From: Chloroflexota bacterium
Lineage (GTDB): Bacteria; Chloroflexota; Anaerolineae; Anaerolineales; UBA4823
DNA length: 64,000 nucleotides
Assembly (NCBI GenBank): GCA_029265355.1
Contig: JAJUJL010000002.1
Span: forward strand, 248,001-312,000
Direction: 5' to 3'
Shown: piece by piece, positions 1 through 64,000 of the stretch
Layout of the letters: each line of letters opens with the position of its first letter
Position numbering within the stretch: the first letter of the stretch is position 1
The notes under the pieces: model-generated
Seen by the model: the letters and a program-made list of their open reading frames with translations, nothing else
Database searches by the model: none
What the model was told of the DNA's origin: nothing
Program-made: the position numbers and the translations under genes

Positions 1-453
1 GCCAACACGATGCCTGGCCTCAGCGGCAGGCTGAGTCCATTCTTGCACGCTGTCGCCTATATTTACCTGTTAGTGGAATGGGTCCTGGCATGGGGGAAAG
101 ATGAGCGCTGGTTTATGTGGACCGCGCTGCTCACGATTGTAGTCACCAACCTGGCTGCCTACCGCACCGCGACAACGAATTTTGTGATGATGTTGCCGGT
201 GCTGTTTGTCATTTTCCGCACCTGGGAAGCGCGCTGGAAGCGCGCTGGCAAGCTGGCTGTGTGGCTGTCGCTGATCATCCTCAGCGTCGGCCTGTGGGGG
301 TTATTCCTGGCAACCGTACAAGGAAACGAGGAAGCGGCAGCCATGTACATCCCTCTCCCATTCCTGTGTTTATTTGGTTTGTGGTGGGTGCGCTGGTGGT
401 ATATCCACCCTCCCAGGGTGCTGGTTGATGAGATCATCGAGCGTTTCAGATGA
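1..453 (+). CDS. C-terminal part of a polytopic membrane protein, GT87/DUF2029-like (partial)
   Basis: The frame is open from the window edge, so the gene starts upstream and only about 150 C-terminal residues are visible. These form about four hydrophobic segments with short basic loops (WEARWKRAGK) and end in VLVDEIIERFR. The TATTNFVMMLPVLF segment resembles the tail of GT87/DUF2029 polyprenol-phosphate-dependent mannosyltransferase-like proteins, which fits the GT87-like gene that follows. A TGA stop is followed by 80 noncoding bases. Family assignment is an inference from a weak tail signature. Internal ATG codons, such as the one at 10, are unlikely to be the true start. Confidence 0.6.
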   Translation, partial: ANTMPGLSGRLSPFLHAVAYIYLLVEWVLAWGKDERWFMWTALLTIVVTNLAAYRTATTNFVMMLPVLFVIFRTWEARWKRAGKLAVWLSLIILSVGLWGLFLATVQGNEEAAAMYIPLPFLCLFGLWWVRWWYIHPPRVLVDEIIERFR

Positions 454-533
454 TAACTGGCAAATCAAGGAAAAATCGCTAAGGAGGCAGGCATCCTCCT
501 CCACCGTACAAGCCCATTTTTCAATCATCACCC

Positions 534-1376
534 GTGAACGGATGGGATTTTTCGATCTTCTGGCAGGCAGGTAGAGCGGTGCTGTTGCACCAGGATCCAT
601 ACCTGGTGAAAAACTTTTACTACCCGCTGCCGTTTGCTTACCTGATGGCGCCTTTGGCATTGTTGCCGCAATGGCCGGCATTTTTCTTGTGGCTGGGCGT
701 CAACCTGGTGTTGCTGTTCACGCTGCTCCGCCGACGGGCGCTGCATTGGCTGCTGTATGCACCTGTACTGCATCAGCTTTCATCTGGACAGATTGAATTG
801 GTTTTATGGGCCATGGCGCAAGTGCTTCAGACCGGTTGGAAATCCGCGATGGTTGGGGCATTGATAACGCTTAAACCGCAAGCTGCGCTGATATATTTGC
901 CCTGGCACATGATACAGTGGTGGCGCAGCGACAAACGCACCTTCGGGTGGTGGTTGGTATTTACTGCGCTTCTGTGGGCACTCCCAATGCTATGGCAACC
1001 CAAGTGGCTGTTCCACTGGCTGGATGCCAAGCCGGATGTGAATGTTGCTTCAGCGAGCAATAGCCCGGGAATTTTTTCATTGCTCAGCATAGCTCCCTTC
1101 GCCTGGCCATTGGTAGCTCTGGTAGGGCTGGGGATTTTCATTTGGGGGCAATGGCAGCGCAAAGAAGTTGCGCGGGCGTGCGCTGTATTGGGTTCTCCGT
1201 TGGGATTATTCTATTCAACCATGCCCCTGCTCGACTGCGCACCTGCCCGTTGGATGGTGCCTGCCAGCCTGGCGGCAGCGGGACTGTCTTTGTGGGTAAA
1301 AAATTTCATTCCTTTCGCCAGTTTGCCCATCCTGGTCATGCTATGGCATCTCAAGCTGAAAAGCCAAGCCGATTGA
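534..1376 (+). CDS. GT87/DUF2029-like membrane glycosyltransferase, apparently lacking its first membrane helix
   Basis: The 280-residue product opens directly with WDFSIFWQAGRAVLLHQDPY. This is the D-F...G.DPY stretch that in GT87/DUF2029 proteins follows the first transmembrane helix and contributes the acceptor/donor Asp. A YPLPFAYLMAPLALLP segment typical of the family follows, then about seven more hydrophobic helices. GTG at 534 is the only plausible start. The frame is closed by TAA at 480-482, leaving no room for an N-terminal helix. The gene is therefore either a naturally short family member or N-terminally truncated. It overlaps the next gene by 34 bases, so the two are probably co-expressed. 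The substrate cannot be told from sequence. Confidence 0.65.
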   Translation: MNGWDFSIFWQAGRAVLLHQDPYLVKNFYYPLPFAYLMAPLALLPQWPAFFLWLGVNLVLLFTLLRRRALHWLLYAPVLHQLSSGQIELVLWAMAQVLQTGWKSAMVGALITLKPQAALIYLPWHMIQWWRSDKRTFGWWLVFTALLWALPMLWQPKWLFHWLDAKPDVNVASASNSPGIFSLLSIAPFAWPLVALVGLGIFIWGQWQRKEVARACAVLGSPLGLFYSTMPLLDCAPARWMVPASLAAAGLSLWVKNFIPFASLPILVMLWHLKLKSQAD

Positions 1377-2908
1377 GTGAGTTGTTGCCGCAACTCGCCA
1401 AATATCCGCGCCCAGAAATCCTGCTGATCCTGCTGGCATTGGCTGTGCGCTTGATTGGGGTGCAGACGCGCCCTTTGTGGTACGATGAGGCGTTCGCCGT
1501 TCTCTTTGCCAGGCAGGGAACAGCCGCCATGCTCGAGGGAACGATCAGCCCGGCGAACGAAGCCAGCGCTGGCTCTGCGGCGGACGTGCATCCGCTGTTG
1601 TATTACACCCTTCTATACGGGTGGATGCAGGTTTTTGGCGATTCGCCAGTCTCGGCACGCTCGCTTTCGATCATCATTGGCGTCGCCTCAGCCTTGACAT
1701 TGTATACACTGGTCGCTGCAATGCTTGGCAGGCGAATCGGGCTGGCAGCCGGCTTTGTTGCGGCGGTGTCCCCATTTCAAGTGCATTACTCGCAAGAAGT
1801 GCGCATGTACGCCTTGATGGGCTTGCTGGTGATTGGCGCTGGCCTGGCGGTGCAGCAAGCCATAAAAAAAGGCGGTTTGCGTTTTTGGATTCTTTTTTCT
1901 CTGCTGGCGGCTTTGGCGCAGTACACGCATAACCTGGCTGGTGTGCACATGGCTGCGCTTGCCGCAACAGCGCTGTTTACACGCCAGAAAAAACACATCC
2001 TGGGAATCATCCTGGCCGGATTGGGCAGCCTTTTTCTCTATCTGCCATGGTTGGTGCGATTGCCTTCCCAGCTAGCGCGAGTGGGCGCAGGGTACTGGAC
2101 AGAGCGACCTGGAGCAGACCGGTTGGTAACGACGCTGCTCACCTATGTCACTAACTTGCCGCTCGAGGGTGTGTGGTTGATCACTGGTTTGTTCGCGGCG
2201 ATGTTGGTATTTTCGCTGGCAACCTGGCAGACCATTCGCCTGGTTGTGCGATCTCGCTCAGAACCGGGCGTCATTGGCGGCCTATGGCTTGCCTGGATGG
2301 CATTCTCGCCAGCCCTGGCGCTGTTTGCCATCTCTCAATGGCGACCGGTGTACATCGAGCGCGCTCTGCTTCCTTCTGGCGCTTTTTTTCTGGGCTGGTT
2401 AGCTTGGGCGCTATTTGCGACGAAAATGCCTGCGCCGGTGCGCGTGTTCTCGAGCCTGGTTCTGTTGCTTGGCATGTTGATCGGCTTGTTCAGCCATTGG
2501 GGATACCGGGGATTCCCCTATGCGGACTTTCAAGGCATAGGACAAATACTCGAAAGTCGACTGCGCGTTGGCGATACGGTTTTGCACTCCAACAAATTGA
2601 GCGCCATACCGATGATTTACTATGCGCCCGGTCTATCCCAACATTATCTGCCCGACCCGCCCGGCAGCGGCTCGGACACACTGGCGCGATCAACCCAGCG
2701 TGTGCTGGGACACCTGGCAGAAGAGAGCATCGCCTCAGCCACGGCGCAGAGCCAACGAGTTTGGTATATCATTTTCAAACAGGCTGTAGAAGAGTATCGC
2801 CAGGTTGGATATGAGACGCATCCTGACCTGGATTGGTTAGAGCGGCATTTTGACCTTATAAATCTCGAAAGTTATTCAGACTTGCAGGTGTTTCTCTTTG
2901 AGCGCTGA
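1343..2908 (+). CDS. GT39/PMT-type membrane glycosyltransferase (ArnT-like)
   Basis: This 521-residue integral membrane protein has the hallmark of the PMT_2/GT39 family. An acidic pair sits in the first extracytoplasmic loop (LWYDEAFAV, D48-E49), followed by the HPLLYYTLLYGWMQVFGDS...ARSLS segment and many helices. Such enzymes move a sugar from a polyprenyl-phosphate donor to an acceptor on the outer face of the membrane. The start is ATG 1343. The longer open frame upstream overlaps the preceding gene and contains no family sequence. The soluble C-terminal part (about residues 400-521) is extracytoplasmic. The gene is part of the 1-7623 operon and overlaps the next gene by 11 bases. Confidence 0.85.
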   Translation: MASQAEKPSRLSELLPQLAKYPRPEILLILLALAVRLIGVQTRPLWYDEAFAVLFARQGTAAMLEGTISPANEASAGSAADVHPLLYYTLLYGWMQVFGDSPVSARSLSIIIGVASALTLYTLVAAMLGRRIGLAAGFVAAVSPFQVHYSQEVRMYALMGLLVIGAGLAVQQAIKKGGLRFWILFSLLAALAQYTHNLAGVHMAALAATALFTRQKKHILGIILAGLGSLFLYLPWLVRLPSQLARVGAGYWTERPGADRLVTTLLTYVTNLPLEGVWLITGLFAAMLVFSLATWQTIRLVVRSRSEPGVIGGLWLAWMAFSPALALFAISQWRPVYIERALLPSGAFFLGWLAWALFATKMPAPVRVFSSLVLLLGMLIGLFSHWGYRGFPYADFQGIGQILESRLRVGDTVLHSNKLSAIPMIYYAPGLSQHYLPDPPGSGSDTLARSTQRVLGHLAEESIASATAQSQRVWYIIFKQAVEEYRQVGYETHPDLDWLERHFDLINLESYSDLQVFLFER

Positions 2909-4541
2909 ATTGAGATGGTGGGCGATTAGGCGGAGGGAATGGCTGTGGTTAGTCATTGCCAGCCTGGGCATTGTTCTATTAAGCTCATCAGCCTATCTGG
3001 TGGGTTACCAGGCAGAGAACAGCCAGCTCGTTTTCAGCGGGGCGGTGGTGGACCGCATGGATTACTCCGTTCACCTGGCGAGCATGCACCTTGGGGAGCG
3101 CGGCGAATGGCGGTACCGCTTGCGCTTCACCGATGAACCACATCAGGGAGCGTACGTAAAGTCCGCTTATATTTTCCTGGGACATGCAGTGCGCTGGCTA
3201 AGGCTGAGCCTGCCCACCGGCTATCAACTGGCGCGCATCAGCTTTGCTCTCTTGCTGTGTTGGCTGGTATATCTGCTGGCAGCCTGGATGTTCGATGAGA
3301 TTGCATGGCGCAGGCTGGCCTGGGCGTTGGTGGTCGCGGGCGGCGGGCTTGGCTGGCTGCAGTCAGCATTGGGCTGGGTACCACAGCCCGACCTGTCGCC
3401 GATCGATTTTTGGCTCGTGGATGCCTATGTCTTTTTCAGTATGATCGCTTTTCCCCATTTCCTGGCAGTCTCTGCGCTGGTCATACTGATCATCTTGATC
3501 GGCGTGAGTTATTTGATCAGGCCGGCGCGCTGGCAATGGCCTGTTGCGGTGTTGTTGGCGTTGGTGATGCAATGCATTCAACCCTATGCGCCAATCCTGC
3601 CAGACCTGGCCCTCCTGGGAGCATTTCTGCTCCATGCAAGGCGGTTTCCAGGAGAGCGGTTGAGAGGTGCGCTCTTCCTGGGATCTTTTGGATTGATGCA
3701 GATTCCGTTAGCCTGGTACAACCTGGCAGTATTTTCGCGTGGCTCGGATTGGGCAGATTTCGCCCAGCAAAATATTACGCTGTCTCCGCCCGCGGTGTAT
3801 TATGTGTGGGGATTTGCTCCATTCTGGATACCTGCAATTGCGGGTGCGTTTGGATGGCTCTGGCGCAGCGCTGCCGCGCAACCGGATCCAGACGTTAGCC
3901 AAAAGGGGGTTCGTGAAGTGCTGATGGCTGCCATGCTCGCCTGGTCGCTGGGGGCGCTGCTATTGGCGTATTCCCCGACCAGCCTTCAGCGACGTTTCTT
4001 ACTTTCATACACAATACCACTTGGGTTGCTTGCCGCGAATGGGGTACGCAATATGTTTACACCATGGCTGATGAGGCAGGCGCCTGGCTGGTTGCGCGGT
4101 CGTCCGATGCTGCTGCCGGCATTGATCGTCGCAGTGACGTGCATTTATTCGCCAGTCCTTGCCCTGGGTCAAAGCCTTTACGTGGCAACACGCCCGGCTG
4201 AGCTGTTCGATCCTGTGGCATGGATCCAAGCCGCCGATTGGTTGCAGCTAAACGCTAGCGAGGATGACACTGTACTGGCTACAGAGCAACTCTCACGGTT
4301 GATCGCTGCCAGAACTGGCTTACCTGTGTTCTTTGGTCATCCCATGGAAACTTTGCACTATGCAGAGAAGGCCAATCAGGTGGAGATGTACCTTGCCGGT
4401 GAAATCGACTCGCAATGGTTACAGGCGACGAATGTGCGCTGGGTGGTGTTCACCGCCCGAGATCGAGCGTTGATTGAGGATGCTGTGCTGCGCCTGGTGT
4501 TTGCGCGCCAGGGGGTGATGATTTACGAGGTTTTGCGGTGA
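2898..4541 (+). CDS. Polytopic membrane protein, GT-C-like, paralogue of the gene at 35837
   Basis: The product has 547 residues and about 11-12 hydrophobic helices. It starts at TTG 2898, inside the end of the preceding gene. An acidic motif follows the first helix (VDRMDYSVHLASM, D52/D55), a position used by GT-C glycosyltransferases for catalysis. The later NITLSPPAVYYVWGFAPFW segment and the C-terminal GHPMETLHYAEKANQ segment match NLTLSPPWWDIALSLSPAL and GHPFETVDAQTEKK in the protein encoded at 35837, so the two are paralogues. No named family is recognised with certainty. A role in building surface glycans is inferred from neighbours. Confidence 0.75.
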   Translation: MSAELRWWAIRRREWLWLVIASLGIVLLSSSAYLVGYQAENSQLVFSGAVVDRMDYSVHLASMHLGERGEWRYRLRFTDEPHQGAYVKSAYIFLGHAVRWLRLSLPTGYQLARISFALLLCWLVYLLAAWMFDEIAWRRLAWALVVAGGGLGWLQSALGWVPQPDLSPIDFWLVDAYVFFSMIAFPHFLAVSALVILIILIGVSYLIRPARWQWPVAVLLALVMQCIQPYAPILPDLALLGAFLLHARRFPGERLRGALFLGSFGLMQIPLAWYNLAVFSRGSDWADFAQQNITLSPPAVYYVWGFAPFWIPAIAGAFGWLWRSAAAQPDPDVSQKGVREVLMAAMLAWSLGALLLAYSPTSLQRRFLLSYTIPLGLLAANGVRNMFTPWLMRQAPGWLRGRPMLLPALIVAVTCIYSPVLALGQSLYVATRPAELFDPVAWIQAADWLQLNASEDDTVLATEQLSRLIAARTGLPVFFGHPMETLHYAEKANQVEMYLAGEIDSQWLQATNVRWVVFTARDRALIEDAVLRLVFARQGVMIYEVLR

Positions 4542-6112
4542 GACGCAGGGATCTACTCTTCCTTTTCCTGGCGGGTTTGCTGCTGTCGCTGGTTGTCAGC
4601 AGCTTCCAGAGCTCTCCGGGTTACATGGATGCTGAGTACTACTTCAGCGGAGGCATGCAGCTTGCCACTGGACGGGGATTTTCGGAGCCCTTTTTGTGGA
4701 ATTACCTGGATGATCCCCAGTCAATACCGCGCGCCTCTCACGCCTATTGGCTGCCCCTGGCCTCGCTGCTCGCCGCCGCCGGCATGGTGGTGACTGGATC
4801 GTCGTCATTTTGGGCTGGGAGAATATTCTTTCTGTTCCTGGCAGGATTGTTGCCGGCAGCGACCACCTGGCTGGCATGGGAGCTGCTCCAGAAACGCTCG
4901 CAAGCTCTGTTTGCAGGTTGGTTGGCGTTATTGCCAGGTTTTTATTTGCCATACCTGGCGACGACCGACACCTTCAGTTTGTATGCCTTGCTCGGGGCCG
5001 CCTGGTTCATGATGACGGGGCGGATTGCGCGCAACCAATCGACGGATCGCCTCCGTTGGGCGAAGGTGATTGCTATGGGGATTATTGCTGGCTTGATGCA
5101 CCTGGCGCGCGCCGATGGCATCCTCTGGTTGGGGATGAGTTGTTTGTTCGTCCTGATGAATCCAGGCTCCGAGAACAAGAGCCGGCTGCGGGATTGGCTT
5201 CTGGTTGGGATAGGTTACTTACTGATCATGGGGCCATGGATGGTGCGCAACCTGGTGGAGTTTGGTTCACCGCTGGGGACAGCGGCTACCAGGATGCTGT
5301 GGTTAGTGGATTATGATGACCTGTTTATCTATCCCGCCAGCCAGCTTACGCCACAGCGCTGGATCGCGCAGGGGATTGGCAGCATCGTCCAAACCCGTAT
5401 CACAGCATTGGGAGCCAATCTTCAATCTTCCCTGGCCGTGCAGGGTTCAATTTTCCTGGCGCCGCTGATGATCCTGGGGGTATGGAGGCTGCGCGAAGAT
5501 GTGCGTGTCAGGTATGGTGTGCTATCCTGGGCGCTTTTGCTGGGCTTGATGAGCTTCGTATTTCCGTTTGCCGGCGCGCGGGGCGGATTTTTTCATGGCG
5601 GCGCGGCTGTTCAACCCCTGTTTTGGGCAATGGTCCCAGAAGGGTTGGATGGATTTATCGCCTGGGGCGCAAGGCGGCGAGGCTGGGATGAACGCCAGGC
5701 AGGAATATTTTTTCGCCCAGCGATTTTGTTGTTGACGATGACCCTGACACTCTATCTAAGCGCGACCAGGCTTGGCTTCGGCTCTCAGGGCGCGGGCTGG
5801 GATAACAGCCACGAGCGCTATGTGCGCATCGATGAGCAGCTTGCGCGGCTGGGTGTCCAGCCCGGCGATCGGGTGCTGGTGAATAATCCGCCTGGCTATT
5901 TCGTGGCTGCCCGGCGGGAGGCAATGGCAATACCGGATGCTGGCCTGGAAGAGCTGAAGTCAGTTGCTGCTCGCTATCAAGCGCGTTACGTTCTGCTCGA
6001 AGCCAACCATCCACGCGATTTCAATGAGCTTTACCATTTTCCAGGAGACAGGCCTGGCCTGAGGTATCTCACATCTTATGAAGACACCCGCATTTTTCGT
6101 ATTGAACCGTGA
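4538..6112 (+). CDS. GT39-like membrane glycosyltransferase
   Basis: The 524-residue polytopic protein starts at a GTG that overlaps the upstream TGA (GTGA), which suggests translational coupling. After helix 1 comes PGYMDAEYYFSGGMQLATGRGFSEPF (D31 and E33), a typical GT39-like first-loop motif with two acidic residues and a Y-F-GG pattern. A HAYWLPLASLL segment follows. About ten further helices precede a soluble tail of roughly 100 residues. This pattern fits lipid-linked-sugar-dependent transferases acting outside the membrane. The acceptor and sugar are unknown. It ends in a GTGA overlap with the next gene. Confidence 0.75.
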   Translation: MRRRDLLFLFLAGLLLSLVVSSFQSSPGYMDAEYYFSGGMQLATGRGFSEPFLWNYLDDPQSIPRASHAYWLPLASLLAAAGMVVTGSSSFWAGRIFFLFLAGLLPAATTWLAWELLQKRSQALFAGWLALLPGFYLPYLATTDTFSLYALLGAAWFMMTGRIARNQSTDRLRWAKVIAMGIIAGLMHLARADGILWLGMSCLFVLMNPGSENKSRLRDWLLVGIGYLLIMGPWMVRNLVEFGSPLGTAATRMLWLVDYDDLFIYPASQLTPQRWIAQGIGSIVQTRITALGANLQSSLAVQGSIFLAPLMILGVWRLREDVRVRYGVLSWALLLGLMSFVFPFAGARGGFFHGGAAVQPLFWAMVPEGLDGFIAWGARRRGWDERQAGIFFRPAILLLTMTLTLYLSATRLGFGSQGAGWDNSHERYVRIDEQLARLGVQPGDRVLVNNPPGYFVAARREAMAIPDAGLEELKSVAARYQARYVLLEANHPRDFNELYHFPGDRPGLRYLTSYEDTRIFRIEP

Positions 6113-7623
6113 GCGCTCGAATGGGTGAAAGCCCAGGATCGAAGTTCAGCTATACCCGGCTATGGCTGGTTGGTTTGCTGGCGGCGGGCTTATCCCTGGG
6201 CATGTACTTGATTTTTAGTGATTTTGGGAGAGGCCCCGGCTTTCCGCTCGATGACGCCTGGATACACCAAACCTATGCCCGCAACTTTGCTGAGCGCGGC
6301 GAGTGGGCTTATTTTCCGGGTGAAGCTTCGGCAGGTTCGACATCACCGCTGTGGTCGGCGCTGCTCGCGATCGGGTACTTAATCAGCCAATCACCTTATG
6401 CCTGGAGCTATCTGTTGGGATTTTTGACCCTGGCAGGCGTGTCTGTCATGGGGGCATTGCTGGTTGGTAAAGCCACCAGGGCCTCTGGCGTGGAGCTGCC
6501 TTTGGTTGTGCTGTGGGCTGTCACCGCTGGCTTTGCCCTGGAATGGCACCTGGTTTGGGCGGCCGGCTCCGGAATGGAAACCCTGCTGGCTACGCTGATC
6601 GCGCTCGTTGTCCTGAATACGCTACAGGCTCGACCGCGCTGGTTCTACGCCGGAGGGCTGATCGGCTTGGGCATCTGGATCAGGCCCGATTTGTTGACGC
6701 TTCTCGGCCCGGCGTTGATGGTTTTGGCGCTCTCCGACAGCCCAGGCAGGCTGAAGCTGGGGCATATCGGGCAGCTCATTGGCGGGTTTGCTGGATTCTT
6801 TTTCCCTTACCTTGCATTCAATCGCATGCTGGCAGGGAGCTGGTGGCCGAATACATTCTACGCCAAGCAAGCCGAATATGCGATCGAACTCCAGTCGCCC
6901 TGGGTGGCGCGTGTGCTTGAACAGGCAATACTGCCATTGACTGGAGTCGGGGCTATCCTGCTTCCCGGTTTTCTCTCTGTGGTCCTTGTCGGTTTGCGGC
7001 GTAAAAATTGGGCTTTGCTCGCCAGTGTGTTGTGGGCAGTGGGCTATCTGGTGTTGTACGCCTCCCGATTACCGGTCACTTACCAGTATGGGCGCTATGT
7101 CATGCCCATGATGCCGGTGTACTTCGCCCTCGGAATGGCAGGCATGTGGGGGATAGTGGCGCATCTATCTGCTGGGTTGTGGTTGCGTGTCGCCCGGCAA
7201 GTTTGGATGCTCTCTGGCGTGATCGTGCTGGCGGTATTTTGGTTACGAGGGGCGCAGGTTTACCAGCGAGATGTCGCACTGATCGAGGAGGAGATGGTCG
7301 CTTCGGCGCGCTGGATTGCGCAGCATACACCCGCCAACGCCCTGGTCGCAGCGCATGATATTGGTGCCCTGGGATATTTTGGTCAAAGAAGGCTGATTGA
7401 CCTGGCTGGATTGGTCTCTCCTGAGGTGATCCCCTTTATTCGCGACGAGACCAGGCTGGCCGCTTTTCTGGATGAGAATAAGGCAGACTACCTGGTAACT
7501 TTTCCCGGATGGTACCCCGGGCTGATCCAGCATGGAGAACTGCTTTATGTGTCCGGTGGACAGGTTGCACCCGCGATTGGTGGAGAAAATATGAGGGTTT
7601 ACCGATGGCGGATTTCTCGGTAA
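6109..7623 (+). CDS. AftB-like GT-C membrane glycosyltransferase
   Basis: The 504-residue polytopic protein starts at GTG 6109 in a GTGA overlap; ATG 6121 is an in-frame alternative. The first loop holds FPLDDAWIHQTYARN (D48-D49), then SAGSTSPLWSALLAIG and later GSGMETLLATLIALV. This set is characteristic of the arabinofuranosyltransferase-like GT-C family, whose best-known members act on decaprenyl-phospho-sugars. A short soluble C-terminal domain includes HDIGALGYFGQRRLIDLAGLV. It is the last gene of the first glycosyltransferase operon and is followed by a promoter for the two-component genes. Confidence 0.75.
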   Translation: MSARMGESPGSKFSYTRLWLVGLLAAGLSLGMYLIFSDFGRGPGFPLDDAWIHQTYARNFAERGEWAYFPGEASAGSTSPLWSALLAIGYLISQSPYAWSYLLGFLTLAGVSVMGALLVGKATRASGVELPLVVLWAVTAGFALEWHLVWAAGSGMETLLATLIALVVLNTLQARPRWFYAGGLIGLGIWIRPDLLTLLGPALMVLALSDSPGRLKLGHIGQLIGGFAGFFFPYLAFNRMLAGSWWPNTFYAKQAEYAIELQSPWVARVLEQAILPLTGVGAILLPGFLSVVLVGLRRKNWALLASVLWAVGYLVLYASRLPVTYQYGRYVMPMMPVYFALGMAGMWGIVAHLSAGLWLRVARQVWMLSGVIVLAVFWLRGAQVYQRDVALIEEEMVASARWIAQHTPANALVAAHDIGALGYFGQRRLIDLAGLVSPEVIPFIRDETRLAAFLDENKADYLVTFPGWYPGLIQHGELLYVSGGQVAPAIGGENMRVYRWRISR

Positions 7624-7666
7624 GATAGTATGCGTTGAAAAGGATTATGGGTAGCAAATCTGTAAG

Positions 7667-7695
7667 TTGTCCGATGGGTTTGATTATGCTATACT
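7667..7695 (+). promoter_or_regulatory. Sigma-70-type promoter for the two-component operon
   Basis: TTGTCC at 7667-7672 and TATACT at 7690-7695 are separated by 17 bases. The -10 box ends 38 bases before the ATG of the response regulator at 7734. Confidence 0.6.
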
Positions 7696-7733
7696 GACCA
7701 AAGTTGGGTCATCTGGGAAGTCAGGTGTGTGCT

Positions 7734-8435
7734 ATGAGAGAGATCTCTATTGTGATCATAGATGATCATCCACTGTTCAGGCAGGGGGTTGCGGATGCGC
7801 TTACGCTGGAACCAGATTTGAAAGTGGTGGGTCAAGCAATTGATGGTGAGGCTGGTCTGAATCTTATTCGTGAGACCTTGCCCCTGGTAGCTATTGTGGA
7901 TGTCAATTTGCCTGGCCTCAACGGTCAGCAGGTCACACGCCAGGTGGTAACGGAGCGATTGCCAACGCGAGTGATCTTGTTGACAGCGTATGATGATATG
8001 CAGCAAAAGATCCATTCGATGCGGGTTGGCAGCGCCGCTTATTGTACGAAAGATATCTTGCCAGAAGATCTTGTGAAGGTGATACGAGCAGTAGCTGCTG
8101 GTAAGTACGTGGTGAGCGATCAGGTGTTGGATATCTCGGGATTAGATCGTTGGCTGTCTGTTCACACCGAGACGGCTGGTAGAGCTTACAGCGACCCGGG
8201 TGAGCCCTACCAACCGCTTTCTAATCGTGAAATGGAAGTATTGGCGTGTGTGACACGCGGATTGAGCAACAAGGAGATAGCGAACCAATTAGGTATCAGC
8301 CACCAGACGGTAAAGAATCATGTCACGGCCGTGCTCCGCAAGCTTGGCGTCGAGGACCGCACCCAGGCCACGATCTATGCCTTGAAACGTGGTTGGGTGC
8401 GACTGTACGATGATGGATCACCCTCTGAGGAGTAA
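7734..8435 (+). CDS. NarL/DegU-family response regulator
   Basis: The 233-residue protein has an N-terminal receiver domain (acidic pocket D10-D11, phospho-acceptor D56 in VDVNLP, conserved Lys in YCTKD) and a C-terminal LuxR-type helix-turn-helix (LSNREMEVLACVTRGLSNKEIANQLGISHQTVKNHV). It would bind DNA when phosphorylated by the kinase encoded just downstream. ATG 7734 is preferred over an in-frame TTG at 7704 because the receiver fold begins at residue 4. The pair lies directly upstream of the pilin and Tad genes, so pilus control is a reasonable guess, though nothing in the sequence proves it. Confidence 0.92.
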   Translation: MREISIVIIDDHPLFRQGVADALTLEPDLKVVGQAIDGEAGLNLIRETLPLVAIVDVNLPGLNGQQVTRQVVTERLPTRVILLTAYDDMQQKIHSMRVGSAAYCTKDILPEDLVKVIRAVAAGKYVVSDQVLDISGLDRWLSVHTETAGRAYSDPGEPYQPLSNREMEVLACVTRGLSNKEIANQLGISHQTVKNHVTAVLRKLGVEDRTQATIYALKRGWVRLYDDGSPSEE

Positions 8436-8442
8436 TTCAGGT

Positions 8443-9504
8443 ATGACTAAAGACCCAAACGGACACGCTGAAGAAAATCCCTTGGAATTACTGCGCACCA
8501 AACTTGAGCAAGAATTGGAGCAAACGCGCAAGGAGCTGAAAGAAATCGACTTGATGCTGGAGCAAAGCCAATTAGAGGTTGGCAAACTCGCGCAGCGCAA
8601 TGCCTCAATCAGCGCACATCTGCAACAGGTGCAAAGCCAATTCGACAGCATACCGCGCACCGATATTCGCATGGCGTATGATTCAGCTTTGGACGCCCAA
8701 CAACGCTTGTTTGTGATGCGCGGCCAGTTGGAAAAATTGCAAAGCGACCAGAACCACCTGGGGCGCTATGCCGCAATTCTCGAGCGCGTGCTCGGCGTGC
8801 TTCAAGGGGGAATAAGCGGCGATGTTCGACCCAGAGTTTCTTCTTCCACCGTGGAGGCGGTGGAAATGATGGTACAAGCTCAAGAAGCTGAGCGCCAGCG
8901 ACTATCGCGCCAGATGCATGACGGACCTGCCCAGGCGCTGTCCAATTTCATTCTTCAGACCGAGATCGCTATGCGGCTTTTCGACCTGGATCAAACGAAG
9001 GCTCGGGAGGAACTTTCGAACCTAAAAAGCTCGGCAACAAGCACTTTCACGAAGGTGCGTGACTTCATCTTTGAGCTGCGTCCGATGATGCTGGATGATT
9101 TGGGTCTGCTGCCAACCCTGAAACGATATATTGAGGCTTTCAAGGATCAGACCAAAGTCGATACCCGCCTGGCGTCCACCGGAATTGAGCGGCGGCTAGA
9201 GTCGTATATCGAGGTGATGATCTTCCGAGCGATCCAGGAGCTTCTAAACAACGCGGTGCGCCACAGCCAGGCGACGATGATCAAGGTGCAGGTGGACATG
9301 AGCGATACGCAGGTGAAGGTAATTGTGGATGATAATGGCAAGGGATTTGACGTGAGCTTGATTGACGAGCGGGGAAATATGGGGATCAAGCTGATCCGAG
9401 AGCGAGCGGAGATGCTCGGCGGATTTATGGAAGTGGACAGCGTGATCGGCGAGGGGACGCGGATCACCTTCCAACTGCCCGTTTCAGCGGCTGCCTTTAC
9501 ATAA
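8443..9504 (+). CDS. DegS/NarX-type histidine kinase, cytoplasmic, with coiled-coil sensor region
   Basis: The 353-residue protein has no transmembrane helix. Residues about 10-110 are heptad-rich coiled coil (ELLRTKLEQELEQTRKELKE...). A HisKA_3 dimerisation domain follows, with phospho-accepting H159 in RQMHDGPAQ, then a HATPase_c domain with the N box (ELLNNAVRHS), G1 box (VDDNGKGFD) and G2 box (GNMGIKLIRERAEMLGG). Start ATG 8443 has GAGGAG ten bases upstream. It sits 7 bases after the response regulator and is surely its partner. With no membrane or classic sensor domain, it probably senses a cytoplasmic signal or a partner protein through the coiled coil. Confidence 0.9.
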   Translation: MTKDPNGHAEENPLELLRTKLEQELEQTRKELKEIDLMLEQSQLEVGKLAQRNASISAHLQQVQSQFDSIPRTDIRMAYDSALDAQQRLFVMRGQLEKLQSDQNHLGRYAAILERVLGVLQGGISGDVRPRVSSSTVEAVEMMVQAQEAERQRLSRQMHDGPAQALSNFILQTEIAMRLFDLDQTKAREELSNLKSSATSTFTKVRDFIFELRPMMLDDLGLLPTLKRYIEAFKDQTKVDTRLASTGIERRLESYIEVMIFRAIQELLNNAVRHSQATMIKVQVDMSDTQVKVIVDDNGKGFDVSLIDERGNMGIKLIRERAEMLGGFMEVDSVIGEGTRITFQLPVSAAAFT

Positions 9505-9532
9505 TTGCAAGGCAAATTTCATAAATTGGCTA

Positions 9533-9561
9533 TTGCAAAATTTTCTTAGATTATTTATAAT
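9533..9561 (+). promoter_or_regulatory. Promoter of the Flp pilin gene
   Basis: TTGCAA at 9533-9538 and a perfect TATAAT at 9556-9561 are spaced by 17 bases, in an AT-rich stretch about 58 bases before the pilin ATG. Confidence 0.7.
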
Positions 9562-9618
9562 GTATTCAGCATTCGAAACCGTAATCAAATTACAATATCA
9601 AGAAAGGAGGCAAAACCC

Positions 9619-9765
9619 ATGTTGTTCGCACCGAAGGAAAAAGGTCAGGGCCTGGTGGAATATGCGTTGATCCTTGTTTTGGTAGCGATTGTTGTTATCG
9701 TAATTCTCGCCCTGCTCGGACCGGCAATCGGCAATGTCTTCAGCAACATTATGACCAACATCTGA
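9619..9765 (+). CDS. flp: Flp/Fap-type class IVb prepilin, 48 residues
   Basis: The small peptide begins MLFAPKEKGQ and has the Flp prepilin processing signature G|QGLVEY. Cleavage is expected after G9, leaving Glu at +5 and Tyr at +6. A 20-residue hydrophobic helix and a short polar tail (NVFSNIMTNI) follow. The mature pilin would be about 39 residues, typical for the family. A strong Shine-Dalgarno site (AGAAAGGAGG, 9601-9610) and its own promoter lie upstream, and a terminator lies downstream, so it can be expressed far more strongly than the assembly genes. The prepilin peptidase is not in the window. Confidence 0.92.
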   Translation: MLFAPKEKGQGLVEYALILVLVAIVVIVILALLGPAIGNVFSNIMTNI

Positions 9766-9811
9766 TGTTGGCGAAGACGTCTCAATCAACCCCAATTCGT
9801 TTCTAGTGGAG

Positions 9812-9837
9812 AGAGCCCTGCCAGCAGCGGGGCTCTT
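9812..9837 (+). terminator. Weak hairpin after the pilin gene
   Basis: AGAGCCC (9812-9818) pairs with GGGCTCT (9830-9836) around an 11-base loop. Only a poor T-tract follows. It could act as a first, leaky terminator or a 3'-end stabiliser for the pilin mRNA. Confidence 0.4.
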
Positions 9838-9871
9838 CGCATTTAATAACAGGTCAACAACCTGGTGTGAG

Positions 9872-9916
9872 ACTGGGAGTTTAGCGGTGTAGACGTACCG
9901 CTAAACTCCCAGTTTT
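9872..9916 (+). terminator. Long perfect hairpin, probable intrinsic terminator of the pilin unit
   Basis: A perfect 17-base inverted repeat (9872-9888 with 9897-9913, core GGGAGTTTAGCGGT) encloses an 8-base loop and ends in TTTT. It lies between the pilin and the cpaB promoter. The stem is unusually long and perfect for a simple terminator, so a dispersed palindromic repeat used as terminator is also possible. Confidence 0.65.
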
Positions 9917-10016
9917 CCAATAAACTTAAGCTCATTCTGTCCGATAAATATATTGCCAGGGTGATGTTTTTTGCTAACAGTTTTGAAGGTAATAGTACTT
10001 TTCGGCTAATATTGGC

Positions 10017-10044
10017 TTGACTTTTATGTAATAAGGCTTATGAT
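10017..10044 (+). promoter_or_regulatory. Promoter of the Tad assembly operon
   Basis: TTGACT at 10017-10022 and TATGAT at 10039-10044 are separated by 16 bases. The -10 box ends 51 bases before the cpaB start. Together with the upstream hairpins this accounts for the 330-base gene-free stretch 9766-10095, in which nothing else was seen. Confidence 0.6.
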
Positions 10045-10095
10045 AACGATAATTGGTTAACATTCCCGGAACTTCAACTGGGTTAGGAGGCGGAA

Positions 10096-11214
10096 ATGCG
10101 TCGAGGAAGGATCTTCATTTACCTGGCACTGATCTTAATTCTTGGAATTGCAGCAGTAGGCGTGGTTTACTACCGCGTCATCCTGCCATCCCAGCAGGCT
10201 CAACAACAGCAACAATCAAGCCAACCAACGCCAGTGGTTGATGTGGTCAATGTGATCGTGGTAGCCCAACCAGTGCGCCGGGGAACTATTTTACGGGGTG
10301 AAATGCTTAGCCTGGTGCCGATCCAGCGCACACTTTTCATCCAAGGAATGTTCAGCAATATCAGCGATGTGGAAGGCCGACTGGCCAAGTTTGACCTGGA
10401 ACAAGGCGTGCCAATCACCTCGGGTATGCTGGCCGATACAGCCGAAGAGCTGTCTGGCGCGGGTTCGGTTGCTGCCTTGTCAATACCACGCGGCATGGTA
10501 GCTGTCTCACTGCCGATCAACAGATTATCTTCTGTTGCGTATGCCCCCCAACCAGGCGATCATGTCAATGTGATGGTGACATTGCTGCTGGCGGATTTGG
10601 ATACTGATTTTCAGACCCTTCAGCCGAACCAGGCGGGAACAATCATTGCGCCGGGCGTCGCTGGTGAAACGGGGCCGAATTATTTGACCGCACAGGTGGG
10701 AGGCGGCGAAGGCGGCACTCAAGTTGGCAAGGCCGAAGTTGTGCCAGGATTGGGACAGACCTTGTATGCATTGCCTTCAGAGCGGCAACGGCCTCGCATG
10801 GTCACGCAGAACTTGCTTCAGGATGTAATGGTTCTCCACGTTGGAAACTTTTCCACAGAGCAAGAGCTCGCCCAACAAGCGCAGCAGGAACAGCAGGCTG
10901 TGCAAGGTGAAGAGCAACCCGCGGCACCTCCACCTCCGCCAGATGTAATTACCCTGGTCGTGAGTCCTCAGGATGCGATCGCGCTGCAGTATTTGCTGAT
11001 GTTAGTACCAGAACGTTCCGCCTATATTTCACTCGCCCTGCGTTCCGCAGAGGATGATACCCGAGTACAGACCCAGGCAATCACCCTGCAATTCTTGATG
11101 GAGACCTATTCTTTCCCACTGCCTGCTAAGTTGCCTTACGGTGTGGAGCCGCGAGTGGATGCGGTGCGACCGCCCACCCTGGGAAATGATGTCCAACCAG
11201 CGCCACAGCAATAA
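10096..11214 (+). CDS. cpaB: Flp pilus assembly protein CpaB/RcpC
   Basis: The 372-residue protein has an N-terminal anchor helix (FIYLALILILGIAAVGVVYYRVI). It is followed by an SAF/CpaB domain (VVVAQPVRRGTILRGEML...) and the RcpC core with ALSIPRGMVAVSLPINRLSSVAYAPQPGDHVNVMVT. CpaB is an extracytoplasmic scaffold for the Tad pilus that in diderms docks near the secretin. The Shine-Dalgarno TTAGGAGG lies just before ATG 10096. A Gln-rich and Pro-rich linker (residues about 255-280, including PPPPP) and Gln runs after the anchor are low-complexity. It heads the assembly operon. Confidence 0.88.
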   Translation: MRRGRIFIYLALILILGIAAVGVVYYRVILPSQQAQQQQQSSQPTPVVDVVNVIVVAQPVRRGTILRGEMLSLVPIQRTLFIQGMFSNISDVEGRLAKFDLEQGVPITSGMLADTAEELSGAGSVAALSIPRGMVAVSLPINRLSSVAYAPQPGDHVNVMVTLLLADLDTDFQTLQPNQAGTIIAPGVAGETGPNYLTAQVGGGEGGTQVGKAEVVPGLGQTLYALPSERQRPRMVTQNLLQDVMVLHVGNFSTEQELAQQAQQEQQAVQGEEQPAAPPPPPDVITLVVSPQDAIALQYLLMLVPERSAYISLALRSAEDDTRVQTQAITLQFLMETYSFPLPAKLPYGVEPRVDAVRPPTLGNDVQPAPQQ

Positions 11215-11266
11215 TTGGTGTAAAATATTTGGCTAAAGGAATTGGAGACCGTTTCGGAGCGCATGG

Positions 11267-12496
11267 ATGGCAGTTGTAAATAAGATCCGAGTGATCATCG
11301 TCGATGACGTGCAGGAAACCCGCGAGAACATCCGCCGGCTTCTGCAGTTTGAACCGGAAATCGAAGTCGTCGGCGTGGCTGGCAATGGACGAGAGGGTAT
11401 TGAGGTTGCCAAGCAAGTCCGTCCCGATGTTGTCTTGATGGATATCAATATGCCTGATATGGATGGCATCGCAGCAACTGAAGCCATCCGGCGCACCGTG
11501 CCATTCACCCAGATTGTCATTTTATCGGTGCAAAGCGACCCCAACTACATGCGGCGGGCGATGCTGGCTGGCGCGCGCGATTTCTTGACCAAGCCTCCAG
11601 CGGTGGATGAATTGACGGCTGCTATTCGCCGCGCGGGCAAAATGGCCAATGATGAGCGTTCGAAATCTTCCGTCGGGATTGGCCCCCCAGGGACAGGCCC
11701 ACTGGGCGCCTCTGCTGCCAGGGCGATGCAAGGTAGAGTGATCACTGTTTACAGTCCCAAAGGAGGTACGGGGGCAACAACCCTGGCAGTCAACTTAGCG
11801 ATGGCGCTGCACAATGAAGATACTCCCACGATCCTTGTCGATGGGGATCTGCAATTTGGCGATGTGGCCGTTGTGCTCAATCTGCAGGGAAAAAACAGCC
11901 TGGCAGATTTGACCCAACGGGCAGAGGAATTGGATTTTGATTTTGTAACCGAGGTTGCCATCAGCCACCCCGGTACGGGATTGAAAGTCCTGGCTGCGCC
12001 GCCGCGCCCCGAATACGCTGAACAAGTGTCTGGGGAGCAGTTCTCGAAAGTGATCAGCTTCTTGCGAGGGATGTTCACCTATGTGATTATTGATACATCG
12101 AGCTATCTGACGGACACCACCCTGGCGGCGATCGAAGGCAGCGATATGATCGTTCTGTTGGTGACCCAAGATATCCCGGCCATTAAAAATGCCAGGCTGT
12201 TTATGAATCTGGCCAGGGATCTAAAGGTGAATCCTCGACGCATCCTCTTCACTATGAACCGTTTCGACCGGCGAATTGGGATAACGCCCGAAAAAGTAGG
12301 TGAGAGCTTTAAGCATGAGGTCTCGGTGGTTATCCCGTATGATGATCGTGTGGTCATACCTTCGATCAACCGGGGTACCCCATTCATTATCAGTGACAAG
12401 TCGAAACCTGTATCGAGGTCGATTCTGGCGTTAGCGGAAATTGTTCGCCAGCGCGGGGTCGAATTAGCGGCACAGGAAGCCCAACAGGTGCATTAG
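11267..12496 (+). CDS. cpaE: CpaE-like pilus protein: receiver domain fused to MinD/ParA-type ATPase
   Basis: The 409-residue protein joins a full receiver domain (D13-D14, phospho-site D59 in LMDINMPDMDG, Lys in LTKPP) to a P-loop ATPase with a deviant Walker A (SPKGGTGATT), the switch region LVDGDLQFGDVAVVLN and YVIIDTSSYLTD. CpaE proteins position or regulate the Tad machine. Here the receiver keeps its acidic pocket and acceptor Asp, unlike the degenerate receivers of many CpaE proteins, so the phosphorylation switch may be live. A candidate kinase lies upstream at 8443. The linker (residues about 125-155) is Gly/Pro-rich. Confidence 0.88.
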   Translation: MAVVNKIRVIIVDDVQETRENIRRLLQFEPEIEVVGVAGNGREGIEVAKQVRPDVVLMDINMPDMDGIAATEAIRRTVPFTQIVILSVQSDPNYMRRAMLAGARDFLTKPPAVDELTAAIRRAGKMANDERSKSSVGIGPPGTGPLGASAARAMQGRVITVYSPKGGTGATTLAVNLAMALHNEDTPTILVDGDLQFGDVAVVLNLQGKNSLADLTQRAEELDFDFVTEVAISHPGTGLKVLAAPPRPEYAEQVSGEQFSKVISFLRGMFTYVIIDTSSYLTDTTLAAIEGSDMIVLLVTQDIPAIKNARLFMNLARDLKVNPRRILFTMNRFDRRIGITPEKVGESFKHEVSVVIPYDDRVVIPSINRGTPFIISDKSKPVSRSILALAEIVRQRGVELAAQEAQQVH

Positions 12497-12543
12497 TTCA
12501 GCACTGCTGATGGAGCGTTGAGAGCAGCAAGGAATGGTGTAAG

Positions 12544-13959
12544 ATGTCACTCTTAAAGCGGATTGAGCAAGGCCAGACGGCGCCACAGAGCACTGCTGCG
12601 GGCAGTATCACAGATAATGGCTCCAATAATTCCAGGCTGTTAAATCTTCAGGCTCGCAGGGTGGCAGCGCCAGGAGTTACTGCGCAACGGGATACTTACC
12701 TTGACTTAAAAACTCGGGTTCAAAATCGTTTGCTGGCTGAACTTGACCCAGGGATGGATATCTCCAAAGTCAGCGATGTGCGCAACACAATTCAGGAACT
12801 GTTCGAACAGGTGCTGGCAGAGGAAAACATCGTCCTCTCGAGGCCCGAACGCCATCGGCTGTACGAACAAATCGCTGCGGAAATCCTCGGTTTTGGGCCG
12901 CTCCAACCGCTGCTGGAGGATGAAACCATCACGGAAGTCATGGTGAACGGCGCGAAAAATATCTATATCGAGCGTGGCGGTAAACTTCACCGCGTTCCCA
13001 TGTCTTTCGAAAGCGATGATCATGTGATGCGCATCATTGATCGCATCGTTGCCCCTCTGGGTCGCCGGATCGACGAGTCCAGCCCGTATGTGGACGCTCG
13101 TCTGCCAGATGGTTCCCGTGTGAATGCCGTCATACCGCCAATTTCGTTGGTGGGACCGGTCATCACGATCCGAAAGTTCTTCAAAAATCCAATCACGATT
13201 GAACAGCTCATCCAATTCGGAACGCTGACACCTGAAGCCTTGCAACTGTTGAAGGCGTGTGTTGAATCGCGGCTGAATATTATCATCTCCGGTGGTACTG
13301 GTTCTGGTAAAACGACGCTGCTCAATATTCTCTCGCAATTTATCCCCAATGACGAACGTGTGGTGACGATTGAAAACGCGGCAGAGCTTCAACTTCGCCA
13401 GGAACACGTGGTCACGCTAGAATCCCGTCCCCCCAACATCGAAGGGCGGGGCGAGGTTACCATTCGTCAATTGGTGATCAACGCCCTGCGTATGCGCCCA
13501 GATCGCATCATCGTCGGTGAGATCCGCGATGAGGCTGCGTTGGATATGCTCCAGGCAATGAACACGGGTCACGATGGATCCATGACCACGGCTCACTCAA
13601 ACAGCCCTCGGGACACACTCTCCCGCATCGAAACCATGGCGTTGATGGCAGGGATGGAGCTTCCGGTGCGCGCGGTGCGTGAACAAATCGCTTCGGCCAT
13701 TGACCTGGTTGTTCACCAAGAGCGCATGCGAGATGGCTCCCGCCGGGTGGTGAATATCACGGAAGTCAGCGGTATGGAAGGCGATGTCATCACCATGACA
13801 GATGTCTTCATGTTCGAGCAGAGCGGCTATGAGAATGGGAAAGTGATTGGCCGACTGCGACCCACCGGCTTGCGACCGAAGTTTATCGACAAGATCGAGG
13901 CGGCTGGCATTCACCTGCCTGCCTCAATCTTTGGGATTGGTGAACGCCGGCGGTATTAA
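12544..13959 (+). CDS. cpaF: Tad secretion ATPase CpaF/TadA
   Basis: The 471-residue type II/IV secretion-family hexameric ATPase powers pilin assembly at the inner face of the membrane. Visible motifs are Walker A (ISGGTGSGKTTLLN), the Asp box (ERVVTIENAAELQL), Walker B (MRPDRIIVGEIRDEAALDMLQAM) and a His box (NTGHDGSMTTAHSNSP). The N-terminal helical domain (FGPLQPLLEDETITEVMVNG) is standard for CpaF. Length fits the family. The gene lies 47 bases after cpaE and 42 before tadB. Confidence 0.95.
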   Translation: MSLLKRIEQGQTAPQSTAAGSITDNGSNNSRLLNLQARRVAAPGVTAQRDTYLDLKTRVQNRLLAELDPGMDISKVSDVRNTIQELFEQVLAEENIVLSRPERHRLYEQIAAEILGFGPLQPLLEDETITEVMVNGAKNIYIERGGKLHRVPMSFESDDHVMRIIDRIVAPLGRRIDESSPYVDARLPDGSRVNAVIPPISLVGPVITIRKFFKNPITIEQLIQFGTLTPEALQLLKACVESRLNIIISGGTGSGKTTLLNILSQFIPNDERVVTIENAAELQLRQEHVVTLESRPPNIEGRGEVTIRQLVINALRMRPDRIIVGEIRDEAALDMLQAMNTGHDGSMTTAHSNSPRDTLSRIETMALMAGMELPVRAVREQIASAIDLVVHQERMRDGSRRVVNITEVSGMEGDVITMTDVFMFEQSGYENGKVIGRLRPTGLRPKFIDKIEAAGIHLPASIFGIGERRRY

Positions 13960-14001
13960 CCTCGAAATTACCGTCATCGATCTTGCGGATGTGAGGAACG
14001 G

Positions 14002-14970
14002 ATGGATCCAATGCTCCTGATACTGTTCGTCGGCGGGGGACTGGCTCTCTTACTGCTGTTGGTTGGGATCATCATCACGGCCACCAGCGAACGCACACTT
14101 GTCGAAGAACGGCTCGGTCGCTATGTTGAAAGTGAAACAGTAGCTTCTCGCCAGCGGGGTGAAAGGACGACGCCGGTCGGTGATTGGCTGAATGTGCGCC
14201 TCGAGCGATCCTCCTGGGGAGGAGGCATTGCACGCGAGCTGGCGCGCGCCGATTTGAAGTTGAAAGCCGGCGAGTACCTGGCAGTCATGGTCATCCTGGG
14301 GTTTGGCGTTGGGTTCGTGATCTGGTACATCTCGGGTCAATCGATACCTTTCGGTGTCCTGGGATTTCTTGGCGGTATGCTCATACCGCGTTTCTATGTC
14401 AAACGGATGCAAACTCAAAGGCTGCAGCGCTTCAACGATCAGCTTGCAGACATGCTTAACCTGATGGTCAATGGCTTGCGCGCAGGTTTCTCGACCATGC
14501 AGGCGATGGAGGCGGTCAGCAAGGAACTGCCCCCGCCAATTTCCGATGAATTTCGCCGGGTGGTGCAAGAAATGCAGATCGGCCTACCCATGGAAAAAGC
14601 GCTTGACAATCTGTTTCGTAGAATTCCCAGCGATGATCTGGACCTGGTGATCGCGGCGATCAATGTGCAGCGGGAAGTGGGCGGCAATCTGGCGGAAATA
14701 TTGGATACCATCTCTCATACCATTCGAGAGCGAGTGCGCATCAAGGGCGAGATACGGGTGTTGACCACTCAGGTGATGTACTCAGGTCGTTTCCTGGCCC
14801 TGATGCCGCTGATGATTTTAGCAGCGCTATTTCTCATGAACCGCTCCTATATGATGCAGTTTTTCAATCCCGAAACTCGCCTGGTCGGTATTCCGATGCT
14901 GATATTGGGCGGATTGATGATCATCGCTGGCTACTTCGTGATGAACAAAATTGCCACGATTGACGTTTGA
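14002..14970 (+). CDS. tadB: Tad pilus inner-membrane platform protein TadB
   Basis: The 322-residue T2SSF-family protein has an N-terminal helix, two helices near residues 90-130, a cytoplasmic T2SSF domain (RFNDQLADMLNLMVNGLRAGFSTMQAM...LDLVIAAINVQREVGGNLAEILDTISHTIRER) and C-terminal helices. TadB and TadC form the membrane platform turned by CpaF. ATG 14002 is a clear start. The stop overlaps an upstream in-frame extension of tadC, which is not used. Confidence 0.92.
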   Translation: MDPMLLILFVGGGLALLLLLVGIIITATSERTLVEERLGRYVESETVASRQRGERTTPVGDWLNVRLERSSWGGGIARELARADLKLKAGEYLAVMVILGFGVGFVIWYISGQSIPFGVLGFLGGMLIPRFYVKRMQTQRLQRFNDQLADMLNLMVNGLRAGFSTMQAMEAVSKELPPPISDEFRRVVQEMQIGLPMEKALDNLFRRIPSDDLDLVIAAINVQREVGGNLAEILDTISHTIRERVRIKGEIRVLTTQVMYSGRFLALMPLMILAALFLMNRSYMMQFFNPETRLVGIPMLILGGLMIIAGYFVMNKIATIDV

Positions 14971-14993
14971 TTGTTGATAAAACGGAGGCGATA

Positions 14994-15947
14994 ATGCCCT
15001 GGTTGATCATTGGTATTGGTGCTGTCCTGGTGGTTGGCGCAATCATCTTGATTATCATCGGCTTGCGAGAAGGAAAAGGGGATGATCCATTGCAGAGCCG
15101 CCTGGCTGAATTTGCCATGCGTGGAGAGACGGCTTCCCTCGAGGAGATCGAACTCTCCCAGCCGCTCACAGAGCGGGTCATCTATCCATTGGCAAGGAAA
15201 ATTGGAAGCCTGGCGATAAAATTCACACCTCAGAATGCCATTCAGTCCACCAATCATCGCCTTGAGTTAGCTGGTAATCCGAGCGGCGTGGACGCAACAA
15301 CATTCTGGGCCGCCAGGTTCATCCTGGCGATCATCTTTGGCGGTTTGATGATCTTTGTCTTCACCGTCGGAGCCAAAGATTGGCCCTGGAGCCGAAAACT
15401 GCTCATCACCGCTGCCTTTCTGGCTTTGGGTTTCTATTTGCCAGACCTGCTCTTGACCAGCCGTATCCAAAGACGGCAGAAAGCCATCCGGAGAGCTATG
15501 CCGGATGTGCTGGACCTGCTGACCATTTGTGTCGAGGCGGGATTAGGCCTGGATGGGGCGATGCAGAAGGTGAACGAAAAATGGGATAATGAGCTGAGCA
15601 TTGCTTTGGGACGCGTCCTCAGGGAAATTCAGCTCGGAAAATTGAGGCGTGAGGCGCTGCGCGACATGGCCGATCGCATGGGGATACCTGAGATGACAAG
15701 TTTCGTTGCGGCGGTGATCCAAAGCGAGCAATTGGGCGTCAGCATGGCAAAAGTGCTGCGGATCCAATCGGACCAAATGCGCATCCGGCGGCGGCAGCTT
15801 GCCGAGGAGGAAGCTCACAAGGCGCCGGTGAAAATGCTGATACCGATGGCTTTGCTGATATTTCCATCGATTTGCATCGTGCTGATGACCCCTGCATTTT
15901 TACTGCTGTTTCGCTCCGCACTGCGTGGTGTGCTCTTTGGCGGGTAA
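14994..15947 (+). CDS. tadC: Tad pilus inner-membrane platform protein TadC
   Basis: The 317-residue T2SSF-family protein carries the signature AMPDVLDLLTICVEAGLGLDGAMQKV...LGRVLREIQLGKLRREALRDMADRMGIPEMTSFVAAVIQSEQLGVSMAKVL and hydrophobic helices at both ends. ATG 14994 follows a good Shine-Dalgarno (CGGAGGCG), so it is chosen over TTG 14967. It is the last recognisable Tad gene. No secretin (CpaC), pilotin or TadE/TadG minor pilins follow, consistent with a single-membrane envelope. Confidence 0.92.
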   Translation: MPWLIIGIGAVLVVGAIILIIIGLREGKGDDPLQSRLAEFAMRGETASLEEIELSQPLTERVIYPLARKIGSLAIKFTPQNAIQSTNHRLELAGNPSGVDATTFWAARFILAIIFGGLMIFVFTVGAKDWPWSRKLLITAAFLALGFYLPDLLLTSRIQRRQKAIRRAMPDVLDLLTICVEAGLGLDGAMQKVNEKWDNELSIALGRVLREIQLGKLRREALRDMADRMGIPEMTSFVAAVIQSEQLGVSMAKVLRIQSDQMRIRRRQLAEEEAHKAPVKMLIPMALLIFPSICIVLMTPAFLLLFRSALRGVLFGG

Positions 15948-15954
15948 GCTCTGC

Positions 15955-15960
15955 TATAAT
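15955..15960 (+). promoter_or_regulatory. Possible -10 box for comFC
   Basis: A perfect TATAAT lies 44 bases before the comFC ATG. No good -35 hexamer is seen at 16-18 bases upstream, so this is a tentative promoter. Confidence 0.35.
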
Positions 15961-16004
15961 AGGTATAGAGCAAGTCGATTCTAGCTTCATCCCGAAGGAG
16001 CAGA

Positions 16005-16718
16005 ATGTCATCGCCGGTTCGCCCGGCCCATGCATGGTACCGTTGGATTTGGGCAAGCCTGGATTGGCTTTATCCTCCCCGCTGCGCGGGCTGTGACCAA
16101 CCAGGTAGTCGTTGGTGCGTCAAATGCCAGAGGGAAGTCAGGCGCTTAGATCCTCCCCTATGCCCGACGTGCAGCCAACCGGTGAGCATTTCCGGAAAAT
16201 GTAGCCATTGCCGTATCAGCAATCCCTGTATCCAGCGTGTCCGGGCCTGGGGGGAATTTGGTGGTGCTTTGCGCCGGGCTGTTCATGCGTTAAAATACAG
16301 GCGCAATCTGGCGTTGGGCGAATGCCTGGCCTCGCATCTTGGCGACTTGCTGGTTGAAGAGGGTTGGCAAGTGGATTTGATCGTCCCTGTTCCATTGAGC
16401 AGTTCCCGCCTACGAACGCGTGGGTATAACCAGGCCGCTCTGCTCGCCTATCCGTTGTCATTGGCGATGGGCATATCTTACAGGCCTAAAGTCTTGATGC
16501 GCACCAGAGAGACCCAAACACAAGTTGGATTATCTGTAGCTTCCAGGCGCGCAAACGTCCAGGGTGCTTTTGCTGCTGACCCGAGTGTGGCTAAAAAGCG
16601 GGTGCTGGTCATCGACGATGTCATCACCACGGGGGCCACTTTGCACGAGTGCGCGTCTGCGTTGATGCAATCTGGAGCAAAAGAAGTGTATGGTATGGCG
16701 TTGGCACGCGCGGTATGA
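16005..16718 (+). CDS. comFC: ComFC-family phosphoribosyltransferase-like protein
   Basis: The 237-residue protein has an N-terminal double zinc-ribbon (CAGCDQPG..WCVKC and CPTC..CSHC). A type I phosphoribosyltransferase fold with the PRPP-binding loop VLVIDDVITTGATLHEC completes it. ComFC works with ComFA in DNA uptake during transformation and is widespread even where transformation is unproven. GAAGGAG precedes ATG 16005. No comFA or other competence gene is nearby; the Tad genes upstream could conceivably take part in uptake, but that is conjecture. Confidence 0.88.
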   Translation: MSSPVRPAHAWYRWIWASLDWLYPPRCAGCDQPGSRWCVKCQREVRRLDPPLCPTCSQPVSISGKCSHCRISNPCIQRVRAWGEFGGALRRAVHALKYRRNLALGECLASHLGDLLVEEGWQVDLIVPVPLSSSRLRTRGYNQAALLAYPLSLAMGISYRPKVLMRTRETQTQVGLSVASRRANVQGAFAADPSVAKKRVLVIDDVITTGATLHECASALMQSGAKEVYGMALARAV

Positions 16719-16729
16719 TCACAGTCAAC

Positions 16730-16780
16730 CTGCTCCTGCAGGGATTAATCAGGATGAGGAGCAGAAAATTGCTTGTTTTT
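16730..16780 (+). terminator. Hairpin between comFC and hpf
   Basis: CTGCTCCT (16730-16737) pairs with AGGAGCAG (16757-16764), with a long loop, and TTGTTTTT follows about ten bases later. It could terminate comFC or lie in the hpf leader. Confidence 0.35.
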
Positions 16781-16805
16781 CAAACCACATAACCGGAGGA
16801 TGATT

Positions 16806-17372
16806 ATGACCCTAGAAGTGGAAATTTACGGACGCAACATGGATGTGACGGATCGCATCCGCGATTACGTGAACAAAAAAGTTGGGAAACTCGATCGCTA
16901 CCTACCAGGCATCGAAGAGGCGCGGGTAGACGTGTCCTATGTCAAATCAGCTCGCAGTGCATCAGATCGGCAGGTAGCCCAAATTACTGTGCGAGGGAAA
17001 GGATTCATCCTGCGCTCGGAGGAGCGAAGCGAGGACATCTTTGCAGCGCTGGATAATGCCCTTGATAAGATCCAGCGGCGCATGGAACGCTATAAGGGAA
17101 AGCGATATCGCGGGCGCGGTGATGGACGCACTGTTGCTGAAGTGCTCACTCCGGAGGAGAAGGAAGAGACAACTGAGACGCTGGGACCCATCATAGCCCG
17201 CCGAAAGCGCTTTGCGCTTTCTCCCATGGATGAATTCGAAGCCATTGAACAGATGGAGCTTTTGGGGCACGAAGATTTCTTTGTTTTCTACAATGCAGCC
17301 ACCAACAGCATCAATGTCCTCTACCGCCGGCGAGATGGCACGTATGGATTGATCGAACCTGAAATCGCCTGA
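16806..17372 (+). CDS. hpf: Long-form ribosome hibernation promoting factor
   Basis: The 188-residue protein has an N-terminal S30AE domain (LEVEIYGRNMDVTDRIRDYVNKKVGKLDRYL) that binds the decoding site. A linker leads to the C-terminal dimerisation domain of long HPF (RRKRFALSPMDEFEAIEQMELLGHEDFFVFYNAATNSINVLYRRRDG), which pairs ribosomes as 100S dimers in stationary phase. CCGGAGGA at 16793-16800 is best placed for ATG 16806; ATG 16800 overlaps the Shine-Dalgarno. A strong terminator follows. Confidence 0.93.
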   Translation: MTLEVEIYGRNMDVTDRIRDYVNKKVGKLDRYLPGIEEARVDVSYVKSARSASDRQVAQITVRGKGFILRSEERSEDIFAALDNALDKIQRRMERYKGKRYRGRGDGRTVAEVLTPEEKEETTETLGPIIARRKRFALSPMDEFEAIEQMELLGHEDFFVFYNAATNSINVLYRRRDGTYGLIEPEIA

Positions 17373-17391
17373 CAGAGTTTTCCTGGCGTGA

Positions 17392-17435
17392 CGAGCTGGA
17401 GGGGTCGTTGGGTCTCCTCCAGCTCGATTTTATTT
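17392..17435 (+). terminator. Intrinsic terminator of hpf
   Basis: CGAGCTGGAGG (17392-17402) pairs perfectly with CCTCCAGCTCG (17416-17426) over a 13-base loop, followed by ATTTTATTT. Confidence 0.88.
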
Positions 17436-17492
17436 GACGGGGGTTGATATTGAGGGTAAACTTCATTGCCACCTCATGCGCAAGGGAAGATT

Positions 17493-18134
17493 ATGCCAGT
17501 GGAAACCATTAACCAAGAATCGCTGTACCAGATTGCTGACTTGCTGGGCACTACACAAATTGATGAGGAGTCGATCCAGCAGGCTGTGCGCCAGATGCTG
17601 GTCGCATTTGGCGAAAACCCAGATCGGGAAGGTCTTCAGAAGACACCCGAACGGGTTGCGCGTATGTTTCGCGAATTGCTGGCTGGGTATCGCCAGGATC
17701 CGATCGAGCTGATCAATGATGCAGTTTTTGATGTGGCTTATGATGAGATGGTCCTGGTGAGGGATATCGAATTCTACAGCATGTGCGAGCACCATATGCT
17801 GCCATTCATCGGAAGAGCCCACGTCGCTTATTTACCACGCGGCCGTGTATTGGGGCTCTCGAAGATTCCGCGCATTGTTGATATGTTCGCCCGCCGCATT
17901 CAGGTGCAAGAACGAATGACACGCCAGATTGCGGAATTCATCCAGGAGCTGCTTCATCCATTGGGTGTGGGAGTGGTGGTCGAGGGGCTGCACCTATGCG
18001 CCACCATGCGGGGCGTCATGAAGCATGACGCCCGCATGACGACCTCTGCCATGCTGGGATATTTCCGCAAGAATCCAGCCACTCGCCAGGAGTTTTTGGA
18101 GAACATTTCGCGCGGCTCAGAACCTATGTTCTGA
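17493..18134 (+). CDS. folE: GTP cyclohydrolase I (type IA)
   Basis: The 213-residue enzyme converts GTP to 7,8-dihydroneopterin triphosphate, the first step of tetrahydrofolate synthesis. Zinc ligands are visible in [20 protein letters not shown] and in [11 protein letters not shown]. The substrate-binding [11 protein letters not shown] and [11 protein letters not shown] segments are intact. Start ATG 17493 has AAGGGAAG just upstream; an in-frame TTG at 17466 is less likely. It converges on folB, leaving 6 bases between the stop codons. Confidence 0.95.
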
Positions 18135-18140
18135 GCGTTT
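18115..18140 (+). terminator. Hairpin straddling the folE stop codon
   Basis: GCTCAGAAC (18115-18123) and GTTCTGAGC (18128-18136) form a perfect 9-base stem with a CTAT loop, followed by GTTT. It contains the folE TGA and sits between two convergent genes, so it may terminate from both sides. Confidence 0.6.
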
Positions 18141-18515
18141 CTAGCGAGGTGGGAATTCCACATCGCGCTGGCGTTCGATTTCAATCCCAGCGCCTTTAGA
18201 AAACGGTATCGCGCCAGGCTTCACCACGCGCAGTTGCACCCGCTGTACCGAAGGCTGCTCCAGGCAGAGGGCAGCCAGATCTTCTGCCAATGCCTCCAGG
18301 GTATGCCTGGAAGACTGCTCAACCGATTTTTGGAGAGCGTTAGCTAAGGCGCTATAGTCTAAACTGGTGTCGTCCAATGAGTCGCTGGCTGCTGTGCGGC
18401 GGATATCGGTAAACAGCGACACATCCACCAGGATGCGCTGTGGCGCCTGGCGCTCCCAGTCGTAGACGCCGATGACGCCTCGGGCTTCCAGTTCTAGAAT
18501 GAAAATTCGATCCAT
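18141..18515 (-). CDS. folB: Dihydroneopterin aldolase
   Basis: The 124-residue protein makes 6-hydroxymethyl-7,8-dihydropterin from dihydroneopterin. Family marks are ELEARGVIGVYDWERQAPQRILVDV at the N-terminus, LDYSALANAL with the substrate-contact Tyr, TLEALAEDLAALCL, and VVKPGAI with the catalytic Lys. Length is typical. It pairs functionally with the convergent folE and lies 6 bases downstream of the DUF302 gene on the minus strand. Confidence 0.93.
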   Translation of the reverse strand: MDRIFILELEARGVIGVYDWERQAPQRILVDVSLFTDIRRTAASDSLDDTSLDYSALANALQKSVEQSSRHTLEALAEDLAALCLEQPSVQRVQLRVVKPGAIPFSKGAGIEIERQRDVEFPPR

Positions 18516-18521
18516 ACAGGG

Positions 18522-18932
18522 CTAATTGCTCAGCAATTTTATAGAAACTCTCTCCAGTTTCTCTCGGGCTTCCTGGGCCACACGGGCGAGCTCAGCGCTT
18601 TCCGCCAGTTGACCAACCATCATCATAGCCAAAGGATTTGCGATGCGGACAATGGAGGTGTCTTGTTCCACGGCCTCAACGGTCACATTGCATGGCAGCA
18701 TCAAACCAACGACCGGGTCGGCAGTTAAGGCGCGGTGCGCCAACGGCGGGTTGCAGGCGCCCAATATGACATAAGGACGAATATCTTTGCCCAATTTCTC
18801 TTTCAGAGTGGCCTTCACATCAATGCGCGTCAGCACGCCAAAGCCTTCGCTCTTCAAGGCTTGCGTAACACGCTCCAGAGCCTCTTCGTAAGGCATGTCC
18901 AGCTTTACCTCAAGGCCGAGTTCTTCTTTCAT
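18522..18932 (-). CDS. DUF302-family protein
   Basis: The 136-residue soluble protein has the DUF302 core: SEGFGVLTRIDVKATLKEKLGKDIRPYVILGACNPPLAHRAL followed by VVGLMLPCNVTVEAVEQDTSIVRIANP. GACNPPLA and LPCNV are the family's hallmark segments, each with one Cys. Function is unknown, though such genes often sit near metal or redox genes. ATG at 18932 is chosen because GGAGGAACC lies just before it; the 18 extra codons upstream look noncoding. It is the first gene of a short minus-strand unit with folB. Confidence 0.85.
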   Translation of the reverse strand: MKEELGLEVKLDMPYEEALERVTQALKSEGFGVLTRIDVKATLKEKLGKDIRPYVILGACNPPLAHRALTADPVVGLMLPCNVTVEAVEQDTSIVRIANPLAMMMVGQLAESAELARVAQEAREKLERVSIKLLSN

Positions 18933-19031
18933 GGTTCCTCCGAATGTTGAAATCTTTGTTTGTGTGCATTGATAAGCGCTTGCCAATTCTTAGATGCAAT
19001 GCTGGCCATTGGGTTACAGCAATTGGATTCT

Positions 19032-19778
19032 TTAAGCCTGCTCCAGGTGAGTCTTTGGCGGCAGCCGTCCGAGCATCCATACGCTGGCGACCAAAACGAG
19101 CGTGGCGAGAAGTTGATCCACTCGGAGACCCGCGACAAATAGTGCACTATCGGCGCGAAACGCCTCGACCAGCAGACGCAGCGCAGCGTAGGACGCCGCG
19201 AAGCGCAGAAAATATTCACCCAGGTGATCGTAATTGACGCGTTGATGACTCGGCCAAAAGTAAATCAAAATCAACAGTGCGCCAAGGATTTCGTATATCT
19301 GCGTTGGGTGTCGCTTGGCGCTGAACAGTTCGATCGCCCAGGGAAGGTTGGTTTCGGTACCAAAGAAATTGCCAGAAGCGAGGTGGCTGACGCCCAGGCC
19401 AATTGCCAGCACCGCTGCGAGCGGAGTGATCGAATCCAGAAGAGGCCAGGAGGATAGATTGCGCTTCTGAGCATAGATCGCACTGACGATCATGGCAGCG
19501 AAGATCCCACCGGGCAGGTCCAATAGGGAGGGATTCAACGAGATCAGGGATACCGGGCTTTCTATGAAAGCTGCTGGATAGCGGAGGACATAAAGCAGGC
19601 GTGCTCCCGCGATGCTTGCGACCAACACGATTGCAACCAGGTTGTAGAGGTGGCTTGGGTCAATGCCGCGCGAAAGTGAATGTTTTTCGGCCAGAGAGAG
19701 TCCTAACCAGAGGGCAATCAGGAGCGCAAGGCCGGGAGTTTGGATGGCAAGTGGGCCAATGTTCAGTACTGGCAGCAT
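19032..19778 (-). CDS. lgt: Divergent Lgt-family (prolipoprotein diacylglyceryl transferase) membrane protein
   Basis: The 248-residue polytopic protein has the Lgt layout: PLAIQTPGLALLIALWLGL, IAGARLLYVL, RHPTQIYEILGALLI and a final AFRADSALFVAGLRVDQLLATLVL. Several catalytic landmarks are changed. The HGG loop reads LPGGIFAA (no His). RIGNFxNGE reads ASGNFFGTE, which keeps Asn and Glu but loses the Arg. The following loop is shorter. It may be an altered transferase or a non-lipidating homologue. Its start overlaps the stop of the upstream TlpA gene by one base. The nearby genes encode lipoproteins, which fits an Lgt-type role. Confidence 0.75.
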   Translation of the reverse strand: MLPVLNIGPLAIQTPGLALLIALWLGLSLAEKHSLSRGIDPSHLYNLVAIVLVASIAGARLLYVLRYPAAFIESPVSLISLNPSLLDLPGGIFAAMIVSAIYAQKRNLSSWPLLDSITPLAAVLAIGLGVSHLASGNFFGTETNLPWAIELFSAKRHPTQIYEILGALLILIYFWPSHQRVNYDHLGEYFLRFAASYAALRLLVEAFRADSALFVAGLRVDQLLATLVLVASVWMLGRLPPKTHLEQA

Positions 19779-20335
19779 TATGGATCCTTTTCAATCAGTT
19801 GTTCAGCCCGCACTCTCAGCAGCGCCTCTGCCATGGGTCCTCCAACCACCACATCTTGAATGATGCCTGCTCGATCGACAAAGAATGTGGTGGGCATTGC
19901 CTGCAGTTGATAGAGAGATGAGACTTCCCCATCCTGATCGAGCAGAATAGGAAAAGTGAGATTCAGGGAAGATGCAAAATCCAAGGCAGTTTGCAGTTCA
20001 TCTTGATGGGTGGTGTTGATCGCCAGTATGACCAGGCCATCCGCTTGATAATCCTGGTACACCCTCTCTAAGGCAGGCATCTCGGCCCGGCATGGTGGAC
20101 ACCACGATGCCCACAAGTTGATGATGACTGGTTTGCCCCGCAGATCTTGCAGGGTGTAGAGCGTGCCATCTGTCGCTGAAAGGGTGAAATTCGGTGCGGC
20201 AAACGATGTGCGCGGTAATGGCAGAGTCGTGTAGGAACTGCTGCCAGGGGGTATTCTCGTCAACCAAATCCAGCCTGAAGCTGCCAGCAAACATGCCAAG
20301 GCGAGCAAATTATAGCGGCGTTGTCGATGCGTCAT
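19778..20335 (-). CDS. TlpA/ResA-type membrane-anchored thioredoxin
   Basis: The 185-residue protein has an N-terminal signal anchor (YNLLALACLLAASGWIWL) and an extracytoplasmic thioredoxin fold with WASWCPPCRAEMPALE (C79 and C82) and the cis-Pro loop QAMPTTFFVDRAG. Such proteins reduce disulfides in exported proteins or apocytochromes and are themselves reduced by CcdA; a ccdA gene lies at 27991. It is coupled to the Lgt-like gene and divergent from the lipoprotein pair at 20533, across a 197-base gap. Confidence 0.88.
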   Translation of the reverse strand: MTHRQRRYNLLALACLLAASGWIWLTRIPPGSSSYTTLPLPRTSFAAPNFTLSATDGTLYTLQDLRGKPVIINLWASWCPPCRAEMPALERVYQDYQADGLVILAINTTHQDELQTALDFASSLNLTFPILLDQDGEVSSLYQLQAMPTTFFVDRAGIIQDVVVGGPMAEALLRVRAEQLIEKDP

Positions 20336-20532
20336 AGGATAAGTTTACGGGGAAGCCAATGGTGTGTCAAGGAATGGCGTATACGTAAAATTCATACCAG
20401 AAATTTGGCAAGAAGGCATGTTATCATTGGCCTTGCTGCGCCTGCACTGCGCTGGAGAACACCAGAGAAGCATTTGAACTCTGTGAACGAGGCGCATTAT
20501 TTTGAATCACTGATGTATGATGGATCTATGAC

Positions 20533-21540
20533 ATGTTCGATGCACACTTTCCAGGCTGGTTGAGTTATCCGCCCCGTTATAACATCCTGTCGAAGCGCCA
20601 ATCCTTGTGGTGGCTGGTGCTCTTGATACTGGCTGTGGGGGTTTCTGGATGCAGGTTGAATATGCCGGGAGCTCAAGAAGCCACACCCACAATTGCTCCA
20701 GCCACAGAAAAGCTGATCACCCCAATCGCGACAAGCTACCCAGCCCCTGCAGGAGAAGTAGAAGCTGCGCCGACTGGCTATCCGGCTCCAGAAATCGGCG
20801 CCACGAATACCGCGGTTGCCTATCCTGGTCCACAGCAATCCGAAGCATCCCCACCTGCCGCCACCATACCGCCAACCGTCACTCCCATGTCCTCACCACG
20901 CCCGACGACAGTCCAGGCGGATGCGACTCTCCAACCGACGGACACTGCCGCTGGCGCTTATCCTGCGCCTCAAATACAGGTCACTTTGACTTCGACAGCA
21001 ATGGGATACCCGGGGCCGCCAGATACCCCGTTGCCAGAAGCGCTGCCTCTTCAGGGCGCGGCCACTTCTTCGCCTTATCCCGGCCCTCAACCCAGCATTA
21101 CACCGCTTCCGTTCACCGCCCAAACGCCGGAAATGACGAGAGGTGTTGCTGGCACAGCCACCGGCACAGTCATCGTGGAAACTCCCACGCCAACACTCTC
21201 GCCGACTGTGGTGCGAACGGTTTTTCAAGCCAGCGATCCAGCCGATTTCAAGCTGGTTTCTGGCAGGTACCAATTGCTCACGTTCTATGCCACCTGGGCG
21301 CCAGATAGCGATGTGATGGCGCCTGTCATTTACAATCTTGAAGGCAAGTATGGGAATCGAATTGGCTTTGTCTATTTGAACCTGGATGATCCGGCGAACA
21401 GCATTTTCAAAGAGATGTTGAGCTCGCGATTGCCTCCCGCGTTTTACTTGTTGGATGCTCAAGGGAGGGTTGTCGATTCATGGTTTGGCAGGATAAGCCT
21501 GGCAGAGTTGGATAGCGTGTTGAGGACAATTTCACCTTAA
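20533..21540 (+). CDS. Lipoprotein with YPxP-repeat linker and cysteine-less thioredoxin-like domain
   Basis: The 335-residue protein has a signal helix ending in the lipobox VSGC (Cys40), a long Pro/Thr/Ala-rich linker (residues about 45-225), and a C-terminal thioredoxin-like domain. The linker contains six copies of a YPAP or YPGP motif. The domain aligns with the protein encoded next (residues about 235-335 against YLDIDDPAND... of the neighbour), but the active site reads WAPDS. Both redox Cys are replaced (A256, S259). It is therefore a surface-anchored, redox-dead thioredoxin-like protein, perhaps a binding partner. The 24-residue n-region is long, so the true start may be downstream. 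It lies 13 bases before its paralogue. Confidence 0.8.
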   Translation: MFDAHFPGWLSYPPRYNILSKRQSLWWLVLLILAVGVSGCRLNMPGAQEATPTIAPATEKLITPIATSYPAPAGEVEAAPTGYPAPEIGATNTAVAYPGPQQSEASPPAATIPPTVTPMSSPRPTTVQADATLQPTDTAAGAYPAPQIQVTLTSTAMGYPGPPDTPLPEALPLQGAATSSPYPGPQPSITPLPFTAQTPEMTRGVAGTATGTVIVETPTPTLSPTVVRTVFQASDPADFKLVSGRYQLLTFYATWAPDSDVMAPVIYNLEGKYGNRIGFVYLNLDDPANSIFKEMLSSRLPPAFYLLDAQGRVVDSWFGRISLAELDSVLRTISP

Positions 21541-21553
21541 TGGAGTAAAGCTC

Positions 21554-22126
21554 ATGATGAGATGTGTGAGAATCGCATTACCGGTACTATTGATAGTGGT
21601 GGTCTCAGCTTGCACTGGCAGCCAGGCTGGGCCAGCGGCTGTGGACGTTGCTTCCGAAAATGTGAGCGCAGCGCCTACATTGCCAGCGACGGCAGGCGTG
21701 CAAGTCGCTGAGACAACACCCCTACATCCAGCATCGCCGGAAGCAACAGCGACTGACTTGCCGGATGCAGAGCCTGGTCCGAAACCTACGCCACGCCCTG
21801 CCATGGAGGCGTCACCTCCGGATAGCGTCCAACTTGCTTCTGGAAAAGTCCAATTAGTGGAATTCTTCGCATTCTGGTGAGCGACCTGCCGCAGCATTGC
21901 CCCCATCGTGCATGGGTTAGAAGCTGAGTATGCCAATCGCATCATCTTTTCGTATCTGGATATCGATGATCCCGCAAACGATGAATTCAAACAGCAACTA
22001 GGGTATCGCTACCAACCCCATTTATTTTTATTGGATGCAGATGGCAATGTCCTAGATCAATGGGTCGGTCCAGTCACGCGTGAAGAGCTGGAGATGGCGT
22101 TTCAAGACGCTTTGGTCGATCAATGA
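21554..22126 (+). CDS. Thioredoxin-like lipoprotein with in-frame TGA at the active site: candidate selenoprotein (UxxC)
   Basis: ATG 21554 (GGAG eight bases upstream) starts a lipoprotein with lipobox VSAC (Cys20) and a Pro/Ala/Thr-rich linker. A thioredoxin-like domain begins VQLVEFFAFW. Codon 109 is TGA (21878-21880). The same frame then continues ATCRSIAPIVHGLEAEY...YLDIDDPAND...LFLLDADGNVLDQWVG to TGA at 22126, giving 190 residues. Thioredoxins have W-C-x-x-C here, so the TGA replaces exactly the first redox Cys while the second (C112) is kept. No other stop or frameshift is present. I infer selenocysteine insertion. A nonsense mutation or sequencing error is the alternative, and an automatic annotation would end the gene at 21880. 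Confidence 0.72.
21892..21926 (+). promoter_or_regulatory. SECIS-like hairpin downstream of the in-frame TGA
   Basis: Starting 11 bases after the TGA, CAGC (21892-21895) pairs with GCTG (21923-21926). Above a symmetric 6/6 internal loop, CCCAT (21902-21906) pairs with ATGGG (21912-21916). The apical loop is CGTGC, with G in second position 28 bases after the TGA. Bacterial SECIS elements are short stems in this range with a G among the first loop bases. The stem is modest, so this is suggestive only. Confidence 0.5.
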
Positions 22127-22204
22127 GATGCATAGCACCGCGCGGAGAGGAGAAACTTACCCGCCCGATGCTTTAGGGCTTTAGCTTTTGATCAAGATCG
22201 GCGC

Positions 22205-22232
22205 TTGACATTTGCAGAGAACAGGTTATAAT
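22205..22232 (+). promoter_or_regulatory. Consensus sigma-70 promoter of the copper operon
   Basis: Perfect TTGACA (22205-22210) and perfect TATAAT (22227-22232) hexamers are separated by 16 bases. This is the best promoter match in the window, as expected for a repressor-controlled operon. Confidence 0.88.
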
Positions 22233-22237
22233 CATCA

Positions 22238-22265
22238 TACCCTACCCCCGTGGGGGGGGATGGGA
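22238..22265 (+). promoter_or_regulatory. Probable CsoR operator (C-tract/G-tract pseudo-palindrome)
   Basis: TACCCTACCCCC is followed by GT and then GGGGGGGGATGGG. This matches the TACCC...GGGTA-like G/C-tract inverted repeats bound by CsoR-family repressors. It covers the expected transcription start just downstream of the -10 box, so bound repressor would block initiation. Confidence 0.75.
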
Positions 22266-22288
22266 AGGATGACGATTGGCGGATTACG

Positions 22289-22558
22289 ATGAAACATGAA
22301 AGCGCACAGCGCCGTTTGAAAACAATCCAGGGCCACTTGCGCGGCATCCAACGAATGGTTGATGAAGAGGCTTACTGTATCGACATCATCCGCCAAATTC
22401 AAGCGGTGCAGGCGGCTCTGGCAAAAGTGAGCACGCTCATCCTCGAGGAGCATCTAAATTCCTGCCTGATCACCGCTGTGAGAGGTGATAATCCCGATGA
22501 ACGTGAGCGTGTGCTGAAAGAAATCGCGGATGTATTCGCTGCGACTTCTGGCAAGTAG
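22289..22558 (+). CDS. csoR: CsoR-family copper-sensing repressor
   Basis: The 89-residue all-helical DUF156 protein begins MKHESAQRRLKTIQGHLRGIQRMVDEEAYCIDIIRQIQAVQAAL and continues EEHLNSCLITAV. The Cu(I)-ligand set of CsoR is intact: Cys in AYCIDI, then His and Cys in HLNSC. Copper binding releases the repressor from the G-tract operator upstream, inducing copZ and copA. ATG 22289 begins where the family fold begins; the longer frame from 22250 would start within the operator. A different metal or sulfur signal is possible, but the neighbours argue for copper. Confidence 0.9.
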   Translation: MKHESAQRRLKTIQGHLRGIQRMVDEEAYCIDIIRQIQAVQAALAKVSTLILEEHLNSCLITAVRGDNPDERERVLKEIADVFAATSGK

Positions 22559-22592
22559 TAGTATCCCAATCCCACTTTTTTTGGAGGTAACC

Positions 22593-22799
22593 ATGACCAC
22601 TGTAACTTATAGCATCCCCAACATTTCCTGCATGCATTGCGTGCATACAATCCAGACCGAAGTGGGTGATCTGGAAGGCGTCGCCTCGGTGGTGGCGAAC
22701 AAGGATAACCGCACCGCGACGATCACCTTCAATGAGCCTGCCACGGAAGAAAAGATCAAGGCTTTACTGGCCGAAATCAATTATCCAGTCGCTAACTGA
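22593..22799 (+). CDS. copZ: CopZ-like copper chaperone (HMA domain)
   Basis: The 68-residue single heavy-metal-associated domain has the metal-binding loop ISCMHCVHTIQTEV (CxxC) and the usual fold ending AEINYPVAN. It carries Cu(I) to the P-type ATPase encoded next. TTGGAGGT lies just before ATG 22593. It is 34 bases after csoR, and a stable hairpin separates it from copA, which may give it a higher expression level. Confidence 0.9.
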   Translation: MTTVTYSIPNISCMHCVHTIQTEVGDLEGVASVVANKDNRTATITFNEPATEEKIKALLAEINYPVAN

Positions 22800-22822
22800 A
22801 CAACCGATCTCGGTGAGTGACG

Positions 22823-22868
22823 CAGCGCAGTCTGCCTGGCGGGTGCTTCCGGCAGGCGCACTGCGCTG
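22823..22868 (+). promoter_or_regulatory. Intergenic hairpin between copZ and copA
   Basis: CAGCGCAGT (22823-22831) pairs with ACTGCGCTG (22860-22868), and inside it GCCTG (22834-22838) pairs with CAGGC (22853-22857). There is no T-tract. It looks like an mRNA processing or stability element, or a partial attenuator, that sets copZ above copA. Confidence 0.6.
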
Positions 22869-22892
22869 ATTAATTACAGGTGTGGAGCAATT

Positions 22893-25349
22893 ATGGCAGA
22901 AATTAAGCAAGTAACATTACCGGTTACTGGAATGACCTGCGCCAACTGCGTGGCCACAGTGGAACGTAACCTCAAGAAAGTCGGCGGCGTGCACTCTGCC
23001 GTGGTCAACCTGTCATCCGAGAGAGCCACGGTAGATTTTGACCCATCCCAGACGGGATTGGATGCATTGATTGGCCGCATCCAGCGCGCTGGCTATGATG
23101 TAGCCACTGGCGAGGCTGATTTGCTTGTGCGCCGGATGAGCGATGACAACGATGCACGCCGCCTGGAGAAATCCCTGGCTGCGCTGGAAGGCGTGCGTAG
23201 CGTCCAGGTGAGCTTCACGACGGAAAGAGCCCGCGTCGAATATATTCCCACCCTGGTTTCGCAAGCAGAAATCCGCAAAGCGATCACCGATGCGGGCTTC
23301 GAGGCGGTTGAGGTCGGGGGACAGGGGGAAGATGTCGAAGCCCTGGCGAGGGAGGCGGAGATCCAACAGCAGCGCAAGTATTTGATCATCGGGTTGCTCT
23401 TGACAGTGCCGCTTTTCATTTTCTCGATGGGGCGCGACCTTGGGTTATTGCCCATACCAGCGCACGCCTCGTGGGCAAACTGGGTCATGCTGGCAATGGC
23501 AACGCCGGTGCAGTTTTACGTGGGCTGGCAATATTACGTCGGTGCATTCAAGGCGCTGCGCAATCGTTCTGCGAACATGGATGTGCTGATTGCGATGGGC
23601 TCATCGGCGGCATATTTCTACTCTTTGCCGATCACCTTTGGCTTATTGCATGGGCATGTGTATTTCGAAACCGCGGCGGTCATCATCACTTTGATCAAGC
23701 TGGGTAAGTTTTTGGAGGCGCGCGCCAAAGGGCGCACCAGCGAAGCGATCAAGAAATTGATGGGTCTGCAGGCGAAGATGGCGCGCATCGAGCGCAATGG
23801 TGAAGAGCTGGATGTCAACATCGATGATGTGCGGGTTGGCGATATCGTGCTGGTTCGACCGGGTGAAAAGATACCTGTGGACGGTGTGGTGATAGCCGGG
23901 CGCAGCACGGTGGATGAGTCCATGCTGACCGGAGAATCGCTGCCCGTGGAAAAACGGCCTGGAGATGTGGTTATCGGCGCCACGCTCAATAAACTGGGGT
24001 TGATCAAATTCGAAGCCACCAAAGTGGGCAAAGAAACTGCGCTGGCCCAGATCATTCGCCTGGTCGAAGAGGCCCAGGGGAGTAAAGCGCCTATCCAAAA
24101 ACTGGCTGATCAGGTTTCAGCGATCTTTGTGCCCATCGTCATTGGCATCGCACTGGTTACGTTTTTAGTGTGGTATTTCTTCGTGCCAATGCCAGCCGGT
24201 GCAGACCTCAGCCCTTTCACACGGGCGTTGATCAATATGGTCGCTGTCCTGGTGATTGCTTGCCCGTGTGCGATGGGTTTGGCAACACCTACGGCAGTCA
24301 TGGTCGGTACAGGGAAGGGCGCAGAGCTGGGTATTTTGTTGCGCTCGGGGGAAGCTCTCGAGCGAGCCGGGCGGGTGACTACGGTGGTTTTGGACAAGAC
24401 GGGCACCCTGACGAGAGGCCAGCCAGCCGTGACAGAGATCATCCCTGCCAGCGACCGATTATCAAGTCGTGAGCTGTTGAGACTGGCGGCGTCGGTTGAG
24501 CGCGGGAGCGAGCATCCCTTGGGGGAAGCACTCTTGGCTGAAGCTGGCAACATGGGGCTTTCGCTCGCTGAACCAGAAGGCTTCCAGGCGCAGGTCGGGC
24601 ATGGTGTGACAGCCGAAGTCGAAGGACACAGGGTGCTGGTGGGCAACCTGCGGATGATGACCAGCCTGGGGTTGGATTTGAACGGTTTGAGCGGGCAGAT
24701 CGAGCGCTTGCAAGCAGAGGCCAAGACGGCAATCCTGGTCGCAGTGGGCGATTCACCTGAACATCAAGCCGTTGTCGAGGGTGTGATCGCCGTGGCAGAT
24801 ACTCTCAAGGAAGGGTCGGCTGAAGCAATTGCCGATCTACAGGCAATGGGATTGAAAATTGTGATGATCACCGGCGATAATCGCCAGACTGCTGAAGCAA
24901 TCGCCCGCCAGGTTGGTTTGAGAATTGGGCAAGGCGGGGTGAATATTCTCGCCGAAGTGCTGCCGGGCGACAAGGCGAGCGAGATTAAGCGACTGCAAGC
25001 GGCAGGCGAGGTCGTAGCAATGGTTGGTGATGGGATCAACGATGCTCCAGCGTTGGCCCAGGCGGATGTTGGCATTGCTATCGGCACTGGCACGGACGTC
25101 GCCATGGCGGCAGCTCCAGTCACCCTAATCAGCGGCGACCTGCGAGGTGTTTCCAGAGCGATCCGCCTCTCTCGGCAAACGCTGCGCACGATCAAGCAGA
25201 ATCTCTTTTGGGCGTTCTTTTACAACGTCATTTTGATACCCGCTGCAGCGATGGGTTTGCTCAACCCTATGTTGGCAGCCGGGGCGATGGCTTTCTCCAG
25301 CGTATTTGTGGTGACCAATAGCTTGAGATTGAAGAATCTCAAGGTGTAG
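22893..25349 (+). CDS. copA: Copper-exporting P1B-type ATPase CopA
   Basis: The 818-residue membrane ATPase has two N-terminal HMA domains. The first keeps GMTCANC. The second (residues about 75-145, [18 protein letters not shown]) has the fold but no CxxC, so it cannot bind metal in the usual way. The core is complete: TGES actuator loop ([10 protein letters not shown]), membrane CPC ([13 protein letters not shown]), phosphorylation site D501 in [18 protein letters not shown] nucleotide-binding motif and [20 protein letters not shown] hinge. It exports Cu(I) under csoR control. Confidence 0.95.
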
Positions 25350-25355
25350 GAATGA

Positions 25356-26567
25356 CTACCCGGTTGTGCTCGTGTCAACCGTTGGTTTGGGAGCAGGCTG
25401 TGCAAATTGGTTAAGTTGTCGAAGGCTGAGCAATAATCCAATCGCCAGCACCACCGCCCCAGACCAATACGGCAGGTTCACGCTCAGGTCGAAAGCGAAG
25501 CCAGCCCACAAAGGCCCGATGATGCGACCCAGGCTCATGAAGGAGTTGTTCAATCCCATAGCAATGCCTTGACCGGTGAGGGTTTCTTTCGATATCAAAG
25601 CCGAGACCGCTGGCCTGAGCATAGAATTGCTGAGCACGAAGAAGATGATGCTGAGCCAAAGGAGAAATTCAGTCGTCGCCAACGTCATCAGCAGGAATCC
25701 GATGACGCTGCCCAACAGGCTGGCCTTGATGATTGAACCTTCTCCCCAACGGTGGGTGAGCGGTCCGGTCAACCCACCCTGAACGATCACGGATACCACA
25801 CCAATGAGGGTGAGCAGCATGCCCACCTCCCACGGGCCATAATTGAAGCGCTGTTGAGTGTAGAGCCCAAAGATGGCTTCGAAGTTTGTCAAAGCGAAGC
25901 TGAGCAGGAAAGCCATGAAGAGCAAAAAACCAATCTGGCTGAACAGGGCATCCCACAACAGGCGTAACTGGAAGCCTTTGAACTTTGCACCACGGATGGC
26001 GCGTTGCCCCGCTGGCAGGGATTCTGGCAACAGAATGGCGACTATCACCAAAGCCAGTAGAGAAAGCGCAGCCGCAACGAAGAAAGGTAAGCTTAACATG
26101 CGGCTGCCAAGCGCACCGGCAATTCCTGGTCCTAACACCATACCCAGTCCCATCGCTGCACCAAGGATGCCCATTCCCGCACCGCGATCTTGTTCCTCGG
26201 TGCTATCACTGATGTATGCCATTGCGGTGGGAATAACTGCGGAGGACAGCACACCCGCCAGGATGCGAGCGGCAAACAGCATCCACAGTTGCGAGGATAG
26301 GCCAAAGAAGACTTGCGCGAGTGCATTTCCAAGCACACCGAACATCAACACGGGTTTTCTGCCAAAACGATCCGAGATTTCTCCCCAGATCGGCGAGAAG
26401 ATGAACTGCATGACGGCATACGAAGCCATCAAAGCGCCCAGTTCGCTGCCGCCTGCTCCGAAACTCTCGACCAAAAAGGGAAGTATCGGAATGACCATTC
26501 CGAATCCCATCATGATCACCACCAGAGTGAAGAAGAGAATCAGCATTTGGCGATTTCGAATTATCAT
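25356..26567 (-). CDS. MFS drug/H+ antiporter (DHA1 type)
   Basis: The 403-residue, 12-helix transporter carries MFS motif A between helices 2 and 3 (GEISDRFGRKPVLMFGVLG) and the antiporter motif C in helix 5 (GLGMVLGPGIAGALG), which marks efflux carriers such as TetA or MdtG. The substrate is unknown. It converges on copA with a 6-base gap and is transcribed from the same intergenic region as the YkuD gene. The minus-strand start at 26567 has no clear Shine-Dalgarno site. Confidence 0.85.
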   Translation of the reverse strand: MIIRNRQMLILFFTLVVIMMGFGMVIPILPFLVESFGAGGSELGALMASYAVMQFIFSPIWGEISDRFGRKPVLMFGVLGNALAQVFFGLSSQLWMLFAARILAGVLSSAVIPTAMAYISDSTEEQDRGAGMGILGAAMGLGMVLGPGIAGALGSRMLSLPFFVAAALSLLALVIVAILLPESLPAGQRAIRGAKFKGFQLRLLWDALFSQIGFLLFMAFLLSFALTNFEAIFGLYTQQRFNYGPWEVGMLLTLIGVVSVIVQGGLTGPLTHRWGEGSIIKASLLGSVIGFLLMTLATTEFLLWLSIIFFVLSNSMLRPAVSALISKETLTGQGIAMGLNNSFMSLGRIIGPLWAGFAFDLSVNLPYWSGAVVLAIGLLLSLRQLNQFAQPAPKPTVDTSTTG

Positions 26568-26730
26568 GGAGGTCTCGCTTCAGGAGATATGACTCGTTCT
26601 CAGGTATTTTTAATTGCTTTCGGGTACAATCCTGTAGAGTTTTAGATTATACAGTCCCAAGTTGAGCATTGATTGTACCTCAAACAGGAGTGAATCAAAA
26701 ATAGCTCAATTTGCGGACAGGATAGCGGTT

Positions 26731-27831
26731 ATGAGTTCTCTTTATAGTTCACGACGACGCTTTCTAAAAGTTGCTGCAGTGAGCATGGGTGGCTTCGCTG
26801 TGAATGCCTTCAATCGTCTGCTGCAGCTCCCTGAATTTCCGGCTGCTGAACGACTGGGTCGAGCCTTCGCCAAAGTAGAGATTAAAGCGAAACCTGATAT
26901 CGATGCACAAACCGTGGGTGTCATCTATGATGATACCGTTGTGCCCTGGTTGCGAGAGGTGGTGGGGCGAAACCCCTACCGATACCGGCAGCGATTCGTG
27001 GAGACGCCTCAAGGGTTTATTTGGGCTCCCGATCTTCAGCAGGTGCGCAACCAGCCCAATCAACCGGTTGAGCGGCTGCCAGAGACAAGCCTGGGAGCTG
27101 GGATGTGGACAGAAGTCACCGTTCCATACGTGGATATTGTGCTAGAGGGGAAGCCAGTCAGTCCCGGGTTTAAGGCCAGGATGGAGGCTGGTTTACCGCT
27201 GCGTTTGTATTACAGCCAAATTCTGTGGGTCGACCGAATTCGCGTCGATGATTCGGGACAAACCTGGTACCGGGTCAATGAACGATTCGGGTACGGCGAC
27301 TTGATCTGGGCGCCTGCAGCGGCGTTTCGCCCGCTCACTGAAGAAGAAATTGCTCCGATTCATCCCGAGGTGGAGGATAAACGCGTCGAGATCAACGTCG
27401 AACAAAAATACCAAACGCTTTCGTGCTATGAAGGAAAGACGGAAGTGTATTACTGCAGGATTTCTGCCGGGAAGCAGTTCGACGCTGAGGGGAAATTCCT
27501 GGGGCATTCGGCAACACCGACTGGAACGATGAGCATCTGGCGCAAGCAAGTGTCCGCGCATATGTCTGGCGGGACAACTGGTGCTGGATATGATCTACCA
27601 GGCATTGGATGGACATCATTGTTTACTGGAGACGGTGTCGCTATTCATTCCACCTTCTGGCATAATAATTTTGGCGGTGAATTGATGTCGCATGGCTGTG
27701 TGAACGCCACCCCAGAGGATGCTAAATGGATCTTTCGCTGGACAAATCCTCCGGTTTTATACGACCCCGGCGATGTGTACAGCAAGGATGCAACGATTCC
27801 ACCTACAAAAATTACCGTGAAAGAGGGATAA
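26731..27831 (+). CDS. Tat-exported L,D-transpeptidase (YkuD domain)
   Basis: The 366-residue protein starts with a twin-arginine signal (SSRRRFLKVAAVSMGGFAVNAF), so export in folded form is likely. The middle part (residues about 50-210) looks like SH3-type repeats with Trp-Tyr-rich strands. The C-terminal YkuD domain has the catalytic HSTFWHNNFGGELMSHGCVNATPEDAKWIF (H, SHGC). Such enzymes make 3-3 peptidoglycan cross-links or anchor proteins. ATG 26731 is chosen because it places the Tat motif at residues 5-13; the open frame upstream adds no signal sequence. Confidence 0.87.
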   Translation: MSSLYSSRRRFLKVAAVSMGGFAVNAFNRLLQLPEFPAAERLGRAFAKVEIKAKPDIDAQTVGVIYDDTVVPWLREVVGRNPYRYRQRFVETPQGFIWAPDLQQVRNQPNQPVERLPETSLGAGMWTEVTVPYVDIVLEGKPVSPGFKARMEAGLPLRLYYSQILWVDRIRVDDSGQTWYRVNERFGYGDLIWAPAAAFRPLTEEEIAPIHPEVEDKRVEINVEQKYQTLSCYEGKTEVYYCRISAGKQFDAEGKFLGHSATPTGTMSIWRKQVSAHMSGGTTGAGYDLPGIGWTSLFTGDGVAIHSTFWHNNFGGELMSHGCVNATPEDAKWIFRWTNPPVLYDPGDVYSKDATIPPTKITVKEG

Positions 27832-27841
27832 TTGCTTGTAA

Positions 27842-27893
27842 CCGATGGAAAATATCGGCATCTAAGTTAAGGTATTGCGCTTTGGCAGCGCAA
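27842..27893 (+). other. Small hairpins in the 27832-27990 gap
   Basis: CCGAT/ATCGG (27842-27846, 27854-27858) and TTGCGCT/AGCGCAA (27875-27881, 27887-27893) form short stems. Neither has a T-tract. They may stabilise the YkuD mRNA end; nothing else is seen before ccdA. Confidence 0.3.
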
Positions 27894-27990
27894 GCAAAGG
27901 AAAGCCACGCATCGAAAATCCCTGCCGGTAATTGCGCAGACCGGATATCAGAGACCTGGATTGTGATGAGTTAAGGAGAAGCAAACATTC

Positions 27991-28731
27991 ATGACCGCAG
28001 CAAATGTGACTTTGGGCCTCGCTTTTTTGGCTGGGCTGGCTTCATTCCTCTCGCCGTGTGTACTGTCACTGGTGCCGGCGTATGTTGGCTACCTTGGTGG
28101 ACGTTCAGCCGCGGCAGCAACTGACCGATCGCCAGGCAACATTGCTGTGACGAACCGGTGGTTGACATTTTCACATGGCCTTGCTTTTGTGCTCGGTTTT
28201 AGTGTTGTGTTTATCGGATTAGGTTTAGCTGCTTCTGCGTTGGGCGGATTATTGTTCGACCTGAGCGATTGGATTGCTAAGATCGGCGGCGTGGTGGTGG
28301 TCATTTTTGGCCTGCACATGATTGGTGTATTCCGCATCCCCTGGTTAGAGTATGATCTCCGGGCGCATAACACGCCTGACCGCAGGCGAGGCTACATTGC
28401 TTCTGCGCTGATGGGCGTTTTCTTTTCAGCGGGGTGGTCGCCGTGCGTTGGACCGGTATTGGGAGCGATTCTCACGCTTGCCCTGAACGGCGGGTCGCTC
28501 ACACAAGGCTTCAGCCTGCTGTCGGCTTATTCCGCCGGGCTGGCGATCCCATTCCTCCTGGCAGCGCTCGGCATCGGCTGGGTAACGACATTGCTCAAGA
28601 GATACGGAAAAGTGATGCGTTACACAGAGATTGCGATGGGTGTCGTGCTGGTCGTGGTTGGCGTTATGCTATTTTTGGGCACTTTCCAGACACTGGCGCG
28701 TTTTGCCCCTTTGATCGATCTAGGATTGTGA
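27991..28731 (+). CDS. ccdA: CcdA-type thiol-disulfide electron transporter
   Basis: The 246-residue, six-helix DsbD/CcdA protein has a conserved Cys in each half of its pseudo-symmetric fold (ASFLSPCVLSLVPAYVGYLGG and FSAGWSPCVGPVLGAIL). It carries electrons from cytoplasmic thioredoxin across the membrane to proteins such as TlpA. TAAGGAG is upstream of ATG 27991. The TlpA gene follows at once, with a possible GTGA-type overlap, so the pair forms a reducing pathway. Confidence 0.92.
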   Translation: MTAANVTLGLAFLAGLASFLSPCVLSLVPAYVGYLGGRSAAAATDRSPGNIAVTNRWLTFSHGLAFVLGFSVVFIGLGLAASALGGLLFDLSDWIAKIGGVVVVIFGLHMIGVFRIPWLEYDLRAHNTPDRRRGYIASALMGVFFSAGWSPCVGPVLGAILTLALNGGSLTQGFSLLSAYSAGLAIPFLLAALGIGWVTTLLKRYGKVMRYTEIAMGVVLVVVGVMLFLGTFQTLARFAPLIDLGL

Positions 28732-28736
28732 GCACA

Positions 28737-29303
28737 ATGGCATCAAACCGGGCGAGTGCTTTCCTGGCAGTGGCAGCGGGTATGCTGGCTGGCGCTGGCT
28801 TAGGGGTGATTATTTTGTTTGGCTTAGGAAATCTGGATTTACTCGCCTCGCTCAAGTCACCCTGGGAAAATCAACCTGCGCCAAAGGTCGGGTATTCGGC
28901 GCCAGATTTTGAGCTGAACAACCTGGCAGGGGAAACGATTAAACTGAGCAATCTGCGCGGTAAGCCTGTTTTGATTAACTTCTGGGCTACCTGGTGTGGA
29001 CCTTGCCGCCTGGAAATGCCTGATCTTCAAAAGATCTACGAAAACTATCAAGGGGATTTCGAGGTGCTGGCAGTAAACGCCGATGAACAGGAGAGAATAG
29101 TGGCGAAGTTTGCCAAAGATATTGGCATAACCTTTGAGGTCCTCCTGGATCCCGGTGCAAATGTGCAAAGCCTCTACCAACTGCGCGGTTATCCGACATC
29201 CTTCCTGGTGGATCAGGAAGGCGTCATCCGCGTCCAACACATTGGCATCATGCACGAAGCCCAGTTGGTAGAATACCTGGCAGAGGTGGGCTTGAGCAGA
29301 TGA
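28737..29303 (+). CDS. TlpA/ResA-type membrane-anchored thioredoxin
   Basis: The 188-residue protein has an N-terminal anchor helix (ASAFLAVAAGMLAGAGLGVIILFGLG) and an extracytoplasmic AhpC/TSA-Redoxin domain with FWATWCGPCRLEMPDL (C87 and C90) and the cis-Pro loop RGYPTSFLVDQEG. CcdA, encoded just before, is the expected electron donor. GTG 28728, overlapping the ccdA TGA, is an alternative start. It resembles the TlpA at 19778 but is a distinct paralogue. It overlaps the next gene by ATGA. Confidence 0.9.
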   Translation: MASNRASAFLAVAAGMLAGAGLGVIILFGLGNLDLLASLKSPWENQPAPKVGYSAPDFELNNLAGETIKLSNLRGKPVLINFWATWCGPCRLEMPDLQKIYENYQGDFEVLAVNADEQERIVAKFAKDIGITFEVLLDPGANVQSLYQLRGYPTSFLVDQEGVIRVQHIGIMHEAQLVEYLAEVGLSR

Positions 29304-30301
29304 TCACGGTCACATTATACAGCCGCAGCGATTGCCACTTGTGTGAACAAGCTTTCGATGACCTAAAGAGCCTGCAAGAGCAATACCCTCACAAGCTCAC
29401 CGTGATTGATGTGGACAGCACACAGGAATTGCGCCGTAAGTACGGGTTTGAAGTGCCGGTGGTGGAAATCGGCCCCTATACATTGAAAGCCCCCATCACG
29501 CGACAAGAGCTGCAATTCACGCTGGCAGCCGCCCGAGACCGGCAAGTTTCCATCGACCGCTTGAATGATCCAGCCTACATGGGACCGGTGACCTGGACGC
29601 GCTCCGATGGATTCACCTACTGGATGTCCCGGCATTACATGGCAGTCTTTAATCTCCTGGTATTTATCTATGTGGGATTGCCATTTTTAGCGCCGCTGTT
29701 GATGAAAGCCGGTGCAGAGATACCAGCGCGATGGATCTATCGAGGTTATGGGATGGTTTGCCATCAGTTGGGATACCGTTCGTTCTACATTCTTGGCGAA
29801 CAGGCAGAGTATCCGCGAACTGCTGCGGGTGTGCCCGGTTTGCGAACTTTTGCTGAGGCGACGGGATTGAGCGAAGAATCGGATCCTCAGGCGCTGCTGG
29901 ATGCCAGGAATTTCATTGGAAACGACCAGCTTGGTTACAAAGTGGCCTTATGCCAGCGGGATGTATCGATTTACGGTGCGATCCTGTTATTTGGCTTGCT
30001 TTTCGCCGCCACCGGGCGTCGCATACCCGCCTTGCCCTGGTACTTGTGGATTGTGATTGGCATTCTGCCAATTGCCTGGGACGGTCTCTCGCAACTCATC
30101 AGCCAACCGCCGCTTGGCTTCTTGCCATACCGTGAGAGCACGCCGCTTTTGCGAATAGTGACCGGTGGGTTGTTCGGGCTGACCACAGCCTGGTTCGGGT
30201 ACCCAATGGTGGAAGAAACTATGGCTGATACGCGCCAGCTCATGAGCGCCCGGCTCGAGCGAGCGCGACGGACGTCTGCAAATGCACTTCCAGCAGATTA
30301 A
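29300..30301 (+). CDS. Glutaredoxin-like domain fused to DUF2085 membrane domain
   Basis: The 333-residue protein opens with a glutaredoxin-like domain (residues 1-80, YSRSDCHLCEQA with C12xxC15, and VPVVEIGPY as cis-Pro loop). A hydrophobic DUF2085 part follows, with about five helices and Cys-containing motifs YRGYGMVCHQLGYRSFYILGEQAEYPR and ALCQRDVSIYGAILLFG. DUF2085 proteins are of unknown function. The fusion and the position behind ccdA and tlpA suggest that the membrane domain takes part in thiol chemistry. The last 20 bases overlap pgeF. Confidence 0.8.
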   Translation: MITVTLYSRSDCHLCEQAFDDLKSLQEQYPHKLTVIDVDSTQELRRKYGFEVPVVEIGPYTLKAPITRQELQFTLAAARDRQVSIDRLNDPAYMGPVTWTRSDGFTYWMSRHYMAVFNLLVFIYVGLPFLAPLLMKAGAEIPARWIYRGYGMVCHQLGYRSFYILGEQAEYPRTAAGVPGLRTFAEATGLSEESDPQALLDARNFIGNDQLGYKVALCQRDVSIYGAILLFGLLFAATGRRIPALPWYLWIVIGILPIAWDGLSQLISQPPLGFLPYRESTPLLRIVTGGLFGLTTAWFGYPMVEETMADTRQLMSARLERARRTSANALPAD

Positions 30302-31091
30302 TGGGCTGCAATACCTGACTTTCGATCTTCTGACCGAGGCGGGGGTGCGCCATGGGATTTTCACCCGTCACGGAGGGGTCAGTCAATCACCCTGGGCATC
30401 CCTCAACGTGGGCAGCACCGTAGGAGACGACCCCCAGCATGTGAAGCGCAATAAAGAATTAACCCTGGAGGCGATGGAGCTGCCCGGACACAGCGTATTT
30501 GATGTCTGGCAGGTGCACGGGAGCGAGGTGGTTTGCGCGCACGCCCCACGACCATTCGATCAGGTGCACGCTCGGGCCGATGCAATCTTAACTGATCAAG
30601 CAGGGGTCACCTTGATGATGCGATTTGCGGATTGCGTACCGATTTTGTTGACAGATCCGGTACGGCGCGTCGTTGGAATAGTCCATGCCGGTTGGCAAGG
30701 CACCGTCAGGCGGGTTATCCAGGCGGCGATCCATGTGATGGCAGAACAATATAGCTCACGCCCCCAGAATGTGCGCGCTGTCTTAGGCCCGTCGATCGGC
30801 CCAGATCATTACGTGGTTGGGAGAGAGGTTATCGAGCAAGTGCGCAGCGAGTTTGGCGCTGATGCGCAAGAATTCCTGAGACCAACACCCGATGAGTCAT
30901 CCAGCGAGAGAGCATACCTGAACTTGTGGCGAGCCAACCAATTCTTGTTGGAACAGGTTGGAGTCCTAAATGTCCAGCTTGCGCAAATCTGTACGGCCTG
31001 CCATGTTCAGGATTGGTATTCTCACCGCCAGGAACGAGGACTGACAGGTCGATTCGGCGCGTTGGTGGCGTTGAATAATCATCACCAATAA
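30282..31091 (+). CDS. pgeF: PgeF/YfiH (LACC1-type) purine nucleoside phosphorylase/oxidoreductase
   Basis: The 269-residue protein keeps the zinc/copper-binding triad of the family: H79 in QVHGSEV, C118 in RFADCVPILL and H135 in GIVHAGWQGT. HGIFTRHGG and DWYSHRQERGLTGRFGALVAL are also present. YfiH proteins have been described as purine nucleoside phosphorylase/adenosine deaminase-like enzymes and as polyphenol oxidases. They are linked to editing of cell-wall precursors. It overlaps the preceding gene by 20 bases and is followed closely by the yggS gene, a common pairing. Confidence 0.88.
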   Translation: MHFQQINGLQYLTFDLLTEAGVRHGIFTRHGGVSQSPWASLNVGSTVGDDPQHVKRNKELTLEAMELPGHSVFDVWQVHGSEVVCAHAPRPFDQVHARADAILTDQAGVTLMMRFADCVPILLTDPVRRVVGIVHAGWQGTVRRVIQAAIHVMAEQYSSRPQNVRAVLGPSIGPDHYVVGREVIEQVRSEFGADAQEFLRPTPDESSSERAYLNLWRANQFLLEQVGVLNVQLAQICTACHVQDWYSHRQERGLTGRFGALVALNNHHQ

Positions 31092-31100
31092 GGTCTGGCC

Positions 31101-31838
31101 ATGAACACCTTCCCAGATGAAGCTGTGATCCGTGCAAATTATCTGCGTGTAATGGAGCGAATTCAAACGTCAGCCGCGCGAGCCAATCGAAATGCAGATG
31201 AAATCCATCTGGTGGTGGTGACAAAGGGGCAACCGTTGCAGGTGGTTCGGGCGGCAATCGCCGCAGGAGCAACCCGTCTAGGTGAGAACTATCCTGAAGA
31301 AGGCGTTGAAAAAATACTGGCCTTAGGTGGAAATTGTGGTGTAGAATGGCATATGATCGGGCATGTGCAAAGCCGCAAGGCGAGAATGGTCTGTGAACAT
31401 TACACCTGCTTGCATTCGCTCGACAGTGTGCACCTGGCTCAACGGCTTGACCGGTTCTGTTCCGAACTTGGAAGACAACTGCCCGTGTTCTTGGAGTTAA
31501 ATGTCTCAGGGGAGGAAAGCAAGTTTGGTTTCCCGGCCTGGGATGACAATCATTGGGAATCGCTTGCCGTGGCTATCGAACAGATTGCTGCGTTACCCAA
31601 CCTGAGAGTAAGAGGACTGATGACCATGGCTCCGTATTTTCTCCAGGCAGAGCAAGCCAGGCCTTTTTTTCATCGCCTGAGAGAGTGGCGAGATCGCCTG
31701 GCGGACCGCTTCCCGCACGTTGACTGGACCGATTTATCGATGGGTATGAGCTCGGATTTCGAGGCGGCGATCATGGAAGGTGCAACATTTGTGCGCATAG
31801 GGCAGGCGATATTAGGACCTCGCCCCGTATCAGATTAG
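31101..31838 (+). CDS. yggS: YggS-family pyridoxal-phosphate homeostasis protein
   Basis: The 245-residue single-domain PLP-binding TIM barrel has the cofactor Lys in [10 protein letters not shown] (K42), then [43 protein letters not shown] and [24 protein letters not shown]. It buffers PLP and affects amino-acid and keto-acid balance. The order pgeF-yggS-yggT-yggU is a conserved bacterial neighbourhood that in many Gram-positives extends to cell-division genes, not seen here. Confidence 0.92.
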
Positions 31839-31858
31839 ATTGATCTTGGAGTGTTGGC

Positions 31859-32116
31859 GTGAACGTTCTTGTGATTACCATCAATATGATTGCACAGGTG
31901 ATCACCTTATTGGTGATTGCCAGTGTACTGCTTTCTTACTTTCTCTCACCGTACCACCCGGCGCGCAAATTCGTTGATGATCTGGTTGAACCCATGTTAG
32001 CGCCAATCCGCCGGATTGTGCCAAGCGCTGGTATGCTCGATTTTAGCCCGATGGTCTTGATACTGCTCGTGCAGATCGTGACGCGATTCCTGATCGGGGT
32101 ACTGGCTTCAAATTAG
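31859..32116 (+). CDS. yggT: YggT-family membrane protein
   Basis: The 85-residue protein has two hydrophobic helices flanking LLSYFLSPYHPARKFVDDLVEPMLAPIRRIVPSAGMLDFSPMVLILLVQIV. The P-hairpin EPMLAPIRRIVP and DFSPM are YggT hallmarks. Members are linked with cell division, osmotic stress or membrane integrity. GTG 31859 start, 20 bases after yggS. Confidence 0.88.
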   Translation: MNVLVITINMIAQVITLLVIASVLLSYFLSPYHPARKFVDDLVEPMLAPIRRIVPSAGMLDFSPMVLILLVQIVTRFLIGVLASN

Positions 32117-32133
32117 TAAACACGGGGTGCAAC

Positions 32134-32445
32134 TTGACAGAGCGTAAGTATCACCTGCATCATGGACAAAAAGGGGCTGCGCTGGCTATCCGCGTGACAC
32201 CGCGAGCCAGGAAAAATGAGATCACCGAAATCTTGTCGGACGGTACTGTACGTATCCGCCTGGTTGCACCTCCCGTAGAGGGAAAAGCAAACGAAGCATT
32301 GATCGAGTTCCTGTCCGAGGTGTTGGAAGTCCCCCGGAGCAGCATCGAGATTGTTGCAGGACAAACTGGGCGGGATAAGTTGATCTCGGTGCTGAACCTG
32401 GATGCGGCAACCGTTCAGCAAAGGATTTTGAACCGGTTAGAATGA
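32134..32445 (+). CDS. yggU: YggU/DUF167-family protein
   Basis: The 103-residue soluble protein has the DUF167 core ALAIRVTPRARKNEI...VRIRLVAPPVEGKANEALIEFLSEVLEVPRSSIEIVAGQTGRDKLISV. Biochemical function is unknown. It starts at TTG 32134, 17 bases after yggT, and ends the operon. The convergent NACHT gene ends 35 bases further on. Confidence 0.88.
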   Translation: MTERKYHLHHGQKGAALAIRVTPRARKNEITEILSDGTVRIRLVAPPVEGKANEALIEFLSEVLEVPRSSIEIVAGQTGRDKLISVLNLDAATVQQRILNRLE

Positions 32446-32480
32446 GCGATTGATTAACCTGGTCTTCCAGATGTTCAAGC

Positions 32481-35012
32481 CTACGAGGTTTGAGCTTGCT
32501 TCTGGGCAAGTCTTTCAGGGTGGGGTAGCTCAAGACCGCTCAATTCATAGATCCACAATGCCTGGTAGGCAGCTTCCACCAGTGCGCCAGGCTGCCCTGT
32601 GTAGAGCTGGTAGATTGTAGGGATGAAATATTTCTCGGGCAGGGTGGCGCACAGTTGCAGAGCAGCCAATTTCTCCTCCGGCGTTCCTTCCGCCATACAC
32701 TGCGCCAGCAACTCAAATGCCGCGCGGCTGCTGGAGATGCCGATGCCTTTCTTGCTGGCGAATGCCAGCAACCAGGGAATATCTTGTAACGGGGGCTGTG
32801 TCACGGGCAGGCGTGGATCAGGCCTGGCGAGCTGCTCTAAAGCCTGACTGGCAGCATTCTTTACCACCCATTGAGAATCTTGGGTGGCGATGTTTTCCAG
32901 GATCAATTGAGACCAGGGTTGGCGAATCCGCGCCAATCCGAAAACGACTGCGCGGCGGACGAGTAAATCGTCCAATGTGGCGCCTTCTTGCAGGGCGGCA
33001 TGACCTTCATTGGGGTCAATCGCCAAAGCCTCTGCAGATGCCCGGCGGAGCTCTTCCTGGCCCTGCAATAATCCTTCGGCGAGAATCTCCAATGTGCTGT
33101 GGCTGCCGATCGACGCCAGAGCCAGGGAGGCTGCACGAAAGACATTGGGAACTGGATCTGCAAAAAGGGACTTTAAGTCCTCGATCTCGTTGATCTCTGG
33201 AAGCATGCCAAATCCCAGGGCAGCCAGTTGGCGTTGGTCTGGATTCTGGCTGCGACTGATCTGATGAAGCAAGGTGGTAATACCTGGCGTTCTGGAAAGG
33301 ACGATATTGGTCAATGCACTGCACCGCAACCCCATCGGAAGCGTCTCGTCTTGCAGCAAGCCAACCAGGCGGCGCATAACCACGGGTCTCCAACTGGCTC
33401 CCTCGGGCGCACAGCGCAGCCATTTGCCAAGCTTTAGGGTTGTGCGGTGAAGCGGGGGGCGGCTGAGATCCAGCATGGCCTGGAGAACTCCTGGGTCAGG
33501 ATCAAGCAGAGCAGCCAGGAAGCAGAGTGCGTCGTCACGCGTACTCCAAGGAGATGCCTGGGGCCATTTCAGGCGTTGTTGTGCGCGTGGAAAGTGCATG
33601 CGTGCTTCCATACCGCAGGCAGATAGATAGCTGAGCAGGATGGGATGGGTAAAACCGATGCGTCCCCCCGCGAATGTCTGCAAAATTCCGCTACCCTGTT
33701 TAAGAGGCAGCGCCTGGAGAAGTTCAGGCTCGATCGCTTCGGCAGCCGCCAATGACAGCGCCTCTTTAGTATCCAGCACTGGCTTTTCTACGACCAAAGC
33801 CAGCATAGCAAATGCTTCCAGAGCAGAGCGGGCGCTCGGGTTCAGTGGGTCTTCTGGCGTAAATAACTGTCGACGAAGATAAGCTTCGATGGCCTCAACT
33901 GGACCCGGACCCAGGGAATCGCCCGCGTAAGCTGCCCATAGTTTCAATGTCAACTCCAAAGGCGTGAGTATGATGGCCTTGCTCTCGACCCAGGCGTTGA
34001 GAATGAGTGGATCAGCCGTGTCGCGGAGGGTATCAGGAGTCTGGATATGTAGAGCCCAGAGCTGGCTCCACTTCTCGATGAATTCTTTATGTTGGGCTCG
34101 CGTCCACCTGGCTGGTGTGAGAGGGACGAATCCCAGCTTAACTAGCCGCCCCAAAAAAGTGTCTGAAGCGGTTACCGCGATGCGCAGGGCAGGGAAACCT
34201 GCCGTCAAGGATTGCAGGTAATAGGTGATATGCTCGAAATCTAAAGTTGGCAACTCATCCATGCCATCGATGAGCAGCATGATGCGTCCGCTGAATACAG
34301 CCTGGCGCACGTATTGGGCAATTCGCCGGTAACGGATGGCAGGCATGCGAGCTGCAACAGCTTTGGATAGAATTTCCAGCGCGCTGCTTGGGCTGATGGT
34401 CCCGGCATCTGCCAACTGCCCCATAACTTCTTGATGGACGGGTAGGAAGGGGATAAGATCCGCAACGTGCAGCAATAAGGGAATGCGATTGTGCAGATCT
34501 CCAGGCAGCGCCTCTCTGCGGGCAGCCTGAATGACCAGGTCAGCGATCGCAATCGATTTGCCTACCCCTGTTTGTCCGATGATGACGACATTCCTGCCCC
34601 TGGATAGCGCTTCGGCAAGTGTCAGGGTGGGGGCGCCAAATTGGGAGGCGACTTCTGGGCTGCCAGGTGATATCGGGATTGCCAGGCTGGAGATATCTTC
34701 AATAAATTGAACGTCGCCAACAATGGCGGGCAGAGGAGGCGCCAACAGCCTGGGTGGAATTAATAACTCATCCAGGGAAAATAAAGGAGCGGCAAGATGA
34801 TTGTTCTGCACCTGGCGCAGCATTTCGTTGCACAGGCGAGTCTCCAGGCCGGTTGCTGCGTCCAGGCGACTCGATCGAATTGCGCTCGCTGCACGCTGCA
34901 ATATTTGACCCAGCGCCGGACGCAGGCGTAAGAACAGCCACCAGAATAAGGTCGCTGCTAGGAAGCCCAACCAAAATGAAACCCGGTCGAAATTTTCGAG
35001 CAAGCGAGACAT
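32481..35012 (-). CDS. Membrane-anchored NACHT-like NTPase with C-terminal HEAT repeats
   Basis: The 843-residue protein has one N-terminal membrane helix (WLGFLAATLFWWLFLRL, about residues 14-30). A STAND/NACHT-type NTPase domain follows with Walker A GQTGVGKS (146-153) and Walker B LLIDGMDEL (246-254, with the NACHT-style acidic pair). A helical region and alpha-solenoid repeats (residues about 550-820; RRASAEALAIDP, NVFRAASLALASIGS and VVKNAASQALEQLA are HEAT-like) complete it. STAND NTPases act as signal switches, and bacterial NACHT proteins include anti-phage sensors. No effector domain is recognised. It starts 2 bases after the zinc-ribbon gene. Confidence 0.8.
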   Translation of the reverse strand: MSRLLENFDRVSFWLGFLAATLFWWLFLRLRPALGQILQRAASAIRSSRLDAATGLETRLCNEMLRQVQNNHLAAPLFSLDELLIPPRLLAPPLPAIVGDVQFIEDISSLAIPISPGSPEVASQFGAPTLTLAEALSRGRNVVIIGQTGVGKSIAIADLVIQAARREALPGDLHNRIPLLLHVADLIPFLPVHQEVMGQLADAGTISPSSALEILSKAVAARMPAIRYRRIAQYVRQAVFSGRIMLLIDGMDELPTLDFEHITYYLQSLTAGFPALRIAVTASDTFLGRLVKLGFVPLTPARWTRAQHKEFIEKWSQLWALHIQTPDTLRDTADPLILNAWVESKAIILTPLELTLKLWAAYAGDSLGPGPVEAIEAYLRRQLFTPEDPLNPSARSALEAFAMLALVVEKPVLDTKEALSLAAAEAIEPELLQALPLKQGSGILQTFAGGRIGFTHPILLSYLSACGMEARMHFPRAQQRLKWPQASPWSTRDDALCFLAALLDPDPGVLQAMLDLSRPPLHRTTLKLGKWLRCAPEGASWRPVVMRRLVGLLQDETLPMGLRCSALTNIVLSRTPGITTLLHQISRSQNPDQRQLAALGFGMLPEINEIEDLKSLFADPVPNVFRAASLALASIGSHSTLEILAEGLLQGQEELRRASAEALAIDPNEGHAALQEGATLDDLLVRRAVVFGLARIRQPWSQLILENIATQDSQWVVKNAASQALEQLARPDPRLPVTQPPLQDIPWLLAFASKKGIGISSSRAAFELLAQCMAEGTPEEKLAALQLCATLPEKYFIPTIYQLYTGQPGALVEAAYQALWIYELSGLELPHPERLAQKQAQTS

Positions 35013-35014
35013 GC

Positions 35015-35716
35015 TTAGCCTATGTACAGAATTCTACCGCAGGTGCTACAACGGGTAAGCTGGTTTTGCGAACGAGAAGCATGTAGTAGAGCTGCACTGA
35101 GCTGCGTGCCGCACGCTGAGCAATTGCCGTTGATCACTTTGGAGACTGCCACACCACGCCGGGATTGACGCAAGCTGAGGTAGATCTGCATTTGCTCTGC
35201 TGCCAACCCCTGGGAGGCTGCGTCACGTTCCTGTGTCAATCTTTCGATTTCCTGCACCAGCTTGTTTCTTTCCAAGATTAGCAATTGATTGTTCGATTGG
35301 TTGCGCTGTGTGGCTTCACGCAAATTTTCCGCAGCCTGATGGTAGTTTGACTCCATCTCCTCGTAGATGATCATGGCTTCTAATTGGCGATCCTCTAAAA
35401 CCGCCAGGTATTTCTTAAGTGCCACAGCTTCTTTTTGAAGATCCTGCAACTCTTTTGGATTGCGCACACGCCCTCCGTAGAGGGCAGCTTCAGTTTGTTC
35501 GATCTTGATGCGTTGTGAAGTTACTTCTTCTTCTGCCTTGCGCAAGTTTTTCCGAGCTTCAGCGAGGGTCTGTTGGGCTTTGTTTTCCTCCAGCCTGGCT
35601 CGAGTCAGCTCTTCATCCTGGTTAAGTGCAACATCGATCTCCTGCAATCTCAGGCGATGGTGATCTATCTGGCTATCAGCCTGTTGGACACGGTAGAGAA
35701 TAAAGGGGAGACTCAT
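35015..35716 (-). CDS. Coiled-coil protein with C-terminal C4 zinc ribbon (CT398-like)
   Basis: The 233-residue protein has a long antiparallel coiled coil (residues about 10-175, e.g. KIEQTEAALYGGRVRNPKELQDLQKEAVALKKYL) and a C-terminal zinc ribbon (NCSACGTQLS...TRCSTCGRILYIG). The YGGRVRNPKEL turn is diagnostic of the zf-RING_7/CT398 family. Function is uncertain; family links to RNA handling and secretion have been proposed. Its -10 box ends 8 bases before the ATG, so the mRNA may be leaderless. Operon with the NACHT-like gene. Confidence 0.85.
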   Translation of the reverse strand: MSLPFILYRVQQADSQIDHHRLRLQEIDVALNQDEELTRARLEENKAQQTLAEARKNLRKAEEEVTSQRIKIEQTEAALYGGRVRNPKELQDLQKEAVALKKYLAVLEDRQLEAMIIYEEMESNYHQAAENLREATQRNQSNNQLLILERNKLVQEIERLTQERDAASQGLAAEQMQIYLSLRQSRRGVAVSKVINGNCSACGTQLSAALLHASRSQNQLTRCSTCGRILYIG

Positions 35717-35724
35717 TTGGCTTC

Positions 35725-35753
35725 ATTATAGAAGGGGTTGTCTGGTCTTGCAA
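35725..35753 (-). promoter_or_regulatory. Promoter of the zinc-ribbon/NACHT operon
   Basis: On the minus strand, TTGCAA (35753-35748) and a perfect TATAAT (35730-35725) are 17 bases apart. Only 8 bases separate the -10 box from the ATG at 35716, which predicts transcription starting at or just before the start codon. Confidence 0.7.
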
Positions 35754-35824
35754 GAGGATCAGCAAAGTTGGCTCAAAATCGCAGCTTACGGAATTGTCAA
35801 GCCGGAGGCTATGAGGGTGTCGGT

Positions 35825-35830
35825 TACAAT
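35825..35830 (+). promoter_or_regulatory. Possible -10 box just upstream of the second membrane-protein cluster
   Basis: TACAAT ends 6 bases before the ATG at 35837 and no Shine-Dalgarno site is present. The hexamer 17 bases upstream is a poor -35, so this is tentative. Confidence 0.35.
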
Positions 35831-35836
35831 TGCCGC

Positions 35837-37459
35837 ATGAAGCGAAACTCTTCCTTTCGATATTCGGGCATCGTTTATGGATTATTTTTGTTATCGGTAA
35901 GTATTCCATATTTGCTCGCCTGGAAGATGGCGGGTGCAGATCTTGCTTTTGGTGGATTTTTATTCAATCCGATTGATGGCTATTCTTACCTGGCGAAAAT
36001 GCGCCAGGGATGGGATGGCGCCTGGCGGTTTGTGTTGCCTTTTAGTGCACAACCCGGGAGCGGGGCGTATATTTATCTTTTCTATCTCTTCCTCGGCCAC
36101 ATTGCCCGCCAGTTTTCACTCTCCTTGCCGTTCACATTTCACATCGCGCGCCTGGCCAGCGCCTTGTTCATGATCTGGTCTTTAGATCGTTTCATCCAGC
36201 GAGCGCTGCCAGGTCATGTCAACTATAGAGCAGCGCTCCTGCTCGTCGCCTTTGGATCTGGCATGGGGTGGTTGGGGTTAGTGGGGGGATTATTCACCTC
36301 TGACCTTTGGGTCTCGGAAACTTACCCATTTCTCTCGGCATACAATAACCCCCATTTCACGCTGAGTCTTGGGTTGATGGTGTTGCTGATGACGCCGATT
36401 GGGCTAGCTGGCTCACAGTCCGAGCAGATTCGATCCACGCAGGGCTGGTCTGCAGGATGGGGGTTTGGCGCGGCAGCCTTGCTGCTTGCCGAGCTTTCTC
36501 CTTTTGGAGCAGCGGTGGTTTTACTGGTGTGCCTGGGCCTGGCAACCTGGGATCATTTTGAGCTGAAAAGCAGCCTTCTTTCAAACCATTGGTTGCGGCG
36601 AGCGGTGTGGATTGGATGCGGTTCTCTTCCGATCTCGCTTTACACCTGGTTAGCAGTGCGGGCTGACCCTGTGTTGGCTGCGTGGAATGCTCAAAACCTC
36701 ACCCTGTCTCCGCCGTGGTGGGATATTGCACTGTCACTTTCACCTGCGCTGCCAGTGGCCATCCTCGGGGCCTGGCGCGCGGTGAGCCTCAATCATCAGC
36801 GAGCTCGCCCGGCAATTCTCTGGGCGGTGCTGGCGCTGCTCCTGGTATACCTGCCATTTGGTTTGCAGCGCAGGTTTCTGATCGGCATCTATATCCCGAT
36901 CGCCCTCCTGGCTGTCTCGGCTTTCCAGGTGTGGCAAGCGAATTCCAGGATGCAGCGGCTGACACTGATGATGCTCGTGATCCTGTCGCTGCCATCCAAC
37001 CTGGTTGTGATGCTGGCTGCCTGGCAGGGGATTGCCAGCAAAGACGACCGAATCTATCTGTCGGTTGATGAAATCCATGCCTTGCAATGGATCGAGACGA
37101 ACACTGCTTCTAATGCACTGGTGCTGGCAGGTGCAGAAAGCGGTTTATTGATCCCGGGTTGGACAGGGCGCAGGGTGATCTATGGGCACCCATTCGAAAC
37201 AGTGGATGCCCAGACAGAAAAAAAGCTTGTCGAAGCATTTTATTCTGGAGAAATGAGCCCCCAAGAGGCCTGGGAGATGCTTGCGGAAAGAGGAATTGAC
37301 ATTGTCTATATGGGCCCACGCGAAAAGAGCAAGTCTATATCTCGCGCCTCTCCGGTCATGGAGCACCTGGAACTTGCTTATACGAATCCCACCATTGACA
37401 TCTATCGGGTGATCCATGAGCGGACCGAATTGAGTCGCAACCAGGCAAACTACCCATGA
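35837..37459 (+). CDS. Polytopic membrane protein, GT-C-like, paralogue of the gene at 2898
   Basis: The 540-residue protein has about 11 helices. A first-loop motif PIDGYSYLAKMRQGWDGAWRF (D47) is followed by YIYLFYLFLGHIARQ, NLTLSPPWWDIAL and LQRRFLIGIYIPIALL. A soluble tail contains the GHPFETVDAQTEKKLVEAFYSGEMS segment. The same blocks in the same order occur in the protein at 2898. ATG 35837 is used because the open frame before it is non-hydrophobic and lies in the promoter region. The gene heads the 35837-43363 operon and overlaps the next gene by ATGA. Exact activity is unknown. Confidence 0.75.
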   Translation: MKRNSSFRYSGIVYGLFLLSVSIPYLLAWKMAGADLAFGGFLFNPIDGYSYLAKMRQGWDGAWRFVLPFSAQPGSGAYIYLFYLFLGHIARQFSLSLPFTFHIARLASALFMIWSLDRFIQRALPGHVNYRAALLLVAFGSGMGWLGLVGGLFTSDLWVSETYPFLSAYNNPHFTLSLGLMVLLMTPIGLAGSQSEQIRSTQGWSAGWGFGAAALLLAELSPFGAAVVLLVCLGLATWDHFELKSSLLSNHWLRRAVWIGCGSLPISLYTWLAVRADPVLAAWNAQNLTLSPPWWDIALSLSPALPVAILGAWRAVSLNHQRARPAILWAVLALLLVYLPFGLQRRFLIGIYIPIALLAVSAFQVWQANSRMQRLTLMMLVILSLPSNLVVMLAAWQGIASKDDRIYLSVDEIHALQWIETNTASNALVLAGAESGLLIPGWTGRRVIYGHPFETVDAQTEKKLVEAFYSGEMSPQEAWEMLAERGIDIVYMGPREKSKSISRASPVMEHLELAYTNPTIDIYRVIHERTELSRNQANYP

Positions 37460-39615
37460 GCCAGGTGCATCTCAGACAGCTCCTGCATATCTTTCGCAGC
37501 CAGGATGCGCTTTTTATCGTTTTCCTGCTTATTTTGCTGCTTTCCTTGCTGGCGGGGCTGGGCGGCTTCCCATATCCCTCGTCACAGGCTGAATACTCCG
37601 ATTTCACTATCAGCCACTACCCCAATGCGGTTTTCCTGCAGAGGGCAATCTCGAGGGCAGAATTTCCGCTGTGGTCATCATCAATATTGAGCGGGTACCC
37701 GTTCTTTGCCAGTCCACTGTCAGGACTGTGGTACCCGATCGGTTGGTTGGCTTTGGCGTTTCCGCTGCCGTTGGGCTTGAATCTGCTCGCCTTCCTGCAT
37801 CTTCTATCGGGCGGAGTGGGTCAATATCTCCTGGTGAGGGAGCAGAGAATTTTGCCTTTAGCAGCCGCTCTGGCAGGCATCGCCTTTGCTGGAATGCCGA
37901 AGATCGTCGCCCATTTTGGAGCGGGACACCTCACTTTGCTCTACGCGGTGAGCTGGACGCCCTGGTTATTGTTCTTCAGTGGCCGGAAAACGAGATCTGC
38001 CAATTGGGTGACGCCCATTATCCTGGCTTTGGTCACGCTATCCGATGCGCGCTGGTTGCCCTACGCTGTTGGGGGCTGGTGGTGGTATGAGATGGTTGTG
38101 CTCTACGGTGGAAGGGTGACCAGCGGGTTGATAAAGCGCCTGGCAACCCAGACTGCAACCGGGTTGCTATTGGCGGCTCCACTGCTCATACCATTGGCGG
38201 AATACGCTCGCCTATCCAGCCGAAGCGCCATGAAGGCGAGCGATGTGCTCGAATACTCGCTGCCATGGGACCGGTTATTGGGACTCGTTTTTCCTTCGCC
38301 AGGCGGATTTCACGAATGGATGCTATATCCTGGGGCAGCGGTGCTGGTCTTAGGGCTGTGCGCCCCCTGGGCTGCGCCGAATCGCTCTGCGCTGGCGAAG
38401 ATTCGCGGTTGGGGCGGGTTGGTGATCCTCTGCTGGATTTGGTCATTGGGGGAGCATTTTCCGGGGTTGAACCAGCTTGCCAGGCTACCCGGGCTTAGTT
38501 GGTTGCGAGTTCCACCGCGCGCTCTGTTCCTGGCGGGTATGGGATTAGCGATGATGGCGGCTTATGCCTTGCAGGGAATGCTCCAGGGAGGCCCGGAGCC
38601 CCAGCGACATCGTTTACGTTTATCCCTGGTCGCGATTTTCGCAATTACGGTGGGGATTGGTGTGGGGGCGCAACTGGTTGCTGGCAAAATCCTGATCCCG
38701 TTTTTATGGGGCGCGCTCGGCGCTGGTTTCGCCTGTTTACTGGTGCTGTTCATCGTTCACAGGCAAACTGATGCACCTGTGTGGGTCGTTTTATTACTGC
38801 TCGCGACGCTGCTCGATTTGGGGTTGTTCGGGAAAACGCTGGTGTCTTGGCGAAGTCCATCACAGGTGTTGTCGGAAAGTGAAGAACTGGCAAGAGCGAT
38901 CCTCGGCCATAGCCAGCAGGTTCGTCCGGGGGTATTTCGAATCTATTCTCCATCATACAGTATGCCTCAGCAAATTGCCGTTCAATTTCAATTCGAACTG
39001 GCGGACGGCGTCGAGCCCCTGCAGTGGCAGCCTTATGTGACATTTATGGAAGAAGCCACGGGTATCCCATCTGCGGGTTACAGCGTGACCCTGCCAGCAT
39101 TTGCCAATGGACAACCGGCGCGCGACAATCAAAGCTACCTGCCAGATGCGGTTCGCTTGGGCTTGTTGAACGTTCTTTACGTCGCCAGTGAATTCGATCT
39201 ACAGGTGGAAGGCCTGATATGCGTGGGCACTTTTGGAGGAACGCGCCTGTATGAAAATCAGTACGCTCTGCCGCGTGCCTGGGTGCAGCGCGAAGCGAAT
39301 GAACACACGGCAGAAATTCAGCCCGCTGAAGTGGTCGCTTATCGAGCGAACCGAGTGGATGTGCGCGCCGCGGGTCCAGGCAGGCTGGTTCTGGCAGAAA
39401 TGGCGTATCCTGGATGGCAGGTTTGGGTGGATGGAAAAGCAGAAAGCTTGCTTACCCAACTTGGCGTCTTGCGAGCGGTGGAACTGTCAGAGGGCGACCA
39501 CATAGTCAGCTTTGTCTTTCGTCCACCCAGCCTGATGCTTGGCCTCGGTCTATTTTTCATAGGTCTAGCCTTATCAGCGTTCAGTAACTTGCATGATCGA
39601 GAGCCGCATCTATGA
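37456..39615 (+). CDS. YfhO-like polytopic membrane protein
   Basis: The 719-residue protein has about 12-13 helices. Typical YfhO-type features are an acidic first loop (AEYSDFTISHYPNAVFLQRAISRAEFPLWSSSILSGYPFFASPLSG), the LRVPPRALFLAGMGLAMMAAYAL segment and a C-terminal soluble beta-rich domain. That domain contains NRVDVRAAGPGRLVLAEMAYPGWQVWVDGKAE, the family's conserved PGW motif. YfhO proteins are GT-C-fold transferases or transporters needed for surface glycan or lipoteichoic-acid glycosylation. It overlaps its neighbours by ATGA on both sides. Confidence 0.8.
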   Translation: MSQVHLRQLLHIFRSQDALFIVFLLILLLSLLAGLGGFPYPSSQAEYSDFTISHYPNAVFLQRAISRAEFPLWSSSILSGYPFFASPLSGLWYPIGWLALAFPLPLGLNLLAFLHLLSGGVGQYLLVREQRILPLAAALAGIAFAGMPKIVAHFGAGHLTLLYAVSWTPWLLFFSGRKTRSANWVTPIILALVTLSDARWLPYAVGGWWWYEMVVLYGGRVTSGLIKRLATQTATGLLLAAPLLIPLAEYARLSSRSAMKASDVLEYSLPWDRLLGLVFPSPGGFHEWMLYPGAAVLVLGLCAPWAAPNRSALAKIRGWGGLVILCWIWSLGEHFPGLNQLARLPGLSWLRVPPRALFLAGMGLAMMAAYALQGMLQGGPEPQRHRLRLSLVAIFAITVGIGVGAQLVAGKILIPFLWGALGAGFACLLVLFIVHRQTDAPVWVVLLLLATLLDLGLFGKTLVSWRSPSQVLSESEELARAILGHSQQVRPGVFRIYSPSYSMPQQIAVQFQFELADGVEPLQWQPYVTFMEEATGIPSAGYSVTLPAFANGQPARDNQSYLPDAVRLGLLNVLYVASEFDLQVEGLICVGTFGGTRLYENQYALPRAWVQREANEHTAEIQPAEVVAYRANRVDVRAAGPGRLVLAEMAYPGWQVWVDGKAESLLTQLGVLRAVELSEGDHIVSFVFRPPSLMLGLGLFFIGLALSAFSNLHDREPHL

Positions 39616-42245
39616 AAAAGCAAAACTTTTCTGCCAGGCGCTTCTTGCAACCTTCTGTGAGCTGGCTCGTTTGGGCTGCTCCGGTGGTATTGTTGGCGCC
39701 TGTTTGGCTGGTCGGGAAAGCGCTCTTTTGGGGGACGCCCTCGTTGCAGTTTGTACCCTGGCGCTGGATTGCGGGGCAGATGCTTGAACATGCGGCGCTG
39801 CCGCTGTGGAATCCATGGTCTGGCATGGGTGCGCCGCTGCTGGCGAACTATCAATCGGCTTTGCTCTATCCTCCGAATTGGCTTTTGTTGATCGCCCAGG
39901 CAGCAGGGGAGTGGATGAGCGTTGGGAGCGGCTCAGAGGGGCAGCGCCTGAGTCTCGGGCTGGCAGCCTGGGCGCAGACCTGGCTGGTCATTTTCCACCT
40001 GGGGTGGGCGAGCTGGGGTATGGTGCGGCTCAGCCAGCGCCTGGGTATGAAACCCCTGGCGCAAAATATCTCAGCGCTCAGCTTCGGATTGAGCGGCTAT
40101 CTGGTTGCCAGGGCGGGTTTCTTGAGCATCAACGCCGCTGCAGCGTGGCTGCCATGGAGTATCCTGGCAGTGGAATCGATAATCCGCCCAAAACCGAATG
40201 AACACCCACTCAGGCTCTGGATCAACAGCAGTGTGAGCTTTGCTTTGCTGCTGTTGGCGGGACATGCCCAGACAGCCTGGTATATCTTGTTACTAGCGAT
40301 GATTTGGGTGATTGTGCGCACCCCCACGCCTGCGCCTCGTCGAAAGGGAGGGCGATTAACCGTAGGCTTCAATACGCTGGCTGCCAGGTTGCCAGGCCTG
40401 GCGCGTTCGATCGCTATCTCAGGCATGTGTGGTTTGGTCGCGGTATTGCTATCCGCGGCTCAACTACTCCCAACCGCGGAATACCTGCTGCAATCCCAAC
40501 GCGCCGCCCAGGTCGATTATCGGCTGGCAATGACGTATTCATTCTGGCCGTGGCACTTCATAACCCTCCTGGCGCCGGGATTCTTTGGCAGCCCGGTGAG
40601 CGGCGACTATTGGGGCTACGCCAACTATTGGGAAGATGCGGTGTACATTGGAATATTGCCGGCGCTGTTGGCGCTGGTAGCAATTTCGAGGTTATTCCGG
40701 AAATCTACTGCCGAGCCTTCGCAGAGCAGCGAGCAGACACGCCCCCTGGTCCAATTTCTGGTAGTGATCGTCTCGGTCTCGTTTTTGCTCGCGCTGGGTG
40801 AAAACACTCCTGTGTTCCCGTGGTTATACCGGCATGTCCCCACCTTTGATATGTTTCAAGCGCCAGCTCGTTTCAGCTTGTGGGCAGTCTTTGGCTTGGC
40901 GCTCCTGGCGGGTGTGGGGGTGGAGCAGTGGCGGCGCCCGGTGGGCAGTGGGGTCTATTGGTTGCGCCTGGGGAGCATGGGCGCGATGGCGGTGACGGTC
41001 GGAGCTGGTTTGGCGTGGCTGTTTTTGGGTGATGTTAGCCCAACTTTCATACGCGCTGCAGCATTGGCTGGTCTGTGGGGAACCTGTGCGGGATTATTAG
41101 GATTGACCGCACCGGTTGGGGTTGAAAAGAAGGACAGCAGAACCCAGGATCCAATCCTGCGACGCCTGCTGCTCAGGATCGCTCCATTGTTGATCAAGGC
41201 AGGGACTTTTCCTGAGAAAGGTTCGATGCATTCGCGGCCAATGCCTTCCTGGTGGCGGACGATCTCGGAGCCGATCAAACGTCATTTCCAGGCGCGATGG
41301 GAGGCGGTGGTTGTGCTTGTGGTGGCTGTTGATCTGCTTGTCGCTGGCTTCGGACTAAATCCAGGTGTGGATTTGGAGTTTTACTCCGCGCCGGGCGAGG
41401 CCGCGCTAACTGTGAAAAACCTTGCTCAGGATGCTCGTCTCTATCTTCCTGCTGAAGATGAACGAAAATTGAAATTCGATCTCTTCTTTCGATTCGATAC
41501 GTTTCATCCAGAGGTGGAGTGGCGCGCCCTGCGCGAGGTGCTGCTGCCGAATTTGAACTTGGTGGACGGCATTTCCTCAGTCAACAATTTTGACCCGCTC
41601 GTTCCAGGCAGGTATGATCGTTGGATGCAGGCTTTGGAAGAAGTTGCACCAGATCAACGCCGGGTGATGTTGAACCTGATGAGCGTCGGCGTGGTAGAAG
41701 ATATGGTGATGACTCCAAATGCACTGGTTGAATTCGAAAGCCTGCCGGCAGCAAGACGCTGGCGCTGGCTGCCTTGCGCCCGGTTTGCAAACCATGAAGA
41801 CAGCGCCTGGCAGCAAGTGATGCAGGCAGGCGAAAAGCTGCTGGACGAGTACGTCGTCATTGAAGGCTACGTATCAGCCGGAGTGGCAGACAAAACGTGC
41901 GAAGTCGGGAGAAATGCGCCGGCCCAGATTGCCCGGATATCAGAGAACGCCAATTTTCTCGAGTTGCAAATCAGCAGCCCAGCGCCTGGTTGGCTATTGG
42001 TAGCAGATACCTGGTACCCAGGCTGGCGGGCTTATGTAAACCAGACTGAAACCAGGCTCTTTTTGGGCGATTATTTGTTCCGGGCTGTGTGGCTGCCCCG
42101 TGGCGAACACACTGTTACCCTCAGGTACTCGCCACAATCTTTCCGTGTGGGTGCGATTGTCAGCTCGATATCCTGGCTGGTTTGTTTGATCGCCCTGGCC
42201 ATAGCCACCAGGTCCAATCATAAGACAGACCAGGAGCAGGCTTGA
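39612..42245 (+). CDS. YfhO-like polytopic membrane protein, long form
   Basis: The 877-residue paralogue of the preceding gene has the same plan: first loop WGTPSLQFVPWRWIAGQMLEHAALPLWNPWSGMGAPLLANYQSALLYPPNW, about 12 helices, VPTFDMFQAPARFSLWAVFGLALLAGVGVEQW, and the soluble tail with LLVADTWYPGWRAYVNQTE (PGW motif). LPLWNP.SG.G.PLLANYQSA is a strong YfhO-type signature. It likely transfers sugars from a polyprenyl donor outside the membrane, an inference from the family. It ends in a TTGA overlap with the next gene. Confidence 0.8.
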   Translation: MKKQNFSARRFLQPSVSWLVWAAPVVLLAPVWLVGKALFWGTPSLQFVPWRWIAGQMLEHAALPLWNPWSGMGAPLLANYQSALLYPPNWLLLIAQAAGEWMSVGSGSEGQRLSLGLAAWAQTWLVIFHLGWASWGMVRLSQRLGMKPLAQNISALSFGLSGYLVARAGFLSINAAAAWLPWSILAVESIIRPKPNEHPLRLWINSSVSFALLLLAGHAQTAWYILLLAMIWVIVRTPTPAPRRKGGRLTVGFNTLAARLPGLARSIAISGMCGLVAVLLSAAQLLPTAEYLLQSQRAAQVDYRLAMTYSFWPWHFITLLAPGFFGSPVSGDYWGYANYWEDAVYIGILPALLALVAISRLFRKSTAEPSQSSEQTRPLVQFLVVIVSVSFLLALGENTPVFPWLYRHVPTFDMFQAPARFSLWAVFGLALLAGVGVEQWRRPVGSGVYWLRLGSMGAMAVTVGAGLAWLFLGDVSPTFIRAAALAGLWGTCAGLLGLTAPVGVEKKDSRTQDPILRRLLLRIAPLLIKAGTFPEKGSMHSRPMPSWWRTISEPIKRHFQARWEAVVVLVVAVDLLVAGFGLNPGVDLEFYSAPGEAALTVKNLAQDARLYLPAEDERKLKFDLFFRFDTFHPEVEWRALREVLLPNLNLVDGISSVNNFDPLVPGRYDRWMQALEEVAPDQRRVMLNLMSVGVVEDMVMTPNALVEFESLPAARRWRWLPCARFANHEDSAWQQVMQAGEKLLDEYVVIEGYVSAGVADKTCEVGRNAPAQIARISENANFLELQISSPAPGWLLVADTWYPGWRAYVNQTETRLFLGDYLFRAVWLPRGEHTVTLRYSPQSFRVGAIVSSISWLVCLIALAIATRSNHKTDQEQA

Positions 42246-43363
42246 TCACCACCTGGCGCCGTTGGACTGCCCTGCCTGCGTTTCCAGCGCTTACGACCCT
42301 GGCGGCGATGGGGCTGCTGGTGGCCTTTGTGATTGCCAGCAATTCGGGTGATCCGCTTGCCCTGGCGCGCCTGGGAGACCGCTACTGGCTAGGAGACCCG
42401 CAGGGCGGCGAGGGCTATGATGGGCAATTTAATTATTACATCGCCCTCCAACCCGATCCGAAGTTGGTAGCTCCAAAACTGGATGTGCCAGCTTACCGGT
42501 ACCAGCGAATACTGCTGCCTATGATGGCGCGATATTTGAGCCTGGGCATGCCGGCTTTAATCCCTTGGGTGCTGGCATTGATCGGGGTGCTGAGCCATGT
42601 TGTGGGCACATGGCTGGTTGCCAGGCTGCTGGAGAGCTGGCATGTCAGCCCAGCATATGCCCTGAGTTACGGCCTGTGGATTGGGTTTGGGTTGGGGGTG
42701 CGCCTCGACCTGCCTGAACCACTAGCTTATGCATTGGTTGCCGGTGCGCTGTGGGCAGAGATGCGCTCGAAGAGCTGGTTAAGCTGGGTATTATTTTCTC
42801 TGGCGCTATTTGCCAAGGAAGTTACCGCTCCATTTGTGGCAGCCGCGGGCCTGGCTGCTTTGTCTGAGCGACGTTGGAAAGATGTGGCGGGGTTGGCGTT
42901 AATCGGTGCGCTTCCCTACGTGGTTTTTCAGGCCTGGCTGTGGCGTGTTTTTGGCGCGCCGGGGATCGGATCCGGCGGGGCAATGGCAACGCCTTTCGAG
43001 ATCGTACCGTTGATGGGATTATGGCGGATTGGCGCTGAAAGCATGCTCTACCTAGCCGCGATGATAATTGTTTTTGGACCGAGCATTGTTCTTCCAGCCG
43101 CGTGGGGAATTTGGTCAGCAATGATCAAAATTAGAGAAAAGCAGATCAATGTGGTAGTATTGAGCTTGCTGCTCAATGCGCTGCTGATTATGTTTTTACC
43201 CTTCTCCACATTTCGGGAAACGGGGGGATTGCTGCGATTTGCCTGTGGGTTGGTCATGGCAGTGATCCTGTTTGCCGCCCGATACCGCATGCGGAGAGTG
43301 CTGAATTACAGCCTTTTCTGGTTGGTTTTGAATGTGTTTCTATTCAAAACGGGAAACCTGTAG
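42242..43363 (+). CDS. Polytopic membrane protein with YDGQFxY motif (GT-C-like)
   Basis: The 373-residue protein has about nine helices. After the first helix comes GGEGYDGQFNYYIALQPDPKLVAPKLDVPAYRYQRILLPMMARYLSLG. The YDGQFxY...A.DP...AYRYQRIL block marks a family of membrane proteins tied to cell-surface glycopolymer formation. It starts at TTG 42242 in a TTGA overlap and ends the second cluster. A 60-base gap separates it from moxR. Confidence 0.75.
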   Translation: MITTWRRWTALPAFPALTTLAAMGLLVAFVIASNSGDPLALARLGDRYWLGDPQGGEGYDGQFNYYIALQPDPKLVAPKLDVPAYRYQRILLPMMARYLSLGMPALIPWVLALIGVLSHVVGTWLVARLLESWHVSPAYALSYGLWIGFGLGVRLDLPEPLAYALVAGALWAEMRSKSWLSWVLFSLALFAKEVTAPFVAAAGLAALSERRWKDVAGLALIGALPYVVFQAWLWRVFGAPGIGSGGAMATPFEIVPLMGLWRIGAESMLYLAAMIIVFGPSIVLPAAWGIWSAMIKIREKQINVVVLSLLLNALLIMFLPFSTFRETGGLLRFACGLVMAVILFAARYRMRRVLNYSLFWLVLNVFLFKTGNL

Positions 43364-43423
43364 CTGGTGTATCTATAGAAGTTCGATCAAAATTTCAACT
43401 ATCAGATCCTTTGGGAGTAGCAA

Positions 43424-44385
43424 ATGAAGGAAGTCCAGGAATTTTCGGAACGCGTCATTGCCAATATCGAGAAGGTTATCGTGGGAAAGCGAGAGACGAT
43501 CGAACTGGCAGTGATTGGCTTGCTTTGCCAGGGTCATTTGTTGATCGAAGATGTGCCTGGCGTTGGAAAAACAGTCCTGGCGCGCAGCCTGGCGCGCTCG
43601 CTGGGCTGTAGCTTCAGTCGTATACAGTTCACACCAGATATGCTGCCGAGCGATGTCACCGGTGTATCCATATTCAACCAGGTCAGCCGGGAGTTTGAAT
43701 TTCGACCTGGGCCAATCATGGCTCAGATTGTCCTGGCAGATGAAATCAATCGAGCGACGCCAAAAACCCAGGCCGCCCTGTTGGAGGCGATGGAAGAGCG
43801 ACAGATCACCGTGGATGGAACCACGCACATTTTGCCGCGACCATTCATGGTGCTGGCAACCCAGAATCCAATTGAATATGAAGGCACATTTCCGCTGCCA
43901 GAAGCGCAGCTCGACCGCTTCCTGGTCAGGGTCCGCCTGGGATATCCTGGTCCTGAGGACGAAGTCAAGGTGCTGGAGCGCCAACAATTCCAGCACCCAT
44001 TGGATAAATTGGACCAAATGGTGAGCGCTGATGAACTGACCGCCATGCAGGAAGCAGTGAAAGGCGTTTACGCCGCTCCAGGAATAAAACGTTACATCAT
44101 TTCCCTGGCGCGCCAGACGCGCGAACATTCGGATGTTTACCTTGGCGCCAGCCCACGCGGCAGCCTGGCGCTGTACCGCACTGCGCAAGCTCGCGCTGCG
44201 ATGCACGGCCGGGAGTATATTCTCCCTGACGATGTAAAGGCTCTGGTAAGCCCAACATTTGGTCATCGACTGATCCTGGGGCCGGCAGCTCGCCTGCGCG
44301 ATTTGGATGCTGATGAAATAGTGCGTGAAATTACCAACAGCGTGCCTGTGCCTGGTGGAGATCTGACGGGGGAAAGACAATCTGG

Positions 44386-44389
<4 letters not shown>
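43424..44389 (+). CDS. MoxR-family AAA+ ATPase
   Basis: The 321-residue AAA+ protein has Walker A DVPGVGKT (43-50), Walker [25 protein letters not shown], sensor 1 [25 protein letters not shown] and the C-terminal AAA lid. MoxR proteins act as chaperones or activators, usually with a DUF58/von Willebrand partner as here. GGGAG lies upstream of ATG 43424. It overlaps the DUF58 gene by four bases. Confidence 0.93.
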
Positions 44390-47200
<2,811 letters not shown>

Positions 47201-47274
47201 TTAATTCTGCCAGGTTCTGTGCGCTCAAATGGACAAATTGGATGAAATGATATAAATTTCGGACAATAACGATG

Positions 47275-47280
47275 TATAAT
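47275..47280 (+). promoter_or_regulatory. Possible -10 box for the subtilase gene
   Basis: TATAAT lies 46 bases before ATG 47327, in the AT-rich 47201-47326 gap. A second TATAAT occurs at 47301-47306. No convincing -35 box is seen for either. Confidence 0.35.
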
Positions 47281-47326
47281 CAAGGGGGTAAATTGCAATT
47301 TATAATGCTTTGTGCGCGGAGCTGCC

Positions 47327-50300
47327 ATGAAAAAAGCCGCCTCGGTTTTTGCAACCGTCTTCCGCTGGGCTTTGCTGGGCATTTTTGTCGTCTCGAGCCT
47401 GCATTGGAGAATAACCCCGTCGAATGCCGCAGCTTCCCAGAGAATGTTTATGCGGGTGGCGGCGGATGCATTAGCCTCGCTTCTCCAGACAGGTGTGAAA
47501 CCCCTGCGTCTGATCGATTATGGTTCTTACTACTGGCTCGAGCTAGCGCAAGCTGAAGTTCTCCGCCTTCCTGAGGCGCAGATGGGGCAGGTCGAAATCC
47601 TTCCACAAGGGGGAGATGTGGCGATCATGGGCTATCGCTTCGATCCACTCGTGGAGGGCGAGCCGAAGCTGCCCGAAAGCTTGCGCGCGTCAGAAGAGGA
47701 GAGCGGATTTCGCCTGGTGCAATTGGCTGGCCCGGCAAGAGATGATTGGCTGCAACAAATCAGCCAATCGGGTGCACAAATCCTGCAATATTACCCTCAC
47801 AATACCTACCTGGTTTGGGCAAATAGTGGGCAAGTGCAAAAACTGAACTCTCTGGAAAGTGTTCGCTGGATTGGTCTCGTTCATCCTGCGTATAAGCGAA
47901 GCAATGATTTGGATAACAGGGAGGGGATGATCCGCAATCTTGCGGTGTATTTTTACAATGATGGTGCAGTCGAAAATACACTTGCTTCGATCTCTGGCCT
48001 GGGAGGGAGACTGCTGTCCTATTTTCCTGCGCAGCCAGACCAGGTTTTTTATCAGGCAATCTTCGAGATGGATGCCAGCGCGGTGCAAAGTGTTGCACGC
48101 CTTCCCACGGTGCTGTGGGTGGGGTATTCGCATCCAGAGCCGGTGCTGGATGACGAGATGTCATCGCAAATCGTTGCTGGGAATTATACGGACGGGGCTC
48201 CGTCACCTGGCTACTCGGACTGGCTAAACGCGGTGGGCCTGAGCGGCAATGGGGTGACCTGGAGCATCATCGATACCGGTGTGGATTATGACCATCCAGA
48301 CCTGGGAGCGCAGATCAGCGGCGGCTATGATTTTCCGGGGGCGTGCAATTATGCCGGAGAGCCTGGCAGCGATTGCCCCAACGGGGGGCATGGCACTCAT
48401 GTGGCCGGTATTGTGGGCGGGAGCGCAGCCTCGGGTTTGGGAGATCCATCGGGATACCTGTATGGCCTGGGGATCGCTCCTGGACACCACATCTTTGCGC
48501 TGAATTCGCTTTCAGGATCATCATGGCCTCCCGCTGGAGGCTGGCAAGAGCATAGCAAAATTTCCCTGCTGGGAGGCGCCATCGGGGGCAACAACTCCTG
48601 GACGACCGGCGAGGGGATCGCCCACGGCTACCAGGCCTCTGAGCGCACGCATGACCTGATCGTCCTGGACGGGAATTTCGACACCACGGGCGTTGCCGAA
48701 CCATTTATCGAGGTGTTTTCGGCGGGAAATTCCGGTCCCAGCTCTTCAACGTTGACTGCGCCAAAAGAAGCAAAAAACCTGATCGTCGTCGGCAGTAGCC
48801 TGAACTATCGCGCTGGTACCATCGATCAAGTCTCGAGCTTTTCGAGCCGCGGCCCGACCCTGGATGGACGCATTGTGCCAACCTTCACAGCGCCGGGCGA
48901 ACAAATCGTTTCCACCCGGAACGATGATGGCGGGCAATGTGCTACCGCTATTCCTGATACCAGTGGTTTGTACGCTTTTTGTTCCGGTACCAGCATGGCC
49001 GCGCCGCACGCCTCTGGCGCCGTGATCTTGCTCAGCGAGTGGTGGCGAAGTTTCAATGCCGGCGCCAATCCCAGTCCAGCGATGGTAAAAGCCCTGCTGG
49101 TCAATGGCGCGGTGGACATGGGAGAAGCCGATATCCCCAATAACAATGAGGGTTGGGGACGGTTGCATCTTGCCAATGTGATCGATAACGGCGCGAGCAT
49201 GTTATATTTCGATCAGGATGAACTGTTCCGAGATAGCGGCGAGACCTGGAGTATAAAAATCAGCGTGGCTGATCCTGCCAAACCCCTGAAGGTCACACTG
49301 GCCTGGTCGGATGCTCCGGGGGCAGTGGGGGCAAATCCGGCGCTGGTAAACAACCTGGATTTATTGGTTCAATCAAATGGGAGCAGCTATCTTGGGAATC
49401 ATTTCAGCAATGGCTGGTCAATCCTTGGCGGTTCTCATGATAATTTGAACAACCTTGAAAATGTGTATCTGCAGAATCCGGGTGAAGATATCATCATCTC
49501 TGTGCGAGCAACGCAGATAGCTGGGGATGCGGTGCTTTACAATGGCGACCCCACTGACCAGACCTTTGCCTTGGTTTGTAACAACTGTGTCCAGAGACCG
49601 GATTTCACCCTGGATGTACTGCACACCAGCCAGGGTGTATGCAGCCCGCAGCAAACATACTACGATGTGTCGGTCGGCCAGGTGCTTGGATTTGAGCAGC
49701 CGGTGACCTTGAGTGTGGGCATTATTCCACCCACTTCTCTCAGCGCAGCTTTCTCACCCAACCTGGTCATACCTCCAGGAATAAGCCGGCTGACGGTTGG
49801 GAATACTGGTGCAGTTTCGCCAGGCAGATACAACCTTCTGATCAATGGGGTCACAGCGACGCGCACCCACACCACGACGGTCGCGTTGGATGTTTTCGAC
49901 ATCGCGCCGCTGTCGCCTGTCCTGCTCTCGCCAGCGGATGCCGCCTCCGGTGTCAACCTGAAGCCAGAGTTTTCCTGGTCACATTCCGATTGGGCGAGCG
50001 ATTACACCCTGGAAGTGGCCATCGACCCGGCTTTTAAAGGGCTGGTGATCAATGCACCGGATTTGACCTCGACAACTTACACTCCACCCGATGCGCTGGC
50101 CTCCAGTATGCGTTATTACTGGCGGGTAAAAGCGGTCAATGCGTGCGGCGAGAGTGCATTTTCTCCGGTCTACACATTCACGACGTTAAATGCGCCTGGG
50201 GATTGTCCGCTCGGAACCATGCCGCAGGTCTATTTCGCCGACAACCTGGAGAACGGAGAGACAGGCTGGGCGCATTCAGGCCTTGGTGATAGCTGGGCTT

Positions 50301-51775
50301 TGACCAGCTCGCGTTCCAGGAGCGGCGCGTATGCTTATCACGCCGAGGATCCCGCATTTGCCAGCGACCAAAAACTATCAACACCATTCATTAGCCTACC
50401 GGCTTCGGTTTCCAACCTGACTCTTCAATTCTGGAACTACCAGAGCCTGGAATCCCGCGCTAGCGGAGGTTGTTGGGATGGTGGTTCGCTGGAGATCTCC
50501 ACGGACGGTGGTAAGAATTGGATGCCGATTCAAAGCGCCGAATTGCTGTCTGATCCTTACGATGGTGCTTTGGTATCCAGCACCAACCCAGTTTACCCGG
50601 CAAATGTGTGGTGCGGCGACCCACAGGACTGGCTCAAATCGGTCGTGCAGCTCGACGCGTACGCCGGGCAGCAGGTGCAATTTCGATTCCGGCTCGGCTC
50701 CGACACCTCGATCAGCCGTGAAGGTTGGTACATCGACGATCTCCAGGTGCAAGGCTGTGTGCTGGGAAGTTTCATGGCAGCGATCGATCCGATAACGAGT
50801 ACGCAATCCACTTTGCCAGGCGCACCGGTCATTCACACCTTCTCACTGACCAATCGAGGAATCAGCGATGTTTATGAGTTTAGATTGAAAGCGGGTGATT
50901 GGCCCAGCCGGTTGCTGACGCAATCGCCGATAGCGCTTCCGTCCGGTCATACCGCACAGGTGCAGGTTCAGGTAGAGCCACCGCATTGGTTAGTGACTCA
51001 AGCGCCATCGAGCAGCGATCTGTTTGAGCTTACGGTACATTCCCAATATTCTAGCACCTTGGTGATGACGAGCACCGGCGCTACCCAGGTGCTCGTTCAC
51101 CCCGGACTTGAACTATCGCCGTCGGCCGTGAGTGGTTTTGCCGAACCTGGAGAAGTGGTTACGCACACGTTCACATTAACCAATACCGGTGATTATACAG
51201 ACACCATTGCATTGCTCATCAGCAACAATACCTGGAGCAGCACAGCCCCCGGTTCGATCACCTTGCAGCCTGGCGGGATTGGGCTGGTCCCCGTCAGGGT
51301 AATGATTCCGCTTACACTGCCTGAAGATGTCGTGATTTCCAACGATACATTTACGCTGACCGCAACCTCGGGTTGGCAGCCCAATATTACCGCCTCGGCA
51401 ATCGGTTTCACCCAGGCGTCGGCTGAGCTTGCGGTCAGCCTTGGCCCAGATCAATCGGGAAGTGGGCTGTTGGGTACGGAGGTGAGCTATGCATTCACTC
51501 TTGCAAACACGGGCGATTTCACGGATACTTATTCACTGAGAGTCAGCAGCGATTGGGCGAGCATGCTCTCAGCGATGACGACCGAGCCGGTCGGTCCTGG
51601 CGAGCTATTCACCGTGCTGATCACAACCACAATTCCTGCAGATGCTCCGCTGCTCGCCAGCGATCAAGCCATCTTGACTGCCACATCGGGATTTAGCAGG
51701 GCGATTTTTGACCAGGCGAGCGCTGTAACAACCGCGCTGTGGCACAAGCGCTACCTGCCGACTGTTTTCCGGTGA
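47327..51775 (+). CDS. Giant secreted subtilisin-like protease (S8) with C-terminal beta-sandwich repeats
   Basis: The 1482-residue protein has a signal peptide (FRWALLGIFVVSSLHWRITPSNAAA) and a large N-terminal pro-region (residues about 30-290). The S8 catalytic triad is D316 (SIIDTGVDYDHPDLG), H355 (GHGTHVAGIVGG) and S556 (CSGTSMAAPHASG). A jelly-roll follows the catalytic domain, then an FN3-like module (SPVLLSPADAASGVNLKPEFSW...YYWRVKA). Next come a MAM/immune-inhibitor-like sandwich (ENGETGWAHSG...GWYIDDLQVQGC) and three LTNTGDYTDT-type repeats. It ends LWHKRYLPTVFR without a sortase or transmembrane anchor. Likely role: extracellular protein breakdown. Confidence 0.92.
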   Translation: MKKAASVFATVFRWALLGIFVVSSLHWRITPSNAAASQRMFMRVAADALASLLQTGVKPLRLIDYGSYYWLELAQAEVLRLPEAQMGQVEILPQGGDVAIMGYRFDPLVEGEPKLPESLRASEEESGFRLVQLAGPARDDWLQQISQSGAQILQYYPHNTYLVWANSGQVQKLNSLESVRWIGLVHPAYKRSNDLDNREGMIRNLAVYFYNDGAVENTLASISGLGGRLLSYFPAQPDQVFYQAIFEMDASAVQSVARLPTVLWVGYSHPEPVLDDEMSSQIVAGNYTDGAPSPGYSDWLNAVGLSGNGVTWSIIDTGVDYDHPDLGAQISGGYDFPGACNYAGEPGSDCPNGGHGTHVAGIVGGSAASGLGDPSGYLYGLGIAPGHHIFALNSLSGSSWPPAGGWQEHSKISLLGGAIGGNNSWTTGEGIAHGYQASERTHDLIVLDGNFDTTGVAEPFIEVFSAGNSGPSSSTLTAPKEAKNLIVVGSSLNYRAGTIDQVSSFSSRGPTLDGRIVPTFTAPGEQIVSTRNDDGGQCATAIPDTSGLYAFCSGTSMAAPHASGAVILLSEWWRSFNAGANPSPAMVKALLVNGAVDMGEADIPNNNEGWGRLHLANVIDNGASMLYFDQDELFRDSGETWSIKISVADPAKPLKVTLAWSDAPGAVGANPALVNNLDLLVQSNGSSYLGNHFSNGWSILGGSHDNLNNLENVYLQNPGEDIIISVRATQIAGDAVLYNGDPTDQTFALVCNNCVQRPDFTLDVLHTSQGVCSPQQTYYDVSVGQVLGFEQPVTLSVGIIPPTSLSAAFSPNLVIPPGISRLTVGNTGAVSPGRYNLLINGVTATRTHTTTVALDVFDIAPLSPVLLSPADAASGVNLKPEFSWSHSDWASDYTLEVAIDPAFKGLVINAPDLTSTTYTPPDALASSMRYYWRVKAVNACGESAFSPVYTFTTLNAPGDCPLGTMPQVYFADNLENGETGWAHSGLGDSWALTSSRSRSGAYAYHAEDPAFASDQKLSTPFISLPASVSNLTLQFWNYQSLESRASGGCWDGGSLEISTDGGKNWMPIQSAELLSDPYDGALVSSTNPVYPANVWCGDPQDWLKSVVQLDAYAGQQVQFRFRLGSDTSISREGWYIDDLQVQGCVLGSFMAAIDPITSTQSTLPGAPVIHTFSLTNRGISDVYEFRLKAGDWPSRLLTQSPIALPSGHTAQVQVQVEPPHWLVTQAPSSSDLFELTVHSQYSSTLVMTSTGATQVLVHPGLELSPSAVSGFAEPGEVVTHTFTLTNTGDYTDTIALLISNNTWSSTAPGSITLQPGGIGLVPVRVMIPLTLPEDVVISNDTFTLTATSGWQPNITASAIGFTQASAELAVSLGPDQSGSGLLGTEVSYAFTLANTGDFTDTYSLRVSSDWASMLSAMTTEPVGPGELFTVLITTTIPADAPLLASDQAILTATSGFSRAIFDQASAVTTALWHKRYLPTVFR

Positions 51776-51795
51776 ACTTTGCACGCCGACGCCGA

Positions 51796-52965
51796 ATGGA
51801 CACTGAGCTGAGAAGTTTATTTTTCCTTACACCGGAGGTAATTTTCCTCAACCACGGTTCGTTTGGCGCGTGCCCCAGGCCAGTGCTCGAGGACTACCAG
51901 GCCTGGCAGCTCCGTTTAGAACGTCAGCCAGTGGAATTTTTGGGGCGGGAATTCAGGACCTTGATGCGCGCTGCGCGCCAGGCGCTGGCGGAGCACGTTG
52001 GCGCGGACAGAGATGACCTGGTCTATGTGCCCAACGCCACGCACGGTGTGAACATCGTAGCGCGCTCGTTAGCGCTGCAACCCGGCGACGAAGTGTTGGC
52101 CAGCGATCACGAATATGGCGCCTGTGATCGCACATGGCAATTCATCTGTCAACAGAAGAGGGCGAAATATGTCCGGCAAGCGGTGGCTTTGCCTGTGAAG
52201 TCTGAGGATGAAATGCTGGACCAGGTATGGTCAGGGGTGACAGACCGCACAAAATTGATATTTATCAGCCATATCAGTTCACCCACGGCAATCCGCTTTC
52301 CGGTAGAGGCGATTTGCGCGCGAGCGCGCCAACACGGCATCCTGACTCTGGTGGATGGAGCGCACGCCCCTGGACAACTGGAACTCGACCTGGATGGGCT
52401 GGGCGCTGATTTCTACACCGGGAATTGCCACAAATGGCTGCTTGCCCCCAAGGGAGCTGGTTTCCTGTTCGCGCGCCGTCAAGTTCAGGATTTGATCCAG
52501 CCCTTGGTGGTGAGCTGGGGATACCAGGCTGCGTCGGATTTCACGACCGGCTCGCGTTTTGTCGATTTGTTGGAGTGGACTGGTACGCACGATCCGGCGG
52601 CAGCGTTGGCTGTTTCGGCAGCCTTGAGGTTCATACAGGCACATGACTGGCGTAAAGTCCGGGAGCAATGTCACGGGTTACTCAGGCAAGCATTGATCGA
52701 CATATCTGCGCTGACTGGTCTTCCGCTTGTTTGCCCGTTGGATCGAGCCTTCTTCATCCAGATGGCGGTGGCAGAATTACCCAGGTTGCGAGACCTTGCG
52801 GGATTGAAAGCGGCTTTGTATGATCGCTTTCGCATCGAGGTGCCATTGATCGATTGGAATGGCAGGCATTTTATCCGCATCTCGGTACAGGGCTACAACA
52901 CTCGAGACGACCTGGATGCATTGCTCGACGCGATGCGCGTCTTGCTGCCAGAGTTCGCTGCTTGA
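51796..52965 (+). CDS. Class V aminotransferase, isopenicillin-N-epimerase-like
   Basis: The 389-residue PLP enzyme has IFLNHGSFGACPRPVLEDYQAWQLRLERQPVEF at the N-terminus, VPNATHGVNIVARSL, VDGAHAPGQLELDLDGLGADFYTGNCHKWLLAPKGAGFLF (PLP Lys in CHKW) and RISVQGYNTRDDLDALLDAM at the end. These fit the CefD-like branch of class V aminotransferases, which includes epimerases and cysteine lyases. Substrate not predictable. ATG 51796 gives no overlap with the protease; the frame upstream to 51739 is unlikely coding. It converges on the ABC permease gene. Confidence 0.88.
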   Translation: MDTELRSLFFLTPEVIFLNHGSFGACPRPVLEDYQAWQLRLERQPVEFLGREFRTLMRAARQALAEHVGADRDDLVYVPNATHGVNIVARSLALQPGDEVLASDHEYGACDRTWQFICQQKRAKYVRQAVALPVKSEDEMLDQVWSGVTDRTKLIFISHISSPTAIRFPVEAICARARQHGILTLVDGAHAPGQLELDLDGLGADFYTGNCHKWLLAPKGAGFLFARRQVQDLIQPLVVSWGYQAASDFTTGSRFVDLLEWTGTHDPAAALAVSAALRFIQAHDWRKVREQCHGLLRQALIDISALTGLPLVCPLDRAFFIQMAVAELPRLRDLAGLKAALYDRFRIEVPLIDWNGRHFIRISVQGYNTRDDLDALLDAMRVLLPEFAA

Positions 52966-53030
52966 GTAACGCGCAGGAGATGCGCCGGTGAGAGCGCTCG
53001 CTGGCGCACCTCAGGTGTCCGGGTTACTCA
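52963..53030. terminator. Long imperfect hairpin between two convergent genes
   Basis: TGAGTAAC (52963-52970) pairs with GTTACTCA (53023-53030), and TGCGCC (52981-52986) pairs with GGCGCA (53003-53008) around a GAGCGCTC palindrome. The outer arms contain the stop codons of both flanking genes. A bidirectional terminator is likely, although there is no T-tract. Confidence 0.5.
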
Positions 53031-54257
53031 GTTGGCCTGTCTGCGGAATTGCCAGGCTGCCAGGGCGAAGATCCCCAGCGCATAGGCGAGCTGAATTGCG
53101 AAAGGCAGCAAGGTCGATTCAAATGAAAGCCCTCGCACCAGCAGGTTTTGAAAACCCGTCATCGCCCAGGCTGTGGGTGTAAGCCTTCCCACGGCGGCAA
53201 ATGCTCGACCTGCGCCCTCCAAGGGAAACCAGGTTCCGCCCAGCGCCGAAAGCAGGAACATGCTAATCATGGCGATGACGATCACTTGCTCATCGCCTTT
53301 CGCAACGGTGCCAATGAGTAATCCCAGGGCGGAAGCCCAGGCAGCCAGGGACACCATGACCAGCAAAACACCTAAAGGCTGGCGCAGGTAATTCACACCC
53401 AGGGCGAGCTGCCCAAATACCACCAACAACAATCCCTGCAAGAGGACCAGGGTGAACATCGCCAGCAGGTGACCAGCCATAATCTCCCAGGTGTGTAAAG
53501 CGGTGGTCAACATACGCTGCAGCGTGCGCGCCCTGCGTTCCTGTACCAAGAGCGTCGCTGATGTGATCAATCCAAAGAGTGTGAACATGACCAGAATACC
53601 CGGGGAGGCCTGGTTGTAGGGATTGCCGGCGAACGGTTCTGCGTGTGCAGCCTGCGGAGGGCTGGTAACCTGCTCTACGGCTATACCTTGCTCCGAGGAA
53701 GTATCCCAGGCACGCCAGGAGGTATCGAAAGCGGCTAATAATTCCTGCTGGCGGGCAACTTCGCTGCTGAATGGGATGTGCGATTCCACAGCTCGCAGGC
53801 TCATCTCCGCAATCTCAACTGAGCTATACAAGTGCATCACCAACGGGCGTACCATTTCCATCACAGACTGCCCGCGGTTGCTGAAAGGATCCACGACCAG
53901 CTCGAGCTGGCTCTCAGTTCCTGCCAGTACGCTTCGTGTGAAACCTGGCGGAACAACCAGCGCGGCTGCCAGTTTTCCGCTGCGCACCGCATTCTCGGCT
54001 TGCTCGGCGGAGATGGCTTCCAGGCGGAAGCTTTCCGCCTGCGCCAGCCCTTCGCCAAGCGCCTGGCTCAACTCGCCACCGGCGTCCTGATCTACCAGGC
54101 CAATCGGCAGACGGGGATCTGGCGCTTGCGACATGCTTCGGTAAGCAAAGCCCATGAAGAAAGTGAAGACCAATGGCATTGCGACGATGAACAAGAAGGC
54201 GCGCCTGTCACGCAGTATTTGCTGCAGATCTTTGATGGCAATATCCAGGATGCGCAT
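53028..54257 (-). CDS. ABC-2 type exporter permease
   Basis: The 409-residue protein starts MRILDIAIKDLQQILRDRRAFLFIVAMPLVFTFFMGFAYRS and has one N-terminal helix and a large extracytoplasmic domain (residues about 45-220). Five C-terminal helices follow, with the ABC-2 signature ERRARTLQRMLTTALHTWEIMAGHLL and LSALGGTWFPLEGAGRAFAAVGRLTPTAWAMTGFQNLL. This YhhJ/YbhR-type architecture exports drugs or lipids. It forms a heterodimer partner with the permease encoded 18 bases upstream. Confidence 0.9.
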   Translation of the reverse strand: MRILDIAIKDLQQILRDRRAFLFIVAMPLVFTFFMGFAYRSMSQAPDPRLPIGLVDQDAGGELSQALGEGLAQAESFRLEAISAEQAENAVRSGKLAAALVVPPGFTRSVLAGTESQLELVVDPFSNRGQSVMEMVRPLVMHLYSSVEIAEMSLRAVESHIPFSSEVARQQELLAAFDTSWRAWDTSSEQGIAVEQVTSPPQAAHAEPFAGNPYNQASPGILVMFTLFGLITSATLLVQERRARTLQRMLTTALHTWEIMAGHLLAMFTLVLLQGLLLVVFGQLALGVNYLRQPLGVLLVMVSLAAWASALGLLIGTVAKGDEQVIVIAMISMFLLSALGGTWFPLEGAGRAFAAVGRLTPTAWAMTGFQNLLVRGLSFESTLLPFAIQLAYALGIFALAAWQFRRQAN

Positions 54258-54275
54258 AGCAATTCTCCGGTCTGA

Positions 54276-55547
54276 TCAAGCGAAACGGCGGTTGAACCGC
54301 AGACCACCGATGGCGAACATTGTCGCACCCATGCCGACCAGGATGAGGCAGGTTGTGAACACCTCAGCGGAAGGGGCGCCATTGAGTGACAGTCTCCAGG
54401 CATGCAGCACCCAGCCCTGGGGAATAAAGTTCGCCAGGCGGGTGAATGCTTCAGGCATTTGCATGCCAACCGTGAAGAGACCCCCGAGCATGCCCAGCGC
54501 GGTGAGTCCGCCGCCAATCACCGGTCCAGCCTGGCGTTCATGCTTCACAAATGAGATGAGCAATACACCCAGGCCGGTGGCGCTGGCCACCTGCCCGAGC
54601 ATGGTCAACAGCACGCTGGTAGGGGTTCCCCATTGCACCTTGAAGAGCAGTCGACCAACCAGCAGCAGCACAAGCCCTTGCCCGCAAACGGTGAACACGA
54701 CCGCCAGGAATTTGCCCCCCAGGATGGTGAGGCGAGGGGTAGGGGTGGTGAACAGGCGCGCCAGGGTGCCTTCCTCTTGCTCTTTCAAAATTGACTGCAT
54801 GGAATAGGCGCCGGTGAAGAAAGCGAAGAAGATCATTTGCCCGGTCATGATCTGGCCGAGAATTCCTGCCATTGGGTCAGCGCTGGGCGCTTCCTCTCCA
54901 GCAGACTGCGGAGTGACCAGCACCAACGCTGCCTGTGGGCTGTGGAACAATTCCCTCTGGAAAGCGGTAAACCACCCTTCGTAATCATGGATAATGCTCT
55001 GCAAATTGATCGAGTTTTCTGCTATGCCATGCACGGCAAAGCGCTGGCGATGGACTTGCACCGCGATACTGCCGCCGTAGATACCATCCAGAAGGGATTG
55101 CGCCATATTCTTGACCACCATTGGGCCGATCGTCAGGGTTGGGTCTTGGAGGATGCGAACAGGCGGCACACTCTGGTTGGCCATCAAGGCTGCGGTCATT
55201 CCGGCAGGGATAATTACCGCGGCCTGAATTTCCTGGTTGTTGATCGCCGAGCGAACGCTGGCTTCGCCAGGGTAAATCTTGGGCTGTATGTAACCTGCCA
55301 CACTCTCATCGAAATACATATCCGCCAATGTCTTACCCAAAGCCACCGGCACATCGGCGGGGACCTGGTCCAGGTTGACGATGCCCACCTGAATGATGGG
55401 CAGGTCGCTGTTCTCGCTGCCAGCGCCGCTGAATGCGACATAGATCAGCCCGGTGATGACCAGGGGAGCGACGACCATCATGCCGATAGCAAACAGGCTG
55501 CGGACCGAGCGGGTGAAATCATTGAGGGCGATATCCAGTATCTTCAT
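54276..55547 (-). CDS. ABC-2 type exporter permease
   Basis: The 423-residue paralogue has the same plan: N-terminal MKILDIALNDFTRSVRSLFAIGMMVVAPLVITGLIYVAF, an extracytoplasmic domain, and ILKEQEEGTLARLFTTPTPRLTILGGKFLAVVFTVCGQGLVLLL followed by helices ending GLRFNRRFA. Its start lies 3 bases after the ATPase stop, so the three genes form one operon. Confidence 0.9.
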   Translation of the reverse strand: MKILDIALNDFTRSVRSLFAIGMMVVAPLVITGLIYVAFSGAGSENSDLPIIQVGIVNLDQVPADVPVALGKTLADMYFDESVAGYIQPKIYPGEASVRSAINNQEIQAAVIIPAGMTAALMANQSVPPVRILQDPTLTIGPMVVKNMAQSLLDGIYGGSIAVQVHRQRFAVHGIAENSINLQSIIHDYEGWFTAFQRELFHSPQAALVLVTPQSAGEEAPSADPMAGILGQIMTGQMIFFAFFTGAYSMQSILKEQEEGTLARLFTTPTPRLTILGGKFLAVVFTVCGQGLVLLLVGRLLFKVQWGTPTSVLLTMLGQVASATGLGVLLISFVKHERQAGPVIGGGLTALGMLGGLFTVGMQMPEAFTRLANFIPQGWVLHAWRLSLNGAPSAEVFTTCLILVGMGATMFAIGGLRFNRRFA

Positions 55548-55549
55548 GG

Positions 55550-56497
55550 CTAATCATCCCTGAGCGCTTTGCCAGTCAGGTGCAAAAAGACGGATTCCAG
55601 GTTGGGTTCATGAATATCCACTGAATTGATGCGCACGCCAGCCTTGCCAGCGGATTCGAACAGGCGCGGCAGAACCCGGTTGCTGTCATCCACCAAAACG
55701 GTGGCAATTCCATCGCTTGCCGTCGCTTGAAAGACCCCTTCGACCTCTTGCCAGGCCGGTAAAATGCCCTCGGCCTCCACGCTGAGACCCAGATCGAGGC
55801 GTGTTTGCTCGCCCACCAGGCGGATAAGCTCATCGTGGGTACCATAAGCGATGATCTGTCCTTGATCCATGATAGCGATATGGTCAGAAAGCTCTGCGGC
55901 TTCTTCCATATAATGAGTGGTGTAAAGAACCGTCATACCTTGCCGCATCAGCTCTTTGACGTTGTCGAGAATGTATCGGCGACTCTGTGGATCGATGCCC
56001 ACCGTGGGTTCATCCATAATAATCACGGCGGGCGTATGGAGCAGTGCAGCGCCAATGTTCACTCGGCGCTTCATTCCACCGGAAAACGCGCCAACCCGGT
56101 CGTGCTGGCGCTCGGTTAACCCGATCACTTGCAGCACTTCTTCCACCCTGCTTTTGAGCATCGCGCCGCGCAATCCATACATTTTTCCCCAAAAAGAGAG
56201 ATTCTCCCGCGCTGAAAGATCGGGATACAAGGCAATGTCTTGCGGCACAACACCCACACAGGCGCGCGCCTGGTGCGGTTGGGAGGTGATCGAGTGTCCC
56301 ATGATGCTTGCCTGGCCGCCATCGGGCGCAATCAAGCCAGCCAGCATAGAAATGGTGGTCGATTTACCTGCTCCGTTCGGACCCAGCAGGCTCAGGATCT
56401 CGCCTTTTGCTGCCTGAAACGAGATACCCCGCACGGCCTGCAACGAGCCGAAAGATTTTCTCAGCTCTTTGACCTCGATCGCCAGGTCATCGTTCAT
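55550..56497 (-). CDS. ABC transporter ATP-binding protein (CcmA/DrrA type)
   Basis: The 315-residue ATPase has Walker A GPNGAGKS, Q-loop VVPQDIALYPDLSARENL, signature FSGGMKRRVNIGAALLH, Walker B VIIMDEPTVGIDPQSRR and H-loop LYTTHYMEEA. A C-terminal DrrA-like extension (residues about 220-315) follows. ATG at 56497 follows GGAGGAAAAAG; ten upstream in-frame codons are not used. It energises the two permeases and is preceded by the small gene at 56601. Confidence 0.93.
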   Translation of the reverse strand: MNDDLAIEVKELRKSFGSLQAVRGISFQAAKGEILSLLGPNGAGKSTTISMLAGLIAPDGGQASIMGHSITSQPHQARACVGVVPQDIALYPDLSARENLSFWGKMYGLRGAMLKSRVEEVLQVIGLTERQHDRVGAFSGGMKRRVNIGAALLHTPAVIIMDEPTVGIDPQSRRYILDNVKELMRQGMTVLYTTHYMEEAAELSDHIAIMDQGQIIAYGTHDELIRLVGEQTRLDLGLSVEAEGILPAWQEVEGVFQATASDGIATVLVDDSNRVLPRLFESAGKAGVRINSVDIHEPNLESVFLHLTGKALRDD

Positions 56498-56600
56498 CTT
56501 TTTCCTCCTTTGGTGTGTCATTCTAAATGAGCTCTTCGTAGACCATCCTCACGAGTTGTCGCTCAGAGCTTGTGAAATGATCGATCATTTGGCGCCAACT

Positions 56601-56879
56601 TCAGGTAAGTCCATCGCCGCTCTCCAGGGGTACGCCGGTGAACTCGACGCGCAGCAGCAGGAGGTTGTAGTCGCGGATTTTTTCCAGCAAACCGTGAAGG
56701 GCGGGTTGGTCTCGAAGAACGCCTGACAGGCGAGAGATCGTGTTGCCAGCAGGTGTCGTAGTTACCTGCATGGCCATCTCCGTGAAGTGATTGGACCATT
56801 CTTCTGGCAGCCGGCCTTGGACCTCGATGATGTAACATGCTGCCTGGTCCAACTGTAGCTTAACTTCGGGTTGGGACAT
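56601..56879 (-). CDS. Small conserved protein of unknown function, upstream of the ABC exporter
   Basis: The 92-residue protein begins MSQPEVKLQLDQAACYIIEVQGRLPEEWSNHF and ends ISRLSGVLRDQPALHGLLEKIRDYNLLLLRVEFTG. GAGGAGG lies just before the ATG at 56879. The DQPALHGLLEKIRDYNLLLLRVE pattern recurs, as I recall, in small Chloroflexota proteins next to ABC exporters or regulators; no named domain is known to me. Lying between the MalT-like activator and the ABC operon, it may modulate either. Confidence 0.7.
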   Translation of the reverse strand: MSQPEVKLQLDQAACYIIEVQGRLPEEWSNHFTEMAMQVTTTPAGNTISRLSGVLRDQPALHGLLEKIRDYNLLLLRVEFTGVPLESGDGLT

Positions 56880-57037
56880 GCGTGAGCCTCCTCGGAAGCG
56901 CCTTGCATCCACTATCGCGCATCGAGGGGATTAATTTCAAGCTGCAAAGGGGTTAATTCGGGGATTAAATTCTTGACTCGAAACGCAACGTTGGAGGATT
57001 AATCTCGATCAGGACTGTCGAACTGGCAGGATGACAG

Positions 57038-59809
57038 CTACTCGGTGGGGATGAGACCGAGCTGGCGCGCTCTGTTGACCGCCTGGAGGCGGCTGTGAAC
57101 ATCCAATTTCGTATAGATATTTTGAGTGTGCGCCTTCAAGGTGTTGGGCGAGAGATAGAGACGTTCCGCGATCTCAGCATTGGAGAGGCCTTCAGCGATT
57201 AAGACCAGCACTTGCAGCTCGCGCTCGCTCAATGGTTCGATGGCTGCAGCTTCGGGCGTCAGCCATTCCACAGCCTCCGGAGAATCTGGCGGCGGTAACT
57301 CAGGAAGCTCAGCTGGAAATGTGGCCAGGATGCGGTCGATATACTCGCGGTATTCAAGAGCCGCGCGGCTGTGACCAGCCGCCAGGAGGTGGTACATTGC
57401 ATCGCCGAAATCAGTGAATGTGCGCAGGTGACCGCTGCGGTTGCCGAGAGAGATGGCCTGGTTGAGACTGCTCAGGGCATGATCTGGTTTGCCCAAATCC
57501 TGATAAGCCAGCGCTTGCAACACCAAGGCTTCCAAAAAGCGGCTGGCGCACCCGGAATTGTTCAAAGATGGGAGAAGATGCTCCAGGATGGACAAGGTTT
57601 GGTCAGGCTGGCGTCCCAGGTAGTGGACACGCGCTGCGGAAAGACGCACGGCATCGTGAATCAGCCACAAACCATCTTTGGGTTGATCGGGCACCTGGCG
57701 CGCCCATTGAATAGCATCTGCCAGTCTTCCCTGGCGCGTCCAAATGATGGCGCGCATGGCGTCGAGCAGGGGACCCGCCAGCAAGGTGATAGGCCGGGTA
57801 TATTCCTGAACCTGTTGGAGCACCGTCAATGCGGCATCATCATCCTGGCGAGCGCTGTGCAGCTTTGCCAGGCTCAAGCCAGCGGGAAGGAGCACTTCCC
57901 AACTTCGCCACAATCGCCCCATGTCCAACCCTTCGAGCAGGTAATTGGCTGCTTCCTCCAGGTCGTTTCGCTCATACGCTAAGGCTCCCAAGCCGGCATA
58001 AGCGATACCAAAGAAGGCGGATGGACGGTTTTTATATTCTGCGGCGATTTCCAATGAACGTCGGTAGGTGGCTTCCGCCTGGTGGAGTTGTCCGCACAAG
58101 TGTTGAACTTCGCCCAGATGCCCCAAAGCCAGCGCGATGATGTGCACATTGCCGAGACGTTGCCCATCTTGAGCTGCCTCCTCGAATGCTTGCAATGCGC
58201 GGGACGTCTCACCACGTAAATAGGCGACCAATCCCAGCGTAAAAACGGTAGGAGGGCGCAAATGACTGGGGAGATTGAAGGCTCGAGGCAGGTGATCGCG
58301 CTCTTGCGACAGGTAGGGAAGCACTGCCTTACCCAAGCGCATGGTGCGCTCAAAATCGAAGTCATCGGTGGCCAGCCTGGCTTCGATCGCAGCCGCTTCG
58401 ATCAAAGCAGACTGAAGCAGGGGATTGAGCTGTTCGTGACCAGGTTTCTGTTGAAGGAATTCTTCGCTGTTCATATCTGAAGCCTGGTAGATCAATTGAA
58501 GGAACCTGCGGCATTCCTGGGGATGCCCGCTGGCGTGGGCGGCCCAGGCAAAGGCCAGACACAGGCGTGGATTTCCCTGCAGCACAAGATCGGGGATAGA
58601 GAGCGACCAGGTGTGCAGAGTGGAAAGCTCGCTTTGGATGAAAAGCTCCTGGAGCTGCTGCTCGATCACAACCAGCGCGTTCTCGAGATCCCCATTCGAG
58701 AGCAAGATTTCTACTGCCTGGACGGGCATTTTGTTCTCAGCATACCATCGAGCTGCGCTGCGCAGAAGCGACAGCTCAACTTGCGCGCCATACTCCTCGA
58801 CCAGCCGGTGGCGCAGCAAGCTGGCAAACAAGGGGTGATAGCGGAACCATTCACGCTTGTTATCCAGCGGGGTGATGAACAGGTTTGCTTTTTCTAGCCC
58901 GCCCAGTACGCTTTGGGAATCGTGACGACCGGTCAGCGCGTGACACAGGGGTGCGCACATCTGCGAAAGAATTGATGTCTTCAATAAAAATTCCTGAAGA
59001 TCATCAGGTTGGCGTTCGAGAACTTCTTCGATCAGGTAATCTGCAACGTAGCGATCGTCGCCTTGCAAAGCCTTAATGTAAGCATGCCGGTCGGTCGCGG
59101 CTTGAAGGGAAAGCGCGGTGAGCTGGAGGCCGGCTATCCAGCCCTCGATGCGTTGATCCAATATAGCAATATCGGAGGGACTCAATTCCAGCTTGAGCTT
59201 CTCGTTCAACAGTTGCGTGATTTCCTCGATTGTAAAGCGCAGGTCAACCGCTCGGATTTCGATCAGCTCTCCGCGTGCCCGCCGCCGCGCCAGGAACAAT
59301 CCAGGATCCGAGCGCGATAATATCACCAGCCGCACCTGGCGCGGCATGCGGTCGATGAATTGATTGAGGCTTTGGTGAATTTTCTCGTTGCTGATGGTGT
59401 GGTAATCGTCCAACACAAACAGTAGCAACCTGTCAATCTCTGCCAGACGGTTGATCAGGATCGTCAGGATGGCATCGAGCAGCGGGGGTGAGATGGCGGG
59501 AAGTATCGATTGGGTTAGATCGCCAATCTCAGGAAGTGCGCTTTCCAATGCTACCAGGGCATACCGCCAGAACCGGCTAAGATCATTATCTCCTTCATCC
59601 AGGCTTAGCCAGGCAACCGAAAGGTTTGTTTCCTGCGCCCAAGAACTGACCAGCGTGGTTTTTCCAAACCCAGCCGGAGCAGCGACCAGGATCAGTTTTA
59701 CACCGTTTTGCAGCCCGACATCCAGGCGGTGAATCAACCGCTGGCGTTTCACCAGATTTTGCCTGGGGAGCGGTATGATCAACTTGGTGCGCAGTAAATT
59801 TTGGATCAT
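57038..59809 (-). CDS. MalT-like ATP-dependent LuxR-family activator
   Basis: The 923-residue protein has an N-terminal STAND NTPase (LLRTKLIIPLPRQNLVKRQRLIHRL, Walker A VAAPAGFGKTTLVSSW, Walker B LLLFVLDDYHTI). A winged-helix region and TPR-like repeats (residues about 430-800) follow. The C-terminal LuxR DNA-binding domain reads LSERELQVLVLIAEGLSNAEIAERLYLSPNTLKAHTQNIYTKL. These proteins bind ATP and an inducer and then activate nearby genes. The likely target is the small gene and ABC exporter just downstream (56601-53028); the inducer might be the exported compound. Confidence 0.92.
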   Translation of the reverse strand: MIQNLLRTKLIIPLPRQNLVKRQRLIHRLDVGLQNGVKLILVAAPAGFGKTTLVSSWAQETNLSVAWLSLDEGDNDLSRFWRYALVALESALPEIGDLTQSILPAISPPLLDAILTILINRLAEIDRLLLFVLDDYHTISNEKIHQSLNQFIDRMPRQVRLVILSRSDPGLFLARRRARGELIEIRAVDLRFTIEEITQLLNEKLKLELSPSDIAILDQRIEGWIAGLQLTALSLQAATDRHAYIKALQGDDRYVADYLIEEVLERQPDDLQEFLLKTSILSQMCAPLCHALTGRHDSQSVLGGLEKANLFITPLDNKREWFRYHPLFASLLRHRLVEEYGAQVELSLLRSAARWYAENKMPVQAVEILLSNGDLENALVVIEQQLQELFIQSELSTLHTWSLSIPDLVLQGNPRLCLAFAWAAHASGHPQECRRFLQLIYQASDMNSEEFLQQKPGHEQLNPLLQSALIEAAAIEARLATDDFDFERTMRLGKAVLPYLSQERDHLPRAFNLPSHLRPPTVFTLGLVAYLRGETSRALQAFEEAAQDGQRLGNVHIIALALGHLGEVQHLCGQLHQAEATYRRSLEIAAEYKNRPSAFFGIAYAGLGALAYERNDLEEAANYLLEGLDMGRLWRSWEVLLPAGLSLAKLHSARQDDDAALTVLQQVQEYTRPITLLAGPLLDAMRAIIWTRQGRLADAIQWARQVPDQPKDGLWLIHDAVRLSAARVHYLGRQPDQTLSILEHLLPSLNNSGCASRFLEALVLQALAYQDLGKPDHALSSLNQAISLGNRSGHLRTFTDFGDAMYHLLAAGHSRAALEYREYIDRILATFPAELPELPPPDSPEAVEWLTPEAAAIEPLSERELQVLVLIAEGLSNAEIAERLYLSPNTLKAHTQNIYTKLDVHSRLQAVNRARQLGLIPTE

Positions 59810-60191
59810 CCTTGTAGGTTCCGTTGAAAGCGTGTTGGCGATGAGAGATGTGAATCCAGCCAGGTCCGGTGCTAAGTAAACCGCCGAAAGTGTTTAGAGT
59901 AAATCCGCCATCGCGTCGGCGGTTTACTCCAGGGTTTCGCCGGTGCTCGTTCATAATTTTGTAAAAACACTTCCGGCGAAACACCAGGCAACAATATCTT
60001 ATCTCATTACCTTGATGCTGGCAACAGCCTGGATTGCGCCAGGTGGAAAATAACGTTGCTAGTGGTGTGAGGCAGGGTTTTGACCGATGAAAGCTGAAAA
60101 AATTTGTGTCGTTTGGAGTTGGCGACTCTAGAAATATCCAGTAGAATTAATAATAGAGTGGTATTGACATGGATAGAGTGGAGAGGGTGTG
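59810..60191. other. Gene-free 382-base divergent region
   Basis: This stretch separates the MalT-like gene (minus) from the PlsY-like gene (plus). It contains a structured repeat at 59876-59982 (listed separately), an AT-rich part, and a TTGACA at 60164-60169 with no matching -10 box before the plsY start. No RNA gene or riboswitch is recognisable. Confidence 0.6.
59876..59982. repeat. Nested inverted-repeat block, possible dispersed repeat or MITE-like element
   Basis: GTAAACCGCCGA (59876-59887) pairs with TCGGCGGTTTAC (59916-59927). GTTTCGCCGG (59934-59943) pairs with CCGGCGAAAC (59973-59982). AGTGTTT (59889-59895) pairs with AAACACT (59965-59971). A variant GTAAATCCGCC lies between them. 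The whole block is an imperfect palindrome of about 107 bases. Confidence 0.6.
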
Positions 60192-60905
60192 ATGGATCCA
60201 TTTCTTGCTATTCTTGCCTCTATGATCAGTTATTTGTTGGGCGCGATCTCCTTTGCCCGCCTGATCCCACGTCTCATCGATCCAAATGCAGATCTGAGCG
60301 ATGTCACGATGCCTGTTGCTGGCACAGATGAAAAAATGCGAATGTCTGCCATGGGTGCGAACACTGCCTCGATTAAATATGGATCGCGGGTGGGCTGCAC
60401 GATCGGATTGCTCGACATGATCAAAGTTTTCGTCCCTGTGCTGGCATTTCGCTTGTTATATCCGGGTGAGGATTATCAGATTCTCGCTGCGCTAAGCGGC
60501 TTCATCGGGCATTGCTGGCCGATCTACCATAAGTTCAAGGGCGGTCGCGGTATCTCGGCTTTCTATGGCGGTATGTTTGCGCTGGATCCGATAGGTGCAA
60601 TCGTCATTCCCAGCGCAGGCATGTTCATCGGTATGGTATTTTTGAAGGATCTGCTGGTTGCCTACATGGCAGGTGTGTTGATGGCTATCCCGTGGTTTCT
60701 GATCTTTTACAAAGGCGCGGGGTATGTCGGGTATGCGATCATCATCAATGTTCTTTTTGTTTTGGCGATGATACCCGAATTGCGGGATGTTATCCGGTTA
60801 CGAAAGAAATATGGCAAGGGGGATATGCGGGCCAGTATGGATCAATTCCCAATGGGGCAGGCGATGAATAAATTAATGGACAGGATCGGTATTTCGAGAA
60901 AATGA
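60192..60905 (+). CDS. PlsY-family acyl-phosphate acyltransferase-like membrane protein
   Basis: The 237-residue protein with about five helices resembles glycerol-3-phosphate acyltransferase PlsY. An N-terminal SYLLGAISFARLI is followed by RMSAMGANTASIKYGSRVGCTIGLLDMIKVFVPV and IGHCWPIYHKFKGGRGISAFYGG. The KGGRG motif is intact. The usual GSGNxGxxN appears as SAMGANTAS and SGNIP as GAISF, so substrate preference may differ. ATG 60192 has GAGAGGG shortly upstream; GTG 60189 is possible. It lies 9 bases before the PEP-synthase-like gene, an unusual pairing. Confidence 0.8.
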   Translation: MDPFLAILASMISYLLGAISFARLIPRLIDPNADLSDVTMPVAGTDEKMRMSAMGANTASIKYGSRVGCTIGLLDMIKVFVPVLAFRLLYPGEDYQILAALSGFIGHCWPIYHKFKGGRGISAFYGGMFALDPIGAIVIPSAGMFIGMVFLKDLLVAYMAGVLMAIPWFLIFYKGAGYVGYAIIINVLFVLAMIPELRDVIRLRKKYGKGDMRASMDQFPMGQAMNKLMDRIGISRK

Positions 60906-60914
60906 GACAGGCAG

Positions 60915-63263
60915 ATGAACAGGTATATTGTAACGCTTGGAGGCATCAGGCCTCCCGAGTCTGTGGGGAGCAAAGCCCTTAACCTGTACCGTTTACGACG
61001 AAAAAAAATCAATATCCCTCTCACGCATGTCTGCACCTGGGACGCGTTCGAAAATTTCTACAACGGAAAAGAAGGGGTGCTCGATCAACTGCGCCGAGAG
61101 CTGCAAGATCTAATCCGCCCGGGTTGTTTGTACGCGGTAAGGTCATCGGCTGACGTGGAAGACCAGCCAAAGCATTCGTATGCAGGACAGTTTACCTCTC
61201 TCTTGAATGTAGCCGGCGCTGACGCGGTGCTAGAGGCAATACAAGGGGTGTGGAGCGCTGCTCAAGCGGAGTTGGTGCGAACTTACCAATCGCATTCTGC
61301 ATCGAACCAGCCTGCGCTGCGCATGGCAGTCATCATCCAGGAAATGGTTCCGCCGGTGTACTCAGGGGTTTCATTTTCGCGCAATCCCGTCACAGCACGA
61401 GATGAGGTTGTGGTTGAAGCGGTGCATGGAGATGGCAGTCAATTGCTCCAGGCAGGCGTTACTCCACTGCGGTGGATTTGGCGTTGGGGGGCATACCTGG
61501 AAAAGCCTGACGATGAGTCCCTGCCCGGCGGTATGATTGATGAGGTCATTGCTCAGACTGTCAAAATTGCCAGCGTATTCAAGAAAGATGTCGATCTTGA
61601 ATGGGTTTACGATGGACAATCGGTTTTTTGGGTGCAACTTCGCGATATTACTGCTTTGCATTCCCGAGATATTTACAGTAACCGTATCTCTCGGGAAATG
61701 TTGCCTGGTTTAATTAAACCCCTGGTGTGGTCCATTTCTACGCCAATTCATTCACGCCAATGGGTAAAAATCCTGGATGAGCTGGTAGGAAAGACAAGCA
61801 TCGATCCATTGCGACTGGTGCGGGCATTTCATTACCGAGCCTATTTTAACATGGGTGTCTTCGGGGACGTATTTGAGCGCATTGGAATGCCACGCGACTC
61901 TCTGGAAATCATGATGGGTATGGTACCCAAAGGGGGTAAACGACCGAAATTCATGCCAGGGATCGGGATTGTCAGGCGTTTGCCGCATGTTCTTCGATTT
62001 TTTTTCAAGTTGCTGAGGCTTAGTCCGCAGGCCGAGATGACTTATGCGGAACTGGTCAAGCAGGCATACGCCTATGAGCTGGATGTTTCACCCGCAAGCG
62101 ACCCGAAAAAGCTGATGCAGAGAGTGATCCAAATTGTTGAGTTGCAGAACCGGATATCTTACTACACCATTTTGTGCATTCTCCTGATGCAGATTTATAA
62201 CGGACTGCTGCGTTCGCGCCTGAAAGCGATTGGCGTGGAACCAGAACGGTTTAATTTGACTGATGGTTGGGAAGCCCTGCAAAGGTTCGATCCCAATATC
62301 CACATTGCCCAATTGAATGCTGAGCTGCTCAAGCTGCCTCCTGAAGTGCAGCAGGAATTGCATCGAGGCGATGTAAGCGTATTGAACAATCGTCCAGAAC
62401 TTCGGGATTTTTCGCGCCTTTTTGAGAAATTTCTCCAACAATTTGGCCATCTCAGCGATAGTACGGTAGATTTCACCAGTGTACCCTGGCGAGAAACACC
62501 GGAATTGATCCTGAAGCTGGTTTGTGAGTACACGCCGCCTGCCAGCTCAAAAACTCCAAAAATCCAGCTCGATGACCTGAGAAAAGGGGGCTTGGGATAT
62601 AAGATCTTGGAATTCTTTTACCATCGCGCTCGTCAGTTTCGTTTGCACCGAGAACGATTCAGCGGTTTATACACCTATTCCCTGCTGCTGTTGCGCGTGA
62701 ACATCCGCGCCTTGGGAATCAACCTGGTGGAAAGAGGTTTATTGAGGCATTGGCAGGATGTGTTCTACCTGTATCTGCCTGAGCTTTGGGAATGGATCGA
62801 AGGAAATTCAGATGGCGGTGAACTTGCCAGATTGGCAGAGAAACGGCAAGAAGAGATGCGCAGCAGTCGTGATGTAACACTTCCCGAAGTTATCTATGGC
62901 GACCAAAACCCGCTGGTTCATTCGTTAGAATCGCGCAAACTTTGCGGGATTCCGACATCGGGAGGTTATTATTCAGGACCGATCAAGGTGATCCGCGGAT
63001 TGAGCGATTTTTCCAAACTGCAGCCAGGAGACGTGTTGGTCATCCCATTCTCGGATGTTGGCTGGACGCCGCTATTCACTCGAGCGGGAGCGGTAATTGC
63101 CGAGTCGGGCGGCATACTCTCTCATAGCTCAATCGTGGCGCGTGAGTATGGTATTCCAGCGGTTGTATCGGTTGCTGGGGCGATGGAGCTTGAGGATGGA
63201 ACCTGGGTGGATGTGGATGGATACCAGGGCGAGATCTATGTGAAGCAAGCCGAGCCTGAGTGA
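60915..63263 (+). CDS. PEP-synthase-like phosphotransferase without the PEP-binding barrel (RPH-like architecture)
   Basis: The 782-residue protein has an N-terminal ATP-grasp/PPDK_N domain (VGSKALNLYRLRR, LYAVRSSADVEDQPKHSYAGQF, VIIQEMVPPVYSGVSFSRNP, DLEWVYDGQSVFWVQLRDI). A long middle region (residues about 260-680) is specific to it. The C-terminal swivelling His domain reads VGWTPLFTRAGAVIAESGGILSHSSIVAREYGIPAVV, with the phospho-His in GILSHSS. The TIM-barrel of true PEP synthase is absent. This matches the layout of rifampin phosphotransferase and related enzymes, which phosphorylate a small molecule bound by the middle domain. The substrate here is unknown. Confidence 0.82.
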   Translation: MNRYIVTLGGIRPPESVGSKALNLYRLRRKKINIPLTHVCTWDAFENFYNGKEGVLDQLRRELQDLIRPGCLYAVRSSADVEDQPKHSYAGQFTSLLNVAGADAVLEAIQGVWSAAQAELVRTYQSHSASNQPALRMAVIIQEMVPPVYSGVSFSRNPVTARDEVVVEAVHGDGSQLLQAGVTPLRWIWRWGAYLEKPDDESLPGGMIDEVIAQTVKIASVFKKDVDLEWVYDGQSVFWVQLRDITALHSRDIYSNRISREMLPGLIKPLVWSISTPIHSRQWVKILDELVGKTSIDPLRLVRAFHYRAYFNMGVFGDVFERIGMPRDSLEIMMGMVPKGGKRPKFMPGIGIVRRLPHVLRFFFKLLRLSPQAEMTYAELVKQAYAYELDVSPASDPKKLMQRVIQIVELQNRISYYTILCILLMQIYNGLLRSRLKAIGVEPERFNLTDGWEALQRFDPNIHIAQLNAELLKLPPEVQQELHRGDVSVLNNRPELRDFSRLFEKFLQQFGHLSDSTVDFTSVPWRETPELILKLVCEYTPPASSKTPKIQLDDLRKGGLGYKILEFFYHRARQFRLHRERFSGLYTYSLLLLRVNIRALGINLVERGLLRHWQDVFYLYLPELWEWIEGNSDGGELARLAEKRQEEMRSSRDVTLPEVIYGDQNPLVHSLESRKLCGIPTSGGYYSGPIKVIRGLSDFSKLQPGDVLVIPFSDVGWTPLFTRAGAVIAESGGILSHSSIVAREYGIPAVVSVAGAMELEDGTWVDVDGYQGEIYVKQAEPE

Positions 63264-63290
63264 GTATCAACGATGACAATAGGAGGCGAT

Positions 63291-64000
63291 ATGCCGGTAC
63301 TTGAAGCCAGTGATCTTCGCAAGGAATATGTCTTGGGGAGCCACCATGTACATGCCCTGGCAGGCGTGGATTTTGTGGTTGAGAAAGGTGAATTTGTCGC
63401 CATCATGGGGCCATCTGGCAGTGGTAAATCTACCCTGCTGCACCTGATCGGCGGGTTAGATAAGCCTTCGTCTGGTGAAATTTTCCTGGCGGGGAAACGC
63501 CTTTCCTTGCTCAAAGATAACCAGGTCACGTTGCTGCGCCGGCGAAACATCGGCTTCGTGTTCCAATTCTTCAACCTGCTGCCAATCTTAAGTGCGGAAG
63601 AAAATATCACTTTACCCTTGATGATCGATGGGAAGGATGTCAAAAAGTATTCCGAACGATTGGAGGCATTGCTGGGTTTGACAGGTTTAACAGATCGTCG
63701 CCGGCACAAGCCGGAGCAACTCTCCGGAGGCGAGCAGCAGCGAGTTGCCCTGGCGCGTGCCTTGATCACTGAGCCAGCGATTTTGCTGGCGGATGAACCT
63801 ACTGGAAATCTCGACACAAAAACCGGTCATACGGTGATGGAACTTCTGCGACGCTCGTGCGATGAGTTGCAGCAGGCTATCGTGGTAGTGACACACGACC
63901 CGCGAGCCGCCTCCTTTGCTGATCGGGTGGTCTTCCTGCGGGACGGACTGATTGACGGAGAACTGCGCTTTCGGCCTGAAAGCTCCCGCAGTGAGAATTT
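63291..64000 (+). CDS. ABC transporter ATP-binding protein, LolD/MacB type (partial)
   Basis: The frame from ATG 63291 (AGGAGG four bases upstream) stays open to the window edge, giving about 236 residues. All ATPase motifs are visible: Walker A GPSGSGKST, Q-loop VFQFFNLLPILSAEENI, signature LSGGEQQR, Walker B ILLADEPTGNLD and H-loop VTHD. The GNLD and VFQFFNLLP forms mark the MacB/LolD/FtsE-like subfamily, whose permeases work on lipoproteins or peptides by mechanotransmission. The partner permease probably follows outside the window. It starts 27 bases after the preceding gene. Confidence 0.9.
   Translation, partial: MPVLEASDLRKEYVLGSHHVHALAGVDFVVEKGEFVAIMGPSGSGKSTLLHLIGGLDKPSSGEIFLAGKRLSLLKDNQVTLLRRRNIGFVFQFFNLLPILSAEENITLPLMIDGKDVKKYSERLEALLGLTGLTDRRRHKPEQLSGGEQQRVALARALITEPAILLADEPTGNLDTKTGHTVMELLRRSCDELQQAIVVVTHDPRAASFADRVVFLRDGLIDGELRFRPESSRSEN

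Follow-up and report, generated by a model that had tools for sequence, protein, structure and literature searches.

The frame at 21554-22126 of the window (the whole stretch of DNA analysed, 64,000 nucleotides of a Chloroflexota genome) is, with high confidence, a selenoprotein gene, and its product is predicted to be a thioredoxin-fold lipoprotein with selenocysteine (Sec) at residue 109. This selenoprotein reading is strongly supported by sequence comparison: the in-frame TGA recurs at the same codon across relatives, is followed by a conserved hairpin and occurs in a genome that carries the genes for Sec decoding. The features of the gene are:

21554-22126, plus strand: gene of the putative Sec thioredoxin lipoprotein, 190 residues with UGA 109 read as Sec
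21611-21613, plus strand: lipobox cysteine Cys20 (VSAC, residues 17-20, by lipobox pattern), likely lipid-anchored
21878-21880, plus strand: UGA codon for the predicted Sec109; the aligned codon is TGA in 127 of 158 copies and Cys in 23
21887-21889, plus strand: Cys112, likely the resolving cysteine of UxxC; a Cys codon in all 127 TGA copies
21902-21916, plus strand: candidate bacterial SECIS hairpin, stem 21902-21906 with 21912-21916, loop CGUGC at 21907-21911
22016-22018, plus strand: Pro155, likely cis-proline; invariant in the 10-row and 46-row alignments

The in-frame UGA and its conservation in relatives

The single in-frame TGA followed by 81 sense codons, which a sequence-only reading of this DNA had pointed out, was borne out. 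The only interruption of the frame is the TGA at 21878-21880 (codon 109), situated between VEFFAFW and ATCRSIAP, and the 81 sense codons behind it end in a TGA stop at 22124-22126. The read-through product consists of a signal peptide up to VSAC (ending at residue 20), a low-complexity stretch, the segment VQLVEFFAFW-U-ATCRSIAPIVHGLE (ending at residue 123) and 67 more residues. Residues 97 to 181 match the Pfam family Thioredoxin (PF00085) across the TGA (1.3e-12, 48.1 bits, cut-off 23.5), with codon 109 at the position of the first redox cysteine.

Of 400 genomes of the order, 164 contain a homologue by translated search (threshold 1e-14). In a set of 400 genomes covering the phylum, 20 matched, namely 17 of the order (the window's own genome included) and three of the class. 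A translated search of 61 genomes (the own genome and 60 relatives) returned strong homologues, many of them with exactly one TGA, and the relatives in public genomes (35–61% identity) stem from metagenome-assembled genomes titled Anaerolineae, Anaerolineales or Chloroflexi. The plasmid search yielded 97 records, none of which reached 60% identity or covered 80% of the query; the annotated records among the matches listed are ordinary thioredoxins.

The 158 copies whose codon state was read come from 152 genomes, and 149 of these genomes belong to the 164 matching ones of the order; the other 15 and unlisted second copies, e.g. that of genome G293, lie outside this count, and the named loci (L055 among them) were left out of both the codon and the hairpin counts. 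The aligned codon is TGA in 127 copies (124 genomes), Cys in 23 and something else in eight, i.e. seven Cys-less or half-Cys copies and L093. In the latter (G050:C24), the frame shifts near the site, a TGA stands in the adjacent frame and the hairpin is kept, so that it is probably a frame-shifted TGA copy. Three codons past the TGA, a cysteine is encoded in all 127 TGA copies (TGC in 123, TGT in four). The residue preceding Sec is Thr in 69 of these copies (e.g. L071 in G060 and L089 in G047), Trp in 57 and Phe in one, while the first redox cysteine is preceded by Trp in 23 out of 23 Cys copies. The earlier assignment of the TGA to Sec109 at the redox position of a UxxC motif is thus supported by sequence comparison. 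Tandem pairs of TGA copies occur at L069 (G041) and L160 (G148). At L099 (G015:C1:2848516-2848806), a thioredoxin-like match that is more distant (5.5e-16) has one TGA.

A single mutation hitting the catalytic codon of a Cys thioredoxin, or a sequencing error at this position, would yield just such a lone TGA in an otherwise open frame. The same TGA is present in 124 genomes, however, and the flanking frame is kept as a rule, which excludes a sequencing error or a chance nonsense codon; together with the covarying hairpin described below, this leaves a negligible probability for a pseudogene or an error. With 127 of 158 copies carrying TGA at the very same aligned codon, the position of the site is not due to chance, as the sequence-only reading had already argued from the single gene. 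Frame-disrupted relatives, which the same reading had named as a sign of a pseudogene, are exceptions among the copies read: the aligned homologues as a rule carry TGA or Cys in a frame that is otherwise intact, apart from the shifted L093 and a TAA in genome G116. The latter lies in the match of L141 (G116:C14:53095-53580), a TGA copy. Annotation pipelines that treat TGA as a stop would split or truncate the gene here and in the 123 other genomes in which it was read.

The hairpin behind the UGA and the Sec-decoding genes

Twenty TGA copies align without gaps behind the UGA. For this set, RNAalifold predicted one hairpin, in which nucleotides 24-29 pair with 35-40 (the T of TGA being number 1). 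Standard pairs make up 95.8% versus a mean of 89.8 in shuffled alignments (none of 500 shuffles was as high), four of the six hairpin pairs are altered on both sides, and sliding the structure by one to three columns reduces the standard pairs to 6–45%. The number of further pair types in this set was not above that of the shuffles (5 versus a mean of 5.3). Imposed on 14 Cys copies, the same structure gave 57.1% standard pairs, which is within the range of the shuffles. The loci L050, L052, L053 and L054, which duplicate other genomes, were left out of this comparison.

At fixed offsets, the 5-bp core of the hairpin is complete in 126 of the 127 TGA copies, in none of the 23 Cys copies and in one of the eight others (L093), so that none of the seven Cys-less or half-Cys copies has it. 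In 94 of the 127 TGA copies, pair 28-36 is A-T; in the other 33 it is G-C. The second loop position is G in all loops among those listed, the commonest of which are GGTTC (63) and CGTGC (56). Random synonymous recoding with the codon usage of the family (500 rounds) kept the core in 17.3 copies on average and in a maximum of 29 out of 127; the coding requirement therefore does not explain the hairpin.

The published limits for bacterial SECIS elements, as given in the available part of PMC13188914, are a loop of 3–9 nt, a stem of 4–16 bp, a G in the first two loop positions, a spacing of 16–37 nt and a minimum free energy of at most -7.5. The window's hairpin lies within these limits as excerpted, with a loop of 5 nt that begins with CG and starts 26 nt behind the UGA, and a stem of 5 bp. 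The folding energy amounts to -9.4 kcal/mol for nucleotides 1-45, and is weak for the hairpin region by itself (nucleotides 20-45, -5.2). The 53 nt from the TGA onwards fold no better than their shuffles (z 0.59; 143 of 200 at least as stable). Since the window sequence taken by itself gives no fold signal, the evidence for a SECIS element comes from the comparison of relatives.

The decoding genes are evident at the sequence level in the window's genome (5.05 Mb, 64 contigs, 98.45% complete), so that the search for sel genes suggested beforehand had a positive outcome: selA, selB, selC and selD are all present. SelA scored 448 bits and SelB, encoded by a 637-codon frame, 344 bits with its parts combined. 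SelD (358 bits; L018, G000:C31:236905-237837) contains one in-frame TGA of its own (CAGUASK) and is for this reason likely a selenoprotein, too. The tRNA-Sec has the anticodon tca, scored 75.4 bits and was also called by ARAGORN. The only other match above the tRNA-Sec gathering score turned out to be a tRNA-Ser.

Within the order, SelB (scored as present at E 1e-60 or better) was found in 113 of 122 genomes with the TGA form versus 10 of 22 with the Cys form (Fisher p 9e-7, not corrected for kinship). Among the nine TGA-form genomes lacking a SelB match, SelA was found in G035 and G054 and tRNA-Sec in G077, G106, G309, G388 and G394; G374 and G390 (78% and 71% complete, respectively) were searched for SelB and tRNA-Sec and gave neither. 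Both TGA-form genomes outside the order have tRNA-Sec. Taken together, at least one Sec-decoding gene was found in 122 of the 124 TGA-form genomes. In genus g32, SelB is present in none of the ten Cys-form genomes.

The same data bear on two other ways of reading the codon. UGA might be decoded as an amino acid other than Sec, through an altered genetic code or simple read-through, since the frame is open under any sense reading of TGA; beyond that, nothing specific speaks for it. Against it, the gene itself ends in TGA, as do 25 of the 50 ORFs of 100 amino acids or more that were called mechanically in the window (spurious ones, e.g. 21532-21990, included), so that TGA is not a sense codon here in general. 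Moreover, 23 of the 31 non-TGA copies have Cys codons and the Sec machinery is present in the genome, which makes this explanation very improbable. Decoding of UGA as Sec competes with termination, and the codon could act mainly as a stop, giving a 108-residue lipoprotein with marginal read-through; an in-frame GTG at 21908 could then start a separate ORF. If translation ended ahead of the active site, however, selection would have no thioredoxin to act on, and the 127 TGA copies show conservation of both the hairpin and the domain that follows the UGA. A mainly terminating UGA is accordingly regarded as very improbable, and Sec insertion at codon 109 is the reading followed below.

The predicted product and its gene neighbourhood

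The AlphaFold2 model confidently predicts a thioredoxin fold. Its mean pLDDT is 77.7, with ten-residue means of 92–98 for residues 91-190 and of 53–60 for residues 1-80, and residue 109 is placed directly before a helix formed by residues 110-126. The top PDB matches of the model are thioredoxins, two of which are labelled by their fusion partner or complex. Pfam score, PDB matches and model thus agree in placing the protein in the thioredoxin superfamily (PF00085). We take Pro155 to be the cis-proline of this fold. A lipobox cysteine as in bacterial lipoproteins was recognized by a loose pattern of our own, which fits 116 of the 120 TGA copies whose 5' end is complete, as well as 19 of 21 Cys copies and one of six others. 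As for the surface lipoprotein proposed earlier, the lipobox is present, and a surface location is a prediction from this motif.

In the proposed mechanism, SelB with Sec-tRNA-Sec would bind the hairpin, the loop of which starts 26 nt behind the UGA, and the ribosome would then read UGA 109 as selenocysteine. The product would be exported and lipid-anchored at Cys20, with a low-complexity tether carrying the thioredoxin domain and its Sec109-x-x-Cys112 active site. Its most likely role would be that of an extracytoplasmic thiol-disulfide (selenol) oxidoreductase. The selenolate of Sec109 would attack the substrate and Cys112 would resolve the selenenyl-sulfide, in keeping with the general chemistry of thioredoxins. 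Sec insertion, localisation, the direction of electron flow and the substrate of the product are matters that we infer.

The genes surrounding the Sec gene are, apart from the paralogue, given for context only:

19032-19778, minus strand: Lgt, prolipoprotein diacylglyceryl transferase
19778-20335, minus strand: TlpA-like (AhpC-TSA) thioredoxin-fold gene, divergent
20533-21540, plus strand: paralogue in tandem, the redox residues replaced by Ala and Ser (WAPDS), 43% identity over residues 73-182
22250-22558, plus strand: CsoR-type metal-sensitive repressor (Trns_repr_metal)
22593-22799, plus strand: heavy-metal-associated domain protein (HMA)
22893-25349, plus strand: heavy-metal P-type ATPase (E1-E2_ATPase and HMA)

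The paralogue, located upstream of the Sec gene, has GCG as codon 109 and AGC as codon 112. By prediction its frame, too, is lipoprotein-like, and it includes a long stretch of low complexity. Similar Cys-less copies were read in six further genomes (G004, G015, G020, G022, G028 and G031), and in G015 the Cys-less copy adjoins a TGA copy. The role of such a Cys-less twin is one question raised by these data; another is why selenium should be used in a membrane-anchored thioredoxin outside the cytoplasm. Further redox genes lie nearby in the window, at 28434-30301: one is of the AhpC-TSA type, and in another a glutaredoxin-like domain is fused to DUF2085.

The Sec gene is followed in the window by genes for CsoR, HMA and a P-type ATPase, which raises the possibility that copper or metal handling is the particular job of the Sec thioredoxin. 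Among the 28 copies for which 4 kb or more of downstream sequence is available, 20 have a same-strand P-type ATPase gene within 5.5 kb downstream (8 of 14 TGA copies, 7 of 8 Cys copies and 5 of 6 others). Much of this may be inherited synteny, however; only 12 of the 102 copies with sufficient flanking sequence have CsoR within 2.5 kb, and 37 of 101 have another kind of neighbour, an aldehyde-dehydrogenase-like gene, upstream. A TlpA-like gene is located upstream in 22 of 101 copies. In this count over family copies, from which L093 and L144 were left out, no universal partner gene emerged and the neighbours are clade-specific. The metal link is suggestive, and as the specific task of the protein it appears rather unlikely.

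Evolution of the family and comparison with known thioredoxins

On an unrooted tree of 157 rows and 105 columns, the Sec state changes six times, the Cys state six times and the remaining states four times, compared to shuffled means of 27.8, 22.0 and 6.9, respectively. The tree, from which L093 was left out, has few resolved forks, several long branches and two warned joins. The three codon states are clustered on it, yet need several changes, and being unrooted it cannot tell the direction of change between Sec and Cys. L055 (6361-6423), a Cys form with a TGT codon, has kept all six hairpin pairs and the loop, which goes against a perfect split of the hairpin between TGA and Cys copies; its hairpin is possibly the fossil of a lost selenocysteine. 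Five of the six pairs are kept in the Cys copies L051 and L056, and the remnants in all three copies fit a loss of Sec. Remnants of SECIS elements were described earlier (PMC1794560, available in part).

One reading, which we regard as quite doubtful as a whole, would have an extracytoplasmic selenothioredoxin that is spread across the lineage, with Sec as its dominant and perhaps ancestral state. It would have given rise repeatedly to Cys forms, some with a fossil SECIS, and to redox-dead tandem copies serving as partner or scaffold, and would be tied to metal export at the envelope. Being Sec-rich (127 TGA versus 23 Cys among 158 copies) and including, for example, the ten Cys-form genomes of genus g32, none with SelB, the family offers a good natural series on the keeping and losing of Sec.

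The "new selenoprotein" of the sequence-only reading holds for the family and not for its type, because thioredoxins with Sec in a UxxC motif are already known (PMC1794560, PMC1088965, PMC9312934 and PMC13188914, each as far as its text was available). We therefore file the Sec thioredoxin lipoproteins as a new family and Sec thioredoxins as such as known. No earlier report of the family was found in the literature as represented by titles and the beginnings of abstracts, with few subscription papers covered, and the terms "Chloroflex", "Anaerolin" and "lipoprotein" are absent from the main text of PMC13188914. In the accessible parts of these sources, Sec-containing thioredoxin (PF00085) is inventoried in PMC13188914 and counted in PMC1794560 and PMC1088965. 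With these proteins, as portrayed there, the window protein shares the thioredoxin fold, Sec in place of the first redox cysteine and the UxxC motif. It differs from them, on the same partial basis, in being a predicted lipoprotein on a long tether, and its family in that 69 of the 127 TGA copies have Thr, not Trp, ahead of Sec. The protein is not placed within TrxA by the model TIGR01068 (48.4 bits, equivalog cut-off 96.8).

A second known group is NF041057, the Rcas_1661 family thioredoxin-like (seleno)lipoprotein, listed as DsbG-like in the available portion of PMC13188914. As far as that portion describes it, this family resembles the present one in being a thioredoxin-like lipoprotein able to carry Sec in a UxxC motif, and both occur in the same genomes. 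Membership of the window protein in NF041057 was rejected (22.3 bits versus a cut-off of 190), and it reaches no NCBIfam cut-off. NF041057 is matched by 16 of the 46 scanned family members with E-values of 0.01 or below, the best being 1.2e-5. The window's genome has three NF041057 matches, and both among the matches listed are on other contigs. NF041057 relatives were observed in 61 of 61 genomes searched, some with one TGA; among these 61, a match above the cut-off was found in genome G045 only, where L225 (G045:C424) is one relative.

The oxidoreductases of the TlpA/ResA/DsbE type presumably likewise have a membrane-anchored thioredoxin fold outside the cytoplasm, which is the arrangement predicted for the window product. 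Unlike DsbE and ResA, the window protein scores 31.7 and 20.1 bits with the respective models (cut-offs 123.15 and 170), and unlike the TlpA types, its best Pfam match is PF00085 instead of AhpC-TSA.
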